Below are positions 1 through 64,000 of a stretch of 64,000 nt of DNA, piece by piece. Location of the stretch: NCBI RefSeq assembly GCF_003850565.1, contig NZ_CP027706.1, positions 4,712,001-4,776,000 of the forward strand, in the 5' to 3' direction. The position numbers and the translations under genes were made by a program. Below the pieces are notes generated by a model. That model saw nothing but the letters and a program-made list of their open reading frames with translations, was not told where the DNA came from and did not search any database. The stretch is from Pseudomonas sessilinigenes (GTDB taxonomy: Bacteria > Pseudomonadota > Gammaproteobacteria > Pseudomonadales > Pseudomonadaceae). Each line of letters begins with the position of its first letter. Position 1 is the first letter of the stretch.

Positions 1-403
1 CCAGTTCGCCAGCGATCCGCGTGGCCTTGCGCTGGGCATCGCTGAAGTAGGCCGGAACGCTGATCACGGCTTCGACCACCGGCTCGCCATAGGCGCGTTC
101 GACATCCTCCTTGAGGCTCTTGAGGACCAGCGCAGACAGTTCTTCCGGCCGCCATGAGCGCTCGCCCAGGCGCACTTCGGTGGCGCTGCCCATGTAGCGC
201 TTGAACAGGGCCGTGGTCAGGTGCGGGTGGGTATGCAGGCGTTCCCTGGCGGCTTGTCCCACCAGGACCCGGCCTTCGTCGTCCAGGCCGACCACGCTGG
301 GTGTCAGTAACTGGCCCAGGGCGTTGGGCACCAGCTCGCTGGATGTTTCGCGCCAGACCGCGACCAGGCTGTTGGTGGTTCCCAGGTCGATGCCTACGAT
401 CAT
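1..403 (-). CDS. hscC: Hsp70-family chaperone HscC (5' part only)
   Basis: The gene runs off the left edge, so only about 134 N-terminal codons are visible. It opens with the Hsp70 phosphate-1 loop (MIVGIDLGTTNSLVAVW) and continues with the actin-like ATPase fold, including VISVPAYFSDAQRKAT, typical of DnaK-type nucleotide-binding domains. The short N-terminus and the GQAARERL and FKRYMGS segments fit the HscC (Hsc62) subfamily better than DnaK or HscA. In that family ATP hydrolysis drives cytoplasmic client binding with J-domain partners. The ATG lies at 403. The substrate-binding domain is outside the window, so the subfamily call is likely but not proven. Confidence 0.8.
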   Translation of the reverse strand, partial: MIVGIDLGTTNSLVAVWRETSSELVPNALGQLLTPSVVGLDDEGRVLVGQAARERLHTHPHLTTALFKRYMGSATEVRLGERSWRPEELSALVLKSLKEDVERAYGEPVVEAVISVPAYFSDAQRKATRIAGEL

Positions 404-550
404 GACGACGCACTCCCTTGTTGGCGCAAAACGTGTGAAACAGATAAGTGGCGCGCAGGATATTACCCGGCAGGGGAAGGGGTAAAGCGAATGATGTCAC
501 ATGGCTATTATTGGCGCTAAAGGTCGGCGCTAAAGACTGTCGAGTCCGCC

Positions 551-615
551 AGGTTGTGCAGGGCGCACAACCTGGGGGCTCCAGGCTGGCGCTTCCGAGC
601 GGAGCGCCAGCCTGG
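551..615. terminator. Two tandem hairpins downstream of the phosphoesterase gene
   Basis: Two inverted repeats sit back to back: a 9-bp arm pair at about 551-573 and a perfect 13-bp arm pair (581-593 with 603-615, 9-nt loop). They lie directly downstream of the phosphoesterase stop codon at 621 on the minus strand. Neither is followed by a clear T run, so they may stabilise the mRNA end rather than act as a classic intrinsic terminator. Confidence 0.5.
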
Positions 616-620
616 CCTGG

Positions 621-2321
621 TCAGGCCTTGAAGTGCAGGGCGTTGGTCAGGTCGCCCATGGGCTTCTGGCCACGGGCGATCATGGCGTCGTCACGTTCCT
701 TGATGCCATCCAGGGTTTCTAGCTGGAAGACCCGGGTGATCAGGCGCAGGATCGAGGCGGTGTCGTAGACCGTGTGGTCCACTGTGCCCTTGCGGGCGAA
801 CGGCGATACCACCAGCGCCGGAATCCGGGTACCCGGGCCCCAGCGGTCGCCCTGGGGCGGTGCCACGTGGTCCCACCAGCCGCCGTTCTCGTCGACGGTG
901 ACGATCACCACCATGTTTTTCCACTGCGGGCTCTCGCGCAGCACTTTCAGCGCCCGGTCGATATGTCGATCGCCGGCGGCGACATCGGCATAACCGGCGT
1001 GCAGGTTGAGGTTGCCCTGGGGTTTGTAGAAGGTCACTGCCGGCAGCTTGCCGGCCTCGGCGTCGGCGAAGAACTTGTTGGTGCTCGCCTCATCGCCCAG
1101 GCCACCGTCACGCAGGCGCTTGGCCCGTTCGCCGGGGTTCTCCGGCCCCTGGCGCAGGAAGTAGTTGAACGGCTGGTGGTGGTACTGGAAGTTGGGGATC
1201 TTGGGAATCCCGCTGGAGTCCTTGAACTGGTCGATGGTGGCCTGCCAGGCGCCGCCGTACCAGGCCCAGTCGACATTCTTCTTCGACAGCTTGTCGCCGA
1301 TATGCTCGTGGGTCTGGGGCACCAGCACGCTGGGCAGGTCGGGTTTGGCGTAGTCCGGGCGTTCAGGGTCGCGGATCCAGGTCGGCCAGTAGGGCGGGGC
1401 CATGGTATTGACCGCGTAGCCATCCGGAGTGAGTGCGCTGGGTCCGAATTGCGGCGCACCGTCCATGGCACTGGCCGGGGATTTCTCCAGGGGCTTGAGG
1501 CGAGTGCCCTTGGGGTCATCGCCTTGTACGGAGGCAATCTGCGACTTGGCCACCGAATTGGCAGCGTCCGGGTAGAACGGCACCTTGGCGCTGATCAGGT
1601 ACTGGTGGTTGAGGAACGAGCCGCCAAAGGCGCCCTGGAAGAAGTTGTCGCAGAGCACGAACTCCCGGGCCACGTCCCACAGGCGCAGGGAGTAGCGAGT
1701 CTGGGCATAGTGACCCATGGTCAGGGCCCCGGAGTCGGCCCAGGCCACGAAACCATCGTTCTTGCCACCGTTGATCTGCATCTGGTTCTGGTAGAACACG
1801 TGCCACAGGTCGCGAGTCACCAGGCCCAGGGGCAGGTCTTCGCCATTGGGGCCCTTGAGGGCGAACGGCGCGTTGGGCAGGTTTTCCTGGAACTGGGTTT
1901 CCACCGGGTAGGTGACGCCATCCACTGTTTGCGGACCCACCTGCAAGATACCGCCCCAGATCGGCGGCAATTTACTCAGCAGGCTGCCATCACGGTCACG
2001 TTGCTGGTAGGCCTCGGGCTTGAGCGCCGACAGCGGTTGTTCCACACCCGGGAAGTTGGCGAACAGGTTATTGAAGCTGCGGTTCTCGGCGAAGACCACT
2101 ACCACGTTCTTCACTTGCTCGCGCAGGGCCTTGTCCAGCTCAACGGGAGACAGTGGGCGCTCGTCCGGTTTGTTCCCGGGCTCGCCGGCCTTGCCGCAGG
2201 CACTCAGGGTGGCACCGACCCCCAGAACCGCGACGCCGCCTAGGAAGCGGCGGCGGCTGGTGTCTGTGGGTTGGTCGGTGGCAGGCTCTGCCGTGTCACG
2301 CAGGTCGGTATCGTCGCTCAT
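621..2321 (-). CDS. Tat-exported phosphoesterase (AcpA / phospholipase C-like family)
   Basis: This 566-residue protein belongs to the phosphoesterase family that includes acid phosphatase AcpA and bacterial phospholipases C. The family hallmark VVVFAENRSFNNLFANFPG follows the signal region, and the second metal-site segment VIVTVDENGGWWDHVAPP lies near the C-terminus. The N-terminus has a twin-arginine motif (SRRRFLGG, residues 22-29) and then LSAC with Cys42, so it may be a Tat-dependent lipoprotein. The start at 2321 is chosen because AAGGAG lies just upstream; the open frame extends to 2429 without a better site. It should hydrolyse phosphoesters in the periplasm or at the envelope. The substrate cannot be told from sequence. 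Confidence 0.85.
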   Translation of the reverse strand: MSDDTDLRDTAEPATDQPTDTSRRRFLGGVAVLGVGATLSACGKAGEPGNKPDERPLSPVELDKALREQVKNVVVVFAENRSFNNLFANFPGVEQPLSALKPEAYQQRDRDGSLLSKLPPIWGGILQVGPQTVDGVTYPVETQFQENLPNAPFALKGPNGEDLPLGLVTRDLWHVFYQNQMQINGGKNDGFVAWADSGALTMGHYAQTRYSLRLWDVAREFVLCDNFFQGAFGGSFLNHQYLISAKVPFYPDAANSVAKSQIASVQGDDPKGTRLKPLEKSPASAMDGAPQFGPSALTPDGYAVNTMAPPYWPTWIRDPERPDYAKPDLPSVLVPQTHEHIGDKLSKKNVDWAWYGGAWQATIDQFKDSSGIPKIPNFQYHHQPFNYFLRQGPENPGERAKRLRDGGLGDEASTNKFFADAEAGKLPAVTFYKPQGNLNLHAGYADVAAGDRHIDRALKVLRESPQWKNMVVIVTVDENGGWWDHVAPPQGDRWGPGTRIPALVVSPFARKGTVDHTVYDTASILRLITRVFQLETLDGIKERDDAMIARGQKPMGDLTNALHFKA

Positions 2322-2524
2322 GGAGGCTCCTTGCTCGTCTCTCTTAGAAATAGTTACAAAGTATTTCGGTCGCACGGTAACAACCGAATGTGACGCAAAG
2401 ACTACAGGAATACTTTCCTGGAACAGCATGGCCAGCCGAGAAAAGTCTCAAGCCCGGGCCTTAGCGCAGGTTATCCACAGGCCGCCACTGCAAGCGGCGC
2501 CCCGTGGACAACTGGGCCTGTGCC

Positions 2525-3943
2525 TCAGGGCGTCATCGGTGGCAGATAGGCCAGGGTGCTGCCCAGGGCCCAGAGCAGTACCAGCACCAGGGGGGCATGC
2601 ACCAGCAACTGGACGAAGGAAAAACCGATCAGGTCCCGTGCCTTCAAGCCCAGGACTCCCAGCAGCGGCAGCATGTAGAAGGGGTTGATCAGGTTCGGCA
2701 GGGCCTCGGCGGCGTTGTAGATCTGCACCGCCCAGCCCAGGTGGTATTGCAGGTCATTGGCCACTTGCATCACGTAGGGCGCCTCGATGATCCACTTGCC
2801 GCCGCCGGAGGGGATGAAGAAGCCCAGTACCGCCGAGTACAGGCCCATCAGCAGGGCATAGGTATCGTGGGAGGCGATCTGCACGAAGAAGGTCGAGATA
2901 TGGTGGGCCAGGGTCTGGCCGTCCACGCCCTTGACCACGGTCATCAGGGCTGCGATGGAACCGTACAGCGGGAACTGGATCAGCACTCCGGTGGTGGTCG
3001 GCACGGCCCGGGCCACGGCGTCCAGGAAGCTGCGCGGGCGCCAGTGCAACAGGGCCCCGGCCATCAGGAACAGGAAATTGTAGGTGTTGAGCCCGGAAAT
3101 GGCCGTGATCGCAGGTTTGGTGGCGAACTCGTGATACAGCCAGCCGGCAGCCAGCAGCGCCAGGACAATGGTCAGCAACGGGCTGTACTCCAGCCACTCG
3201 CCTGGGCGGCTGCGGGGCTGTGGCTTGGGCATGCTGAAGCCTGGATCGACGCCACAGGCCTGGGCATCCCGGGCACTGTTGGGGCCCGGGGCAGTGGCGT
3301 AGGCAACCACCAGCGAGACCACGATCAGGGCCAGCAGCAAGACTCCCGACTGCCAGAGAAAGATGGTCTGGGTGAAGGGGATCACGCCCGTGATGGCCAG
3401 GATCGAGGGGGGCAGGCTGCCAGGGTTGGCTTGCAATTGCGCCGCCGAGGACGACAGGCCCAGAGCCCAGACCGCACCCAGGCCCAGGTAGGCGGCCGCT
3501 CCGGCGGCGCGGTAGTCCATGCGCAATTCGGTGCGCCTTGCCAGGGCCCGGACCAGCAGGCCGCCGAACACCAGCGACAGGCCCCAGTTGAGCAGCGACG
3601 CCAGCATCGAGATCAGCGCTACCCAGGCCACTGCGGAGCGCCCGTTGCCTGGAACATGCGCCAGCTTGTCGATCAGCTTCACCGCCGGCGGCGAGCTGGC
3701 TACCACATAACCGCCAATGACCACGAAGGCCATTTGCATGGTGAAGGGAATCAGGCTCCAGAAGCCATCGCCGAAGGCCATGGCGGTATCGGTGGGCTTG
3801 GCGCCCATGGCCAGGGTGGCCAGGGCGACGATGATCACCGCCAGCGCGGCGAACACCCAGGAATCGGGAAACCAGCGTTCGGCCCAGTTGGAGCAGCCCA
3901 GGGCGAAGCGGGCAGAGCGGCTATCTTGAATATCGGCGGCCAC
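2525..3943 (-). CDS. atoE: Short-chain fatty acid transporter, AtoE/TIGR00366 family
   Basis: This 472-residue inner-membrane protein consists of many hydrophobic helices. FGGLLVRALARR and the IPSGGGKWIIEAPYVM segment are characteristic of the AtoE short-chain fatty acid permease family. The family takes up acetoacetate, butyrate and related acids. The start is GTG at 3943, preceded by a GAGG-like site. No ato catabolic genes (CoA transferase, thiolase) are next to it, so the substrate is inferred from the family only. Confidence 0.8.
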   Translation of the reverse strand: MAADIQDSRSARFALGCSNWAERWFPDSWVFAALAVIIVALATLAMGAKPTDTAMAFGDGFWSLIPFTMQMAFVVIGGYVVASSPPAVKLIDKLAHVPGNGRSAVAWVALISMLASLLNWGLSLVFGGLLVRALARRTELRMDYRAAGAAAYLGLGAVWALGLSSSAAQLQANPGSLPPSILAITGVIPFTQTIFLWQSGVLLLALIVVSLVVAYATAPGPNSARDAQACGVDPGFSMPKPQPRSRPGEWLEYSPLLTIVLALLAAGWLYHEFATKPAITAISGLNTYNFLFLMAGALLHWRPRSFLDAVARAVPTTTGVLIQFPLYGSIAALMTVVKGVDGQTLAHHISTFFVQIASHDTYALLMGLYSAVLGFFIPSGGGKWIIEAPYVMQVANDLQYHLGWAVQIYNAAEALPNLINPFYMLPLLGVLGLKARDLIGFSFVQLLVHAPLVLVLLWALGSTLAYLPPMTP

Positions 3944-4057
3944 GAAAGTACCTCGGATTTCTTATGTTTATAAGGAGGTCGGCCGCCCCGGACAGGAGCG
4001 GTCGAGAACTGTGCAAGAATGCGGCAATTGCCACGGACTGCAAAGGACTGAACCGCT

Positions 4058-4291
4058 ATGTCATTTTCCCCTGAAGAACGCGCTGCACTGCTCAAGGTCA
4101 AGGGTGTCGGGCCTACCGTCGTCGGTCGGCTGGAGCAGTTGGGCATCGTTTCCCTGGCGCAACTGGCCGGTGCCGATGCCCTGGACATTGTCACCCAGGC
4201 CTCGGCCCTGGTGGGGTCGAGCTGCTGGAAGAACAGCCCCCAGGCCCGTGCGGCCATCCAGGCCGCCATCGCCATGGCGAAGGGCGGTTGA
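4058..4291 (+). CDS. Small helix-hairpin-helix protein
   Basis: A 77-residue protein made almost entirely of one helix-hairpin-helix unit (LLKVKGVGPTVVGRLEQLGI, residues 11-30) followed by a second helical segment. HhH units of this kind bind DNA non-specifically in repair enzymes and RNA polymerase alpha tails. Here no catalytic domain is attached. Codon usage and the tidy start support a real gene. It sits alone between the divergent atoE-type gene and an MFS gene. The function is unknown; a DNA-binding or protein-protein role is inference. Confidence 0.7.
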   Translation: MSFSPEERAALLKVKGVGPTVVGRLEQLGIVSLAQLAGADALDIVTQASALVGSSCWKNSPQARAAIQAAIAMAKGG

Positions 4292-4388
4292 GCCGGCCAA
4301 AGGGCCCGGGAGGGGAACGGGTTGTTCCGCGGATCTTTTGCGTAGACCATGGGCGCCTTTGTCTTGCCCTGCCAGCTGAGTTGCCCCT

Positions 4389-5708
4389 ATGACCCTTGCC
4401 ACCGAATCGTCGCCGGCCCGTTTCTCCCGCGCGGACTACAAGACCCTGGGCCTGGCCGCCCTGGGCGGTGCCCTGGAAATCTACGACTTCATCATCTTCG
4501 TATTTTTCGCCCTGACCCTGAGCCAACTGTTCTTTCCTCCGGAAATGCCCGAGTGGCTGCGGCTGTTGCAGAGCTTCGGCATCTTTGTCACCGGTTACCT
4601 GGCCCGCCCCCTGGGCGGCATCCTCATGGCCCATTTTGCCGACCGGCTGGGGCGCAAGAGGGTGTTCAGCCTGAGCATCCTGATGATGGCGCTGCCCTGC
4701 CTGCTGATTGGCAGCATGCCCACCTATGCCCAGATCGGTTACTTCGCGCCCTTGCTGCTCTTGGCCCTGCGGGTGTTGCAGGGCGCAGCCGTGGGGGGCG
4801 AGGTGCCCAGCGCCTGGGTGTTCGTGGCCGAGCACGCCCCCCGCGCTCATCGCGGTTATGCCCTGGGCTTTCTCCAGGCCGGGCTGACCTTCGGCTACCT
4901 GCTGGGTGCCTTGACTGCCACCTTGCTGGCGCAGGTCTTCAGCCCCGAGGAAATCCTCGATCACGCCTGGCGCTATCCGTTCCTGCTGGGTGGGGTCTTC
5001 GGCGTGATCGGTGTCTGGTTGCGTCGCTGGCTGAGCGAGACCCCGGTGTTCATGGCCCTGCAGCAGCAACGTGAAAGCGCCGGCGAGCTGCCGCTGCGCA
5101 CCGTGTTGCGCGACCATCGGCTGGCGATCCTGCCGGCGCTGATCCTCACCTGCGTGCTGACCTCGGCGGTGGTGGTGTTCGTGGTCATTACCCCAACCAT
5201 GATGCAAAAGAGCTTTGGCATGAGTGCCGGCCATACCTTCGCCCTGAGCAGCCTGGGTATTGTTTTCCTCAACCTGGGCTGTGTCCTGGCCGGGCTCCTG
5301 GTCGACCGCCTGGGCGCCTGGCGTACGGTGATGCTCTACAGCCTGCTGCTGCCCATGGGCATTGCCGTGCTCTATGGCTGCCTGATCAGTGGCGGCGACT
5401 GGGTCGGCCTGGCTTATGCCGTCGCCGGGCTGGGCTGCGGGGTGGTCGGTGCGGTGCCGTCGGTGATGGTCGGGTTGTTTCCGGCGCGGATCCGGGTATC
5501 GGGGATTTCCTTCACCTACAACATCGCCTATGCCCTCTGGGCCAGCACCACGCCGTTGCTGCTGATCGCCCTGATGCCCTGGAGCCCCTGGATCTGCGTG
5601 ATGTTCTGTGCGGCGATGGGGGTGATCGGGGCCGCCAGTGCCGGGTATTTCGGTACCCGGGTCGGGGAGGCCCGCCGGTCCCAGGTCCAGGAAGCCGGCT
5701 GCTGTTGA
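4389..5708 (+). CDS. MFS transporter, metabolite:H+ symporter (MHS) type
   Basis: This 439-residue inner-membrane protein has about 12 hydrophobic helices. The N-terminal GGALEIYDFIIFVFFALTL and the loop 2-3 signature RPLGGILMAHFADRLGRKRV place it in the metabolite:H+ symporter branch of the major facilitator superfamily (ProP/KgtP/CitA relatives), which imports organic acids or compatible solutes with protons. It stands alone, with no adjacent catabolic operon that would name a substrate. Confidence 0.82.
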   Translation: MTLATESSPARFSRADYKTLGLAALGGALEIYDFIIFVFFALTLSQLFFPPEMPEWLRLLQSFGIFVTGYLARPLGGILMAHFADRLGRKRVFSLSILMMALPCLLIGSMPTYAQIGYFAPLLLLALRVLQGAAVGGEVPSAWVFVAEHAPRAHRGYALGFLQAGLTFGYLLGALTATLLAQVFSPEEILDHAWRYPFLLGGVFGVIGVWLRRWLSETPVFMALQQQRESAGELPLRTVLRDHRLAILPALILTCVLTSAVVVFVVITPTMMQKSFGMSAGHTFALSSLGIVFLNLGCVLAGLLVDRLGAWRTVMLYSLLLPMGIAVLYGCLISGGDWVGLAYAVAGLGCGVVGAVPSVMVGLFPARIRVSGISFTYNIAYALWASTTPLLLIALMPWSPWICVMFCAAMGVIGAASAGYFGTRVGEARRSQVQEAGCC

Positions 5709-5723
5709 GGTGGCGGCCTGGCC

Positions 5724-6143
5724 TCAGTCGACCAGCAACTGGTCCAGGTAGTGGCTGCGCTCGTTGCTCAGGCGGGTCACGCAGCGGTTGATCAAGGTGG
5801 CGTGGGCCGGTTTGCCCGGCTCCACGTCGACTGCCTCCAGCACGCAGGTGCTGTCGCGGTACTTGATCCAGGCGCGCTGGGCGTTCTTCAGCTTGCCCAG
5901 GTACTCCTGCTCCTGGAGCAGGTTGCCGGGATAGCTCTGGTGCGCCCGCTCCAGCAGCGCCTGGTAGCTCTGGTTGAGGGCGCTGTCGGCCCGCTCCTTG
6001 TCTTGCTGGGCACAGCGATCGACCTGCTGGCTGTATTCGATGTGCGCGCAGTCCAACGCGGCGGCTTGCGCTGGCAGCCAAGCGCTGCCGGCACCGAGCA
6101 GCAGGGCGGTGGCCAGAGCGAAGATCCGGGGCTGGCGAAGCAT
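5724..6143 (-). CDS. Secreted LprI-like protein (DUF1311)
   Basis: A 139-residue protein with a clear Sec signal peptide (MLRQPRIFALATALLLGAGS, cleavage near AQAAA). Cysteine pairs at LDCAHIEYSQQVDRCAQQ and DSTCVLEAV, and the LNQSYQALLERA and AQRAWIKYRDSTC motifs, are typical of the DUF1311/LprI family of periplasmic proteins, some of which inhibit lysozyme. The start at 6143 is preferred over the longer open frame because only it yields a signal peptide. Its role in this organism is unknown. Confidence 0.8.
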   Translation of the reverse strand: MLRQPRIFALATALLLGAGSAWLPAQAAALDCAHIEYSQQVDRCAQQDKERADSALNQSYQALLERAHQSYPGNLLQEQEYLGKLKNAQRAWIKYRDSTCVLEAVDVEPGKPAHATLINRCVTRLSNERSHYLDQLLVD

Positions 6144-6353
6144 GGCGATCCCTTGGACGAAGAATGAAGCGGGCATTCTACAGGGCCGCGGCCGGCACAA
6201 AAGCGACATGAGCGCGCGGGCCGCAAGTGGCTCCGGGGCACGCTGGATAACCGGCAGATAACAGCCCGATGACAATTCGCCCGGGTGAGCCTGCCCGGCG
6301 CTCAACCGGACTATCATCAGGCCGAGGTTTTCCACTACATCGCAGGAGGCTCC

Positions 6354-7250
6354 ATGGGCGCAGGACACAGTCACGGGCAGGTACGGGCCGGGCACGAACG
6401 CAAATTGTGGATGGCCCTGGGGCTGACCGGCAGTTTCATGATCGCCGAGGTCATCGGTGCCTTCGTCACCGGCAGCCTGGCGTTGTTGTCGGATGCTGCG
6501 CACATGCTCACCGATACCCTGGCCCTGGCGATTTCCCTGGTGGCGATCCAGGTCGCCAAGCGTCCGGCGGATCGCAAGCGCACCTTCGGCTATGCCCGTT
6601 TCGAGATCCTTGCCGCGGCATTCAATGCCCTGCTGCTGTTCGTGGTGGCCTTCTACATCCTGTTCGAGGCCTGGCAACGCCTGCAGGCGCCCCCGGAGAT
6701 CCAGTCCACGGGAATGCTGGTGATCGCGGTGCTGGGCTTGATCGTCAACCTGATCTCCATGGGCCTCCTGGCTTCCGGCAGCAGCGAGAGCCTCAACGTC
6801 AAGGGGGCCTACCTGGAGGTGTGGAGCGACATGCTCGGCTCGCTCGGGGTGATCCTCGCGGCGTTGGTGATCATGTTCACCGGCTGGGGTTGGGTCGATT
6901 CACTGGTGGCGGCGGCCATTGGCCTGTGGGTGCTGCCACGGACCTGGACCCTGCTCAAGGAGAGTACCAACGTACTGTTGCAGGGCGTGCCGGACGGAGT
7001 CGATATCGACCAGGTGGAGCAGGGCATCCGTGGCGTGCCAGGGGTCAGCGAGGTGCATGACCTGCACATCTGGGCCCTGACCAGTGGCAAGAATGTACTC
7101 AGTGCCCATCTCGTAGCGCAGCTGGACAGCTGCGATGAGCAGGTGATCCTGGCCCAGGTCACCGAGCTGGTACAGGAGCGCTTCGCAATTGCCCACGTTA
7201 CCTTGCAGGTGGAACAGGCCGGATTCCATGAGCAGGAACACGATCACTGA
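6354..7250 (+). CDS. czcD: Cation diffusion facilitator, CzcD-type
   Basis: This 298-residue CDF-family metal/proton antiporter exports Zn, Cd or Co from cytoplasm to periplasm. It has a His-bearing N-terminus (MGAGHSHG), six hydrophobic helices, the helix-2 metal site SDAAHMLTD and a helix-5 site with E-VWSD where many family members have His-x3-Asp. The C-terminal cytoplasmic domain ends in an acidic His-rich tail (HEQEHDH). A GCAGGAGG ribosome site precedes the ATG at 6354. It is convergent with the metal response regulator gene and close to czcCBA, so all probably serve one resistance function. Confidence 0.88.
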   Translation: MGAGHSHGQVRAGHERKLWMALGLTGSFMIAEVIGAFVTGSLALLSDAAHMLTDTLALAISLVAIQVAKRPADRKRTFGYARFEILAAAFNALLLFVVAFYILFEAWQRLQAPPEIQSTGMLVIAVLGLIVNLISMGLLASGSSESLNVKGAYLEVWSDMLGSLGVILAALVIMFTGWGWVDSLVAAAIGLWVLPRTWTLLKESTNVLLQGVPDGVDIDQVEQGIRGVPGVSEVHDLHIWALTSGKNVLSAHLVAQLDSCDEQVILAQVTELVQERFAIAHVTLQVEQAGFHEQEHDH

Positions 7251-7268
7251 GCACCGGTGGGCTGTTGT

Positions 7269-7943
7269 TCAGTCACGCTCCTCGAGCACGTAGCCGACCC
7301 CGCGCAAGGTATGGATCAGCTTGCGCTCGAAGGGATCGTCGATCTTGGCCCGCAAGCGGCGGATCGAAACTTCCACCACATTGGTGTCGCAGTCGAAGTT
7401 CATGTCCCAGACAAAGGAAATGATCTGGGTCCGTGACAGCACCACGCCGCTCTGGCGCATCAGCAGGTGCAGCAGGGCGAATTCCTTGGTTGTCAGGTCG
7501 ATGCGCTGCTTGCCGCGAAAGGCCCGGTGCCGGCCCTGGTCCAGCTCCAGGTCGGCGACCCGCAGCACATCTGGCACTGGCGACTGCTCGCTGCGGCGCA
7601 TCAGGGTCCGGACCCTGGCCAGCAACTCGGGAAAAGCGAACGGCTTGACCAGGTAGTCGTCGGCCCCCAGGTCCAGCCCCCTGATCTTGTCTGCCAGCCG
7701 GCCTTGGGCCGTGAGCATCATGACTCGGGTATTGCTGTATTGGCGGATCTGGCCGAGCACGCCCCAGCCATCGATCTGCGGCAGGTTGACGTCGAGGATC
7801 ACCAGGTCGTAGGCATGTTGGCGACTCAGGTACAGCCCATCGGCGCCACTGTTGGCGCAATCCACCACATAACCACTTTCCGTCAATCCCTGTTGCAGAT
7901 AGTCGGCAGTCTTGAGTTCGTCTTCGATAACCAGGATACGCAT
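7269..7943 (-). CDS. czcR: Heavy-metal response regulator (CzcR/CopR type)
   Basis: A 224-residue OmpR/PhoB-family response regulator. The receiver domain carries the acidic pocket at the start (VIEDE), the phosphoacceptor Asp in [15 protein letters not shown] and the conserved Lys in [15 protein letters not shown] winged-helix DNA-binding domain follows and ends with [16 protein letters not shown], the standard C-terminus of CzcR/CopR/CusR regulators. No sensor kinase gene is adjacent: the downstream neighbour is the convergent CDF gene, and upstream is divergent czcC. It probably controls czcCBA through the box at 8135-8150. Whether it answers to Zn/Cd or Cu is not decided by sequence. Confidence 0.85.
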
Positions 7944-8002
7944 GTTGAGGAAGTTCTCTGCAATTGAAATTGGTAGTCGACAAACACTGGAAAGTTATTG
8001 TT

Positions 8003-8043
8003 TAAGTTATGGGTAAGTTGTCGTTGGTAAGTTGTTAAGTTGT
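8003..8043. repeat. Four TAAGTTGT-like direct repeats
   Basis: Copies of TAAGTTRT start at 8003, 8014, 8028 and 8036 in the AT-rich leader of the response regulator gene, 60-100 bases upstream of its start codon. Spacings are 11, 14 and 8 bases, so three of four are roughly helical-phase multiples. They could be a binding array or a low-complexity accident. Confidence 0.5.
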
Positions 8044-8134
8044 TTTTGAAGCATCTCTTTTTGAGCGTGAAAGCGCCGTGGGCCTTGGCTTTGTTGTTGG
8101 GATATTAATACAGAAGCCCGGGCCGTAAACCTTG

Positions 8135-8150
8135 ATTACAGATTTGTAAT
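8135..8150. promoter_or_regulatory. Candidate heavy-metal regulator box in the czcR/czcC intergenic region
   Basis: ATTACAGATTTGTAAT is a perfect 6-bp inverted repeat (ATTACA / TGTAAT) with a 4-base spacer in the 382-bp divergent region 7944-8325, 176 bp before the czcC start. Palindromes with TTACA/TGTAA halves are the usual type of site for CopR/CzcR-family regulators in Pseudomonas. The rest of this intergenic stretch is AT-rich and holds no supported gene. Confidence 0.6.
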
Positions 8151-8325
8151 TTTTGCGCCACCCTGCTGATAAGGACCGAAAGTTAAAGTTTGCCGATCTT
8201 GAATATTTCCCTGTCGACAAGTACAGCGGTGTAATTCATATCGGTCGAATAACCCTTTTATATGTACCGGTATATGCCGCCGTGCCTGCGCCAAGACTTC
8301 GTTTCAGCAAGGGTCGGAACCTGAT

Positions 8326-9594
8326 ATGCCGAATTTCCCGAGAATCTGCGCCCGGGCCGCAAGGAGCTGCTGCACGGTTTTATTAATGGTCCTGGCGGGG
8401 CAAGCCGCGAATGCCGCCGGGCAATCGGCGTTGAGCCTCGACAGCGCCATGGCCAGGGCGTTCGCCAACAACCCAGAGCTGGCCGCCGCTGGTTGGGAAA
8501 TCGATATTGCCCAGGGCGCCCGCCAGCAGGCCGGGCTGATCCCCAACCCGGTGCTGTCCACGGATATCGAGAACACCAAGCGCGGGCAAGGCACCACTTC
8601 GGTCAAGCTCAGCCAGACCCTGGAACTGGGCGGCAAGCGCGGTGCGCGGGTGGAGGTGGCCAGCCAGGGGCAGAGGCTGGCGGAACTGGAACTGGATCGG
8701 CGGCGCAACCAACTGCGGGCCGATGTGCTGGAAGCCTATTACGCAGCGCTGCGAGCCCAGGAGCGTACGCAACTGGCCGGACGCTCCCTGGCCCTGGCCG
8801 AGCGCGGCCTTACCGTGGCCCAGGGGCGGGTCGGTGCCGGCAAGGCATCGCCGGTGGAGGCTACCCGGGCCCAGGTGCAACTGGCGGAGATCCGCCTGGA
8901 ACTCAACCGTGGCCAGTTGGAGCAGGACAACGCCTATCGGCAGTTGGCCAGGGTCACCGGGAGCGGTAGCGCGGATTTTTCTGCCGTACAGGAACAAGCC
9001 GGGATCGTCACCGTGCCGCCTGCGTCGGCGCAGCTGCTGAACCGCTTGGCCCAGACCGCGGAACTGCGCCTGGCGGAGCAGGAGATCGTCCAGCGCGAAG
9101 CCTCCCTGGACCTGGAAAAGGCCCAGCGCATTCCCGACCTGGACATCAGCATCGGCAGCCAGTACGACGCCAGCCGGAACGAAGACGGCAGCAAGAAGGA
9201 CCGGATCAACCTGGTGGGGCTGTCGATGCCGCTGCCGTTGTTCAACCGCAACCAGGGCAACGTGCTGTCCGCCGCGCGCCGCGCCGACCAGGCCCGGGAC
9301 CTGCGCAACGCCACTGAATTGCGCTTGCGTACCGAGACTCGCCAGGCCCTGGAGCAATGGGAGACGGCCCGACGCGAAGTGCAGTCGTTCAACCAGACCA
9401 TCCTGCCCGCTGCCCAGAGCGCGGTAGACAGCGCCACCCGTGGCTTCGAGATGGGCAAGTTCAGCTTCCTCGAGGTGCTCGATGCCCAGCGCACATTGAT
9501 CGGCGCCCGTAACCAGTACCTGGTGGCGGTAGCGCAAAGCACGGATGCCTGGGTGCGGATCGAACGTATCTACGGCGACCTCAGCCGCTGGTGA
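8326..9594 (+). CDS. czcC: Outer-membrane channel of a metal RND efflux pump, CzcC
   Basis: This 422-residue TolC-family protein starts with a signal peptide ending near ANAAGQ and has the two outer-membrane-factor repeats rich in long helices and Ala/Gln/Arg (LELGGKRGARVEV in the first repeat, MPLPLFNRNQGNV in the second). It forms the trimeric exit duct of the CzcCBA pump. It is first in the operon czcC - small ORF - czcB - czcA, all on the plus strand with short spacing. Confidence 0.88.
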   Translation: MPNFPRICARAARSCCTVLLMVLAGQAANAAGQSALSLDSAMARAFANNPELAAAGWEIDIAQGARQQAGLIPNPVLSTDIENTKRGQGTTSVKLSQTLELGGKRGARVEVASQGQRLAELELDRRRNQLRADVLEAYYAALRAQERTQLAGRSLALAERGLTVAQGRVGAGKASPVEATRAQVQLAEIRLELNRGQLEQDNAYRQLARVTGSGSADFSAVQEQAGIVTVPPASAQLLNRLAQTAELRLAEQEIVQREASLDLEKAQRIPDLDISIGSQYDASRNEDGSKKDRINLVGLSMPLPLFNRNQGNVLSAARRADQARDLRNATELRLRTETRQALEQWETARREVQSFNQTILPAAQSAVDSATRGFEMGKFSFLEVLDAQRTLIGARNQYLVAVAQSTDAWVRIERIYGDLSRW

Positions 9595-9749
9595 AACCCT
9601 GGCTGCGGGGCCTTGCGTACTTCGCCCTGTTGCTGCTCAGCGACTGCGGCCGGGTGCCTCCGGCCAGCAGCGACGAGCCCCCCCGGCACTGGTGCGTGCA
9701 CGAACTGCACCGGGCCCTGGGGAAGTTTTTCTTTCCGTCCACTTCGTAA
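9591..9749 (+). CDS. Possible 52-residue envelope peptide between czcC and czcB
   Basis: A GTG at 9591 overlaps the czcC stop (GTGA) and opens a 53-codon frame ending with TAA at 9747-9749. The product has a basic start (KPWLRG), a hydrophobic run (LAYFALLLL) and then SDCG, a lipobox-like site, followed by a Cys/His-containing tail (HWCVHELHRALGK). The 4-base overlap is typical of translational coupling. It fills most of the gap before czcB. It resembles no family I can name and may be a chance frame, but the layout suits a small lipoprotein of the pump. Confidence 0.45.
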   Translation: MKPWLRGLAYFALLLLSDCGRVPPASSDEPPRHWCVHELHRALGKFFFPSTS

Positions 9750-9793
9750 GGCCGCGCCTGCGCCGCCGACCCTCGACATTTTCAGGAGCATCC

Positions 9794-11023
9794 ATGGACA
9801 AAAAACGCAGCCTTGTTGTGGCCATAGTGGCGGTGGCCGGCCTGGGGCTGGCGGCCTCGTTGCTGCCTGGCCTGGTCAATCGAGAGCCCCCGGCCACGGA
9901 CCAGCCTTCAGCCTCCACGGCGCCCGCCGGGCATGGCGAGCCAGGGCATACCGAGCAAGGGCAGGGCGAAGAGGGCCATGGAAAAGAGGGGCATGAGGGC
10001 CTGGTGGAGCTCAATGCCCAGCAGATCGCGGCGGCCGGGATCGAGCTGGCCGAGGCCGGCCCGCGGCGTCTGGATCGCCTGCTCAGCCTGCCGGGGGAAA
10101 TCCGCTTCGACGAGGACCGCACCTCGCATATCGTGCCGCGTGCCGCCGGGGTGGTGGAGTCGGTGCAGGCCAACCTCGGCCAGTCGGTCAAGCGTGGCGA
10201 CCTGCTGGCGGTGATTGCCAGCCAGCAGGTTTCCGACCAGCGCAGCGAGCTGGCGGCGGCCGGCCGGCGGGTGGAACTGGCCCGCACTACTTTCGAGCGT
10301 GAGCGCCAGTTGTGGGTCGACCAGATCTCCGCCGAGCAGGACTACCTGCTGGCGCGGCAGGTGCTGCAAGAGGCCGAGATCGCCCTGGGCAACGCCCGGC
10401 AGAAGATGGCGGCGCTCAGCGGCAGTGCCCAGCTGGCGGGGGGCAACCGTTATGAAATGCGCGCGCCGTTCGATGGCGTGGTGGTGGAGAAGCACCTCAG
10501 TGTCGGCGAAGTGGTGGGCGAGACCACGGCGGCCTTCACCCTGTCCGACCTGTCCCGGGTCTGGGCGACCTTCGGTGTATTTCCCAAGGACCTGGACAAG
10601 GTCCGGGTCGGCCAGTCGGTGAATGTCAGCTCCAGCGAGCTGGGCACCCAGGTCCGCGGGCAGGTGGCTTATGTCGGCAATTTGCTGGGAGAGCAGACCC
10701 GTACCGCCACGGTTCGGGTGACCCTGGCCAACCCCAAGGAGAGCTGGCGTCCGGGGCTGTTCGTGGCGGTCGAGGTGGCCACCGCGGCCGTCGAGGTGCC
10801 GGTCAGCGTGCCCCGGGAGGCGATCCAGACCGTAGAAGACCGGCCTTCGGTGTTCGTGCGTGTGGCCGAGGGTTTCCAGGCTACGCCTGTGGTGCTTGGG
10901 GGCAGCCAGGATGGCTTCGTTGAAGTCCGCGAAGGCCTCGCCGCCGGCGCCCAGGTCGCCACGCGCGGCAGTTTCACCCTCAAGTCCGAACTGGGCAAGG
11001 GTTCGGCCGAGCACAGCCACTGA
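9794..11023 (+). CDS. czcB: Periplasmic adaptor of a metal RND efflux pump, CzcB
   Basis: A 409-residue membrane-fusion protein. The N-terminal anchor (KRSLVVAIVAVAGLGLAASL) is followed by a His/Glu/Gly-rich segment (about residues 45-72) with repeated GH and EGH units, a likely periplasmic metal-binding stretch. The barrel-sandwich, coiled-coil (LAAAGRRVELARTTFERERQ) and beta-barrel domains follow. The start at 9794 has an AGGAGC site; the longer open frame from 9545 overlaps czcC and has no support. It links CzcA to CzcC. Confidence 0.87.
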   Translation: MDKKRSLVVAIVAVAGLGLAASLLPGLVNREPPATDQPSASTAPAGHGEPGHTEQGQGEEGHGKEGHEGLVELNAQQIAAAGIELAEAGPRRLDRLLSLPGEIRFDEDRTSHIVPRAAGVVESVQANLGQSVKRGDLLAVIASQQVSDQRSELAAAGRRVELARTTFERERQLWVDQISAEQDYLLARQVLQEAEIALGNARQKMAALSGSAQLAGGNRYEMRAPFDGVVVEKHLSVGEVVGETTAAFTLSDLSRVWATFGVFPKDLDKVRVGQSVNVSSSELGTQVRGQVAYVGNLLGEQTRTATVRVTLANPKESWRPGLFVAVEVATAAVEVPVSVPREAIQTVEDRPSVFVRVAEGFQATPVVLGGSQDGFVEVREGLAAGAQVATRGSFTLKSELGKGSAEHSH

Positions 11024-11050
11024 ACAGGCCCCAGCGGAGAGTGACTATCC

Positions 11051-14000
11051 ATGTTTGAACGCATCATTCAATTCGCCATCGAGCAGCGCATCATCGTCCT
11101 GCTGGGGGTACTGCTGATGGCCGGTATCGGCATCGCCAGCTACCAGAAGCTGCCGATCGACGCCGTCCCCGACATCACCAACGTCCAGGTGCAGATCAAC
11201 TCCGCGGCGCCGGGCTTCTCGCCACTGGAGACCGAGCAGCGCATCACCTTTCCCATCGAGACTGCCATGGCCGGCTTGCCCGGCTTGCAGCAAACCCGCT
11301 CGCTATCGCGCTCGGGCCTGTCCCAGGTAACGGTGATCTTCAAGGACGGCACCGATATCTTCTTCGCCCGGCAACTGGTCAACGAGCGTTTGCAGGTGGC
11401 TCGTGAGCAACTGCCCGAAGGGGTGGAGGCGCAGATGGGGCCGATTTCCACCGGACTGGGAGAAATCTTCCTGTGGACCGTGGAGACCGAGGAGGGGGCA
11501 CGCAAGGAAGATGGCACGCCCTATACCCCCACCGACCTGCGGGTGATCCAGGACTGGATCATCAAGCCGCAGTTGCGCAACGTTCCCGGGGTGGCCGAGA
11601 TCAACACCATCGGCGGCTTCGCCAAGGAATACCAGATCGCTCCGGACCCCAAGCGCCTGGCGGCCCACCGCCTGACCCTCACTGACCTGGTGACGGCCCT
11701 GGAACGCAACAATGCCAACGTCGGTGCCGGCTATATCGAGCGCAGCGGCGAACAGTTGCTGATCCGTGCCCCGGGGCAACTGGCCTCCATCGACGACATC
11801 GCCAACATCGTCATCAGCAGCAGCGACGGTACGCCGATCCGTGTGCGCAACGTGGCCCAGGTGGAAATCGGCCGTGAGCTGCGCACCGGCGCGGCCACCG
11901 AGAATGGCCGTGAAGTGGTGTTGGGCACGGTGTTCATGCTGATCGGCGAAAACAGCCGCGCGGTGTCCCAGGCGGTGGCCAAGCGGCTTGAAGAGATCAA
12001 CCGCACACTGCCCGAGGGTGTGGTGGCGGTCACTGTGTACGACCGCACCAACCTGGTGGAGAAAGCCATCGCCACGGTGAAGAAGAACCTCTTCGAGGGC
12101 GCACTGCTGGTGATCGTCATCCTGTTCCTGTTCCTGGGGAACATCCGCGCGGCGTTGATCACCGCCCTGGTGATCCCGCTGTCGATGCTGTTCACCTTCA
12201 CCGGCATGTTCAGCAACAAGGTCAGTGCCAACCTGATGAGCCTTGGCGCCCTGGACTTCGGGATCATCGTCGACGGGGCGGTGGTGATCGTCGAGAACGC
12301 CATCCGCCGGTTGGCCCATGCCCAGCAGAGCCACGGGCGCATGCTGACCCGCTCGGAGCGCCTGCATGAAGTCTTTGCCGCGGCCAAGGAAGCCCGGCGC
12401 CCACTGATCTACGGCCAGCTGATCATCATGGTGGTGTACCTGCCGATCTTCGCCCTCACCGGCGTGTCCGGGAAGATGTTCCACCCCATGGCGTTCACCG
12501 TGGTCATGGCCCTGCTGGGGGCGATGATCCTCTCGGTGACCTTCGTCCCGGCGGCCATTGCGCTGTTCGTCACCGGCAAGGTCCAGGAGAAGGAGAACCT
12601 GGTGATGCGCAACGCCAAGCGTGGTTATGCACCGGTGCTGGACTGGGTGATGCAACGGCGCGGGCTGACCTTCGCCCTGGCCGGCGCGGTCCTGGTGGGC
12701 AGCGGCCTGCTGGCCAGCCGCATGGGCAGCGAGTTCATCCCCAGCCTCAGCGAGGGCGACCTGGCCCTGCAGGCCCTGCGGGTGCCGGGTACCAGCCTCT
12801 CGCAATCGGTGGACATGCAGCAGCGCCTGGAAAAGACCCTGCTGGCCCAGGTGCCGGAGGTGGAGCGGGTGTTCGCCCGCACCGGCACCGCGGAGATCGC
12901 TTCGGACCCGATGCCGCCGAACATTTCCGACAGCTACGTGATGCTCAAGCCCAAGGCCCAGTGGCCAGATCCGGGCAAGTCCCGGGAAGCGCTGATCGCC
13001 GATATCCAGCGCGCCAGCGCCATGGTGCCGGGCAATGCCTATGAGTTGTCGCAGCCGATCCAGTTGCGTTTCAACGAACTGATTTCCGGGGTGCGCAGCG
13101 ATGTGGCAGTCAAGGTCTTCGGCGACGACATGACGGTCCTGAACAAGACCGCCAACGAGATCGCCAGCGCCTTGCAGGGCCTGGCGGGCGCCTCGGAGGT
13201 CAAGGTGGAACAGACGACCGGGCTGCCGGTGCTGACCATCAATATCGACCGTGACAAAGCCGCGCGCTATGGCCTCAACGTCGGTGATGTGCAAGACACC
13301 ATCGCGGTGGCCGTGGGTGGGCGCCAGGCTGGAATCCTGTATGAGGGCGATCGGCGCTTCGACATGGTGGTGCGCCTGTCCGATCAGTTGCGCACTGACA
13401 TCGATGGGTTGTCGCGGTTGTTGGTCCCAATCCCCGCGACGGCAGGCAGCGTCAATGGGCAGATCGGTTTCATCGCGCTGTCGGAAGTGGCCAGCCTGGA
13501 CCTGGTCCTGGGCCCCAACCAGGTCAGCCGGGAAAACGGCAAGCGCCTGGTGATCGTCAGCGCCAACGTGCGGGGGCGCGACATTGGCTCCTTCGTCGAT
13601 GAGGCCACGACCCTGATCGCCGACAAGGTGAAAGTCCCGGCGGGTTACTGGACCACCTGGGGCGGCCAGTTCGAACAGTTGCAGGAGGCGTCCCAGCGCC
13701 TGCGGGTGGTGGTGCCGGTGGCCCTGCTGCTGGTGTTCGGCCTGCTGTTCATGATGTTCAACAACCTCAAGGATGGGCTGCTGGTGTTCACCGGCATTCC
13801 CTTCGCCCTGACAGGCGGGATCATGGCCTTGTGGCTGCGGGACATTCCGCTGTCGATCTCGGCGGGGGTCGGTTTCATCGCCCTGTCGGGGGTCGCGGTG
13901 CTCAACGGGTTGGTGATGATTGCTTTCATCCGCAACCTGCGGGAGGAGGGGCGGTCGTTGCCCATGGCCATCCGCGAGGGCGCCCTGACTCGCTTGCGCC

Positions 14001-14185
14001 CGGTACTGATGACGGCGCTGGTGGCGTCCCTGGGCTTCGTGCCCATGGCCCTGGCCACCGGTACTGGAGCGGAGGTGCAACGGCCCCTGGCTACGGTGGT
14101 GATCGGCGGCATCCTGTCCTCCACCATCCTTACCCTGCTGGTATTGCCCGCGCTGTACCAATGGGCCCACCGCCGGGAGGAGTGA
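11051..14185 (+). CDS. czcA: Heavy-metal RND efflux transporter, CzcA
   Basis: This 1044-residue inner-membrane proton antiporter of the HME-RND family has the usual two halves of a long periplasmic loop plus a helical bundle. The helix-4 segment LDFGIIVDGAVVIVENAIRR matches the DFG-x-IVDGAVVIVEN signature of divalent-cation (Zn/Co/Cd) exporters rather than the monovalent Cu/Ag CusA type. It begins 27 bases after czcB and ends the czcCBA operon. No terminator is obvious before the RAYT remnant. Confidence 0.93.
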   Translation: MFERIIQFAIEQRIIVLLGVLLMAGIGIASYQKLPIDAVPDITNVQVQINSAAPGFSPLETEQRITFPIETAMAGLPGLQQTRSLSRSGLSQVTVIFKDGTDIFFARQLVNERLQVAREQLPEGVEAQMGPISTGLGEIFLWTVETEEGARKEDGTPYTPTDLRVIQDWIIKPQLRNVPGVAEINTIGGFAKEYQIAPDPKRLAAHRLTLTDLVTALERNNANVGAGYIERSGEQLLIRAPGQLASIDDIANIVISSSDGTPIRVRNVAQVEIGRELRTGAATENGREVVLGTVFMLIGENSRAVSQAVAKRLEEINRTLPEGVVAVTVYDRTNLVEKAIATVKKNLFEGALLVIVILFLFLGNIRAALITALVIPLSMLFTFTGMFSNKVSANLMSLGALDFGIIVDGAVVIVENAIRRLAHAQQSHGRMLTRSERLHEVFAAAKEARRPLIYGQLIIMVVYLPIFALTGVSGKMFHPMAFTVVMALLGAMILSVTFVPAAIALFVTGKVQEKENLVMRNAKRGYAPVLDWVMQRRGLTFALAGAVLVGSGLLASRMGSEFIPSLSEGDLALQALRVPGTSLSQSVDMQQRLEKTLLAQVPEVERVFARTGTAEIASDPMPPNISDSYVMLKPKAQWPDPGKSREALIADIQRASAMVPGNAYELSQPIQLRFNELISGVRSDVAVKVFGDDMTVLNKTANEIASALQGLAGASEVKVEQTTGLPVLTINIDRDKAARYGLNVGDVQDTIAVAVGGRQAGILYEGDRRFDMVVRLSDQLRTDIDGLSRLLVPIPATAGSVNGQIGFIALSEVASLDLVLGPNQVSRENGKRLVIVSANVRGRDIGSFVDEATTLIADKVKVPAGYWTTWGGQFEQLQEASQRLRVVVPVALLLVFGLLFMMFNNLKDGLLVFTGIPFALTGGIMALWLRDIPLSISAGVGFIALSGVAVLNGLVMIAFIRNLREEGRSLPMAIREGALTRLRPVLMTALVASLGFVPMALATGTGAEVQRPLATVVIGGILSSTILTLLVLPALYQWAHRREE

Positions 14186-14221
14186 TGCCTGTGTAATCGC
14201 CCCCGGGACCGGCTGCGTGAA

Positions 14222-14257
14222 GCCGCTGCCGCAGATTGCGCACGGACGCGCAGCGGC
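14222..14257. repeat. REP-like palindrome between czcA and the RAYT remnant
   Basis: GCCGCTGC and GCAGCGGC form an 8-bp inverted repeat around a GC-rich loop. The composition and the CGCTGCCGCAG core resemble Pseudomonas REP units. It lies on the 3' side of the broken RAYT gene, as expected for REP elements that travel with it. Confidence 0.5.
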
Positions 14258-14313
14258 CGCGACATGAGAATGCCCGGTCGATTGTTGAAGGCCCAGCGGG
14301 CTGCGGCTAAAGG

Positions 14314-14787
14314 TCAGAGCCAAGCCGCATCCCAAAGGGAGTAGTCGCCTACACGCTGGACCAAGCCGGCGCGGACCGGGTTACAGATGATGTAACGGGC
14401 AATTGTCTTGAGGTTTTCCTCCCGGCGCACGGCCCGTTGGTAATACCCCTTCTGCCAAAGTCGGCCAAGGTTGTTCAGGCGCAGGTTGATAATGCGTCCG
14501 CTCCTGGACTTGAGACGGTACAACGCCTCCTCCAGAGAGCATTTCTGCAGCTGAAACAGCCAATGCAAGTGGTCGGGCGTCACTACCTAGGCAAGGGTCC
14601 GAGTCAGGCTTGCCTCGTGCTGACCCTTGAGTTGCTCGACCACCAGACGGCCGAGCTGGGAGTCGTCGAATATTCTGCGCCGGTGCTCGGTGACAACCGT
14701 CACGGAATAGATCCTGCCAATCTCCGAACGCCGTCCCTTGAACAGACGGTAACCATCAGGCCAGTCCCTCATTCCCTTGCGCTCCAT
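14314..14787 (-). pseudogene. REP-associated tyrosine transposase (RAYT), interrupted by an amber codon
   Basis: Two open pieces lie in the same frame and are separated by one TAG (14587-14589). The first, starting around 14787 (or Met at 14772), has RLFKGRRSEIGRIYSVTVVT, a RAYT N-terminus. The second has PDHLHWLFQL, the His-x-His metal site of Y1 transposases, and GYYQRAVRREENLKTIARYI with the likely catalytic Tyr and the family C-terminal segment (CNPVRAGLV). In relatives the interrupted stretch normally reads A-Y-VVMPDHLHWL, so TAC or TAT to TAG is the likely lesion. Without suppression the product is truncated before the active site. Confidence 0.8.
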
Positions 14788-14853
14788 CAGGTTGAACGAT
14801 TGGTCTCTACCTAGCCCTGACCCGGCTTGTTGGCAGATGTATCCGGTTTTCCT

Positions 14854-14965
14854 TGTAGCCGCTGCCGAGCAACGCGAGGCTGCGACAAGGCCCGTAGGGC
14901 CTTCGGCGATCGACCTCATGTTGCGGCCGCTATGCGCCCGGGCGCAGCCTGCGGCAGTGGCTACA
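14854..14965. repeat. REPIN (two inverted REP units)
   Basis: The element starts TGTAGCCGCTGCCG and ends with the inverse complement of TGTAGCCACTGCCG (13 of 14 matching), enclosing GC-rich hairpins such as GGCCCGTAGGGCC. This is the organisation of a Pseudomonas REPIN. It sits on the 5' side of the RAYT remnant, within the stretch 14788-15118, which otherwise holds only the terminator at 15021-15044. Confidence 0.75.
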
Positions 14966-15020
14966 GGTTTGCGGGGCTTGCGATCGGTGGTGTTGTCATG
15001 AAGGCGGGCGAGAGGAAGGC

Positions 15021-15044
15021 AAAAAAAGCGCCCCGAGGGGCGCT
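15021..15044 (-). terminator. Intrinsic terminator for the small secreted-protein gene
   Basis: AGCGCCCC and GGGGCGCT form an 8-bp stem with a 2-base loop. On the minus strand it is followed by seven T residues. It lies about 75 bases downstream of the stop codon at 15119. Confidence 0.75.
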
Positions 15045-15118
15045 GAAAATTCATCTCTTTCCAAAGGAGCATCATGAAAACGCTTCAAGAGATGAATGTG
15101 CTCTGTGGACCAGCGCCG

Positions 15119-15325
15119 TCAAATATCTTCGCCAGCCTTGCTGGGCGTAGAAGGGGCGTCGGTGGTGGCGGTCTCCGTTTCCCGGCCGGATTCGCCGTGT
15201 ATCTGTTCCTGGCTGGCCAGGAAGGCTGTGCGGGCTTGTTGCGAACGTTCGCTGCCATCGGCGGCCCAAACGGTGGAGCAGGTGACAGCCAGAAGGCCGG
15301 TCAGTAATAGCTGGGTTGGACGCAT
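15119..15325 (-). CDS. Small secreted protein, PtrA-like N-terminal motif
   Basis: A 68-residue protein with a Sec signal peptide (MRPTQLLLTGLLAVTCSTVWA) and a mature part beginning ADGSERSQQARTAFLASQEQ, ending in a Ser/Thr/Glu-rich tail. The D/EGG-[SA]-[ED]-R-x-x start resembles the short Pseudomonas periplasmic proteins annotated with a PtrA N-terminal domain, several of which are copper-induced. A good AGGAGAG site precedes the ATG. The role is unknown and the family link is moderate. Confidence 0.65.
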   Translation of the reverse strand: MRPTQLLLTGLLAVTCSTVWAADGSERSQQARTAFLASQEQIHGESGRETETATTDAPSTPSKAGEDI

Positions 15326-15424
15326 GTTCTCTCTCCTGGCAGGCCGGTCGCTGGTAGGAACACAGCGGGTCGAAGTATGTCCGGGAGTATATGGAGACCA
15401 ACCTAACGAGAAGGTGAGGCCGAT

Positions 15425-15440
15425 ATTACAGTTCTGAAAG
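15425..15440. promoter_or_regulatory. ATTACAG-type box upstream of the small secreted-protein gene
   Basis: ATTACAGTTCTGAAAG agrees with the czc-region box (8135-8150) at 12 of 16 positions, and the left half is identical over seven bases. It lies 100 bases upstream of the minus-strand start at 15325. Confidence 0.35.
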
Positions 15441-15467
15441 CCAAGCGTCTGTGAAGAAGTTTTAACA

Positions 15468-15491
15468 CCGGGCAGGCTGCAACCTGCCCGG
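15468..15491. terminator. Hairpin downstream of the OprD-family porin gene
   Basis: CCGGGCAGG and CCTGCCCGG form a perfect 9-bp stem with a 6-base loop just after the porin stop codon (15501, minus strand). The following T content is weak. Confidence 0.55.
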
Positions 15492-15500
15492 CCAGAGCCT

Positions 15501-16829
15501 TCAGAGCAGTGCCAGGGGGTATTCGACGATCAGGCGGAATTCTTCCAGGTCCGATTCGAACCGGCTGGAGCGGACGGTGGCCTGGCGGATACGCAGCGAC
15601 AGGTCCTTGAGCTGCCCGCTCTGGAATACGTACTTGGCCTCGATGTCCCGTTCCCAGCGACGTTGGCCAGTCAACGGAGCGCCTGCCGAATCGCGTTGCA
15701 TGTACTGGGCATTGGCGTGGCTGTAGTCGGCCCCCCTGCCTCGTCCGTAACGGGCCATGAACGTCAGCCCGGGGATGCCCAGGGTTTGCATGTCGAGGTC
15801 GTAGCGCACCATCCACGAGCGCTCCTTGGGCGCGTTGAAGTCGCTGTACTGGATCGAGTTGTCGAGGAATATCGAATCCGACTGGCGCAGGTAGTCGAAG
15901 GGGTTGTTGCCGTTGTTGCGTTGATGGGACAAGGCCAGGGTGTGGGCACCGAGCGTGGCACCGACCTTGGCGCTCCAGATGTTGTTGTTCAACTCGCCCA
16001 GTTCCTTACGGCCTTCGTCCACCACGTTGTAGTAGTTGAAGCCACTGAACAGCGTGAGCTGGTTGGACACCGGATACTTGGCCGAGGCGCCGAAGTAGCG
16101 CTGGTCCCACACCTCCTTGAGGCGGCTGCCGTAGAGACTGAAACCGAGGTTGGGATTGATCTGGTAGTCGCCACCGAAGTAGCTGACCCAGGGCGAGTCC
16201 ACCGGGCCCTTGTAGAAAGTGACGAAACTATCGCGCAGGCTGCTCTGGTTCATCGAGCCCACACCATGCATGCGTCCGGCTTGCAGTTTCAGGTCGTTGA
16301 GGCTGGTGTTCTCCAGGGTAAAGCCGCGAAAGCTCTGGGGTAGTGCCCGCGAATCGCCGTACTGCAGTACGGGGGTTGTAGGGAAGACGTCGCCGACCTT
16401 GACCACGGTATCCAGGGCCCGCAGTTTCACGGCACCCCCCGCCTTGCCATAGCTGTCGGCCGGCTCGTTCCTGCCGTTCACCGGCAGCATGCCGAACGAT
16501 CCCTTGCCGCCGCTGCGCCCTGTGCCCGAGTCGAGCTTGAAGGCGTGCATGACAAAAGCATCGAGGCCGAAACCCACGGTGCCCTGGGTGAAGCCTGACT
16601 CGAACTTGCCGATCAGGCTCTGGGTCCAGGCTTCGGAGTAGCCGTTGCCGGTGGGGCTGGACTGGCCCTTGCGATCGTCGCGATTGAAATAAAAGTTGCG
16701 CAGCAGCAGGTTGAGCTGGCTGCCTTCGATAAAGCCTTCGGGACGTTCCTCGGCAGCTACCGCCGCCATAGGACCGAGCCCCAGTGCCGCAGTGAGTGCG
16801 GACAGGGACAGAAGAGGGTTGATACGCAT
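15501..16829 (-). CDS. OprD-family outer-membrane porin
   Basis: A 442-residue OprD/Occ-type substrate-specific porin. A signal peptide (MRINPLLSLSALTAALGLGP, cut near AVAAEE) is followed by the family opening GFIEGSQLNLLLRNFYFNRD and an 18-strand barrel pattern ending in EYPLALL. SYGKAGGAVKLRALDTVVKVGD and the DSRALPQSFRG loop are OprD hallmarks. Members import amino acids, peptides or aromatic acids, and some admit carbapenems. The substrate of this paralogue cannot be named. It is flanked by two small PtrA-like secreted-protein genes. Confidence 0.88.
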   Translation of the reverse strand: MRINPLLSLSALTAALGLGPMAAVAAEERPEGFIEGSQLNLLLRNFYFNRDDRKGQSSPTGNGYSEAWTQSLIGKFESGFTQGTVGFGLDAFVMHAFKLDSGTGRSGGKGSFGMLPVNGRNEPADSYGKAGGAVKLRALDTVVKVGDVFPTTPVLQYGDSRALPQSFRGFTLENTSLNDLKLQAGRMHGVGSMNQSSLRDSFVTFYKGPVDSPWVSYFGGDYQINPNLGFSLYGSRLKEVWDQRYFGASAKYPVSNQLTLFSGFNYYNVVDEGRKELGELNNNIWSAKVGATLGAHTLALSHQRNNGNNPFDYLRQSDSIFLDNSIQYSDFNAPKERSWMVRYDLDMQTLGIPGLTFMARYGRGRGADYSHANAQYMQRDSAGAPLTGQRRWERDIEAKYVFQSGQLKDLSLRIRQATVRSSRFESDLEEFRLIVEYPLALL

Positions 16830-17157
16830 GGGAGGGCGCTCCTGAGTGTGCAGCTATCGGTTTTTATATCGCTGCAGGCGTTCTTATTGGTTTGGCCGCC
16901 GGGGCATCGCCGTGCCCGGAGCCGTTGTCGATAGTTGCAAACCACAGATAACGACGGGGTGACCCGACTATTACAATTGCGCAAGAAAGGAGGGGGCGAG
17001 GGATCGCCCGGATGAGCTGTAGCCCTTGTGGGCCGGGCGTTGCCTGAGACTGGCCGGAGGCCGGAGAGGCGCCTTACAGATAAGTAATGCGCACGCGATC
17101 ATTCTGACAGGGTCGGTTTTTTATCCTCGTAGCTGTCAACCGAACGAGGAGATTGTC
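16830..17157. promoter_or_regulatory. Divergent promoter region between the OprD porin and DUF2790 genes
   Basis: This 328-bp stretch has no supported gene. At 17073-17088 it carries CTTACAGATAAGTAAT, an imperfect palindrome (TTAC/GTAA) that matches the czc box at 13 of 16 positions and lies 70 bp before the DUF2790 start. A weaker relative (ATTACA plus a degenerate right half) is at 16970-16985 on the porin side. Confidence 0.5.
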
Positions 17158-17490
17158 ATGAAACCACTTAACTTGAGCATTGCCGCGATGCTGTTTGCCA
17201 TCTCTTCCCTGGCGTTGGCCGAAGGTGGCGGCGATCGCACTTTTGCCCGGGCCATGGAGCAAAACGAGAAGGCCATGGAGCGCTATGCGGCGAAGCAGGG
17301 CAAGGCCGCGCCAGTGGTACAGAGCTATCGCTATGGCATGAAGCTGGACATCGCCAAGGTGGTCAGCATCACCCCGCCGATCAAGTCCTGCGAGGTGGTG
17401 CCTTCGCGCATGACTTATGAGGACTCCACGGGCCAGCTCATGACCATCGAGTACCAGATCATGGGCCAGTGCCGTAACAATGGCAGTTGA
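17158..17490 (+). CDS. Secreted DUF2790 protein with PtrA-like N-terminal segment
   Basis: A 110-residue periplasmic protein. A signal peptide (MKPLNLSIAAMLFAISSLAL) is followed by AEGGGDRTFARAMEQNEKA, the PtrA-like motif, and then the DUF2790 core (YRYGMKLDIAKVVSITPPIK with CEVVPSRMTYEDSTG). Two Cys in the mature part could form a disulphide. The start at 17158 has a GAGGAG site; the longer frame from 17026 lacks a signal peptide. The family is Pseudomonas-specific and of unknown function. The upstream box suggests metal-linked control. Confidence 0.8.
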   Translation: MKPLNLSIAAMLFAISSLALAEGGGDRTFARAMEQNEKAMERYAAKQGKAAPVVQSYRYGMKLDIAKVVSITPPIKSCEVVPSRMTYEDSTGQLMTIEYQIMGQCRNNGS

Positions 17491-17565
17491 TCCATGGATG
17501 GCCACTGCCCGCCTGCCGCTGCGCTGGCCGGGTCCGAAGTGGTTGCCCGGCCAGCGTGCTGCCCT

Positions 17566-18060
17566 TCAGTCCTGGTGCGATCCGGGATGCAGGGCGACGA
17601 TCATGTCGACCTCCACCGAGGCGTTTTTCGGCAACTGGTAGACCCCTATCGAGGTCCTTGTATGTACGCCGGCCTCGGCAAATACCGAGTACAGGATTTC
17701 CGATGCACCGTCGGCCACTTCGCTCTGCTGGGTGAAGTCCGCCGCGCTCTGGACGTAGACGTTGATCCGCAGGATGCGCTTGATCCGCTGCAGATCGCCG
17801 AGCATCTGCTCGAGGATCGCCAGGGCCCGCAAGGTGCAGATCTGCGCGCCATGCCGCGCCTGTTCCAGGGAGGTCTCGGCGCCCACCCGGCCCACGACCA
17901 TCACGGTGTTGTCGATGCGGGGAATCTGGCCGCTGACGTAGACCTCATCGTCATTGCGTACGGCCGGTACATAGTTGCCGCCAATGCGCATTTCCCCTTC
18001 GAAACAGTGTCCGACTCGTGCCGCGGCCTGCTGGAAAAGTGCCTTGCGTGATGCGTCCAT
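17566..18060 (-). CDS. RidA/YjgF-family protein
   Basis: A 164-residue protein of the RidA/YjgF/UK114 family, whose members hydrolyse reactive enamine/imine intermediates or act as related deaminases. EVYVSGQIPRIDN, SLEQARHGAQICTLRALAIL and the C-terminal ASVEVDMIVALHPG match the family trimer fold. The canonical RidA Arg in the R-x-C-V-x-V motif aligns with LRINVYVQ, so this is a divergent subgroup and the enzymatic activity is uncertain. A GGAG site precedes the ATG at 18060. Confidence 0.78.
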   Translation of the reverse strand: MDASRKALFQQAAARVGHCFEGEMRIGGNYVPAVRNDDEVYVSGQIPRIDNTVMVVGRVGAETSLEQARHGAQICTLRALAILEQMLGDLQRIKRILRINVYVQSAADFTQQSEVADGASEILYSVFAEAGVHTRTSIGVYQLPKNASVEVDMIVALHPGSHQD

Positions 18061-18274
18061 GGTCCAACTCCGTCAATCGTCATTGATTTTCCAAAGTTTG
18101 GACTATACGCGCTCTTCGAGAGCTCGAACCATTGGCCAAAGCCCTGTTTCAACGGGGGTTGCGGGGCGTTGAATTATTTTCGTCGGACAGCTTCCAACGG
18201 CTATTAAGAAATGTATTTCAGGGCCGATGTTAGGCCCAAAGCAGCTTATTTTTTCAGTCCCCCGGTACATCCCC

Positions 18275-19591
18275 ATGTTCAATAAACGCTTGAAGCAAGA
18301 GCTGTCGACTCTTCGTGAAGAACTTTCGAGCCTTCAGCAAGTGAAGGAAAGCCTTGAAAGCGAGATGCTCGTGATCAATTTGAGCGCCGATGGAAGGATT
18401 CAATCGGTCAACCACAACTTCGCCCAGGAAATGCTCTACAAGAGCGGCGACCTGGTGGGACGTCCTCTGGAAGACATCGTCCCGGCGCACGTCAAGCACG
18501 ATGAATTCCATCTGCGCTTCAAGAACACCCTGACCCGCGGCGAACACTTTGCCGGGGCGGTGCGCCTGTTGCGCGGTAATGGCCAGGAAGCCTGGTTGCG
18601 TTCGATCTCCCAGCCAGTGCGCGATTCCGAGGGACGGATCAAGTACTTCGCGATTTTCTCCAGCGACCTGACCCGTACCATCGAGGCATCCCGCGAGCAC
18701 GAGAACCTGATCGGCGCCCTGGTGCGTTCCACCGCAGTGATCGAGTTCGACCTCAACGGCAACGTCCTCAGCGCCAACGAGCGTTTCCTGTCGAGCATGG
18801 GCTACAGCCTGGCGCAGATCCAAGGCAAGCATCACCGCATCTTCTGCGAGCCCGAGGAGTACAACAGCGCGGCTTACCAAGAGTTCTGGCGGCGCCTGAA
18901 CGCCGGCGAGTTCATCGCTGAACGCTTCAAGCGCGTCGATGCCCATGGCCGGGTGGTCTGGCTGGAGGCCTCGTACAACCCGGTGCTGGATGCCAACAAC
19001 AAGCTCTACAAGGTGGTGAAGTTCGCCACAGTGATCACCGACCAGGTGAACCAGGAGTTGGCGGTGGCCGAAGCCGCCAGCATCGCCTACAACACCTCGT
19101 TGCAGACCGACACCTGCGCCCAGCGCGGCACTACTGTGGTGACCGAAGCGGTGACCGTGATGCAGGACCTGGCCAGGCACATGCAGGACGCGGGCGACGG
19201 TATCGAAGCCTTGAGCGCGCAATCTCTGGTGATCGCCAGTATCGTCAAGACCATCAGCGGGATCGCCGAACAGACCAACCTGCTGGCGCTCAATGCCGCC
19301 ATCGAGGCAGCCCGGGCCGGCGAGCAAGGGCGCGGCTTCGCGGTGGTGGCCGACGAGGTTCGGCAACTGGCCTCGCGTACCAGTAGCGCGACCGACGAGA
19401 TCGTCGGCGTGGTGCGCCAGAACCAGGACATGGCGCGTACGGCGGTGGAGCTGATGGCCGAAGGCAAGCAACGCGCCGAGCAGGGCCTGGCCCTGGCGGC
19501 GGAAGCCGGTACGGTGATCGTCGAGATCCAGGACGGGGCGCAGAAAGTGGTCAGTGCGGTAGGGCAGTTCGCCAACCAGTTGTCGACCTGA
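18275..19591 (+). CDS. Soluble PAS-PAS methyl-accepting chemotaxis protein (BdlA-like)
   Basis: A 438-residue cytoplasmic chemoreceptor-type protein. A short N-terminal coiled coil ([17 protein letters not shown]) leads into two PAS domains (about residues 30-135 and 150-255), each of PAC-containing type. The MCP signalling tip [20 protein letters not shown] lies near residues 330-350. No transmembrane helix is visible. The layout matches BdlA of P. aeruginosa (biofilm dispersion) and some Aer-like oxygen sensors. There is no linked che operon. A redox or small-ligand signal is inferred. Confidence 0.82.
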
Positions 19592-19644
19592 GTCGCCTGT
19601 CGCCAGGGGCGCTCGTCTGCGTGGCGGGCGCTCGCCAGGTCAGC

Positions 19645-20172
19645 TCAGCTCAGCAACGGTGAGTGACATTCGTAGTGCAAGCGATCGAACCACTGCCCGT
19701 GCAACTGGAAGCTGCGGCGTGAATGGCCATAGCGGGAAAAGCCGGAAGCTTCGAGTACGCGTACCGAACCGATGTTCTCAGGCCGGGCATTGGCCTCGAT
19801 ACGGCTCAGGCGCAACTCCTCGAATGCCCGTTGCAGCACCTGGGTCACCGCGCTCTTGGCGATCCCGCGACCGGTGAAGCGGGCACCGACCCGGTAGCCC
19901 AGTTCGGCGCAGTTGAAGTACGGGCGCTGGACCCGATGCAGATTGATTCGTCCCACCAGCAAGCCACTTTCCCGGATCAGGAATTGATAGCCCCGGTCAG
20001 CCTCGGCGTCCTGTTGCGCCTGGACAATGGCCTGGGCGACGCCTTCGCTGGAGTAGTAGCTGGGGGGCCGTGCGTTGATCGAGGCTTCGAAGAAGGCGCG
20101 ATTCTCTTCTTCGAACGCCAACAGGTCATTCAGGTCGTCAAGCTGTGGGGCGACGATCAGCAGGTGCGCCAT
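19645..20172 (-). CDS. GNAT acetyltransferase, RimJ/RimL type
   Basis: A 175-residue GNAT acetyltransferase. The central LLVGRINLHRVQRPYFNCAE, the acetyl-CoA loop GYRVGARFTGRGIAKSAVTQ and the C-terminal RPENIGSVRVLEASGFSRYG follow the RimJ/RimL pattern. Members acetylate protein N-termini, amino acids or antibiotics. The substrate is unknown. It overlaps nothing and is encoded on the same strand as the LysR gene upstream of it. Confidence 0.8.
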   Translation of the reverse strand: MAHLLIVAPQLDDLNDLLAFEEENRAFFEASINARPPSYYSSEGVAQAIVQAQQDAEADRGYQFLIRESGLLVGRINLHRVQRPYFNCAELGYRVGARFTGRGIAKSAVTQVLQRAFEELRLSRIEANARPENIGSVRVLEASGFSRYGHSRRSFQLHGQWFDRLHYECHSPLLS

Positions 20173-20242
20173 GGTCCGTGTGCCTCAGTCCGTTGGGGGC
20201 GCCTTCATCTCATGACTCGCTGCCCTTGGGCAAGCCCGTCGC

Positions 20243-21148
20243 TCATGGTTCCAGGTGTGGCCGGACCAGTTCGGCAAACCATTCGATGAATACATTGAGC
20301 CGCCGCGAGCGATGGCGCCGGTCGGGGTACAGCGCGCAGATGTCCATCGGTGCCACTGGCAGCCCCTGCAGAACTTGCACCAGCTCGCCACGGTCCAGCA
20401 GGTGCTGCACATCGAAGCGCGGCACCTGGATCAGCCCCAGTCCCTGGCGGCAGCAGGCGATGTAGTTTTCCACGTTGTTGACGATCACCCGGCTGGGCAG
20501 GCTGAGCAGGTGCTCGCGCCCTTCGAGCTGGTATTCCCAGGGTTGCTCGCGGCCAGTGTCGGGAGAGGCGTAGCCGATCATCCACTGGCCGTTCTGCAGG
20601 TCCTGGGGAGTGTGGGGTTCGCCATGGGCGGCGAGGTAGCCAGGGCTGGCGCAATTGATCAAGGCCAGTTGCCCCAGGGGGCGGGCCACCAGGCTGCTGT
20701 CGGCCAGGCTGCCGACACGGATCGCGCAGTCCACGCCTTCCTGGACCAGGTCGATACTGCGATCGCACGCCCCCAGGGCCAGTTGCAGGCCGGGGTACTG
20801 CGCCAGCCACTGGGGCAGCGCTGGAACCACCAGGCGCCGGGCGATACGGCTGGGGACGTCGATGTTCAAGCGACCGCTGACATCCACTTGGCGATGCTGG
20901 AACAGCAGGTTGAGTTCTGCCGCGTCGGCCAGCAGGCGGCGGGCCCGTTCCAGGAGAATGGCACCGTCGGCGGTCAGTTGTACGTGGCGAGTGGTGCGGT
21001 GCAACAGGCGGGTACCCAGGCCGGTCTCCAACTGCTGTACCGCCGATGACACCGTGGCCCTGGGCAATTCCAGGACATGGGCGGCCTTGATGAAGCTGCC
21101 CATGTCGGCCACCTGGATGAATACCCGGTACTGCTCAAGTTTATCCAT
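20243..21148 (-). CDS. LysR-family transcriptional regulator
   Basis: A 301-residue LysR-type regulator. The winged HTH (MDKLEQYRVFIQVADMGSFI onwards, with RATVSSAVQQLE in the recognition helix) is followed by a periplasmic-binding-like effector domain. The start at 21148 is favoured over the frame beginning at 21220 because the HTH begins there. It lies 93 bp downstream of the SDR gene on the same strand, so it may regulate that gene or be co-transcribed with it. Confidence 0.85.
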   Translation of the reverse strand: MDKLEQYRVFIQVADMGSFIKAAHVLELPRATVSSAVQQLETGLGTRLLHRTTRHVQLTADGAILLERARRLLADAAELNLLFQHRQVDVSGRLNIDVPSRIARRLVVPALPQWLAQYPGLQLALGACDRSIDLVQEGVDCAIRVGSLADSSLVARPLGQLALINCASPGYLAAHGEPHTPQDLQNGQWMIGYASPDTGREQPWEYQLEGREHLLSLPSRVIVNNVENYIACCRQGLGLIQVPRFDVQHLLDRGELVQVLQGLPVAPMDICALYPDRRHRSRRLNVFIEWFAELVRPHLEP

Positions 21149-21241
21149 CGTCACAACTGTCCTGGTTCGGGGAATGCCGGTTGACTTCAGCCTGGGGCTA
21201 CGTGCAGCCCGGCAGGCCAATTTACCCCTTGAGCGCCAGGA

Positions 21242-22015
21242 TTACTTGGTGGTGTAGCCGCCGTTGATCAGTAAGGTCTGCCCGGTGATCCACCAGCCTT
21301 CGGTCACCAGATGGCGGATGAAAGGCACCACGTCCTCGATATCGGTAAGGCCGGTCTTGCTCGAGGGTGACAGCGCCGCAGCGCTCTTGTGGTAGGCCAC
21401 GGCATCGGCACCTTCGGCCGGGTAGAAGAATGGCGTGTCCATCGGCCCCGGTCCCACCGCGGTCACCGAGATACCACGGGCACCGAACTCCTTGGCCGCT
21501 GCCCGGGTGAAATGCTCCACCGGAGCCTTGGAACCCCCATAGGCGGCATAGAAAGGGGTGAAGGCGCCCAGCAACGAAGTCACCAGGGTCACCAGCTTGC
21601 CATTGTCCTCCAGGTGCTTGCCGGCTTCCTTGATGAAGAAGAAAGCGCTCTTGGCGTTGACCGCGAACATCTGGTCGTACTCGTCTTCGCTGATCTCGAC
21701 GATGGGTTTCTTCAGGACCTTGCCCACGGTGTTGATGGCGATATCGATCTTGCCGAAGCGCGCCTTGGCTTCGCTGAACAGGCGCTCCACTGCACTGGCA
21801 CTGGTCAGGTCGGCCTGCCAGGCATGGGCCTGGACTCCCAGCTCCTGGAGGGCGGCCAGGGTGGCTTGGGCATCGTTCTGGCTGGCATCGCTGTTGTAGT
21901 GCACGGCCACGGCCCGGGCGCCGTGGCGGGCGAGGTCGCGGGCAATCAGGCCGCCGAGGTTTTTCACCCCTCCGGCGATCAGCACCACTTTGTCGTTCAG
22001 GGAATGGTCGGCCAT
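21242..22015 (-). CDS. Short-chain dehydrogenase/reductase
   Basis: A 257-residue SDR oxidoreductase. It has the NAD(P)-binding turn VLIAGGVKNLGGLIARDLA, the NAG-like strand IDIAINTVGKV, the catalytic Tyr-x3-Lys in YGGSKAPVEH and the C-terminal TGQTLLINGGYTTK. The dinucleotide motif is AGG-x3-LGG instead of TG-x3-G-x-G, a variant found in several SDR groups. The start is placed at 22015 because GAAGGA lies 7 bases ahead; ATG 22024 would be too close to it. The substrate is unknown. Confidence 0.83.
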   Translation of the reverse strand: MADHSLNDKVVLIAGGVKNLGGLIARDLARHGARAVAVHYNSDASQNDAQATLAALQELGVQAHAWQADLTSASAVERLFSEAKARFGKIDIAINTVGKVLKKPIVEISEDEYDQMFAVNAKSAFFFIKEAGKHLEDNGKLVTLVTSLLGAFTPFYAAYGGSKAPVEHFTRAAAKEFGARGISVTAVGPGPMDTPFFYPAEGADAVAYHKSAAALSPSSKTGLTDIEDVVPFIRHLVTEGWWITGQTLLINGGYTTK

Positions 22016-22177
22016 GGTGCGCATCCTTCAACTGTTGAAATGAAGGTTGAGTCTAGTGTCTGGGGCGCTGTGGATAAGCCGCCGGGCGCTGGACGGATAA
22101 TCCAGGAAATCCATCCAATCGACCCATCTGCACCGCCAGGGAGTGGCGCTACAATCGCTTTTTTTCAGGAGCCTGCC

Positions 22178-22783
22178 ATGCCCGCATTTCGTCGTTCGGT
22201 CCCTCTGGACAAGGCCTATCGTCTGCTCAACCACGGTCCCACCGTCCTGGTCAGCGCCGCCCATGAAGGGCAGCGCAACATCATGGCCGCCGCCTGGGGC
22301 ATGCCCCTGGATTTCCAACCGCCGAAGGTCGCGGTGGTGCTCGACAAGAGCACCTGGACCCGGCAACTGCTGGAGGCGTCCGGCAGCTTCGTACTCAACG
22401 TGCCTTGTGTGGAACAGGTCGATATCACCCAGAGCCTGGGCAACAGCTCAGGGTTGGAGATGAGCCGGGCCGGTCGAGATAAATTCAGCGCCTACGGCCT
22501 GGCCACCTTCGCCGGCCAGGCCTGTGCCGCGCCGTTGCTGGAAGGTTGCGTGGCCTGGCTGGAGTGCCGATTGCTACCCGAGCCCCACAACCACCAGCAA
22601 TACGATTTGTTCCTCGGCGAAGTGATTGCCGCCCAGGCCGACTCGCGAGTGTTCAGCGAGGGGCGTTGGCACTTCGACGGCCATGATCGGCTGCGCACCC
22701 TGCACCATGTGGCCGGCGGGCATTTCCTGGCCATTGGCGACAGCCTTGACGGGCGCCAGCTACCGTTGGCTGGCGATGTGTGA
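22178..22783 (+). CDS. Flavin reductase-like FMN-binding protein
   Basis: A 201-residue protein of the flavin reductase-like split-barrel family (PF01613). The FMN-binding region TVLVSAAHEGQRNIMAAAWG and KVAVVLDKSTWTRQLLEASG, followed by SFVLNVPCVEQVD, is characteristic. It ends with an HVAGGHFLAIGDSL segment. Members reduce flavins with NAD(P)H or use bound FMN to reduce other compounds. AGGAGC precedes the ATG at 22178. It diverges from the SDR gene and may share its regulation. Confidence 0.82.
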   Translation: MPAFRRSVPLDKAYRLLNHGPTVLVSAAHEGQRNIMAAAWGMPLDFQPPKVAVVLDKSTWTRQLLEASGSFVLNVPCVEQVDITQSLGNSSGLEMSRAGRDKFSAYGLATFAGQACAAPLLEGCVAWLECRLLPEPHNHQQYDLFLGEVIAAQADSRVFSEGRWHFDGHDRLRTLHHVAGGHFLAIGDSLDGRQLPLAGDV

Positions 22784-22920
22784 ACCAGGGACTGGGCATA
22801 GCCGCGCAGGCGTTGCCGTCTAGGATCGTCCATGCCGGTGCGCTTATAGCTGCGCGGTGCTGGCCAGCGCCCCTGGCGGGTGTTTGAATCGGCACCGGGC
22901 ATTTCTAACAAGGGATTTTT

Positions 22921-23415
22921 ATGCACGATGTTTTTCAGCGCCTGGTGCAACTGTTGGACAGTCACCAGGCCCGTTACCGGGTGATCGAACATCCGGCCGA
23001 AGGGCAGTCGGCGCGGGTCGCCGAGATTCGCGGCACCGAGCCGGGCCAGGGGGCCAAGGCCATGCTGTGTGGCCTCAAGGGCGGTGACGATGCCTACGCC
23101 CTGGTGATCCTGTCCGGGGACCAGAAGCTGGACATGAAGAAAGTCGGCGCGGCCCTGGGAGGCAAGAAAGCCCAGCTCGTGGCGCCGGAGCTGGCCCGGG
23201 AGCTGACGGGCTGCGTGATCGGAGCCATCCCACCGCTGAGCTTCGATCCACGGATCTTGCTGATCGTCGATCCGCAGCTGACTTCGCGCTATGAACAAAT
23301 CGCCTTCAATGCCGGGCGCCTGGATGCATCCATGGTGCTGTCCACCGAGGACTACCTGCGGATCGCCCAGCCGCGCCTGCTCAGTGTGACCCAGGATGCG
23401 CCGGAAGAGGGCTGA
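22921..23415 (+). CDS. YbaK/EbsC-family aminoacyl-tRNA deacylase-like protein
   Basis: A 164-residue YbaK/ProRS-associated domain protein. The conserved Lys lies in GAKAMLCGLKGGDDAYALVI, and KLDMKKVGAALGGKKAQLVA matches the editing-domain core. Free-standing members hydrolyse mischarged tRNAs such as Cys- or Ala-tRNA(Pro). The substrate here is not resolvable. It is transcribed alone and convergent with the LysR gene that ends at 23422. Confidence 0.8.
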   Translation: MHDVFQRLVQLLDSHQARYRVIEHPAEGQSARVAEIRGTEPGQGAKAMLCGLKGGDDAYALVILSGDQKLDMKKVGAALGGKKAQLVAPELARELTGCVIGAIPPLSFDPRILLIVDPQLTSRYEQIAFNAGRLDASMVLSTEDYLRIAQPRLLSVTQDAPEEG

Positions 23416-23421
23416 CGTGCC

Positions 23422-24306
23422 TTACCAGCTCACCTGGCCCAGGGCCGCGGCGAATGTGGTGAGTTTTGCCGAGCACTGGCGCGAGGGCGGGTAGACCAGC
23501 GACAGCTCGCGGCTGCGCCCGTCGTATGCCTGGAGAATGGGCCGCAGGCGCCCGTCGTCCAGGGCCTCGCGCACGGCGAACTCCATCAGTTGGGCGATGC
23601 CGAAACCACCCAGCACGGCGTCCACCAGGGCATCGCCGATATCGAAGATCAAACGCCCCGTGACCGCCAGGTCCAGGGGCTTGCCCTGGTCCATGAATTG
23701 CCATTCCACCAGCCGGCCGCTGCGCAGGTTGCGCACGGCCAGGCAGTTGTGGCGTTGCAGCTCGGCCAGGTCCCGAGGCGTGCCGTGGCGTTCCAGGTAG
23801 GCCGGCGCCGCCACCGTGACCCATCGCAGCGGCGCCAGGGGGCGGGCGATCAGGCGCTGGTCCTGGATGGTTCCGGTACGCAGCACGGCATCGAAACCTT
23901 CATCGACGATATCCACGATCCGGTCGGTCATCACCGCCTCGATGCTCAAGGCCGGATAACGCTCGGTCAGGCCGCCGATCACCGGCATCACCACCTTGCG
24001 TCCGAACAGTGAGGGTGTGCTGATCTTCAGCACGCCGGTGGGTGAGTCGCGGCGTTCCAACAGCAGGCTCTCGGTCTGGGCCAGTTCCGCCAGCAGCGGC
24101 CCGGCACGCTCCACCAGCATCTGGCCGTCCGGGGTCAGGCTGACGCTGCGGGTGTTGCGTTGCAGCAGGCGCACGCCCAACTGCTGTTCCAGGCGCGAGA
24201 TGGCCCGGGACAGGCCGGACTGGGTCAGCCCCAGGTCCCCGGCGGCGCGGGTGAAGCTGCGGGTTTCGGCCACTCGGACCAGCAGGCGCAGGGCGTTCAG
24301 ATCCAT
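23422..24306 (-). CDS. LysR-family transcriptional regulator, divergent from an MFS efflux gene
   Basis: A 294-residue LysR-type regulator. The N-terminal HTH starts MDLNALRLLVRVAETRSFTR and contains LTQSGLSRAISRLEQQLGVR; the effector domain follows. The start at 24306 is chosen by alignment to the family; the open frame extends 14 codons further. It is divergent from the DHA2 gene (95-bp gap), the usual layout for a LysR gene controlling the neighbouring exporter. Confidence 0.87.
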   Translation of the reverse strand: MDLNALRLLVRVAETRSFTRAAGDLGLTQSGLSRAISRLEQQLGVRLLQRNTRSVSLTPDGQMLVERAGPLLAELAQTESLLLERRDSPTGVLKISTPSLFGRKVVMPVIGGLTERYPALSIEAVMTDRIVDIVDEGFDAVLRTGTIQDQRLIARPLAPLRWVTVAAPAYLERHGTPRDLAELQRHNCLAVRNLRSGRLVEWQFMDQGKPLDLAVTGRLIFDIGDALVDAVLGGFGIAQLMEFAVREALDDGRLRPILQAYDGRSRELSLVYPPSRQCSAKLTTFAAALGQVSW

Positions 24307-24401
24307 GATTAAAGTCATTACTGAAAGAAAGAATCGCTTGTTTATCATTTAAAACGCATCGATGAAACTGGCCGCCGTCATTTCATCCGAGGAGTCCCGC
24401 G

Positions 24402-25808
24402 ATGTCCGCGAACCCACTAGCCAAGCCGTCGGGCTGGATGCTGCTGTTGCTGGCCACGGCCCAGCTGATCATTGCCCTGGACGCCACCATCGTCTTCGTT
24501 GCCTTGCCGGAGATCGGCCAGCGCCTGGGCTTTTCCGCCCAGCAGCTGCAATGGGTGGTCAGTGCCTACAGCGTGACCTTCGGCGGCTTCCTGCTGCTGG
24601 GCGGCCGGGCGGCGGACCTGTTGGGCAAGCGGCGTTTCTACATCGTCGGCCAGGGGCTCTATGCCCTGGCGTCGCTGGCAGGCGGCCTGGGGGGCAGCGC
24701 CTTGTTGCTGGTGCTGGCGCGAGCGGTGCAGGGTGTGGGAGGGGCGATGCTGTTCCCTGCGACCCTGGCCCTGATCAATACCTACTACGCCGAAGGCCCG
24801 GCGCGTAACCGTGCCTTCGCGGTGTGGAGCGCAGCGTCGGCGGCCGGGCTGGCCCTGGGGGCGCTGCTGGGGGGCGTGCTGACCCAGTACTGGGGCTGGG
24901 CGGCGGTGTTCCTGGTCAACGTGCCCCTGGCCGGTGCGTGTGCATTGCTGGCCCGGCGCTGGATTCCCGCCGATCCGCCACGCCAGCGCGGGCGCCAGTT
25001 CGACCTGCCGGGCGCCTTGAGCGTGACCCTGGGCGGCACCTTGCTGGTGTTCGCCATCGTCCAGGGGCCTGAGTGGGGCTGGGCCGCCCCGGCGACCCTG
25101 GCCTGCCTGCTGCTGGCGCTGGCCTTGCTCGGGTTGTTCCTGCGTATCGAGCGCCTGGGGCGCGACCCGTTGATGCCCCTGCGTCTGCTGGGTTATCCAC
25201 AGCTGCGCATGGCGATGCTGATCACCGCGTTGTTCATGAGCAGCTTCGGGGTGCAGTACTACTTCCTCAGCCTGTACTTCCAGCAGGTCTACCAGTTCAG
25301 TGTGTTGCACAGTGGCCTGGCCTTCCTGCCCTCGACGGTGCTCTGCACCCTGGGCATCTGGCTGGGCGAGCGGGCGCTGCGGCGCGCCAGCCTGCGGGCG
25401 GTCCTGGTCTGCGGCTTGCTGGCCGGGGCCCTGGGCATCGGCATGATCTACCTGGCGCTACCGGGCAGCCGGGGTTTTGTCGGCCTGTTACCCGGGATCG
25501 TGATCATGAGCATCGGCCAGGGCATGACCTGGAACACCATGTGGATCTCGGCGGGGCAGGGCATTGCCGCGACCGAGCAGGGCGTGGCGGCGGGCGTGGC
25601 CTCCACCAGCCAGCAGATCGGCGGCGCCCTGGGCCTGGCCTTGCTGGTGTCCTTGGCCAACACCCTGGGCCCGGTGGGCAACCAGGCCTATGGCATCGAG
25701 CTGGCCACCGCCGCCAGTGCCCTGTTGGCGTTATTGGGCGCCTTGCTGGCCCTGCGCCTGCCCCGCTCCCCGGTGACGCTGCCGGGGTGTTCTGCGGCCT
25801 CGGGCTGA
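24402..25808 (+). CDS. MFS drug efflux protein, DHA2 (EmrB/QacA) type
   Basis: A 468-residue, 14-helix major facilitator exporter. Motif D1 (LDATIVFVALPEIGQRLG) in helix 1, GGRAADLLGKRRFYIVGQ in loop 2-3 and ARAVQGVGGAMLFPATLALI in helix 4 are the DHA2 signatures. A GAGGAG site precedes the ATG. No membrane-fusion partner (EmrA) is adjacent, so it probably acts across the inner membrane alone. The divergent LysR gene is the likely regulator. Confidence 0.87.
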   Translation: MSANPLAKPSGWMLLLLATAQLIIALDATIVFVALPEIGQRLGFSAQQLQWVVSAYSVTFGGFLLLGGRAADLLGKRRFYIVGQGLYALASLAGGLGGSALLLVLARAVQGVGGAMLFPATLALINTYYAEGPARNRAFAVWSAASAAGLALGALLGGVLTQYWGWAAVFLVNVPLAGACALLARRWIPADPPRQRGRQFDLPGALSVTLGGTLLVFAIVQGPEWGWAAPATLACLLLALALLGLFLRIERLGRDPLMPLRLLGYPQLRMAMLITALFMSSFGVQYYFLSLYFQQVYQFSVLHSGLAFLPSTVLCTLGIWLGERALRRASLRAVLVCGLLAGALGIGMIYLALPGSRGFVGLLPGIVIMSIGQGMTWNTMWISAGQGIAATEQGVAAGVASTSQQIGGALGLALLVSLANTLGPVGNQAYGIELATAASALLALLGALLALRLPRSPVTLPGCSAASG

Positions 25809-25813
25809 GGCCC

Positions 25814-26743
25814 TTAGTGAGCCTGCGGCAGGTGCCGGCGCACCGCCCAGAGCACGCCGGCCAGCAATAACAACGCCGCGCTGGCTTGCAGCAAGCTCGG
25901 CAGGTGCTGCAGGCAGATGAAGCCGTAGAGCAGGGCGAACAGGGTCTCGAACACGATCAACTGGCCGCTCAGGGTCAGTGGCAGGCGCCGGGTCGAGGCA
26001 TTCCACATGCGATTGCCGAACCACGAGCCGAGCACCGCGCTGCACAGGCTCAAGCCCCAGAACAGCATCCAGCGCTGGTCGCTGGCCTCGCTCCGCGTGC
26101 CCGGCCACTCCAGGCCCTGGGCCAGCAGCCAGACCACGGCGCTCATCAGGCCGGTGGTGATGCCCCACAGGCTCGACCACTGGCCGCTGTCGAAGCGGCT
26201 GCTCTTGAGGTAGCGAGCATTGTCCTTGGCGAACCAGGTCCAGCACAGCAGCGCGCCGAAGGCACACAGCAGGCCCAGGGCCCGCTGGCCCAACTCCGGC
26301 GAATCGCCCTGGGCGGTGAGCAGGGTGTCGAGGTTGATGCAGCAGATCCCACCGAACACCAGCAGCAGCGGCCAGCGCAGGCGCCGCAACGGCACCGCGT
26401 CGGCATCCCCGCGCCCGGCCAGGGTGATGGTCAGGGGCAAGAGGCCGACGATCAGCGCGGTACTGGCCACACCGGCCCACTGAATGGCGCTGGCCAGCAG
26501 CATGAAATAGATCAGGTTGCCGGTCAGTGCCAGCTTCACCAGCAGCAGTGCGTCGTTCCAGGTCAAGCGCTGCAGCAGCTCGCGTGCCTGGGGCGCAGCC
26601 AGGAGCAGGGAGAATGCGCCATACAGGGTGAAGCGGGCACAGCTGAGCATCAGCGGGCTGAACTCCGGCAACAGGCTGGGCACCACAATGGCTAGGCCCC
26701 AGACCGCACCGGCCAGGACCGCATAAGCAACTCCGCGTTTCAT
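25814..26743 (-). CDS. EamA/DMT-family permease
   Basis: A 309-residue inner-membrane protein of the drug/metabolite transporter superfamily with about ten helices in two EamA repeats (AVLAGAVWGLAIVVPSLLPE at the start; FETLFALLYGFICLQHLPS in the second half). Such proteins usually export amino acids or metabolites. The ATG at 26743 is preferred to the upstream GTG at 26749. It is divergent from a LysR gene at 26846 that probably controls it. Confidence 0.83.
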   Translation of the reverse strand: MKRGVAYAVLAGAVWGLAIVVPSLLPEFSPLMLSCARFTLYGAFSLLLAAPQARELLQRLTWNDALLLVKLALTGNLIYFMLLASAIQWAGVASTALIVGLLPLTITLAGRGDADAVPLRRLRWPLLLVFGGICCINLDTLLTAQGDSPELGQRALGLLCAFGALLCWTWFAKDNARYLKSSRFDSGQWSSLWGITTGLMSAVVWLLAQGLEWPGTRSEASDQRWMLFWGLSLCSAVLGSWFGNRMWNASTRRLPLTLSGQLIVFETLFALLYGFICLQHLPSLLQASAALLLLAGVLWAVRRHLPQAH

Positions 26744-26811
26744 GCACACACTCGCAGCGATTCATCAAGGTGCGCAGGCTAGTCATTGCTGACCGGATGG
26801 ACAAAGGATAT

Positions 26812-26827
26812 ATAGGCACCTACCTAT
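26812..26827. promoter_or_regulatory. Candidate LysR operator between the EamA and LysR genes
   Basis: ATAGG and CCTAT form an inverted repeat separated by six bases in the 102-bp divergent gap. It contains the T-N11-A pattern expected for LysR binding sites and lies about 18 bases upstream of the LysR start, suggesting autoregulation as well. Confidence 0.4.
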
Positions 26828-26845
26828 TCTCCTGGGGAATACCTA

Positions 26846-27745
26846 ATGAGTCGCTTCGCCCGGCACTTGCCGCCACTGGAAACCCTGGTGACCTTCGAAG
26901 CGGTGGGCCGCAACGCAAGCTTCACCCGGGCCGCCACCGAGCTGTGCCTGACCCAGAGCGCGGTGAGCAAGCAGATCCGCACCCTGGAGCTGTCGCTCAA
27001 GACCGAGCTGTTCGAGCGCCAGGCCCGGGGGGTGAAGCTCACTGCCAGCGGCGCGGCGCTGTTCGCCCAGGTCAGCACCCAGCTCGAAGCCTTGCTGCGC
27101 AGCGTCACGCGGCTACGGGCCGGGCGCGATGCCAACACCATCACCGTGCAATGCACCCATGCGGTGGCGCAGTTCTGGCTGTTCCCGCGCTTGCTGGCAT
27201 TCAACAAGCAGCACCCGGAGATCACCGTGAGTATCCATGCCAACAACGACATGGACGAGTCCAGCGTGGCCGAGCATGACTTCGGCATTCTCTACGGGCC
27301 GGGGCACTGGTCGTCCCTGGCGGCCACGCCGCTGTTCGCCGAGATCGTCTACCCCATCGCCAGCCGGCGCCTGGAGTTGCCGGTGGTCAGCGAGCTTGGG
27401 CAGTTGGCGGCCTTGCCGCTGATCCAGCTGGACGCCTCGGCATGGAACTGCATCGACTGGCGGGACTGGTTCCGTCACTTCGGCCTGGACTACAGCGCAC
27501 CGCCGGGGGCCTTGGGCTTCAATCAGCTGACCTTGATGTTCAGCGCCGTGCAGCAGGGGCTGGGGGTGGGCCTGGGCTGGGATTTCATGGCCCGCGACGG
27601 GGTGGCCCAGGGCGAGTTGCTACGGGTTGGCGACTGGGCGTTCCACACCGGCCAGGCGGATTTCCTGGTGCACCTGCGCAACCGGCGCCTGTCGGCCAGC
27701 GGCCAGTTGTTCCATGACTGGCTGGTGGCCCACGGCGCCGAATGA
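26846..27745 (+). CDS. LysR-family regulator, GcvA-like
   Basis: A 299-residue LysR-type regulator of the GcvA-like branch. The N-terminus reads RHLPPLETLVTFEAVGRNAS with LTQSAVSKQIRTLE as the recognition segment, and the effector domain contains HAVAQFWLFPRLLAFNKQHP. It faces the divergent EamA permease gene. The effector is unknown. Confidence 0.87.
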   Translation: MSRFARHLPPLETLVTFEAVGRNASFTRAATELCLTQSAVSKQIRTLELSLKTELFERQARGVKLTASGAALFAQVSTQLEALLRSVTRLRAGRDANTITVQCTHAVAQFWLFPRLLAFNKQHPEITVSIHANNDMDESSVAEHDFGILYGPGHWSSLAATPLFAEIVYPIASRRLELPVVSELGQLAALPLIQLDASAWNCIDWRDWFRHFGLDYSAPPGALGFNQLTLMFSAVQQGLGVGLGWDFMARDGVAQGELLRVGDWAFHTGQADFLVHLRNRRLSASGQLFHDWLVAHGAE

Positions 27746-27748
27746 GGG

Positions 27749-29983
27749 TCAGGCCCGGGGCACGCTGAAGCGGAACTCGCTGCCCTTGCCCACCTCGCTG
27801 TAGGCCTGGATGGTGCCGCCGTGGGCCTGGACGATGCCCTGGGTGATGTACAGCCCCAGGCCAGTACCGTTGGGGTTGCCTTCCTTCATGGTCCAGTAGC
27901 GGTCGAAGATGAACGGCAGTTGGTCGGCGGGAATGCCTTCTCCGGAGTCGCGGACGCTGAACACGATCTGCTCGCCGTCGGACATCGCCACCACCCCGAC
28001 CTTGCCCTGCTTGGGGGTGAACTTGATGGCGTTGCCCACCAGGTTCGACAACACCTGGAACAGCCGCTCGGGGTCAGCGTGGATGGTCAGGTCCGGCTCG
28101 GCGTGGAAACTGATATCGATGGACTTGTCCAGGGCCAGGGGAGCCAGCAGCGAATAGGCTTCCTCGAAGATCTGCGCGACATCCAGCGGCTGGGGGGCGA
28201 TGCGGTAGCGCCCGGCCTCGATCTTCGAGGTGTCCAGCAGATCCTCCAGCAGGATGTTCATGCGGCTGGCGGCCTGCTGCATGGTGTCGATGGCCGAGGA
28301 GATGCGCCGCGAGGTGTGGGGGCCGTCGGAGCTGAAGGCTTTCTGCATCATGCCGCAGAGCATGGAGATCACGGTCATGGGGTTGCGCAGGTCGTGGGAC
28401 ACCACCGCCACCAGCTCGTCCCGGGCGCGCACTGCCTGTTGTTCGCGCAGCACCTGGCGCGCCAGGTCGTGCTCCAGGGCCGAGCGGCGCAGGTCGTTGG
28501 CGGCGAAGCGGTCGCCGTGGCTCCACTTGTTGGAGATCCCGGCCATTTCCACTTTCCAGATCTCGAACGAGGTACGCGGTCGCAGGCGCAGGCCGGCGTC
28601 GGAGTTCTCCAGGTCCAGGGGCTTTTGCGGGTTGCCGCTCCAGTTGATGTTTTCCTTCACCTCGGGCCGGAACCACAGCACGCCGTTATCCACAGGCTTG
28701 GGCAGGCTCATGGCCAGGACACCGCTGGCCACCTGTTGATAACTGGCCGCCGGCGGGTAGACGCTGGCCAGGTGGTGAGTGGCGAACACCGGTTGCCCGG
28801 ACGCTTGCAACCAGCGGTGCAGGGCGCGGATCTGCTCTGGCGGCGGGCAGTTGCCGAAGCAGTGCAGCTGGTGATCCTCGATGATCGCCACGCCGCCGGC
28901 CCGGGTCAGTTCCAGCAGCTGCCCGGGGTCCTGGGCCAGGCTGGCGAACACGCTGCCGCTGGCCTGTGCCATGGCCTGGTTGAGGCTGGCCAGGGTGGCG
29001 AGCTTTTCCTCGCGCTGGCGGCTGACTTCCAGGGCTTCCATGGCGCTGATCTGCAGCGACAGCACCTGGCCGATGGTCTGGCAGGCGATGCGCAACTCGT
29101 GGGGCACCAGCAGTGGCTGGCGGTTGCCGCAGCTGATCAGGCCCCAGAGCTGGTCGTCCTTGAGCAAGGAGATGCTCATGGACGACAGCACACCCATGTT
29201 CTTCATGTACTGGCAGTGGATCGGCGACACGCTGCGCAAGGTGGCGAAGCTCAGGTCCAGGGCCTGTCCGGTGTCCGGGCGCAAGGTCGGCACCAGCGGC
29301 ACCGGCTGGTAGTCGGCATCGGGAATGATCCGCAGCCAGTTGCTGCGGTACAGCTCGCGGGCCTGCTGGGGAATGTCCGAGGCGGGGAAGAACAGGCCGT
29401 TGAACACTTCCATGGTCGGCCGCGTGGCCTCGGCGATCACCTGGCCGTGGCCTTCGTCTTCGAAGCGATAGATCAGCACCCGGTCGTAGCCGGTCATGGC
29501 CTGGATCTCGCTGACGCTGATGGCGTACAGCTCTTGCAGGGTCTTGGCGGTCTGCAGGCGACGCAGCAGGCGCCCGAGGTTGTCGGTGCGCTGCTTGAGC
29601 TCCGGGGCCTGGTGCTGTTCGAGCTGGTGCTCCAGTTCCAGAATCAGTACGTCCTGGTGCCGGTGCAGCAAGGCTTCGAAGCGCCTGCCATGGAGCTCCA
29701 GGTACAGCGGCGGGGCATCGAGCAAGTGTTGCAGTTGCAGCAGTTGGCGAATGCTCTGGGTGTGTTCGGTGCCCAGGAGGCTGTCCAGGGGCTGCTCGAC
29801 GACTTGCTCGGCGCATTGGCCCAGCAGGGTCTCGACGTTGGCGCTGACCTGGCGGATGCGCAACCCTGGCTCGTCCAGGGTCAGCAGGACGCCGTGGGGC
29901 TGGATTGCGCCCGGGGAGCGGATGGGTTCGTTGGCGCAGTTGGCCAGCAACTGCTCGAAGGCCTGGGAATCCTGGGGGGTCAT
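27749..29983 (-). CDS. bphP: Bacteriophytochrome histidine kinase BphP
   Basis: A 744-residue red/far-red photoreceptor kinase. The biliverdin-attachment Cys is Cys16 in LLANCANEPIRSPGAIQPHG. PAS, GAF (with the PASDIP motif in LFFPASDIPQQARELY) and PHY domains (tongue motif PRTSFEIWK) follow. The HisKA domain has its phospho-His in VAVVSHDLRNPMTVIS, and HATPase boxes are NLVGNAIKFTPK, DSGEGIPADQ and GTGLGLYI. The start overlaps the bphO stop by four bases (ATGA), so the two are co-translated. No response regulator gene is adjacent. Confidence 0.95.
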   Translation of the reverse strand: MTPQDSQAFEQLLANCANEPIRSPGAIQPHGVLLTLDEPGLRIRQVSANVETLLGQCAEQVVEQPLDSLLGTEHTQSIRQLLQLQHLLDAPPLYLELHGRRFEALLHRHQDVLILELEHQLEQHQAPELKQRTDNLGRLLRRLQTAKTLQELYAISVSEIQAMTGYDRVLIYRFEDEGHGQVIAEATRPTMEVFNGLFFPASDIPQQARELYRSNWLRIIPDADYQPVPLVPTLRPDTGQALDLSFATLRSVSPIHCQYMKNMGVLSSMSISLLKDDQLWGLISCGNRQPLLVPHELRIACQTIGQVLSLQISAMEALEVSRQREEKLATLASLNQAMAQASGSVFASLAQDPGQLLELTRAGGVAIIEDHQLHCFGNCPPPEQIRALHRWLQASGQPVFATHHLASVYPPAASYQQVASGVLAMSLPKPVDNGVLWFRPEVKENINWSGNPQKPLDLENSDAGLRLRPRTSFEIWKVEMAGISNKWSHGDRFAANDLRRSALEHDLARQVLREQQAVRARDELVAVVSHDLRNPMTVISMLCGMMQKAFSSDGPHTSRRISSAIDTMQQAASRMNILLEDLLDTSKIEAGRYRIAPQPLDVAQIFEEAYSLLAPLALDKSIDISFHAEPDLTIHADPERLFQVLSNLVGNAIKFTPKQGKVGVVAMSDGEQIVFSVRDSGEGIPADQLPFIFDRYWTMKEGNPNGTGLGLYITQGIVQAHGGTIQAYSEVGKGSEFRFSVPRA

Positions 29984-30594
29984 AGCAGCACCTCGCGGCT
30001 GTCGAGCCAGCGCTCGAAGCAGGCAAATGTGGATTGTGCGGCGTCCACTACTTGCTGGCGGGCGCTGGTGTGGCTGGGCATGCGGCCCAGGTAGTCGAGG
30101 AAATCCTTCCAGCGCCGGCCGGTAAGGGCGCCGTAGACGTCGAGGAAGGCTCCGCCGTTGCCGGCATCCAGCGCCAGGCGCCGGGCCATTTCGCGGCGCA
30201 GGATCTGCCCGCCCAGGGTCGCGCCCTCCAGCACGTAGAGGGTGCCCAGGCAGGCGCCCGGAGTGTCCAGCCGGGGCAGCTGCGGGCAGCGTGGCAGGTG
30301 GTCGATTTCGGCCTGGCTCAAGCCCAGGGCCAGCAAGTCGCCGTGCAGCGCTGGAGTCTTGCGCCGCAGTTGCGGCTCGTAGCCGGCCGGAATCAGCCCG
30401 CTTTGATCCAGAGCCGCCTCCAGGGGTTGGTAGAAGCCGTAGTAGGCCTGGATCAGGCGTTGGTACCAGGCAGCGTCCAGCTGCTCACAGAAGAACGGCA
30501 GGCGTTGCTCCAGGGCCACATGCAGCGTTGCGGTGCCGGCACGCAGATCCTGGAGCAGGGGAGGGGCAAGGGAGGGTTGGTGCGGTTCGGGCAT
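29980..30594 (-). CDS. bphO: Heme oxygenase BphO
   Basis: A 204-residue bacterial heme oxygenase that opens heme to biliverdin, the BphP chromophore. The proximal heme ligand is the His in GTATLHVALEQRLP, and the distal helix contains LYVLEGATLGGQILRREMAR. It lies directly upstream of bphP with a 4-base overlap, the standard bphOP operon. Of the 236 bases upstream (30595-30830) I see nothing specific. Confidence 0.93.
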   Translation of the reverse strand: MPEPHQPSLAPPLLQDLRAGTATLHVALEQRLPFFCEQLDAAWYQRLIQAYYGFYQPLEAALDQSGLIPAGYEPQLRRKTPALHGDLLALGLSQAEIDHLPRCPQLPRLDTPGACLGTLYVLEGATLGGQILRREMARRLALDAGNGGAFLDVYGALTGRRWKDFLDYLGRMPSHTSARQQVVDAAQSTFACFERWLDSREVLL

Positions 30595-30830
30595 TCAGGG
30601 GTCCGGGGTCTGGGCGGTGGAGGGATGCGCCATGGGCGTCATCGAGGACCGGGACCAGGTTGCGGTCCCTGCAATGGAGCCAGCGCACGGAAAACTAACC
30701 ATGGCTGCCAGGAGCGACGCAGGTTGGTCGACGCTCCTGTAGCCGTTCAAGGGTAGCCGATCTGTGGCTTACCGCAGGTCTGACCCTGGCAGCTCGCTAG
30801 AAATTCCCTTGGCCGACCGCCGGGCAGGGA

Positions 30831-31223
30831 TCAGATCCAGATATCGTTCTGTGCCGTGCGTTCGCCGCCCTGGTCTCCGGTATTGAGCACGCCACGGGGT
30901 TCGATCAGCAGCAGCTTGACCTCCTCTTCGGACCAGGGCTTGTGCTCCACCCCCCGGGGCACGACGAACATCTCGCCGCTGGCGATGGACACCCGGCCGT
31001 CGCGGAAGTCGATGTGCAGCAGGCCGTCGAGGACGATGAAGGTTTCGTCGGTCTCGGCATGGGCATGCCAGACGAACTCGCCTTGCAGCCTGGAGATCTT
31101 GAACTGGTAGTCGTTCATCTCGGCGATCACCTTGGGCGTCCACTGTTCGCTGAACAGGCCGAGCTTCTGGGCGAAGTTGATGCTCTGGTATGGGCGTTGC
31201 GCGGTGCTGGCGGGATTGTTCAT
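30831..31223 (-). CDS. Single-domain cupin protein
   Basis: A 130-residue cupin. Motif 1 is [20 protein letters not shown], with the His-x-His, Glu and Gly metal ligands in place, and motif 2 is [20 protein letters not shown]. It should be a small metal-binding beta-barrel, either an enzyme or a ligand sensor. The neighbouring AraC gene on the same strand (31303) may be functionally linked. The substrate is unknown. Confidence 0.82.
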
Positions 31224-31302
31224 GGGGGCTCCATATCGCTGGTGAATGAGCGCCCAGGGTAGGTCATGACCGGCGGTGGATTCTTGAACGATTGTGCGTG
31301 GC

Positions 31303-32112
31303 TCAGCGGCCGAGCATCTTCAGCCAGCGTGCCGGTGGCAGGCCATAGGCCTGGCGGAACTGGCGGGTCATGTGGCTCTGGTCGGCGAAGCCGGCAGCCA
31401 GCGCTGCGTGGGCCAGGGGCTGGCCCTGCACCAGCAGCGCCCGGACCAGGTCCAGGCGGCGCATGCTCAGGTAGCGGTAGGGACTGGTGCCGAACAGCAG
31501 GCGAAAATCCCGGGACAGGCTCCAGCGATCGCACTGGCTGTGGGCGGCCAGCTCATCGAGGGTCAGGGTGCGGTCCAGGGCACTGTGGATGTATTCCCGG
31601 GCACGTTCGGCGGCCTGGTAGTCGAAGCGCTGGCGCGGCGCCGCGACCCCGGATACCCGGTTGAGCGCGTGGGCCAGGTCGAACAGGGCATCTTGCTGCT
31701 CCAGCGGGTCCATCGTGTGTTCGACACTGCGCAATAGCGCGTCGGTGGCGGCGAACAAGCGTGGGTCGGCGGACAGCCCACCAGCGATGAAGGGCAGGGG
31801 TTGGCCACCGAGGATCTGCTGGATCAGGGCGGGTTCGACATACAGCATGCGGTAGTGAAAGCCATCCTGGGTGCCGGCTTCGCCATCGTGGGCTTCGTCG
31901 GGGTGCAGGACCATGGTTCCGCCCGGCAGGCTATGGCGCCAGCCGCCGCGGTACTGGAAGCTCTGTACCCCGCGCAGGGTGCGGCCGATGGCGTAGGTGT
32001 CGTGGCGATGCATGTCGTAGCCATGCCCGGCGAAGTACGCTTCGATGCGCTCCAGGCCCTGGGCGGGTGGTGCGCGGTGAACCCAGTCGGTGGGGGTGGC
32101 AGGTCTGGCCAT
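31303..32112 (-). CDS. AraC-family transcriptional regulator
   Basis: A 269-residue AraC/XylS regulator. The N-terminal cupin-type sensing half ([20 protein letters not shown]) precedes two HTH motifs ([20 protein letters not shown] and [20 protein letters not shown]) and a C-terminal YGLPPARW. The gene is 79 bp upstream of the cupin gene on the same strand. The inducer is unknown. Confidence 0.87.
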
Positions 32113-32147
32113 GGAACAGTCCTGATGGGGAAACCAAGGCGGGCACG

Positions 32148-32519
32148 TTAACTTAAGGGGGCGCTGGCTGTCTTGCTGGGCGCATCAGGTGCCATCGGCT
32201 GCGCCTGCTTGCCCAGGTACCCGAACTCGATGGGCGTCTTGATGTAGAACAGCGAGAAATCCTCGGTCGCCAGGCGCTCGAACAGGCGTTCGGCCTCGGC
32301 CATCGTCATTGCCAGGCGGATCTCCAGGGGCTGGTCGGCCTGGTCGAAGAAGTGCACCGAATGCAGGTGCCGGGATTGGCCGAAGCCTTCGATGGCGCTG
32401 GACAGGGTGGCACCGTGCAGGCCCATGCCGCGGGCCAGATCGACGATCCAGTCACCCAGCATCCGGCCCTGGTGGCGACGGTTCTGCTGGGTGAAGAAAA
32501 TGACCAGGTAGCCTTTCAT
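32148..32519 (-). CDS. DUF190-family protein
   Basis: A 123-residue protein of the DUF190 family, which has a GlnB-like ferredoxin fold. MKGYLVIFFTQQNRRHQGRM, LGDWIVDLARGMGLHGATL and the central GFGQSRHLHSVHFFDQADQP are typical. In many bacteria DUF190 genes sit next to the crcB fluoride channel, but no crcB is here. The ATG at 32519 is preferred over the longer frame because the conserved domain starts there. The function is unknown. Confidence 0.8.
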   Translation of the reverse strand: MKGYLVIFFTQQNRRHQGRMLGDWIVDLARGMGLHGATLSSAIEGFGQSRHLHSVHFFDQADQPLEIRLAMTMAEAERLFERLATEDFSLFYIKTPIEFGYLGKQAQPMAPDAPSKTASAPLS

Positions 32520-32699
32520 GATCGCCCTCCGACAGCGTGGTGGCTGCTTCCTTGAGCATAGTTCGCGGGGCGTTCGGCTGTTGCCTGCCCGGAGCGAGTG
32601 GAGTAGCGTCCACCCCCTCGCGACAGGCTCATGCGGCAAGTTTTGGGGCCCGTGATGCGAACCCCGACCAGGACGCTACTTCCGCGCAGGAGACCGAAT

Positions 32700-33179
32700 A
32701 TGACAGTGACCTTCCGCCCGGCGGCAGATGCCGATATCCCGCGCATCTGCAGCTTTGTACGCAACGCCCAGGAGCTGTTCTTCTTTTTTCCCGCCGCCAC
32801 CTGGCCCTTGACCCCTGAGCAGTTACGCGACTCCATCGCCCAGCGCAGCGATTCCACGGTGCTCGAGCGGGACGGGCAGGTGGTAGGGTTCGCCAATTTC
32901 TATCGCTGGGAGCAGGGCGGCACCTGCACCATCGGCAACGTGATCGTCGATCCGGAGGTGCGCAGCGTCGGGTTGGGTGCGCAGTTGATCGGGCAGATGA
33001 TCTATCTCGCCCGCAGCCGGCACCAGGCTCGCGATGTGACCCTGTCCTGCTTCAACAGCAATGTGGCGGGGCTGTTGTTCTACCCGAAGCTGGGGTTCGT
33101 GCCCTTCGCCATCGAGGAACGCAAGGACAAGCAACAGGAGCGGGTGGCGCTGATCCACCTGCGCTACAGCCCGAGCTGA
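32700..33179 (+). CDS. GNAT acetyltransferase
   Basis: A 159-residue GNAT enzyme. Strand 1 is [19 protein letters not shown], the acetyl-CoA-binding segment is [20 protein letters not shown], and the C-terminal [20 protein letters not shown] completes the fold. It precedes the ddl gene by 34 bases on the same strand, so co-transcription is possible. The substrate is unknown. Confidence 0.8.
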
Positions 33180-33213
33180 GGCCGGGAATCTTTTTTCAAG
33201 ACGGAAACCATTC

Positions 33214-34308
33214 ATGAGCAAGCTGCGGGTCGGGATTATCTTTGGTGGCCGTTCGGCCGAGCATGAAGTGTCGCTGCAATCGGCACGTAACGTCGTCGAC
33301 GCCCTGGATCGCACACGTTTCGAACCGGTGTTGATCGGTATCGACAAGCAGGGCCACTGGCACCTCAACGACACCTCGAACTTCCTGATCAACCAGGAGA
33401 ACCCCGCGCTGATCGCCCTCAACCAGTCCAACCGTGAACTGGCGGTGGTGCCGGGCAAGGCCAGCGGGCAACTGGTGGAGACCTCCAGCCAGGAGATGTT
33501 GGGGCACGTCGATGTGATCTTCCCCATCGTCCACGGCACCCTGGGCGAAGACGGTTGCCTGCAGGGCCTGCTGCGCATGGCCGACTTGCCCTTCGTCGGC
33601 TCCGACGTGCTGGGCTCGGCGGTGTGCATGGACAAGGACATCAGCAAGCGCCTGCTGCGCGATGCCGGCCTTGCGGTAACGCCCTTCGTCACCCTGACCC
33701 GCGCCAACCGGGCGCGCCATGACTTTGCCCAGGTCCAGGCGGCGCTTGGCCTGCCGCTGTTCGTCAAACCGGCCAACCAGGGCTCGTCGGTGGGGGTGAG
33801 CAAGGTCGAGGATGAGGCCCAGTACCAGGCCGCGGTAGAGCTGGCCCTGGGGTTCGACCACAAGGTGCTGGTGGAGTCGGCGGTGCATGGCCGGGAGATC
33901 GAGTGCGCGGTACTGGGCAACGACCAGCCCATCGCCAGTGGCTGTGGCGAGATCGTGGTCGGCAGCGGTTTCTATTCCTATGACAGCAAGTACATCGACG
34001 AGCAGGCGGCCCAGGTGGTGGTGCCGGCGGCCATTGGCCATGAAGCCAGCGAGCGGATTCGTGCCCTGGCCATCGAGGCCTTCCAGGTGCTGGGTTGCTC
34101 CGGGCTGGCGCGGGTCGATGTGTTTCTCACTGACAGTGGCCAGGTACTGATCAACGAGGTCAACACCTTGCCGGGGTTCACGCGCATCAGCATGTACCCC
34201 AAGTTGTGGCAGGCCGCGGGCATGACCTACAGCGAGCTGGTCAGCCGGCTGATCGAGCTGGCGCTGGAGCGACACGGCGAGCGGCAGGCATTGAAAATCA
34301 CCCGCTGA
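33214..34308 (+). CDS. ddl: D-alanine--D-alanine ligase
   Basis: A 364-residue ATP-grasp ligase that makes D-Ala-D-Ala for peptidoglycan. The N-terminal [20 protein letters not shown], the ATP-binding [20 protein letters not shown], the metal site [20 protein letters not shown] and the omega-loop tyrosine region YSYDSKYID are all present. The length fits the DdlA-type long form. It is outside the mra/fts cluster where ddlB usually lies, so it is probably the second Ddl of the cell. Confidence 0.93.
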
Positions 34309-34340
34309 AGCGGATCACAACCTTGATTGGGACACTACGG

Positions 34341-34694
34341 ATGAGTGCGGCAACTCCAGCATCGGTTTATCTTTTTTCCTACGGGACCCTGCAGGACAAG
34401 GCGGTGCAACTGGCCAACTTCGGGCGCGAGCTGGAGGGCAGCCCTGACGCCATGCTCGGCTACGAGCAGCACTGGGTGGAAATCACTGACCCGCAGGTGC
34501 TGGCCAGTAGCGGCAAGACCCATCACCCGATCCTGCGTCCGGGGTCGGCGGACAGCGCACCGATCCCCGGCATGGTGTTTCGCATCACTGCCGAGGAACT
34601 GGCAGCCGCCGACCGCTATGAAGTCTCGGACTACAAAAGAGTCAGCGTGACCTTGTCTTCCGGCCTCCAGGCCTGGGTCTACGTCAGCGCCTGA
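34341..34694 (+). CDS. Gamma-glutamylcyclotransferase (AIG2-like) family protein
   Basis: A 117-residue AIG2/GGCT-fold protein. The substrate-binding turn VYLFSYGTLQDKAVQ matches the family Y-G-T/S-L motif, and the catalytic acidic residue is probably the Glu of ITAEELAAADRYE. Relatives form 5-oxoproline from gamma-glutamyl compounds. It follows ddl by 32 bases. The longer frame from 34206 overlaps ddl and is rejected. Confidence 0.8.
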   Translation: MSAATPASVYLFSYGTLQDKAVQLANFGRELEGSPDAMLGYEQHWVEITDPQVLASSGKTHHPILRPGSADSAPIPGMVFRITAEELAAADRYEVSDYKRVSVTLSSGLQAWVYVSA

Positions 34695-34696
34695 AT

Positions 34697-35278
34697 TCAG
34701 AGCGCCATGACCATCATCCCCAGGCACACCACGACCAGCAGCACCGCCCCGAGCACAATGAACACATAGTTCAGCGGCGTGAAACGGGCGTTGCTGCGGC
34801 CTTCGGGATCTCCTGCGGCGGCGTTCAGGCCGCGCTGGCCGAGCCAGGTGATCCAGGCCAGGGCAGGTATCAACAGCAGGTTGGCGATATCCACCAGCGG
34901 ATAACCGATGTTCTTGCGTGCCAGGCTGTCCAGGATATTGCTGGCCACCGATACGACCACGAATAGGGTCGCCAGGCCATCGTGCTCCCATTTGAAGTCC
35001 TGGCCATTGTGCTTGAGCCGGGCATCGGCCTCGCGGTACAGCGCGTGGGTGAAGAAGATGGCAAAGATCGCCCGGGCCACCGGCCACATTTCCTCACCGC
35101 TGTCCTGCTTGAACTGTTTCCAGTTCTTGTAGGCCCAGTACACCCGGTAGAGACCGAAAGTGAGGATGAACAGGGTGAGGAACTTGCCCCGGGATACCAC
35201 GTAGAACGGCGGCTGCTTGGCTTGTGGTAGGGGGGCGGCCAGGTCCGCCTGGGGCGGGGCATAGAGATTGTCAGACAC
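34697..35278 (-). CDS. Multi-pass membrane protein of unknown function
   Basis: A 193-residue protein with four hydrophobic stretches (for example GKFLTLFILTFGLYRVYWAY and FIVLGAVLLVVVCLGMMVMA). The soluble N-terminus has NLYAPPQADLAAPLPQ, a proline-rich leader seen in small Pseudomonas membrane proteins. The GTG at 35278 is preferred because AAGGAG is well spaced from it; GTG 35284 overlaps that site. No function can be assigned. Confidence 0.7.
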   Translation of the reverse strand: MSDNLYAPPQADLAAPLPQAKQPPFYVVSRGKFLTLFILTFGLYRVYWAYKNWKQFKQDSGEEMWPVARAIFAIFFTHALYREADARLKHNGQDFKWEHDGLATLFVVVSVASNILDSLARKNIGYPLVDIANLLLIPALAWITWLGQRGLNAAAGDPEGRSNARFTPLNYVFIVLGAVLLVVVCLGMMVMAL

Positions 35279-35356
35279 GGGCACTCCTTGGGTTGGGCCT
35301 GAAAAAGGCGGCCACGTTAACCCAGCTGGCCTGGCAAACCTATCTTGATGCTGCGG

Positions 35357-36082
35357 TCAGCCGGCGAGCGTGCGGCCGATCCAGGAGTACTGGAAGGTCT
35401 TTTCCTCGCCCCGATGGCCTCGGCGCCGGTAGCTGGCCAGGCTTGGGGTGGAGCAGTAGGTGCAGAGCGGGCTGATTTCGATCTGCTGATCGATGACACC
35501 AGCGGCATGTAGCAAATGCACGGCGTAGCGGCTCAGGTCGAACCACAGGGAGCCTTGCTGGCTGGCTGCGGGCGGGGGGATTTGCGATGGCAGCAGCGGC
35601 GTGGGTTGCTCGTGGCTCCAGGGGGCCTGGGTGGCCGGCCAGGGGCGCAGCGGATCTGCCGAGAGGGGGGTGATGAAGTCGGCACTGACCTCATAGCAGC
35701 AAGGTTTGATCGAAGGGCCGATGGCGACCCGCACTTGGTGCGGTTCCACACCCTTGGTCGCCAGGTGTTGCAGCACATTGGCGATGATTCCGCCGTGCAG
35801 GCCCTTCCAGCCGCCATGCACCGCCGCGACCCAGGCGCCGTCGTCGCTGCTGATCAGGATCGGCAGGCAGTCGGCGGTGACCACCGCGATCGGTCGGGTG
35901 GAGCGGGTCAGTACCGCATCGCCACGGATGATCCCGCTGGGCAGGGTCGTGCTGGCCTCGATGACATCGCCGCTGTGTACCTGGGAGCAGAAGAACAGGC
36001 TGGCCGGTAGCGTCGCGCCGATGGTGGAGAACTCATGGCGGATACCTGCGATCTGCTTCAACACATTTGCCTGGAAACTCAT
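35357..36082 (-). CDS. Laccase-domain (YfiH-type) purine nucleoside phosphorylase-like protein
   Basis: A 241-residue protein of the YfiH/DUF152 family, members of which act on purine nucleosides. The metal-site motif VAAVHGGWKGLHGG is present, as are CLPILISSDDGAWVAAV and KPCCYEVSADF. In Pseudomonas the orthologous pgeF normally lies beside rluD; this copy is elsewhere and has a divergent N-terminus, so it is probably a paralogue. The activity is inferred from the family. Confidence 0.78.
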   Translation of the reverse strand: MSFQANVLKQIAGIRHEFSTIGATLPASLFFCSQVHSGDVIEASTTLPSGIIRGDAVLTRSTRPIAVVTADCLPILISSDDGAWVAAVHGGWKGLHGGIIANVLQHLATKGVEPHQVRVAIGPSIKPCCYEVSADFITPLSADPLRPWPATQAPWSHEQPTPLLPSQIPPPAASQQGSLWFDLSRYAVHLLHAAGVIDQQIEISPLCTYCSTPSLASYRRRGHRGEEKTFQYSWIGRTLAG

Positions 36083-36203
36083 CGGGCCTGCGCTCGGTTA
36101 CCTCGGGGATGGGGGCAGAGCATAGCGGTATCCGATGCATTTTTGCTGACCGGCAAGCCGTGGGGCGAAGGGGGTGACCAGCGGTCGCCCCGATTCCAGA
36201 GCC

Positions 36204-37016
36204 TCAGGCACCGAGCGGGATATACAACTCCACCACGCTGTCGGGGTGCATCGGGCCGAGGAAGCGTTCACCGCTGTACTCGAACTCCACCGCATCCACG
36301 GGCACCAGCCCGGCGGCGGGCAGCCATTCGCTGTAGGCGGCGCGGAAGGTTTCCGGCAGGGTTTGCACGGTGCCGTGGTGCTCCACCCGGGCGTAATGGC
36401 GGGCGGGGATCTCCAGCTCCACCATGCCCGGCACCAGGGGCGCGTCGGCGGCCACCGGCAGGCCGGCTATGTAGCGCCATTGGTTGTCGTCCAGGGGTTG
36501 GCAGACGCCGTAGGTGCCCATCGGCTCGGCCAGGCGCTGGATTTCCTGTTCGCGGGGTTCGAAGCGTTGCCACAACTCGGGAATGGAGCCCGCATCACCC
36601 TGCTGCCAAGCCATGCCGATGATCCGCTGCGCGCTGAGAAATACCCGTTCCGGCAGTTGGGCCTTGGGGAGCTGGCGTGGAGGTTGGGCCAGGTAGCGTT
36701 GCAGGTGGCCCAGCACCTTCTGGCCGCGAGCGATGTCGCTTTCCAGTTGCCGCGCCTGCCCTTGCAGCGCCTGCTCCATGGCCAGTGGGCTGTCCAGGCC
36801 ACCCTGGTCGGCCAGGGTGCGGATGTCCTCCAGGGACATGCCCAACTGGCGCAGCCAGACGATCCGGCCGAGGGTGGCGATCTGCTGCGGGCTGTAGTAG
36901 CGATAGCCGTTGTCGCGCCCGGTGAGCATGGGGGCGAACAGGCCGATGCTGTCGTAGTGGCGCAGGGTCTTGGTGGTGAGGCCGTGGCAGCGGGCCATTT
37001 GTCCGATGGTGAGCAT
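36204..37016 (-). CDS. MerR-family regulator with GyrI-like effector domain
   Basis: A 270-residue regulator. The MerR winged HTH (MLTIGQMARCHGLTTKTLRH, then DNGYRYYSPQQIATLGRIVW) and a dimerising coiled coil precede a C-terminal GyrI-like/effector-binding domain (residues about 115-270). This layout is that of BmrR-type multidrug sensors. The start at 37016 is set by the HTH; the longer frame adds 21 unrelated codons. The target gene is not obvious. Confidence 0.85.
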   Translation of the reverse strand: MLTIGQMARCHGLTTKTLRHYDSIGLFAPMLTGRDNGYRYYSPQQIATLGRIVWLRQLGMSLEDIRTLADQGGLDSPLAMEQALQGQARQLESDIARGQKVLGHLQRYLAQPPRQLPKAQLPERVFLSAQRIIGMAWQQGDAGSIPELWQRFEPREQEIQRLAEPMGTYGVCQPLDDNQWRYIAGLPVAADAPLVPGMVELEIPARHYARVEHHGTVQTLPETFRAAYSEWLPAAGLVPVDAVEFEYSGERFLGPMHPDSVVELYIPLGA

Positions 37017-37094
37017 GGAGCGTCCTGGGTGTTGTTGGGCTTGCCGGCATCTTGGGCCTTTACCTAAGGGCAAGCTCAAGCCCGGCCGTGGTGC

Positions 37095-37466
37095 TCAGGA
37101 TGATTTTGTGGGCTTGATCAGGCTCTGGGCGGGAATGCCGAACAATTGGTGCAGTTTCCAGATCATGGGCAAGGTGAGCGCGCGCTTGCCGTTGAGCACT
37201 TCATAGACGCGGTTGGTACGGCCGATGGCGGGGACCAGGTCGGCGGCTGACAGCCCGGATTGTTCCATGCGGAACTTGATCGCCTCGATCGGGTTGGGCA
37301 GGTCGATGGAGAACTGCCTGGCTTCGTACGCTTCGATCAGGGTGATCATCACGTCGAAGTAATCGCCTTCAGGGGTTCCCGGTTGTGGTTCGTTGTCGAA
37401 CATCGGCGAGACGCTTTTCAGCGCTGCGCGATAGTCCCGGTCGGTATGGATGGGGCGGATGTTCAT
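37095..37466 (-). CDS. higA: HigA-like antitoxin
   Basis: A 123-residue antitoxin of the HigA type. An N-terminal acidic neutralising half is followed by an XRE-like HTH (FRMEQSGLSAADLVPAIGRT, then NRVYEVLNGKRALTLPMIWK). It begins 5 bases after the toxin stop codon on the same strand, so toxin-first order is kept as in other HigBA modules. It probably represses its own operon. Confidence 0.85.
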   Translation of the reverse strand: MNIRPIHTDRDYRAALKSVSPMFDNEPQPGTPEGDYFDVMITLIEAYEARQFSIDLPNPIEAIKFRMEQSGLSAADLVPAIGRTNRVYEVLNGKRALTLPMIWKLHQLFGIPAQSLIKPTKSS

Positions 37467-37471
37467 GCGGG

Positions 37472-37774
37472 TTACTCCCTGTCTACGCTGTCAGCGTCGA
37501 TGGCATCGAACTGTTGGTGCGTACCTACGAATCTGATGTAGAGCGCGCCGAAACGATAGGCCACGGCAACGATCAGTCGATACTCGTTGCCCTTGATGTT
37601 GAAGACCACCCTGCGGCTTTTGAGAATGCTGGCGTTGCGGTACTGGTCCTTGATCTGCGTGGGGTTGGACCACTGTGCATTCCTTGCTTCATCGATCCAG
37701 GCCAGCAGAGGCTGTTCTGCGTCCGGGTAGCGCTCCCAGAAGGCCTTTAACTGGCTGACTGCAGTAATTCTCAT
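37472..37774 (-). CDS. higB: HigB-family mRNA interferase toxin
   Basis: A 100-residue HigB-type toxin (PF09907). It has LKAFWERYPDAEQPLLAWID, SASILK-like positions (RNASILKSRRVVFNIKGNEY) and the strand VAVAYRFGALYIRFVGTHQQ with the catalytic-region His. These match the ribosome-dependent RNase family. The toxin gene precedes higA. Confidence 0.85.
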   Translation of the reverse strand: MRITAVSQLKAFWERYPDAEQPLLAWIDEARNAQWSNPTQIKDQYRNASILKSRRVVFNIKGNEYRLIVAVAYRFGALYIRFVGTHQQFDAIDADSVDRE

Positions 37775-37889
37775 GGCGCGATCCTAGTCCCGCCCTGGGA
37801 CTTGAACAAGTCACTGAGTGAGTCGAGCGACGTGCGGGTAGATCGCTGGATCTGCCCGCGCAGGCGACGTCGGCTCAGGGACGATCAGG

Positions 37890-38120
37890 TCATGCGCAGA
37901 GCGTGGCGTGCACGTTGTACATCGGTGCCTTGCCCATCTTTGCCAGGAAAGTGTGCCGCTCAAGCATGGCGGTCGCACTGGGGCTCCATGGCTGTCTCCA
38001 GGGTGAATTGCTTTGCCAGATGCAACAGGGTCGAGGCGTGCTCCAGGGCATCGCTGATCGGCACATCGGCCTTCACGCGAAACAGCGGATGCAGGTGTTC
38101 GCCGCACAGGGAAAGCGGAT
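37890..38120 (-). pseudogene. Degenerate DUF3077-like gene
   Basis: Minus-strand translation gives a stretch ending in LFRVKADVPISDALEHASTL then LHLAKQFTLETAMEPQCDRH, similar to Pseudomonas DUF3077 proteins. It meets TGA at 37960-37962 in place of the expected continuation. The adjacent frame continues with HTFLAKMGKAPMYNVHATLC to a stop at 37890, so a frameshift near 37960 is likely. No good start codon exists upstream in frame. This accounts for most of the 371-bp gap between higB and the GNAT gene. Confidence 0.5.
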
Positions 38121-38145
38121 TGCACCGGGAGTGGTCAGGGCGTGG

Positions 38146-38646
38146 TTACGCGAAGGGTTGCAGGGGCTTGGCCATTTCGCTGGTGGCGGCCCAGCCCAGG
38201 CCCTGGTAGAGGGGTTGGCCGGAGCGAGTGGCATGCAGGATGGCGAAACCCAGGCCGCGTTGCTGGAACTCGGCGTCCGCCAGTTGCATCAGCGCCGTGG
38301 CCAGGCCCCGGCGGCGGTGGCTGGGCTCGACGTAGACGTTGAGCACGTAGCCGCGTTGATCCTGGGTCGGGTGAGCCGGGTGGGGCGGCCAGTCGATGCT
38401 CATCAGGCCGATGCTGGCCACGGGCTGCTCGGCTTCGAGCAGCACGAAGCCGTAGTAACGACCGTCCACCAGGCGTTGATGCAGCCAGGGACGAAAGTGT
38501 TCGGTCATGACCTGCAAGGTGGCCGGTGGATGGCCGGCGTCGAGGAACATCGCCTGGCGGTGGGCGCACACCAGTTCCAGGTCCTGGAGGCCCAGGCGAC
38601 GCACATTCAGGCCTGGGACGGTGATATCGGCGGGGATCGGCTGCAT
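38146..38646 (-). CDS. GNAT acetyltransferase
   Basis: A 166-residue GNAT enzyme. The motif A region is YVLNVYVEPSHRRRGLATAL, with the acetyl-CoA-binding R-R-G-L-A, followed by LHATRSGQPLYQGLGWAAT. The start at 38646 gives a normal-length domain; the longer frame is unsupported. The substrate is unknown. Confidence 0.8.
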   Translation of the reverse strand: MQPIPADITVPGLNVRRLGLQDLELVCAHRQAMFLDAGHPPATLQVMTEHFRPWLHQRLVDGRYYGFVLLEAEQPVASIGLMSIDWPPHPAHPTQDQRGYVLNVYVEPSHRRRGLATALMQLADAEFQQRGLGFAILHATRSGQPLYQGLGWAATSEMAKPLQPFA

Positions 38647-38738
38647 CGTCTGTTCCTCGTTGGCAAGCGCTGATGCTAGGGCAGAACTTCCTGCTCGATC
38701 AGATACAGAGCGCTGCAAAAAACAGCATACAGGCCCAC

Positions 38739-38766
38739 AAAAAAGGGCCGGCCTCACGGCCAGCCC
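38739..38766 (-). terminator. Intrinsic terminator of the gamma-glutamyltransferase gene
   Basis: On the minus strand GGGCTGGCC and GGCCGGCCC form a 9-bp stem with one mismatch and a 4-base loop, followed by six T. It lies about 20 bases after the stop codon at 38787. Confidence 0.8.
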
Positions 38767-38786
38767 TTGGGTGCAGCGCAGAACCT

Positions 38787-40622
38787 TCAGTCCCCCAGCG
38801 CTTCGCCTTCACGCCGTGGGTCGGCGCCACCGGCCCAGGACGCCTTGCCCTTCGCATCACGCACGCGAACGATGGCCTGGGTGCCGCTGGTCATGTCGAT
38901 TTCATTCACCTGGTGACCCTGGGCCTGCAACGCCTGTTTCAGCGCTGGGCTGAACTGGCCCTGCTCCAGCTCGGTGGGGCCATTGCGGCTGCCGAAGTTG
39001 GGCAGGCCGACGGCGGCTTGCGGGTCGAGGTTCCAGTCGAGCATGCCGATCACCGATTTGGCCACGTACTCGATGATCTGCGAGCCGCCGGGGGAGCCGA
39101 CGCTGGCCAACAGCTCGCCGCTGGCACGATCGAAGACCAGGGTCGGCGCCATGGACGAGCGCGGGCGCTTGCCCGGCTGCACGCGGTTGGCCACGGGCTG
39201 GCCGTTCTCTTCGGGAATGAAGGAGAAATCGGTCATCTGGTTGTTGAGCATGAAGCCCTGGACCATCAGGTGCGAGCCGAACGCCGCTTCCACCGTGGTG
39301 GTCATGGACACCGCGCCGCCCTGGTCATCCACCGCCACGACCTGGGAGGTGGAGATGCGCATCGGCGAACGGTCCGGTGCATAGGCCACCTGGATGCCCC
39401 GTGGTTTGCCGGGCTCGGCCTGGCCCATGCTGCGCTCGCCGATCAGGGCGGCACGACTGGCCAGGTAGTCCGGGGCGATCAGGCCGGCCACCGGCACTGG
39501 CACGAAGTCACTGTCGGCCACGTACAGGCCGCGGTCGGCGTAGGCCAGGCGCTCGGCCTCGGCGATCAGGTGTACCGCTTGTGGCGCCGGTTCCAGGCCG
39601 GCCGGCTGTTGGGTTTTCTGCGGCTTGAGATTGGCCAGGGTGTAGCGTGGATCACGCTGCTCCAGGGCTTGCAGGGTGCCGAGGATCTGCGCCACGGCCA
39701 CGCCACCGGAGGAGGGCGGCGGCATGCCGCAGACCTGCCAGCGCTTGTAGTCGCTGCACAGTGGCGCGCGTTCCTTGGCGCGGTAGTTCTGCAGGTCGGC
39801 GAGCGACAGGCTGCCGGGGTTGGCGTGGCCCTGGACCTTGGCCACGATCTCAGCGGCGATCGGCCCCTTGTACAGCGTGTCCGGGCCTTCCTGGGCGATG
39901 CGCTTGAGCACTGCGGCCAGTTGCGGGTTCTTCAGCAAGGTGCCGACGGCCTTGGGCGTGCCATCGGCGTTGAGGAAGTAGGCGGCCATGTCCGGCGAGC
40001 GGGGCAGGGCGCTGTCGCTGCTGATCATGGTGTGCAGCCGTGGCGAGATAGCGAAGCCTTGTTCGGCCAGGCGGATCGCCGGTTCGAACAGTTGCGCCCA
40101 GGGCAGGCGACCGTGTTGCTTGTGGGCCATCTCCAGGGCACGCAAGACCCCGGGAGTGCCCACCGAGCGTCCGCCGATCTGCGCCTGGGGGAAGGGCATG
40201 GGCTTGCCGTCGGCCTGCAGGAACAGCTTCTCGGTGGCGCCCGCCGGGGCGGTTTCGCGGCCGTCATAGGTGCGCACGGCCTTGCCATCCCAAAGCACGA
40301 TCATCGCCCCGCCGCCGATCCCCGAGGATTGTGGTTCCACCAGGGTCAGTACGGCCTGCATGGCGATCGCCGCATCGATGGCCGATCCCCCTTTGCGCAG
40401 CATTTCGCGCCCGGCCTCGGCGGCCAGCGGGTTGGCGGCAGCGGCCATGTGCTTGGCGGCGTGCCGGGTCTGCATGTCGGTGCGGTAGCCCGAGGCGACT
40501 TCCGGAGCGGGTGGCAGGGCGGTGGAGGCCGGTGGATTGTGGCAGGCGGCAAGGCCCAGGGCGGCGGCGATCAGGCCGATGCCGGCCAATTGGCGATAAC
40601 GGGAGGGGAGGGTCGAGAACAC
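38787..40622 (-). CDS. ggt: Gamma-glutamyltransferase (lipoprotein form)
   Basis: A 611-residue precursor that is cleaved by itself into large and small subunits and transfers gamma-glutamyl groups from glutathione. The new N-terminal Thr should be the one in RISTSQVVAVDDQGGAVSMT, with AAFGSHLMVQGFMLNNQM and SPGGSQIIEYV in the small subunit. The start is GTG at 40622 (GGAG eight bases ahead), giving a signal with LAAC at the lipobox (LIAAALGLAACHN). The longer frame from 40691 is rejected. It acts in the periplasm. Confidence 0.9.
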   Translation of the reverse strand: MFSTLPSRYRQLAGIGLIAAALGLAACHNPPASTALPPAPEVASGYRTDMQTRHAAKHMAAAANPLAAEAGREMLRKGGSAIDAAIAMQAVLTLVEPQSSGIGGGAMIVLWDGKAVRTYDGRETAPAGATEKLFLQADGKPMPFPQAQIGGRSVGTPGVLRALEMAHKQHGRLPWAQLFEPAIRLAEQGFAISPRLHTMISSDSALPRSPDMAAYFLNADGTPKAVGTLLKNPQLAAVLKRIAQEGPDTLYKGPIAAEIVAKVQGHANPGSLSLADLQNYRAKERAPLCSDYKRWQVCGMPPPSSGGVAVAQILGTLQALEQRDPRYTLANLKPQKTQQPAGLEPAPQAVHLIAEAERLAYADRGLYVADSDFVPVPVAGLIAPDYLASRAALIGERSMGQAEPGKPRGIQVAYAPDRSPMRISTSQVVAVDDQGGAVSMTTTVEAAFGSHLMVQGFMLNNQMTDFSFIPEENGQPVANRVQPGKRPRSSMAPTLVFDRASGELLASVGSPGGSQIIEYVAKSVIGMLDWNLDPQAAVGLPNFGSRNGPTELEQGQFSPALKQALQAQGHQVNEIDMTSGTQAIVRVRDAKGKASWAGGADPRREGEALGD

Positions 40623-40758
40623 GCGTTGAGCTCCGTTCGCAAGGGAATTGAAGTGTCTTCCGTGGGGGCAATGTACAGCACTAGAAAGCATCGTTGGGCT
40701 TCACCGGCCGGCAACCCCCGGTCTTGCGCGACCGCCCGGGCGCCTCAACCTGCACCGA

Positions 40759-40772
40759 TTGACCTGTATCAG
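40759..40772 (+). promoter_or_regulatory. ANR/FNR-type box upstream of the cytochrome c peroxidase gene
   Basis: TTGACCTGTATCAG matches TTGAT-N4-ATCAA at 8 of 10 specified positions and is 62 bases before the ATG. In P. aeruginosa ccpA is known to be induced by ANR under low oxygen, so the site is plausible. Confidence 0.6.
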
Positions 40773-40834
40773 GGCACCTGCCAGCCATTGGGCACATGGT
40801 TGGGGCAAACCATAAAGCCTGATGAGAGGACGCC

Positions 40835-41827
40835 ATGTACACGAGTAAGTGGTTGCTTGTTTTCGGATTGCTGTGGGGGAGCCAGGCGTGGGGAGCGACG
40901 CCCAGCGAACCGATCCAGCCGGTGCAGCCGGCGAAGATCACGGATGTCGACAAGGTGGAGCTGGGCAAGCAATTGTTCTTCGACCCGCGCTTGTCCAAGT
41001 CCGGTTTCATTTCCTGCAACTCCTGTCACAACCTGAGCATGGGTGGCAGCGACAACCTGCCGACCTCCATCGGCCACAACTGGCAGCAGGGGCCGATCAA
41101 CTCGCCCACGGTGCTCAACTCGGGCCTGAGTTTTGCGCAGTATTGGGACGGCCGCGCCGCCACGCTCCAGGAGCAAGCAGGGGGCCCCATCGCCAACCCG
41201 GGGGAGATGGGTTTCACCCATGACCTGGCGGTGGACGTGCTGCGCTCCATCCCTCAGTACCGGGCCTCGTTCAAGCGGGTCTACGGTGACGATGGCATCA
41301 AGTTCGATGACGTGACCAACGCCATCGCGGCCTTCGAAGACACCCTGGTGACTCCCAACGCGCCCTTCGATCGCTGGCTGCAAGGCGACCAGGCGGCCAT
41401 CAGCCCCACCGCGCTCAAGGGCTACCAGTTGTTCAAGTCCATCGGCTGCGTGGCCTGTCACAACGGCGAGGCAGTGGGCGGCACCTCGTTCCAGAAGATG
41501 GGCATGATCGAGCCCTACGTGACCAAGAACCCGGCCCAGGGCGTTGCCGGACTGACCGGCAAGGACGCCGACCGGATGCGTTTCAAGGTCCCGACCCTGC
41601 GCAACGTGGCGTTGACCTATCCCTACTTCCACGACGGTGCCTACTGGACCCTGGACGAGGCGGTGGACGTCATGGCCCGCTTGCAGCTGGGACGCAAGCT
41701 GGACACCTCGCAGGTTGGCCAGATCGTCGCATTCCTGGAAACCCTGACTGGCGACCAGCCGGACTTCAAGTTGCCGATGCTGCCACCTTCCTCGGCGCAG
41801 ACTCCGCGGCCACAGCCGTTCAACTGA
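40835..41827 (+). CDS. ccpA: Periplasmic di-heme cytochrome c peroxidase
   Basis: A 330-residue secreted di-heme peroxidase that reduces hydrogen peroxide with electrons from cytochrome c or azurin. A signal peptide (LLVFGLLWGSQAWGA) precedes two heme sites, CNSCHN (about residues 68-73) and CVACHN (about 207-212). Family segments include LGKQLFFDPRLSKSGFISCN and VPTLRNVALTYPYFHDGAYW. It is transcribed alone, between the ANR box and a strong terminator. Confidence 0.93.
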   Translation: MYTSKWLLVFGLLWGSQAWGATPSEPIQPVQPAKITDVDKVELGKQLFFDPRLSKSGFISCNSCHNLSMGGSDNLPTSIGHNWQQGPINSPTVLNSGLSFAQYWDGRAATLQEQAGGPIANPGEMGFTHDLAVDVLRSIPQYRASFKRVYGDDGIKFDDVTNAIAAFEDTLVTPNAPFDRWLQGDQAAISPTALKGYQLFKSIGCVACHNGEAVGGTSFQKMGMIEPYVTKNPAQGVAGLTGKDADRMRFKVPTLRNVALTYPYFHDGAYWTLDEAVDVMARLQLGRKLDTSQVGQIVAFLETLTGDQPDFKLPMLPPSSAQTPRPQPFN

Positions 41828-41832
41828 CCATG

Positions 41833-41861
41833 AAAAAACCGCAGCTCGCTGCGGTTTTTTT
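41833..41861. terminator. Bidirectional intrinsic terminator
   Basis: AACCGCAGC and GCTGCGGTT form a 9-bp stem with a 2-base loop, with A and T runs on the two sides. It serves ccpA on the plus strand and the convergent RimJ-like gene on the minus strand. Confidence 0.85.
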
Positions 41862-41891
41862 GCGTTGCAGTCCTGTTGATGGATTGGCGGC

Positions 41892-42458
41892 TCACATAGG
41901 CCGAGGGTTGATCAACGCGGTCAGCACGTGGTCGGCCCATTCACCGTTGATCTTCAGGTAGGCGCGGGCCCGGCCTTCTTGTTCGAAGCCCAGGCGCGCA
42001 AGCAGTTGGGCGCTGCGCAGGTTCTCGGGGCGGTGGTTGGCCATGATCCGATGCAGTTGCAGTTCATCGAAGGCATGGCCGATGGCCGCTTGCAGGGCTT
42101 CGTGCATCAGGCCCCGGCCCTGGGCGTGTCGGGCCAGGGCGAAACCCAGGTGGCAGGCCTGGAACGCACCTCGCACGATGTTGGTGAAGTTGCAGGCGCC
42201 CAATACGCGCTGCTCGTCGCGATCGAACAGCAACCAGTGTCGTGCCTCTTGTGCGGCGACTTTGCCTGCCATGTCCCGTAGTCGCTGGGCCACCGCCGCA
42301 AGCTGGAAGTACTCCTCGTCGCGCAGCGGCTCCCAGGGTGCGAGGTGCTCGCGGTTATCCAGGAGGTAACGCTGCAGGGCCGGGGCTTGGTCTTGATCGG
42401 CACTGCGCAGGACCAGGCGTTGGGTATGCAGGGGCGTCGGGGTTTCGGAAGCGTTCAT
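41892..42458 (-). CDS. rimJ: Ribosomal-protein-type N-acetyltransferase, RimJ-like
   Basis: A 188-residue GNAT of the RimJ type. LHTQRLVLRSADQDQAPALQ at the start, the acetyl-CoA region LARHAQGRGLMHEALQAAIG, and HRIMANHRPENLRSAQLLAR are typical. It may acetylate ribosomal protein S5 or another N-terminus. The start at 42458 is set by the family; the longer frame from 42560 is not needed. Confidence 0.8.
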   Translation of the reverse strand: MNASETPTPLHTQRLVLRSADQDQAPALQRYLLDNREHLAPWEPLRDEEYFQLAAVAQRLRDMAGKVAAQEARHWLLFDRDEQRVLGACNFTNIVRGAFQACHLGFALARHAQGRGLMHEALQAAIGHAFDELQLHRIMANHRPENLRSAQLLARLGFEQEGRARAYLKINGEWADHVLTALINPRPM

Positions 42459-42528
42459 ATCTACCGCCTGCGGGATTGGGGAAGGGCGAAACCATGGCCC
42501 AGAAAAGGCCATGGTGGAGGGTGGGAGC

Positions 42529-43377
42529 CTAAGGCTTGGCGGCCGTTTCCTGCCAGGCATTCGCTCCGGCGGCCGCCTTGAACTTGGCGCGGTTCTCCGG
42601 GGTGGCCGGCGGTTCGGAGTCGCCGAAGATCGCCTTCAGCCAATGGCCGTCGGTGGGGTTGGGGAAGAGGATGAACTTGCGCCCGAACTGTTCGCGGTCT
42701 TCACTCATCAGCTGGCTGCGCTGCTGGACGTCGGCCACGTAGTACTTGCGTTTGAAATCGTTGAGGTTGTCGCCGAGCATCACCACCACGTTATGGTCCT
42801 TGGCGATTTCCTGCTGGCGCGGTTCCTTGTTGGAGCTGTCGCGGTACACCGTCAGGTGCTGCTCGTCGGCGAACGGCAGTTGATTGTGGCGCAGGTTGGC
42901 CAGGGCGTATTCATAGGTCTTCTCGCCCTGGTCGCGGCTGGTGACGTAGAACACTTCGACGCCCTTGGACTGGGCGTACTTGAGGAACTCCACCGCCCCC
43001 GGGGTGGCGACCGGGCCGTTGTCGGCGACCCACTGGTCCCAGGCGGCGTCGTCGAAGAACTCCTCGTCCGAGTTGATCAGGTAGCCCCAGTAGCTGTTGC
43101 TGCTGAGCACGGTGTCGTCGATATCGCTGATGATCGCCAGCGGGCGGTCGCCGGCCTTGCGTTGTTGCAGGGCCTGGTCCAGTTGCATCCTGGCGACGTT
43201 GAAGCCCTGGTAGTACAGCGCCTGGAACTCGGCGGCGGTCTGTCGCCAGGCCACGGCGGCGGTCAGCAGGTTGGAAGATGGTGCGCTGGCCTGGTCGGCG
43301 AAGGCCGGGGCACAGGTCATGGCCAGAAGCGAGAACAGCCAGGGGGCGAGGGAAGTCCCGGTGGTTTTTATTGTCAT
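42529..43377 (-). CDS. e(P4)-family acid phosphatase / 5'-nucleotidase
   Basis: A 282-residue class C (HAD-type) acid phosphatase of the e(P4) family. A signal peptide (PWLFSLLAMTCAPAFA) precedes the catalytic DxD motif in LAIISDIDDTVLSSNSYWG, VFYVTSRDQG (motif II) and VVMLGDNLNDF (acidic motif). Members dephosphorylate nucleotides such as NMN or 5'-AMP at the envelope. It is a single gene upstream of tRNA-Met on the same strand. Confidence 0.9.
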   Translation of the reverse strand: MTIKTTGTSLAPWLFSLLAMTCAPAFADQASAPSSNLLTAAVAWRQTAAEFQALYYQGFNVARMQLDQALQQRKAGDRPLAIISDIDDTVLSSNSYWGYLINSDEEFFDDAAWDQWVADNGPVATPGAVEFLKYAQSKGVEVFYVTSRDQGEKTYEYALANLRHNQLPFADEQHLTVYRDSSNKEPRQQEIAKDHNVVVMLGDNLNDFKRKYYVADVQQRSQLMSEDREQFGRKFILFPNPTDGHWLKAIFGDSEPPATPENRAKFKAAAGANAWQETAAKP

Positions 43378-43517
43378 GGTCGAGCCCTAGAAGTGAGGAT
43401 TGCGCAGCTCTCACGAACACTGCCCGGGTGTTCTATCCCAGGCTGCGCCGGCGCTCAATGCGGGTGTCGCGATTGTGGATCAATGAGGCGTAATCCCGGG
43501 TACTTTTTCGCAGGCAT

Positions 43518-43551
43518 AAAAAAACGGCCTACCTTGCGGTAAGCCGTTTTT
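43518..43551 (-). terminator. Terminator after tRNA-Met
   Basis: AAAACGGC-TACC and GGTA-GCCGTTTT pair with one mismatch; on the minus strand the stem is followed by T residues. It lies just beyond the CCA end of tRNA-Met. Confidence 0.75.
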
Positions 43552-43558
43552 CGGTACT

Positions 43559-43635
43559 TGGTGGCTACACAGGGACTTGAACCCCGGACCCCAGCATTAT
43601 GAATGCTATGCTCTAACCAACTGAGCTATGTAGCC
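43559..43635 (-). tRNA. tRNA-Met (anticodon CAT), elongator type
   Basis: The minus strand folds as a full cloverleaf: acceptor stem GGCTACA / TGTAGCC with encoded CCA, D arm GCTCAGTTGGTTAGAGC, anticodon arm TAGCA-TTCATAA-TGCTG with CAT, and T arm with GGTTCAAGTCC. The fully paired acceptor stem including its first pair, and the absence of a run of three GC pairs in the anticodon stem, indicate elongator rather than initiator tRNA. Confidence 0.95.
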
Positions 43636-43891
43636 AAGTGGCGCGCATTATTCGCTCGGAACGATCATGCGTCAAGCATTTTTTTCAAAAAAATATCTAC
43701 GCTATCAACCGCTTATCAAAATCCCCCCTTTGCTGGCATTGCCGAGTCGCCACTTGTGCCTCCAGAGGCAGCGATGTATTGCGAAGGGAACGGGTCGTTA
43801 GCAAGCTAAGGGGATGGCGTGAGTGCCCGCAAAAGTGGCACATTGACGCACCTTGCCCCTGTGCACCCACCCGTTGTACGGAAACAATTCT

Positions 43892-45109
43892 ATGGCTATC
43901 AGCAATGCCCAGCCTGTCGCAACGACGGCTTCTCCTGCCTCCCAAGGCAGCCCGCTGGTCCTGCGCATCATTGGCGCGGTGGCGCTCGCGCACCTGATCA
44001 ACGACCTGATCCAGGCGGTGATGCCGGCGATCTACCCGATGCTCAAGGCCAACTATGGCCTGACCTTCACCCAGGTGGGCCTGATTACCCTGACCTTCCA
44101 GCTCACGGCGTCGCTGCTGCAGCCCTGGGTGGGCTACTACACCGACCGACGTCCCCAGCCGTTCCTGTTGCCGGCGGGCATGGTCTGTACCCTGGTCGGT
44201 ATCCTGATGATGTCCCAGGTGAGCAGCTTCGGCTTGATCCTGCTGGCTTCCGGATTGATCGGCATCGGTTCCTCGACCTTCCACCCGGAGGCTTCGCGGG
44301 TGGCGCGCCTGGCATCCGGCGGTCGCTATGGCCTGGCGCAGTCGAGCTTCCAGGTGGGCGGCAACGCTGGCACCGCGTTCGGCCCACTGCTGGCAGCGGC
44401 GATCATCATTCCCTATGGGCAGGGCAACGTGGCCTGGTTCGGCCTGTTCGCATTGTTGGCCCTGGTGGTGCTGTATGCCATCAGTCGCTGGTACGCCAAT
44501 CATCTGCGCCTGCATCAGCTCAAGCAGGGCCAGGCGGCCACCCACGGGTTGTCCAGGGGGCGGGTGATCAGTGCCCTGGTGGTGCTGGGGCTGTTGGTGT
44601 TCTCCAAGTATTTCTACATGGCCAGCTTCACCAGCTACTTCACCTTCTACCTGATCGAGAAGTTCGACTTGTCGGTGGCCAGTTCGCAGTTGCACCTGTT
44701 CCTGTTCTTGGGGGCGGTGGCGGCGGGCACCTTCTTCGGTGGCCCCATTGGCGACAAGATCGGGCGCAAGGCGGTGATCTGGTTCTCGATCCTCGGGGTG
44801 GCGCCGTTCACCCTGCTGCTCCCTCATGTGGACCTGTTCTGGACCAGCGTCCTGAGCGTGGTGATCGGCTTCATCCTGGCCTCGGCGTTCTCGGCCATCG
44901 TGGTTTATGCCCAGGAGCTGGTGCCGGGCAACGTGGGCATGATCGCCGGGGTGTTTTTCGGCCTGATGTTCGGTTTTGGCGGGATCGGTGCAGCGCTGCT
45001 GGGGCACCTGGCGGACCTGCACGGTATCGAGCATGTGTATTTCCTGTGCTCGTTCCTGCCGCTGTTCGGCGTATTGGCGATCTTCCTGCCCCGGACCCGC
45101 AAGGCCTGA
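43892..45109 (+). CDS. fsr: MFS transporter, fosmidomycin-resistance (Fsr) type
   Basis: A 405-residue 12-helix MFS protein. The helix-1 region IGAVALAHLINDLIQAVMPA, the loop WVGYYTDRRPQPFLLPAGM and IGIGSSTFHPEASRVARLAS match the Fsr family of fosmidomycin exporters. The start is placed at 43892 (MAISNAQP); 13 extra codons upstream are possible. It ends just before a strong terminator. Confidence 0.83.
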   Translation: MAISNAQPVATTASPASQGSPLVLRIIGAVALAHLINDLIQAVMPAIYPMLKANYGLTFTQVGLITLTFQLTASLLQPWVGYYTDRRPQPFLLPAGMVCTLVGILMMSQVSSFGLILLASGLIGIGSSTFHPEASRVARLASGGRYGLAQSSFQVGGNAGTAFGPLLAAAIIIPYGQGNVAWFGLFALLALVVLYAISRWYANHLRLHQLKQGQAATHGLSRGRVISALVVLGLLVFSKYFYMASFTSYFTFYLIEKFDLSVASSQLHLFLFLGAVAAGTFFGGPIGDKIGRKAVIWFSILGVAPFTLLLPHVDLFWTSVLSVVIGFILASAFSAIVVYAQELVPGNVGMIAGVFFGLMFGFGGIGAALLGHLADLHGIEHVYFLCSFLPLFGVLAIFLPRTRKA

Positions 45110-45128
45110 GGCCAAACGCTGTCGAACA

Positions 45129-45159
45129 CGCCCGGGCCATGCCCGGGCGTTTTGTTTTT
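45129..45159 (+). terminator. Intrinsic terminator of the fsr-like gene
   Basis: CGCCCGGGC and GCCCGGGCG form a 9-bp perfect stem with a 3-base loop, followed by TTTTGTTTTT. Confidence 0.9.
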
Positions 45160-45163
45160 GGGC

Positions 45164-46057
45164 CTAGCCATGGTTTTGGCGTTGGCGTGCACAATCTTGT
45201 CGGAAGGCATTGGGCGACTGGCCGCAAAGGCGCTTGAAGAACCGCGAGAAGTAGGTGGGATCGCTGAAACCTAGCTGATCCGCTAGCTGGCTGATACCGA
45301 TGTTGCTGTACACCAGGCTGCGCTTGGCCTCCAGCATCAGGCGCTGGTGGATGATCTGCAGGGCGGTCTGCCCGGCCAGTTCCCGGCACAGGGTATTGAG
45401 GTACACGCTGGACAAGCCGATGCGGTGGGCCAGGGATTCCACTGTAGGGTGTTCTCGGTAGTGCCGTTCCACCAGCCTGATGAAATGTCCCAGCAACTGC
45501 TGGTGACGCTCGTTGCGGTTGCCGGGCATGGCGTTGCGCTGGCCGCGGCGGGCGATCCAGATCATCAGCACGTTGACCAGTGATTGCAGCAGCAGATCCC
45601 GGGCCGAGGCGCTACCTTCGTACTCATGCAGCAGCGTCTTGAACAGGGTGTCGAGACTGCGCCGGTCGGGCCCCACCGAGTAACAACCAGAAGATGCCAG
45701 CACTGCCAGTGGAGCGCCCAACTGCGTTTCCAACTGGGCGACCAGGGGGGCCGCCAAGGTCAGCACGTAGCCCTGGATATCGGCGCTGAACTGGAAGCCA
45801 TGGACCATCAGCGGCGGTATGACCTGGACCGCCGTCTCCTGTACTTCTCGGCGCTGGCCTTCGACTTCTACCACGGCCTGGCCACGCTGCACGTACAGCA
45901 ACTGGTAGAGGTCTGCGTGGCGATGGGGCTTGATCTCCCAGTGGTGCAGGCTGCTGCGTTCGGGGATGGATTCGCAGTGCAGCAGGTCCGGGGTCGGCCA
46001 GGCCTGATTCTCGCCATAGAGCTTGAAGACCGGGATGCTGGAAAGGCTGGCTTTCAT
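45164..46057 (-). CDS. pobR: AraC-family activator of 4-hydroxybenzoate catabolism, PobR
   Basis: A 297-residue AraC-family protein divergent from pobA. The N-terminal cupin half has ESIPERSSLHHWEIKPHRHA, where the HxH region binds ligand. The C-terminal HTHs include YSNIGISQLADQLGFSDPTY and end FFKRLCGQSPNAF. PobR of this type senses 4-hydroxybenzoate and activates pobA. The start at 46057 follows an AAAGG site; the frame extends 30 codons further without support. Confidence 0.9.
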   Translation of the reverse strand: MKASLSSIPVFKLYGENQAWPTPDLLHCESIPERSSLHHWEIKPHRHADLYQLLYVQRGQAVVEVEGQRREVQETAVQVIPPLMVHGFQFSADIQGYVLTLAAPLVAQLETQLGAPLAVLASSGCYSVGPDRRSLDTLFKTLLHEYEGSASARDLLLQSLVNVLMIWIARRGQRNAMPGNRNERHQQLLGHFIRLVERHYREHPTVESLAHRIGLSSVYLNTLCRELAGQTALQIIHQRLMLEAKRSLVYSNIGISQLADQLGFSDPTYFSRFFKRLCGQSPNAFRQDCARQRQNHG

Positions 46058-46114
46058 GGGCTCTGGACCTTTACGAGGAGAGGGATGGGCTGCTCGATAA
46101 TCGAACGCTGTTTG

Positions 46115-46172
46115 CAAAAGTACATTTTTGTAGCGGTTTATCATCATTTTTTGCGTTTTTTGTCAGCAAAAA
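46115..46172. promoter_or_regulatory. Candidate PobR operators in the pobR-pobA gap
   Basis: Two T/A-rich inverted repeats lie in the 192-bp divergent region: CAAAA-N6-TTTTG at 46115-46130 and TTTTTG-TCAG-CAAAAA at 46157-46172. The half-sites are related, so both may be contacted by the same regulator. Confidence 0.4.
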
Positions 46173-46183
46173 TGCAGGGGTAG

Positions 46184-47437
<1,254 letters not shown>

Positions 47438-47540
47438 ATCATCGGCACCGCAGCCATCACGTTTTGCTTGCAGGGATGGCCACTTGGGCGACCACGTTTG
47501 AGGCACGCCCGAATATGTCAGTTCTGTAATTTTCTCGTAT

Positions 47541-47559
47541 CTAAATGATAATCATTAGT
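47541..47559 (+). promoter_or_regulatory. Fur box upstream of the TonB receptor gene
   Basis: The site matches the 19-bp consensus GATAATGATAATCATTATC at 14 positions, with an uninterrupted 14-base core AATGATAATCATTA. It lies 70-88 bases before the receptor start codon, so the gene should be repressed by iron-loaded Fur. Confidence 0.88.
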
Positions 47560-47628
47560 ATTACACTCCGATCCCCCCATCCCTTAGCGCACCGTTAAGG
47601 TGCATTGGTTCGACAAGGATTGCGTGTA

Positions 47629-49683
47629 ATGAAACTCAGCTCCTGCTTGTTCAACTCCCTTCTATTGAGTGCTGGCGTTGGCCTGCTTGGCCCGCTGGCA
47701 CAGGCCGCCGAGACCGGTGAAGACTCCAAGCCGACTTCGCTGGAATTGGATACCGCCTTCGTCACGGCCAGTGGTGGCGCCACGGACCTCAAGGATGCGC
47801 CGGCCAGTGTCAGCGTCATCACCCGTGAGGAAATCGAACGCCAGCCGGTCTATGACCTCAACACCCTGTTGCGCCGGGTACCGGGTGTAACGGGCGGTTT
47901 CGGCCCGGTGGGCGAGCAGTCGAAGATCAAGCTGCGGGGGCTGGACGACAAGTACACGCTGATCCTGGTGGACGGCAAGCGGGTCGGTAGCTCCGGGGAT
48001 ATCAGCTACCGCCGCGACCTGGCGCGCCAGGACCTGAACTGGATCTCGCCGAACATGATCGAGCGCATCGAGATCGTCCGTGGGCCGATGTCCTCGCTTT
48101 ATGGCTCGGATGCCATGGGTGGGGTGATCAACATCATCACCCGCAAGGTGTCGCGGACCTGGAGCGGTTCGGCCAGCACCCATATCACCGTGCCCAAGGA
48201 TTCCGACCGTGGCCAGACTACCCAGTACAGTGCCAACCTGGCCGGCCCGTTGACCGAATCCCTGGGGCTGCGCCTGGGAGCCAACGTGACTCGGCGGGCG
48301 GCGGACGAGGTCGAGGCCCGTCGTGATTCGATGGGCGAATTCATGTATGGCGACGGGGCTGGAGGCTCCAAGGACCAGAGCCTGAACGCCTTGCTGGACT
48401 GGCAGATCAACGATGAGCAGAGCTTGTCTTTCGAGGCTGTGCATGGGGTAGAGCGTGCCTGGTCCTCGAAGAAGACCTTCGGTGATTGGGGGGACACTAT
48501 TGGGGGAGGCTTTGGTCCCAGCCGCCTGATCCGCGACAGCTACATCCTGTCCCATGTCGGGGAGTGGAGCTTCGGTACCTCTAAACTCGATGCCTACCTG
48601 AACAAGTACCGCAACGATATCGACTGGGGCAAGGCCAACTCCGAGGAGAAGATCGTCGAGGGCAGCCTGAACATACCGTTCGAGTTGCTGGTGGACCAGC
48701 GCCTGACCGTCGGTGGGCAATGGAAGCGTGAAGAGCTGACCAACACCGACACCCTGGGCACGGTGCCGGTGGACTACAAGGGGGCGCCAGTCAGTGGCTC
48801 GACCCTGAAGGGCGATTATTCGGCGGCATTCATCGAGGATGAACTGTTCCTCCTGGACAACCTGTCCCTGACCCTGGGCAACCGCTTCGACCACAGCGAC
48901 AAATATGGCAACCACAACAGCCCGCGGGCCTATGTGGTCTACCATCCACATGCGGATTGGACGGTGCGGGGCGGGGTGTCCAAGGGCTTTCGTGCGCCGA
49001 GCCTGAAGGAGGGTAGCGCCGGGGCGGCGACCGAATCCGGTGGCCGTGGCTGTGGCTCGCTCAAGCCCCTGGGGTATGTCCAGGGCAGCTGCTGGATGGC
49101 CGGCAACCCGGACCTTGCGCCAGAGACCAGCACCAACAAAGAGATCGGCGTGTCCTTCAACCATGATGATTGGGAACTGGGCCTGACCTACTTCCATACC
49201 GATTTCACCGACAAGATCGAGTATGGCCCCCTGGGGCAGTTCCAGGGCCGTTGGTGGACCATGCTGGAGAACGTCGACAAGGCCCGGACCCGCGGCTGGG
49301 AAGGCACCACCCGGATTCCGTTGGGCGACTCGGTGAACTGGCGCACCAATGCCACCTACATGCTGGAAAGCCGCAACCTGTCCACCGGCGAAGACTTGAT
49401 CAGTACACCCAAGCTCTCGCTGTTCAGTGCACTGGACTGGCAGGTCAACGATCGCTTGAGCACCGAACTGTCGGCGCAGCATGTGGGCAAGCAGCGGGGC
49501 CTGGGCAATGACTTCGTGCAGTCCTACACCACCTACGACCTGACGGCCAACCTGGCCCTGACCAAGTGGCTGACCTTGAATGGCGGGGTGCAAAACCTGC
49601 TGGACAAGGACCTGCGGGATGGCTCGACCAACTTCTATGTGCCCGGTCGGGCGTTCTTCGCGGGGGCGACCACCTACTTCTGA
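47629..49683 (+). CDS. TonB-dependent catecholate/siderophore receptor, CirA-like
   Basis: A 684-residue outer-membrane receptor. The signal peptide ends near LAQAAE. The plug domain contains ASVSVITREEIERQPVYDLN, ILVDGKRVGSSGDISYRRDL and IVRGPMSSLYGSDAMGGVIN, followed by a 22-strand barrel and a C-terminal aromatic residue (TTYF). LKDAPASVSVI and GPMSSLYGSDAMGGV resemble CirA, the catechol iron/colicin I receptor. The Fur box upstream supports iron uptake, though the ligand is inferred. There is no adjacent siderophore operon. Confidence 0.9.
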   Translation: MKLSSCLFNSLLLSAGVGLLGPLAQAAETGEDSKPTSLELDTAFVTASGGATDLKDAPASVSVITREEIERQPVYDLNTLLRRVPGVTGGFGPVGEQSKIKLRGLDDKYTLILVDGKRVGSSGDISYRRDLARQDLNWISPNMIERIEIVRGPMSSLYGSDAMGGVINIITRKVSRTWSGSASTHITVPKDSDRGQTTQYSANLAGPLTESLGLRLGANVTRRAADEVEARRDSMGEFMYGDGAGGSKDQSLNALLDWQINDEQSLSFEAVHGVERAWSSKKTFGDWGDTIGGGFGPSRLIRDSYILSHVGEWSFGTSKLDAYLNKYRNDIDWGKANSEEKIVEGSLNIPFELLVDQRLTVGGQWKREELTNTDTLGTVPVDYKGAPVSGSTLKGDYSAAFIEDELFLLDNLSLTLGNRFDHSDKYGNHNSPRAYVVYHPHADWTVRGGVSKGFRAPSLKEGSAGAATESGGRGCGSLKPLGYVQGSCWMAGNPDLAPETSTNKEIGVSFNHDDWELGLTYFHTDFTDKIEYGPLGQFQGRWWTMLENVDKARTRGWEGTTRIPLGDSVNWRTNATYMLESRNLSTGEDLISTPKLSLFSALDWQVNDRLSTELSAQHVGKQRGLGNDFVQSYTTYDLTANLALTKWLTLNGGVQNLLDKDLRDGSTNFYVPGRAFFAGATTYF

Positions 49684-49694
49684 GGCTACAGCTC

Positions 49695-49725
49695 GACCGC
49701 CCCGTTGCCTGGCAATGGGGCGGTC
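49695..49725. terminator. Hairpin between the convergent TonB receptor and porin genes
   Basis: GACCGCCCC and GGGGCGGTC, with an inner TTGCC/GGCAA pair, form a long stem between the stop codons at 49683 and 49744. There is no T run, so it may stop transcription only weakly. Confidence 0.6.
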
Positions 49726-49743
49726 CTGGTGTTGCGGGCCTGT

Positions 49744-51066
49744 CTAGAACACGTACTGCATGCGCATCACCAGGCCCTGGCCGGAGTCGTCACCGACGGC
49801 ATTGCTGATGTTGTCGGTATTGGCCCTGATGTAGTTGGCGCTGAGCTTCAGGGCCTCGTTGGCGTACCAGTTGACCCCCAGGGTGTGGCTCTTGCCCTGG
49901 GCATCGCCCACCTGGCGCACCGCGCTGCTGGCGACCACGTTGTCATCCTCGACCTTCATGGCGTCATAGCGATAGAACAGCTCCCAGGCACCGAGCGCTT
50001 TGTTCTGCGGCTTGATGGTGTCGAACCTGGCGCCATCGAGTTTGTAGATCCGCGGCTCGCCAGTGAGGGTATAGGCCAGTTGCGTGTAGTAACCCGAGGC
50101 CTTGATGTCGCTGGCGGCCGTGTCGGCCTTGAGCGTACGTCGCAGGTACTCTGCCTGGATCGAAAAGGCTTGCAGCGCCCAGGCTCCTTCGAGCCCCCAG
50201 ACCGAATCGCCTTTCCATAATCCTGATTGGGCGGTGGTCCCGCCGAACACCGCGCGATTGCCGTTGCTGCCGGCGCTGTTGCCACCGTTGGTATCGACGC
50301 CACGCACGCCCATGCGCGAACGAATGCGGGTATCGACGGCGCTGTCCTTGAGATCCCGGTAGGCGTATTGCAGGCCCAGGTGCAGGACGTTGCCCGGTTC
50401 ATGCCAAGGCGCGAAGACCCCGCGCAAGTTGTAGCGCTTGACGCTGTCACCATCGGTGTCGTTGTTGTTCTCGCTGAACAGGCTGCCGGACAGGTAGGCG
50501 ACCTTGCCTACCACGCTGTTGGCCTGGATACCTGTACCGCTGTTGTCGTTCACCCATTCGGCGGCGTCGTAGGAAAGGTTGCGCTCCAGGGCCGTGACCC
50601 ACTTGGAGCTGGTGGCTTTCTCCAGGCCGAAATCGGTGTAGAAGCGCCCGATCTTCAGGTTCAGTGGGTCGAAGCCTATGTAGGTCACGGTAGCCTCATC
50701 GAAGTAACCGGTACTGTCGTTGCCGACGTTGCGCGACAGGTCATAGTTGATCTGGTATTTCCAGTCGCGGTAGGCGGTGCCGCCGATTTCCAGGTAGGCG
50801 CGGCGGAAGTAGGCCGCATCCGCGGTATTGCCATTGCGGGTGTAGTAGCCGTCGAAGCGGCCATAATCCGCCTGCAAGCGTCCGCCCAACTTGAAGCTGA
50901 ACTCCTTGTCGGTGGTGGCCACTTCCAGGCCGCCTTTGGTTTTCACCACGATATCGGCGCCGTCGGTGGTGACCGTGCCCGCATGAGTGGTGAGGGTGAT
51001 TGCCATGCCCAACAGGCCGATGACTGCTGCACAGCCTGTTGGGGTTCCGGTGGTTCTGACCGACAT
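49744..51066 (-). CDS. OprP/OprO-family outer-membrane porin
   Basis: A 440-residue porin of the OprO/OprP (PF07396) type. After a signal peptide ([20 protein letters not shown]), the barrel opens with [20 protein letters not shown] and contains the family segments [20 protein letters not shown] and [20 protein letters not shown]. It ends in MRMQYVF with a terminal Phe. Members form anion (phosphate/pyrophosphate) channels. No clear Pho box was seen upstream, so phosphate specificity is unproven. Confidence 0.85.
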
Positions 51067-51414
51067 ACTGCTCTCCCGTCCATTGCTCTTTTGCCTTGAG
51101 TAGCCATGCCTGTAGGGCTGGCTGGGCGGATAGTTGTCAGCGTGAATGAAGCTTTTTGTTGGTTTTCGTGACGTTTTTGTTTCGATCAGGCGGGACCATC
51201 CCACGGTCCAGGAATTTCAAGGGCCGCGGCGTGGTGGGGCAGGGTGAACCAAGGTCTTGGAATATGTCAGGAACATGACGGGTAAAAGTCATGGGCCGGA
51301 TCGAGGGTGCGAGGAGGGTGGCTGCAGCGCCAGTTCACGGCAAAAAAAGAGCGCCATCGGGAGGCGGATAAGAGCCTCGGGATAGGGTTTTTTTGTTATC
51401 GGGGAGCGACGGGT
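51067..51414. other. Intergenic region between the OprP-like porin and the LysR gene
   Basis: This 348-bp stretch has no supported gene. It includes the porin promoter region, a CATGAC/GTCATG inverted repeat (about 51268-51293) and a T-rich imperfect hairpin near 51345-51395 that could end the LysR transcript. I see no Pho or Fur box. Confidence 0.4.
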
Positions 51415-52347
51415 TCAAGCGTCTGCGGGGGTAAACCACTCGCGGCGCTTGGTGAAGGCCTGTTGAATCAGCTCCACCAGGACCCTCACCTCAGGGCGTG
51501 CTGCGGCGTGGGCGTGGGTGCAGAGCCAGGCGTATTGCTGGAGGGGGGAGTCGAACAACTGCGGCAAAGCAATGAGGGCCTTGTCCACTTGAGCGATGTA
51601 GTCGGGCAGCAGGCCAACGCAGGCGCTGTTCCTGATCAGCTCCAGGGCCAGGTGTGGGTCGCCGGTCTGCGCGATGCCGCTGGCGCGACGGCGTATCAGG
51701 CGGTTCCAGGGTTCCAGGGCAGGCACGCAGTAGTGGCTACTGAGCTGGACCAGCATGTAGTCATCCAACTGCTCCGGGCGCCTGGGCAGGGCCGACTTGG
51801 GTACATAACGCTTGGCAACGTGGGCCGAATACTGGATTGGCGCCAGGCAGATGGGCAGGGTAGTGGCGAAGCCGGGGTCAGGTCGCGGGCTTCCCGGATC
51901 GGCCAGCCATAGCAGGATGTCGGCCTTGGCCGAAGGTGTTCCGTGCAGTGGGATCAACTCTATCCGAGAGGTGGCATTACGACGCAGGAAGGCGATCAGG
52001 TCCCTTGCAAGAATATCTCGCAGCAATATATCCGCCACGGCAATGACTACGCCGGCCTGGCAGGTAGAGTCGACCTTGGCCGGCAACGACTGCTCCTGGC
52101 GCCTGGAGAGGTTTTTTTGCAGGCGTTTACCTATCAGGGTCAGGCTCAGTTTGTTGTCCTGGTAAAGGAACAACGGCGTGCCAATGAGTTGTTCGAGTAC
52201 CAAAAGCTTCTTGCGCAGCGCCGCCGCACTGATGTTCAGGCTACGTGCTGCTTGCTTGAACGATGCGCAGCGTGCACTGATGAGAAAGCATTGAGCCGAG
52301 AGAGCATCGATCGACTGCATGTCGACTTGGGGTATTTCAGCTGGCAT
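51415..52347 (-). CDS. LysR-family regulator of an accessory region
   Basis: A 310-residue LysR-like regulator with a divergent N-terminus. The HTH has FKQAARSLNISAAALRKKLL and VLEQLIGTPLFLYQDNKLSL instead of the usual LSQPAVSRQI pattern. The effector half contains DILARDLIAFLRRNATSRIE. It is transcribed away from the radical SAM gene on the other side of the 486-bp gap, so it may or may not regulate that gene. Its own ligand is unknown. Confidence 0.78.
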   Translation of the reverse strand: MPAEIPQVDMQSIDALSAQCFLISARCASFKQAARSLNISAAALRKKLLVLEQLIGTPLFLYQDNKLSLTLIGKRLQKNLSRRQEQSLPAKVDSTCQAGVVIAVADILLRDILARDLIAFLRRNATSRIELIPLHGTPSAKADILLWLADPGSPRPDPGFATTLPICLAPIQYSAHVAKRYVPKSALPRRPEQLDDYMLVQLSSHYCVPALEPWNRLIRRRASGIAQTGDPHLALELIRNSACVGLLPDYIAQVDKALIALPQLFDSPLQQYAWLCTHAHAAARPEVRVLVELIQQAFTKRREWFTPADA

Positions 52348-52833
52348 GCACAGGCCCTAGCCGTCTTGGTACTGGTGGCAGGTCGTGCTTATCGGCGGCT
52401 TCATGGCCGGCTCCTCGCAGGTGTTCGTACGAGGATACGTAACGCTGCCTTTCAGCAGCATCGCGGGAAAATTACTTATCTGTCATGTCGTGCAGGGAGG
52501 GGCTGTCCGGTTGTAGGAAAGTGTCGGAGCAGTGTTTTCCTGCCTGACCATTCATAACGGGGCATTAGCATGTTTGCCCGACATCATTGACCTTCATCAT
52601 TAAGCTGCGAAGAACAATGCAGACAAGCCTGCAAAGCGCCTGGAAGCCGAGGGGGCTCATGGAGCTGGATCGATGCCACCTGGCATAATTGGCAAGCGCA
52701 GATATCAAGGCTGTTCGGACCTGTTCTCGTCGCAAATAAATAACATGACCTTAGAGAGTGGTTTGTATCTAATACAAACCAAACCACCATAAGAAAAATA
52801 CAAACCGTATTAGCATAGTGAAGGACTATCACA
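52348..52833. other. AT-rich intergenic region upstream of the radical SAM gene
   Basis: This 486-bp stretch shifts from typical GC content to AT-rich towards the right. It holds the operator-like repeats at 52760-52806. A 23-codon frame at 52617-52688 has no clear ribosome site and is not called. Nothing else is recognised. Confidence 0.5.
52760..52806 (+). promoter_or_regulatory. Operator-like palindrome and direct repeat before the radical SAM gene
   Basis: GGTTTGTAT-CTA-ATACAAACC (52760-52780) is a perfect 9-bp inverted repeat with a 3-base spacer. The ATACAAACC half is repeated at 52798-52806, 26 bases further on. The set lies 28-74 bases before the ATG at 52834, where a repressor or activator would sit. 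No other copy was noticed in this window. Confidence 0.6.
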
Positions 52834-53982
52834 ATGCATATGTTCATAGATATTGTTGGGGCCTGTAATTTAAGTTGCCCTTCATGCCCCATGGGAAACT
52901 CCGAGAACAATAACTTCAAAAAATCCATGCCCATGGAGATGTTTAATGAAATAGTTAAAAAGGCCAAGTCAGAGGGTGTCAGTTCAATTCACCTCTACAA
53001 CTGGACCGAGCCCTTGGTTCACCCGCGCATTGGTGAGTTCATTGAAATAATAAACTCAGCAGGGATAAGCAGTGGGATTAGCACCAATTTAAATATTTCA
53101 AAGAATATGGAGCAGGCATTAAAAGCCGAACCTTCATTCTTTCGCATTTCATTATCTGGTTTTTACCAAGAAACTTACGAGCTTGGGCATGTTGGTGGCA
53201 ACATTGAAGTTGTCAAGGAAAACATGCTGAAGCTGCATGAAATCAAAAAGCAGTACAATCTTAATACGCTAATCGAAGTCTACTATCATCGCTATCTAGA
53301 CAACCTGGAAGAAGAAGCGTTGATGCGTGAGTTCAGTGAGCGCCTGGGTTTCACATTCAGTACGGGTTATTCGGTGATGATGCCACTGGAGAAAACCCTC
53401 GCGATCATTGAACGCGACTCATCTGTCACCGATGCAGATCGTGAAACCCTTAAAAGACTGGCATTACCGCCATACGATGATCTAGTTAACCTGGTTAAAC
53501 ACTATCCCAAGCATGCGTGCTCTCTAAAAGACAACATGCTGGTGCTGGACTGCAATGGAAATACCGTCCTATGCTGCTCAGTATTTAACCAGTCCGAGTA
53601 CTCCGTTGGTAAGTACCTGGAGCTTCCTCTGGAGCAGTTGAGCGGTCTTAAGTCCACTCAAGCCAACTGTGCAGACATGTGCAACCGTTGCACAAAAAAT
53701 GGTCTGCACTCTTACGCTACCGGGGCCAACCAAGGACCGATGGAGCGGCATGCCATCAATCGAATCATCAACTTCCAGCGCCTTAATGTTCTAGGTCTTC
53801 CGATTGATAGTGAGGAACTTGGGCGACAGGAAAACGAGGTTAGTGCAGAGAATTTCAATGAGCTCCAGTACCTGCAATGTAACCATGATGTGAATGCCGC
53901 AATCGCCAAAGGAGTTTTCTCTAGCGGCTATCAGCACTACATCCTTTACGGTCGATTTGAGAATAGGACTGGGGCAAGCTGA
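52834..53982 (+). CDS. Radical SAM/SPASM protein of unknown substrate
   Basis: A 382-residue radical SAM enzyme. The 4Fe-4S site is CNLSCPSC (Cys11, Cys15, Cys18) very near the N-terminus, so no leader-binding domain precedes it. A SPASM-type auxiliary cluster region follows with Cys229, Cys240, Cys247/248, Cys279, Cys283 and Cys286. Residues 346-378 (YLQCNHDVNAAIAKGVFSSG, then HYILYGRFENR) resemble the NPDV...HY..G..EGR segments seen at the ends of glycosyltransferases and surface proteins. The gene is AT-rich with many AAA/AAT codons, unlike its neighbours, which suggests acquisition by transfer. No partner enzyme is adjacent. Confidence 0.85.
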   Translation: MHMFIDIVGACNLSCPSCPMGNSENNNFKKSMPMEMFNEIVKKAKSEGVSSIHLYNWTEPLVHPRIGEFIEIINSAGISSGISTNLNISKNMEQALKAEPSFFRISLSGFYQETYELGHVGGNIEVVKENMLKLHEIKKQYNLNTLIEVYYHRYLDNLEEEALMREFSERLGFTFSTGYSVMMPLEKTLAIIERDSSVTDADRETLKRLALPPYDDLVNLVKHYPKHACSLKDNMLVLDCNGNTVLCCSVFNQSEYSVGKYLELPLEQLSGLKSTQANCADMCNRCTKNGLHSYATGANQGPMERHAINRIINFQRLNVLGLPIDSEELGRQENEVSAENFNELQYLQCNHDVNAAIAKGVFSSGYQHYILYGRFENRTGAS

Positions 53983-54012
53983 TTCTTGGTAAAAAGTATC
54001 TGTTCTCTCGAG

Positions 54013-54055
54013 GCCCTAAGGCACGACTGATGCAGTCGTGCCTTAGGGCTTTTTT
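54013..54055 (+). terminator. Very long-stem intrinsic terminator of the radical SAM gene
   Basis: Arms of 17 bp (54013-54029 with 54033-54049) are perfectly complementary, with a 3-base loop and six T. It lies 31 bases after the stop codon, closing a single-gene transcript. Confidence 0.93.
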
Positions 54056-54119
54056 GATCGACATTATTTTTAAAGGAGGCGTGGAGGCGGTTTATAGTTG
54101 CAGGAGGTGGGTAGTAAAA

Positions 54120-54206
54120 ATGCTCAAGCGCTGTATCTTTACCTTGAAAAATACCCGATGCACAAAAGGGCCGATAAACATTAACTGGATGGGGCCCGCA
54201 GAATGA
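54120..54206 (+). CDS. Possible 28-residue peptide downstream of the radical SAM gene
   Basis: ATG at 54120 opens a 29-codon frame to TGA at 54204-54206. The product begins MLKRCIFTLKNTRCTKGPIN and has two Cys and a basic N-terminus. An AGGAGG site lies about 12 bases ahead, slightly far. The frame ends at the edge of the ychF terminator. It is the only reading of this kind in the 300-bp gap 53983-54282 and may be chance. Confidence 0.25.
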   Translation: MLKRCIFTLKNTRCTKGPININWMGPAE

Positions 54207-54241
54207 AAAAACCCCTTGGGGAATATCTCCTCAAGGGGTTT
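54205..54241 (-). terminator. Intrinsic terminator of ychF
   Basis: AAACCCCTTG and CAAGGGGTTT form a 10-bp stem with a further inner pairing; on the minus strand T residues follow. It lies about 42 bases after the ychF stop codon. Confidence 0.85.
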
Positions 54242-54282
54242 GTTTGGCATCTATCAGGATCCTTGAGGATCCATCTTCATGC

Positions 54283-55383
54283 TTAAACGTTGAAGCGGAA
54301 GTGCATCACGTCACCGTCCTTGACGATGTACTCCTTGCCTTCCAGGCGCCATTTACCGGCTTCCTTGGCACCGCCTTCACCCTTGAACTGGATGAAGTCG
54401 TCATAGGCCACCACTTCGGCGCGGATAAAGCCCTTTTCGAAGTCGGTGTGGATCACGCCCGCCGCTTGCGGTGCAGTGGCGCCGACGCGAACGGTCCAGG
54501 CCCGCACTTCCTGCACGCCGGCCGTGAAGTAGGTCTGCAGGTTCAGCAGTTCGTAGCCTGCGCGGATTACGCGATTCAGGCCAGGCTCTTCCAGGCCCAG
54601 GGCCTCGAGGAACATGTCCTTTTCTTCGCCTTCTTCCAGTTCGGCGATCTCGGCTTCGATCTTGTTGCAGACCGGCACTACGACCGCGCCTTCTTCCTCG
54701 GCGATGGCCTTGACCACGTCCAGGTGCGGGTTGTTCTCGAAGCCATCCTCGGCCACGTTGGCGATGTACATCACCGGCTTGCTAGTGAGCAGGTGGAAGC
54801 CACGAATCACGGCCTTTTCGTCGTCAGCCATGTTTTTCATCAGGCTGCGAGCCGGCTTGCCTTCGGTGAAGTGCGGGATCAGCTTTTCGAGGATGGCTTT
54901 CTGCGCCAGGGCGTCCTTGTCGCCACCCTTGGCGTTGCGTGCAACTTTCTGCAGTTGCTTCTCGCAGCTGTCGAGGTCAGCGAAGATCAGTTCCAGGTCG
55001 ATGATCTCGATGTCGCGCTTGGGGTCGACGCTGTTGGAAACGTGGATCACGTTCTCGTCTTCGAAGCAGCGCACCACGTGGGCGATGGCATCGGTCTCGC
55101 GGATGTTGGCGAGGAATTTGTTGCCCAGGCCTTCACCCTTGGATGCACCGGCTACCAGGCCGGCGATGTCGACGAACTCCATGGTGGTCGGCAGTACGCG
55201 GTTCGGCTTGACGATCTCGGCCAGGGCGTCGAGGCGCTGGTCGGGCATCGGCACGATGCCACTGTTGGGCTCGATGGTGCAGAAGGGGAAGTTCTCTGCC
55301 GCGATACCGGACTTGGTCAGGGCGTTGAACAGGGTGGACTTGCCGACGTTGGGCAGGCCGACGATGCCGCAATTGAATCCCAT
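54283..55383 (-). CDS. ychF: Redox-regulated ATPase YchF
   Basis: A 366-residue Obg/YchF-family P-loop protein. The Walker A is [18 protein letters not shown], the G4 motif is CNKIE (NKxE, which favours ATP over GTP), and the C-terminal TGS-like domain includes [18 protein letters not shown]. YchF associates with ribosomes and influences stress responses. It follows pth with a 22-base gap on the same strand, the conserved pth-ychF order. Confidence 0.95.
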
Positions 55384-55405
55384 GGTGTTTCCCCTCGGAT
55401 AAGAG

Positions 55406-55990
55406 TCAGGCCTTCTGGCTGTGCAGGTTTTTCATCGCACGGTTCCATTCACCGGCGAAGATATCCGGCAGCACGCCGAGGGCAAAATCGATGCTGGCGT
55501 CGAGCTTTTCCTGTTCGGCACGTGGCGCACGACCCAGGACAAAGTTCGAAACCATGCTGGCGACGCCCGGGTGGCCGATGCCGAGCCGCAGGCGGTGAAA
55601 GGTATTCTGGTTGCCGAGCTGCGCGATGATGTCTCGCAGTCCGTTGTGCCCGCCGTGTCCGCCGCCGGTCTTGAGTTTGGCGACGCCGGGAGGCAAGTCT
55701 AGCTCGTCGTGGGCCACCAGGATTTCTTCGGGCTTGATGCGGAAGAAACCTGCAAGCGCCGCCACGGCCTGGCCGCTACGGTTCATGTAGGTGGTGGGAA
55801 TCAACAGACGAATGTCCTGACCCTGATGACTGAAGCGTCCGGTCAGGCCGAAATATTTGCGATCGGCCACAAGGCTCACACCTTGTTTGTCGGCGATGCG
55901 CTCAACAAAAAGGGCCCCTGCGTTATGCCGGGTCTGTTCGTATTCGGCGCCTGGATTACCCAGGCCAACGATCAGTTTGATGGCAGTCAC
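55406..55990 (-). CDS. pth: Peptidyl-tRNA hydrolase
   Basis: A 194-residue enzyme that releases peptides from tRNA dropped off ribosomes. The catalytic His is in [16 protein letters not shown] and the substrate-binding Asn is in [16 protein letters not shown]. The [20 protein letters not shown] segment and the C-terminal domain are complete. The start is GTG at 55990, giving [14 protein letters not shown]. It sits between rplY and ychF in the usual order. Confidence 0.95.
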
Positions 55991-56159
55991 GATAGGGGCC
56001 CTTCTCTGGAGTGGTGGATAACATCGCCGCGCAGCTTGGCAGCGGCGAAAGTGGACGACAACAGCTCATTTACCATGATGCGTAAACTTCGCGTTCTCGC
56101 CCGCTTTCTCGCTACGTCACTGTCCGCGATGTTTCCGCTACTCCGGCGTCAGAGTGAAA

Positions 56160-56759
56160 TTACTCTGCAGCGCCTTCAGCAGCTTCTGGAGCAACACGTG
56201 GAGCGTGGACGTTGGCTACTGCCAGGTCGTTGCCGTGTGCCAGGGCCACGAACTCAACGCCTTTAGGGGCCTTGATGTTGGACAGGTGAACGATGGTGCC
56301 GATTTCAGCGTCAGCCAGGTCGACTTCGATGAACTCAGGCAGATCTTTCGGCAGGCAGGAAACTTCGATTTCCGACACTACGTGGGAGATCTCGCCGCCT
56401 TTCTTAACAGGTGCAGCTTCGTTGATGAAGTGCACTGGAACGATGGCGGTCAGTTTCTGGCCAGCAACTACGCGAACGAAGTCGGCGTGCATTACGTGGC
56501 CTTTGGCTGGGTGACGTTGCAGGGCCTTGATCACGACGTTCTGCTTGGTGCCACCGACGTTCAGTTCGATGATGTGGCTGTAGGCAGCTTCGTTTTCCAG
56601 CAGTTTGGCAATTTCCTTGGCCAGCATGCTGATGGATTCAGGGGCTTTGTCGCCACCGTAAACAACAGCTGGAACCAGGCTGGCGAGACGACGCAGGCGG
56701 CGGCTCGCACCTTTCCCCAGGTCGGAACGCACTTCAGCATTCAGGGTAAAATCGTTCAT
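56160..56759 (-). CDS. rplY: 50S ribosomal protein L25 (Ctc/TL5 long form)
   Basis: A 199-residue L25/Ctc protein that binds 5S rRNA. The N-terminal L25 domain ([20 protein letters not shown]) is followed by the TL5-type C-terminal beta domain ([20 protein letters not shown]) and an Ala/Glu-rich tail. The start at 56759 is set by the family. It is transcribed after prs, with a strong terminator between the two. Confidence 0.95.
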
Positions 56760-56824
56760 TTTGTATCTCCAAAATAACCTCGTTCGCCTTGGCGTTTGCG
56801 ACCAGCGCCAAGGGCGATACGGGC

Positions 56825-56860
56825 AAAAAAGCCCCGTCCCAACCAAGGTTGGGACGGGGC
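56825..56860 (-). terminator. Intrinsic terminator between prs and rplY
   Basis: GCCCCGTCCCAACC and GGTTGGGACGGGGC form a 14-bp perfect stem with a 2-base loop, with a six-T run on the minus strand. It lies downstream of prs and ahead of rplY, so rplY probably has its own promoter or depends on read-through. Confidence 0.9.
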
Positions 56861-56898
56861 GCTTTTCGTCATCGAGATGTTCTGCCTGGGATTAACCC

Positions 56899-57840
56899 TT
56901 AGCGGAACATCGCGCTGATCGATTCTTCATTGCTGATGCGGCGAACCGCCTCGGCAACTACCGGTGCGATATCCAGTTGGCGGATACGTGCACAGGCCTG
57001 TGCTGCTGCGGACAGCGGAATGGTGTTGGTCACCACCAGCTCGTCCAGCACGGAATTTTCGATGTTCTCGATGGCCCGGCCCGACAGCACAGGGTGTGTG
57101 CAGTAGGCGAAGACCTTGGCTGCGCCATGCTCTTTCAAGGCCTTGGCCGCGTGGCACAGGGTGCCGGCGGTATCGACCATGTCGTCGACCAGAATGCAGG
57201 TGCGTCCTTCGACGTCGCCGATGATATGCATCACTTCGGAGTGATTGGCTTTCTCACGACGCTTGTCGATGATCCCGAGATCCACACCCAGGGACTTGGC
57301 CACGGCACGTGCACGCACGACGCCGCCGATGTCCGGGGAGACGATCATCAGGTTTTCGAAACGCTGGTCTTCGATGTCATCCACCAGGACAGGGGAGCCG
57401 TAGATGTTATCTACCGGAATATCGAAGAAACCCTGAATCTGGTCAGCATGCAGGTCAACCGTGAGAACACGGTCGATGCCGACCACGGTGAGCATGTCAG
57501 CCACGACTTTCGCGCTGATAGCCACACGTGCGGAACGCGGACGGCGATCCTGACGGGCATAACCAAAATAAGGAATAACAGCAGTGATACGAGTAGCCGA
57601 GGAACGACGGAAGGCATCAGCCATCACGACGAGTTCCATCAGGTTATCGTTGGTCGGAGCGCAAGTCGGCTGGATAATGAAGACGTCTTTACCGCGGACA
57701 TTTTCATTGATCTCGGCAGTAATTTCGCCGTCGGAAAATTTTCCAACAGAGATGTCACCGAGAGGGATATGCAGCTGACGTACGACACGCCGAGCCAGAT
57801 CGGGGTTGGCGTTCCCCGTAAAGACCATCATCTTGGACAC
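56899..57840 (-). CDS. prs: Ribose-phosphate pyrophosphokinase
   Basis: A 313-residue PRPP synthase. It has [20 protein letters not shown] with the ATP flag region, [18 protein letters not shown] and the PRPP loop [20 protein letters not shown]. The start is GTG at 57840 ([10 protein letters not shown]), which gives the family length; the open frame extends 25 codons further into the tRNA-Gln region. It supplies PRPP for nucleotide, His and Trp synthesis. Confidence 0.96.
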
Positions 57841-57888
57841 GCGCAGTACCTGAAGGCTGAGGGTATACCTGGATGAGTATAAGGAAAA

Positions 57889-57963
57889 TGGCAGGGGCGG
57901 CTGGATTCGAACCAACGCATGGCAGGATCAAAACCTGCTGCCTTACCGCTTGGCGACGCCCCT
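57889..57963 (-). tRNA. tRNA-Gln (anticodon TTG)
   Basis: The minus strand folds with acceptor AGGGGCG / CGCCCCT and encoded CCA, D arm GCCAAGCGGTAAGGC, anticodon arm GCAGG-TTTTGAT-CCTGC (TTG) and T arm with GGTTCGAATCC. It lies between ispE and prs, its usual place in Pseudomonas. Confidence 0.96.
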
Positions 57964-57999
57964 GTATCTGTTGCTTCGAGTGCCTGGCACTCGTTTCCG

Positions 58000-58851
58000 T
58001 TAGAGCAGCGTTTGAAGCTTGCGATGCAACATCGAAACGTTGCTTCCTTTTGCTACAAACCCTGTAAGGGTCTCTGTAAGAAGGGCCGAGACTTTATCAG
58101 CTTCAGCTTTGCTTGGGAAGCCCCCAAACACACAACTTCCAGTTCCAGTCAGTTTTGCTTCGGTAAATTTACCTAGCAAATTCAACGCGTTACGTACTTC
58201 TGGATAACGCCTTGCGACTACCGGAAGGCAGTCGTTTCTGCTGTTTCCCTTGGGAACGGGGCGCACTTTAATGGGCGCGGTGTCACGTGTCAACTGCGGA
58301 TCGGAAAAAATTTCTGCTGTACTTACAGAGACTTGCGGGACCAGTACCAGATACCAGGGTTCTTCTGGGTATTCGGGGCTGAGTCTTTCCCCTACGCCTT
58401 CGGCAAATGCCGCGTGCCCACGAACGAAAACCGGTACGTCGGCGCCCAGGGTCAAGCCCAGTGCTGCCAGGCGATCTTCGTCCCAGCCCAGTTGCCAGAG
58501 ATGGTTGAGGCCCAGCAGGGTGGTGGCAGCATTGGAGCTTCCGCCACCGATGCCGCCGCCCATGGGCAGGATCTTGTCGATCCAGATATCGATTCCCAGG
58601 GAGCAGCCGGACTGTTCCTGAAGTTTTTTTGCGGCCTTGACGATCAGGTTGCTGTCGTGGGGCACGCCTTCGAACTCGGTATGCAGGCGGATCAGGCCAT
58701 CATCGCGCACGGCGAAGGTGATCTCGTCGCCGTAGTCGAGGAATTGGAACAGGGTCTGCAGCTCGTGATAGCCGTCATCGCGACGTCCCAGGATATGCAG
58801 CATCAAGTTGAGCTTGGCCGGGGAGGGCAGGGTCAGCGTTTGCGCGGTCAT
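58000..58851 (-). CDS. ispE: 4-diphosphocytidyl-2-C-methyl-D-erythritol kinase
   Basis: A 283-residue GHMP kinase of the MEP isoprenoid pathway. The N-terminal [20 protein letters not shown] and the ATP loop [20 protein letters not shown] are diagnostic, and the C-terminal [20 protein letters not shown] completes the fold. It starts 1 base after the lolB stop codon and precedes tRNA-Gln. Confidence 0.95.
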
Positions 58852-58852
58852 G

Positions 58853-59470
58853 TCATTGCCCCAGCTTGCGTGGTTGCCATTCCTTGATCACCAGGGTGAC
58901 ATCAAGGTCGTTGCCATGCAGCTTGATGCGCTCGGGCAGCCAGTAGCCGTTCTGCTGTGAATAGCTGCTGTACTCCACTTGCCAGCCATCCTGCTCCAGG
59001 CTTGCCAGGTGGCTGTCGCCATCCAGGGTCAGGCGGCTCTTGCTGTTCGGGGCGGGTAGCCCACGAACCCACCAGCCCAAGTGGGATACCGGCAGTTTCC
59101 AGCCCAACTGTTCTTCCAGCAACGACTCTGGGCTGCTGGCTTCATAGCGGCCCTGGTTGGCCACTTCCAGGCTGACTTGGCCCGGGCGGCCAGTAAGGCG
59201 GGCGGCGCCGCGGCCCAGTGGGCCGGACAGGCGGATGTCGTAGTAGTCCTGGCGTTGTAGCCAGAACAGCGTACCGCTGCCGGAGTCCTTGGGTGCGCGA
59301 ATGCCGATCTTGCCGTTGATCTGCCAGCCGTCGAGGCTGCTCAGTTGGTCCTTGTGCTGGCGCCATTGCGCCGGGTTGCCCTGGCCCTGGACTGCCTCGC
59401 GGGCACCGAAGCCGGCACAACCGGCCAGTAGGGCGATGAAGCTGAAAACGATGAAATGGCGCAAAAGCAT
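58853..59470 (-). CDS. lolB: Outer-membrane lipoprotein receptor LolB
   Basis: A 205-residue lipoprotein that receives lipoproteins from LolA and inserts them into the outer membrane. The signal ends with LLAGCAGFG (Cys18). [40 protein letters not shown] and the exposed Leu loop typical of LolB are present. It lies between the TPR lipoprotein gene and ispE, spaced 4 and 1 bases from them. Confidence 0.94.
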
Positions 59471-59474
59471 GGTC

Positions 59475-61199
59475 TTAAAGAGTCTCTGATCCGGTCAGGC
59501 GTTTGATGGTTTCGCGCAGCACGGGGCTGTCGGGCTGTTCCTTGATGAACTTGCCCCAGGTCTGCCGGGCCTCGCGCTGCTTGCCGTTGTGCCACAGCAC
59601 TTCACCCAGGTGCGCGGCGACTTCCGGGTCGGGGAAGCGCTCCAGCGCCTGGCGCAACAGGCGCTCGGCTTCGTCCAGGTTGCCCATGCGAAAGTTCACC
59701 CAGCCCAGGCTATCGAGTACCGCCGGATCATCCGGCGTCAGCTGGTGGGCTTGTTCGATCAGGGCCTTGGCCTCGGCATAGCGGGTTGTCCGGTCGGACA
59801 AGGTGTAGCCCAAGGCGTTCAATGCCATGGCGTTGTCTGGTTCACGCTGGATGATCAGGCGCAGGTCCTTTTCCAACTGGGCCAGGTCATTGCGTTTTTC
59901 CGCTTGCATGGCTCGGGTATAGAGCAGGTTGACGTCATCGGGATACTGCTGCAGGGCCTGTTGGATCATCTTCCAGGCGCTGTCCCCGCGGTTGTTGGCC
60001 GACAACGTCTCGACTTCGATCAGGTACAGCTGGATGGCGTAGTCAGGTTGCGTGTCCCGGGCGGCTGCCAGGCGCTTCTGCGCTTCGTCGGTGCGGCCAT
60101 TGTTCATCAGGATGTCGGCTTGACGCAGTTGTGCTGGCAGGTAGTCGTTACCCGGGCCGACCTGGCCGTACTCGATCAACGCTCCTTGCGGGTCATTGCG
60201 CTCTTCGGCGATGCGCCCCAGGTTCAGGTGTGCAGAATCCTCGTGGCTTTCCCGGGCGATCAGGTCTTCAAGGTAACCCTTGGCCTCATCCCAGGCCTTG
60301 GCTTCCAGGCATACCAGGGCCAGGGAGTAACGCAGTTCGTCATCTTCCGGGTACTGCTGGACCAGGCTCGAGAACTGGGTCTTGGCATCCTCCATGCGGT
60401 CCTGTTCCACCAGCATGCGGGCGTAGGTCAGGCGCAGGCGCTTGTCATCCGGGTACTTGCGAATGCTCTTTTCCAGCAGGGGCAGGGCTTCCTTGCTGCG
60501 GTTCAAGCCTTGCAGCAGGCGCGCGCGCAGCAGCAACGGCGCGATCTCGCCGTCTTCTGGCGGATTCTGCTCCAGGAGGGCCAGGGCCTCCTTGTCGTCG
60601 CCATTCTGTTGCATCAGCAAGGCCTTGCCGAAAATCAGCTGGCTGTTGTGCGGGTGTTTCTGTAGCAGGCGGTCGAACCCCTTCATCAGGCCGTCGCGGG
60701 TTTCCTGATCGGTATCGGCGGCCGACAGGGCCAGGAAGTCGAAGTGGGTGTCGCCTTTGCCTTGCAGGACTTTCTCCATATAGAGCATGGAGTCGTCGTA
60801 ACGCCCGGCGCGGGCCAGCTGGATAGCGGCCGCGCGTTGTGCCTCGAGGTCGTCGGGGGCGTTCTTGGCCCAGATCAGCGAGGTATCCAGGGCTGCCTGG
60901 TCGGCTCCCAGGTATTCGGCAATGCGAAATGCCCGTTCAGAGATGCCCGGGTCCTGGGTGTTGATGGCCTGGGTCACGTAGTTGTCCAGGGCAATGTCGA
61001 AGCGATTGCGCTGGCCTGCCAGTTCAGCGCTCAACAGGCTGAAGATGGTGTCTTCACTGAACGAGGAGTAAACCTTGGGCTTTTCAGGGGCTGGAGTGCT
61101 GTCTTCCACCGGCGATGTAGCATCCGATGAGACGGGGCCTAGGGCATGGCACCCACTGAGGAAGACAAGGGCGAGGAGCAACGCGGAAGATCTATTCAT
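59475..61199 (-). CDS. TPR-repeat lipoprotein
   Basis: A 574-residue lipoprotein ([11 protein letters not shown], Cys17) built almost wholly of tetratricopeptide repeats, for example [20 protein letters not shown] and [20 protein letters not shown]. It is the conserved gene upstream of lolB in Pseudomonas and probably scaffolds proteins at the outer membrane. It is divergent from hemA across a 183-bp gap. The function is not established. Confidence 0.85.
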
Positions 61200-61382
61200 A
61201 TAGGAAGAGGGCGACTAACCTGCGGTCGGATCATCATGACACAAGCCTTCGGCCAAACATAACCGAGACTCAACGGGATGCCAGAACAGAGGCAGTCTAT
61301 TAGGACAATAGCCGGCGGTAGTTGTTCTGAGTCTGTCGAAGTAGGACAATTGCCGGCTTCTCGACATCATCAGCGACCTTGA

Positions 61383-62657
61383 ATGGCCTTCCTTGCACTT
61401 GGTATTAACCACAAGACTGCTTCCGTAGACGTCCGCGAGCGCGTGGCCTTTACTCCTGAGCAGTTGGTTGAGGCCTTGCAGCAGCTCTGCCGACTCACCG
61501 ACAGCCGCGAAGCTGCGATCCTCTCCACCTGCAACCGCAGCGAGTTGTATATAGAACAGGATCATCTTTCGGCGGATGTCGTGTTGCGCTGGCTGGCGGA
61601 ATATCACCAGCTGAGCCTAGACGAACTACGCGCCAGTGCTTATGTGCATGAGGATGATGCGGCAGTTCGTCACATGATGCGCGTGGCTTCGGGCCTGGAC
61701 TCACTGGTGCTGGGCGAGCCGCAGATTCTCGGCCAGATGAAGTCGGCCTATGCCGTGGCCCGCGAGGCCGGGACTGTCGGACCGTTGTTGGGCCGCTTGT
61801 TCCAGGCGACCTTCAGCGCCGCCAAGCAGGTGCGTACCGACACGGCCATCGGCGAGAACCCGGTGTCCGTGGCCTTTGCCGCCGTCAGCCTGGCCAAGCA
61901 GATCTTCAGCGACCTGCAGCGCAGCCAGGCCCTGCTGATCGGTGCCGGCGAGACCATCACGCTGGTGGCTCGTCACTTGCACGAGCTGGGCGTCAAGCGA
62001 ATCGTGGTAGCCAACCGGACCCTTGAACGCGCCAGCCAATTGGCGGAACAGTTCGGCGCCCACGCGGTGCTGCTCTCGGACATTCCCCAGGAACTGGTGC
62101 ACAGCGATATCGTCATCAGTTCCACCGCCAGCCAATTGCCGATTCTTGGCAAGGGCGCGGTGGAAAGCGCCTTGAAGCTGCGCAAGCACAAGCCCATCTT
62201 CATGGTGGACATCGCCGTTCCTCGTGACATCGAGCCAGAAGTCGGCGAGTTGGACGACGTTTACCTCTATACCGTCGATGATCTCCACGAAGTCGTCGCC
62301 GAAAACCTCAAGAGCCGCCAGGGTGCGGCACTGGCTGCCGAAGAGCTGGTGAACATCGGCGCCGAGGATTTCATGGTGCGCCTGCGCGAGCTGGCGGCGG
62401 TGGACGTGCTCAAGGCCTATCGTCAACAGAGCGAGCGCCTGCGCGACGAAGAACTGCAAAAGGCCCTGCGCATGCTGAACAATGGCAGCAGCGCCGAGGA
62501 CGTGTTGGCCCAGCTAGCCCGCGGCCTGACCAATAAATTGCTGCACGCGCCGAGCGTGCAGTTGAAAAAGCTATCTGCCGAAGGCCGCCTCGATGCGCTG
62601 GCCATGGCCCAAGAACTGTTTGCCCTCGGTGAGGGCTCTTCGGATAAAACCCCGTAA
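61383..62657 (+). CDS. hemA: Glutamyl-tRNA reductase
   Basis: A 424-residue enzyme that makes glutamate-1-semialdehyde for heme synthesis. The catalytic Cys is in [20 protein letters not shown], the substrate site is [20 protein letters not shown], and the NADPH domain has [20 protein letters not shown]. Its stop overlaps the prfA start by one base (TAATG), so both are probably co-transcribed. Confidence 0.96.
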
Positions 62658-63739
62658 TGAAAGCGTCACTGCTCAGTAAGCTGGATATTCTCCAGGACCG
62701 TTTCGAGGAACTGACCGCCCTGCTTGGCGATGCCGAGGTCATTTCCGATCAGGCCAAGTTCCGTGCCTACTCCAAGGAGTATGCGGAGGTCGAGCCGATC
62801 GTGGCCGCCTACAAACAGGTGCTCAAGGTCCAGGCCGACCTGGAGGGCGCCCAGGCGCTGCTCAAGGACAACGATCCGGACCTGCGGGAGATGGCCGTCG
62901 AGGAAGTTCGCGAGGCCAAGGACCAACTGGTCGAACTGGAGAGCAACCTGCAACGCATGTTGCTGCCCAAGGACCCCAACGATGGGCGCAACGTGTTCCT
63001 GGAAATTCGCGCCGGTACCGGTGGCGACGAAGCCGCGATCTTTTCCGGCGACTTGTTCCGCATGTATTCGCGTTATGCCGAGCGGCGTGGCTGGCGCCTG
63101 GAGATTCTCTCGGAAAACGAAGGCGAGCATGGCGGCTACAAGGAAATCATCGCTCGGGTCGAGGGTGAGAATGTCTACGGCAAGCTGAAATTCGAGTCTG
63201 GAGCGCATCGCGTGCAGCGAGTGCCCGCCACCGAATCCCAGGGCCGCATCCATACCTCCGCCTGCACCGTGGCCGTGCTGCCGGAGCCGGATGAACAGGA
63301 AGCCATCGAAATCAATCCGGCCGACCTGCGCATCGATACCTATCGGTCCTCCGGTGCGGGTGGCCAGCACGTCAACAAGACCGACTCGGCCATCCGTATT
63401 ACCCACATTCCATCGGGGATCGTGGTGGAGTGCCAGGAAGAGCGCTCCCAGCACAAGAACCGCGCGCGCGCCCTGGCCTGGCTGTCGGCCAAGCTCAACG
63501 ACCAGCAGGCCAGTGCTGCGGCCAGTGCCATTGCCAGCGAGCGCAAGCTGCTGGTGGGTTCGGGCGACCGCTCCGAGCGTATCCGTACCTACAACTTCCC
63601 ACAGGGCCGTGTTACCGACCACCGGGTCAACCTGACCCTGTACTCCCTGGATGAAATCATCGCCGGGGGGGTGGAGGCGGTGATCGAGCCGTTGCTGGCC
63701 GAGTACCAGGCCGATCAACTTGCGGCGTTGGGTGAGTAA
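62657..63739 (+). CDS. prfA: Peptide chain release factor 1
   Basis: A 360-residue RF1 that reads UAA and UAG. The PxT-type anticodon motif is in [20 protein letters not shown] and the catalytic GGQ is in [20 protein letters not shown] at about residue 235. It sits in the conserved hemA-prfA-prmC operon, directly ahead of the methyltransferase that modifies its GGQ Gln. Confidence 0.97.
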
Positions 63740-64000
63740 ATGACCATCATCGCCAGCTTGCTGCGCGCCGCGCAATTGCCGGATTCACCCACGTCGCGAC
63801 TGGATGCCGAACTGCTCCTGGCCGCGGCCCTGGGCAAGTCCCGCAGCTTTCTTCACACCTGGCCCGAGCGCATCGTGCCCAGCGAAGCCGCCCTGCTGTT
63901 CGCCGAGTACCTGCAGCGGCGCCGCTCCGGTGAGCCCGTGGCCTATATTCTTGGCCAGCAGGGCTTCTGGAACCTCGACCTGGAAGTCGCGCCCCATACC
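63740..64000 (+). CDS. prmC: Release factor glutamine methyltransferase PrmC (5' part only)
   Basis: The ATG at 63740 immediately follows the prfA stop codon. The visible 87 codons show the N-terminal helical domain (SPTSRLDAELLLAAALGKSR) and RRSGEPVAYILGQQGFWNLD, the conserved entry to the methyltransferase fold. The NPPY catalytic motif is beyond the window. PrmC methylates the Gln of the release-factor GGQ motif. Confidence 0.95.
   Translation, partial: MTIIASLLRAAQLPDSPTSRLDAELLLAAALGKSRSFLHTWPERIVPSEAALLFAEYLQRRRSGEPVAYILGQQGFWNLDLEVAPHT

Follow-up and report, generated by a model that had tools for sequence, protein, structure and literature searches.

A solitary radical SAM gene of probable moron type in a small acquired islet of Pseudomonas sessilinigenes

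In the stretch of DNA analysed here (referred to as the window; 64,000 nucleotides of contig NZ_CP027706.1 of Pseudomonas sessilinigenes), a single gene for a radical SAM (rSAM) enzyme is situated in an islet that is a small foreign insertion. Relatives of this gene lie on prophage contigs, and it is quite probable that the gene is mobile cargo of the moron type. The reading as a whole, namely that it is a stranded moron encoding a twitch-type rSAM enzyme with a sugar of the host surface as its putative substrate, is given a little less than an even chance. The relevant features are listed in Table 1.

Table 1. Features of the islet and its flanks, in window coordinates
Feature	Coordinates	Strand	Basis or remarks
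LysR-type regulator, left flank	51415..52347	-	Pfam HTH_1 and LysR_substrate; syntenic in L128 and L133
Inserted islet (~1.8 kb)	52488..54286	.	Alignment to syntenic relatives L128 and L133
GTCGCAAATAAATAAC, degenerate version of the upstream element	52729..52744	+	De novo motif
Perfect palindrome GGTTTGTAT-CTA-ATACAAACC	52760..52780	.	Operator-like, or leader hairpin (candidate)
Second inverted repeat AATAC-AAACC-GTATT	52797..52811	.	Repeat search
Twitch-type radical SAM enzyme, 382 aa	52834..53982	+	ORF, Pfam, model, cysteine alignment
C-terminal motif FDExxYLxxNxDVxxAVxxGxFxSGYxHYxxxGxxExR, residues ~334-380	53833..53973	+	Alignments
Intrinsic terminator	54013..54055	+	Perfect 17-bp stem, 3-nt loop, T6
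ychF-type GTPase gene, right flank	54283..55383	-	ychF-pth query matches 398/398 Pseudomonas genomes

The GTPase gene on the right flank, which we take to be ychF, was used together with pth as a query against 398 Pseudomonas genomes (own genome included), and seven relatives among the best matches were compared with the window. The closest of all was G293 (95%). In G293 (L128) and G272 (L133) the contiguous left-hand match to the window ended at 52487 and 52490, respectively, and resumed at ychF, at 54287 and 54283. As these two genomes carry just 144 and 184 bp of intervening DNA there, the alignments indicate that approximately 1.8 kb was gained or replaced between the LysR-type gene and ychF. 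The rSAM gene was absent from all seven relatives; the other five (G354, G061, G325, G377 and G361) had no LysR match here and had different genes on that side of ychF. Among 94 other genomes, the LysR-type gene itself had no match listed (E ≤1e-60) with more than 49% identity; G293 and G272, both outside that set, do have it.

The DNA 3′ of ychF differs among the relatives. In G354 (L129, 1524-15400), matches to DpdE-, DruE- and Fic-type defence profiles were observed on the islet's side of ychF, and the ORF adjoining ychF was integrase-like by eye. Because of these genes in G354 the ychF-adjacent site looks variable, and it is a candidate hotspot for defence genes and insertions. Site-specific integration was considered and rejected for the islet: no direct repeat of at least 12 nt joined its two edges (52300-54300), and no tRNA was situated at them. 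At one of the prophage loci described below (L082), a 14-nt overlap in the BLAST coordinates of the insertion was not confirmed by eye as a duplication. The islet DNA had no match among plasmid records, and an Rfam scan of 52000-54700 gave nothing above the gathering score.

The base and codon composition of the gene is anomalous. Its G+C content is 0.453, compared with 0.632 in the window outside the islet. When segments of 1149 nt were taken in steps of 100, the mean was 0.627 (sd 0.042), and the minimum, 0.443, fell at the rSAM gene. Codon adaptation was 0.41, compared with 0.51-0.79 in 17 other window genes (which doubled as the reference set), and GC3 was 0.52, compared with 0.62-0.88. 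An earlier note on this DNA, made from the sequence alone, had described a single rSAM gene alone in compositionally distinct DNA and had proposed a G+C and codon profile as a check. That description was borne out (45 versus 63% G+C, with the lowest codon adaptation), as was the clear dip at the gene. The note's further proposal, that the gene was acquired, is well supported by these sequence comparisons, because the site is empty in two syntenic relatives, the gene is absent from seven of seven, its composition is foreign and its relatives occur on prophage contigs.

Three loci bear on the origin of the gene. At L082 (80% identity), it lies between the phage ORF phrog_12397 and an endolysin gene, followed by tail-fibre and baseplate genes. 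At L024 (73%), it lies between genes for a GH19 endolysin and the terminase small subunit, and the same stretch also bears portal and tail-fibre genes. L081 encodes the same protein as L024, at a contig end; the endolysin gene preceding it is a different one and is accompanied by an Rz spanin gene. L024 and L081 have in common a block of 1.64 kb, 97.8% identical, that comprises the gene and its upstream flank. Since this block is common despite unlike lysis genes, it behaves as if it were mobile on its own. Members of the family are thus found inside prophages, beside the phage's own genes, at L024, L081 and L082, as is characteristic of morons; the window copy lies outside any recognised prophage. 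Among the contigs recovered by three scans, only L081 and L082 were viral (L136 is the same contig as L082). L028 was rejected as a further prophage context: a tRNA-Leu lies between the gene and the integrase, and the copy has a G+C content of 0.54. At L024 (6310-7590), an acyltransferase-3 gene adjoins the endolysin gene and is possibly a second lysogenic-conversion gene; the acyltransferase-3 family is known for O-antigen acetylation.

The gene has its own putative control elements, as the earlier note had stated in pointing to operator-like repeats and a terminator with a 17-bp stem. The core pattern of the repeat GGTTTGTATCTAATACAAACC occurs once in the window (0.01 expected), and the palindrome pattern, with up to two mismatches allowed, is found at a single place in the 6.9-Mb genome. 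A partial second copy follows 26 bp on, positions 52797-52817 being a 76% direct copy of 52771-52791. The terminator, which has perfect 17-nt arms, had a folding energy of -37.3 kcal/mol (z -10.1); it was not picked up by a simple terminator scan. A scan for sigma-70-type promoters found two, compared with 3.0 expected, and none upstream of the rSAM gene. De novo motif analysis of the 220 nt upstream of nine copies yielded a CCGTCAAAWWANNAAC-like element 82-108 nt upstream of the gene (width 16), with an information content of 16.9 bits, compared with at most 12.9 in 15 base-composition shuffles; its weight is lower because four of the nine input sequences are related copies from one fixed locus (see below). 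Searched for as a fixed pattern, with at most three substitutions allowed, the element was present in 18 of 20 copies, the exceptions being the window and L024, both of which have degenerate versions. The element was also observed to accompany the gene at a near-fixed distance at L028, at L040, at L082 and in the fixed-locus copies.

The protein belongs to the rSAM superfamily (Pfam Radical_SAM PF04055, 43.8 bits; cutoff 29.5). Its ORF is intact, with CxxxCxxC at residues 11/15/18. Of the remaining cysteines, C229, C247, C248, C283 and C286 are invariant in 32 aligned rows and C279 is present in 30, while C349, the last, occurs in one. The seven-cysteine SPASM pattern is CX9-15GX4C, a gap, CX2CX5CX3C, a gap and C (PMC6231123). 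The twitch plan is a truncated SPASM domain with cysteines for one auxiliary cluster (PMC6231123, PMC9012708). In the window protein the spacing is CX12GX4C (C229-G242-C247) followed by just CX3CX2C (C279-C283-C286), so that CX12GX4C plus CX2C fits a twitch domain binding one auxiliary cluster. The full SPASM-type cysteine set that had been claimed for the protein was therefore replaced by a twitch-type assignment; SPASM PF13186 scored 11.6 bits, short of its cutoff of 21.5. The 23 NCBIfam models listed all stayed below their cutoffs; the best was TIGR04317 (62.4 bits).

A structure predicted from 32 sequences had a mean pLDDT of 88.0 and a pTM of 0.84, with values below 50 at residues 12-23, the cluster loop. 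Among PDB entries, Foldseek placed BlsE first and DesII next; both act on sugars, which is in favour of a sugar substrate. VIA-align scores were 17.7 for SuiB, 17.7 for anSME, 17.4 for MoaA, 17.1 for SkfB and 17.1 for BlsE, with lower values for DesII (16.8), a viperin-like enzyme (16.2) and BtrN (15.8). The modelled fold alone would therefore not choose the substrate.

The presence of SuiB, anSME and SkfB among the top structural matches, and the frequency of peptide substrates among SPASM and twitch rSAM enzymes (PMC9012708, PMC6231123), would accord with an enzyme of the epimerase, cross-linker or sulfatase-maturase type acting on a host protein or peptide whose gene lies elsewhere in the chromosome. 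That alternative is nevertheless considered somewhat unlikely. The core motif begins at residue 11 with no domain ahead of it, as had been noted previously and was confirmed on the ORF, and for the NCBIfam peptide-maturase models listed the scores fall well short of the cutoffs. When small ORFs in the 700-nt flanks of eight copies were compared, none was common to unlike contexts, except in the phage DNA of L024 and L082; members of the fixed-locus clade share small ORFs among themselves. The features of a RiPP maturase, namely an RRE or peptide-binding domain before the core and a precursor peptide nearby, were thus not found in the ORF and these flanks. These flanks also agree with the orphan status claimed in the earlier note. 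Of the acquired, dedicated system that it envisaged, the second part was not upheld, as consistent partner genes were not found, and the gene seems, from these comparisons, to work without a linked partner. In the organism's own genome the sole paralogue, at approximately 1.985 Mb of C1 (L153, 9199-19787), is weak (23% identity), with surroundings that resemble a biosynthetic cluster by eye.

It is improbable that the enzyme works like viperin, on nucleotides, in phage defence or superinfection exclusion. The prokaryotic viperin (pVip) match is weak (22 bits) and confined to the core, at residues 7-150 of 382, and the protein has both auxiliary-cluster cysteines and an extra C-terminal motif.

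That motif had been missed previously. It was present, as a regular expression, in 116 of the 120 homologues listed (353 were found), and had no match in Pfam at E ≤1. A word-based search with the motif alone returned the query only; a profile search of 274 genomes of the class found it in seven besides the organism's own. Of the ORFs carrying it in those genomes (L138-L144), two, in L140 and L141, match methyltransferases; the one in L138 has a DUF1796 match, and the one in L144 had none in Pfam. Glycosyltransferase genes adjoin the motif ORF at L141 and L143. In a polysaccharide cluster on a Methylocystis plasmid, the motif lies within a 1788-aa WsaF/GT2 protein and the rSAM relative there is without it. 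On sequence evidence, therefore, the motif is fused to the rSAM domain in the window protein and separate from it in Methylocystis. A motif common to methyltransferases and a glycosyltransferase is a testable clue to function.

A first scan of genome contigs gave no relative, and relatives were recovered when it was repeated with an alignment as query. Among the 398 Pseudomonas genomes (own included), 22 matched at E ≤0.001, 17 strongly and five weakly and partially; the strong matches are the organism's own and 16 of the 397 others, at 70-75% identity, none at the window's site. No match to the protein was found in 50,697 phage records, and 72,556 plasmid records gave two distant ones (30-36% identity). 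Forty Pseudomonas genome rows were sorted by their flanks; they come from two sets with genomes in common, L063 and L028 being one genome and further genomes recurring. Of these rows, 36 share one locus, in a P. koreensis-type clade, with L024, L028, L040 and L063 elsewhere. Presence at the same locus in most P. fluorescens-group genomes had been named as a result that would argue against acquisition. This was not observed at the window site, but a homologue of approximately 70-75% identity is fixed elsewhere in those 36 rows. The comparison of neighbourhoods across Pseudomonas gave consistent neighbours within the P. koreensis-type clade and none across unlike contexts.

In a tree for which long-branch warnings apply to the outgroup, P0104 and P0109 included, the window copy falls in a clade of five rows (96/92) with L082 (prophage), L040 (islet), P0002 and P0006, and the 12 fixed-locus copies used form a separate group (99/99). 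The G+C contents of the L024, L081, L082, L040 and window copies are 0.44-0.47, and those of the fixed-locus copies are 0.51-0.56, as if host-adapted.

One point against the moron reading is that, in the P. koreensis-type clade, the gene occupies a single, ordinary place in the chromosome. The neighbours there are LysR- and AraC-type regulators and often agmatine-deiminase-type, CN-hydrolase and solute-binding genes, which would suit a role in an ordinary metabolic pathway, for instance that of polyamines. Such a role is weakened, since 11 of the 36 fixed-locus rows (L027, L031, L032, L035, L043, L046, L048-L050, L052 and L053) had no match to the 3-kb downstream stretch that starts that operon. 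In addition, no prophage or islet row matches the fixed-locus flanks, and none of those neighbours is situated beside the window copy. A metabolic role is accordingly held to be very unlikely.

Values of dN/dS were 0.054 for the window copy against L040 and 0.039 against L082 (with dS above 2, i.e. saturated), and 0.138 for L040 against L082; other pairs giving a value reached 0.20. These values show strong purifying selection, and the gene is selected for. Its atypical composition and lack of partners might also be those of a decaying remnant without function, to which hardly any probability is assigned in view of the intact frame, the conserved core and auxiliary cysteines and dN/dS values of 0.04-0.14 among the three nearest copies.

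According to the moron hypothesis, then, the islet would hold a lysogenic-conversion gene that forms a unit complete with control region and terminator, left beside ychF without its putative source phage. The [4Fe-4S] cluster bound by CxxxCxxC would cleave SAM, and the resulting 5′-deoxyadenosyl radical would take a hydrogen atom from the substrate. The auxiliary cluster (C229, C247/C248, C283 and C286) probably takes up an electron, and the outcome, as in BtrN, may be a two-electron oxidation or a similar rearrangement. A sugar of a host surface-glycan pathway would be the most likely substrate, and the lone enzyme could alter the host surface in trans, for example a receptor of competing phages. 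A broader proposal is made tentatively, with less confidence than the reading of the window gene: that the prophage-borne family brings about lysogenic conversion through radical chemistry, a single partnerless enzyme rewriting a surface sugar and so changing the phages able to infect, with the C-terminal motif docking to the glycan-assembly machinery.

The suggestion of sugar modification derives from distant homology and from the C-terminal motif, not from the neighbours of the window gene. The distant set comprised 19 loci, 17 from genomes (33-47% identity) and two from plasmids (30-36%). With 11 query proteins (phmmer), surface-glycan or flagellin genes were found near 13 of the 19. Six of those 13 had themselves supplied query sequences; of the 13 loci that supplied none, seven had such genes nearby. 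The same queries gave no match at any of 13 close Pseudomonas loci or in the window from 42 to 64 kb, and none at L068, L072 (just 3 kb in length), L075 and L077-L079. Two loci have other surroundings of note. On a plasmid of Deltaproteobacteria Smac51 (L084), a single stretch carries six rSAM relatives together with genes for DegT aminotransferase, asparagine synthase and methyltransferase; this is an unusual biosynthetic cluster. At L069 the relative lies near small ORFs that are asparagine-synthase-like and PqqD-like by eye, and a peptide product could be made there.

Among characterised enzymes, the twitch-type dehydrogenase BtrN and the sugar-acting rSAM enzymes BlsE and DesII have the fold of the window protein, at 12-19% identity in structural alignments. 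BtrN has one auxiliary cluster, as the cysteine set of the window protein would fit; the latter differs from all three in its extra C-terminal motif. The rSAM maturase of a tungsten-cofactor oxidoreductase (TIGR04317) is alike in the radical SAM core, but 62.4 bits falls well below the cutoff of 380, and no tungsten oxidoreductase gene was noticed nearby by eye. The rSAM proteins of surface-glycan and flagellin clusters (L064, L065 and L083) are 35-47% identical to the window protein over approximately 290 residues, and the motifs CPSCP and NWTEP can be seen in L064 and L065. They are without the C-terminal motif and are clustered with glycan genes, unlike the orphan in the window.

The present family resembles phage morons (as defined in PMC7067206) in standing alone beside lysis genes on three prophage contigs, in the block common to prophages with unlike lysis genes (L024 and L081) and in its atypical G+C content. 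The window copy differs in having no phage around it. Radical SAM genes are themselves familiar in phage biology: a T4-like phage carrying 12 of them has been described (PMC5332604), prophages that integrate into a radical SAM gene have been reported in the literature, and many viral models were found as well. These phage examples differ, none being demonstrably a stand-alone prophage gene of this family. In the titles and abstract openings searched, no description of a radical SAM moron or of this rSAM family was found; morons, twitch enzymes and phage radical SAM genes are each known, and their combination was not found in that literature.

Most of the known serotype-converting phage genes encode acetylases or glucosyl transferases. 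If the hypothesis presented here is true, a radical SAM enzyme acting alone would bring to lysogenic conversion a chemistry that is new to it. The substrate of a so far uncharacterised rSAM family would then also be within easier reach, as one gene can be deleted and the surface glycans compared.
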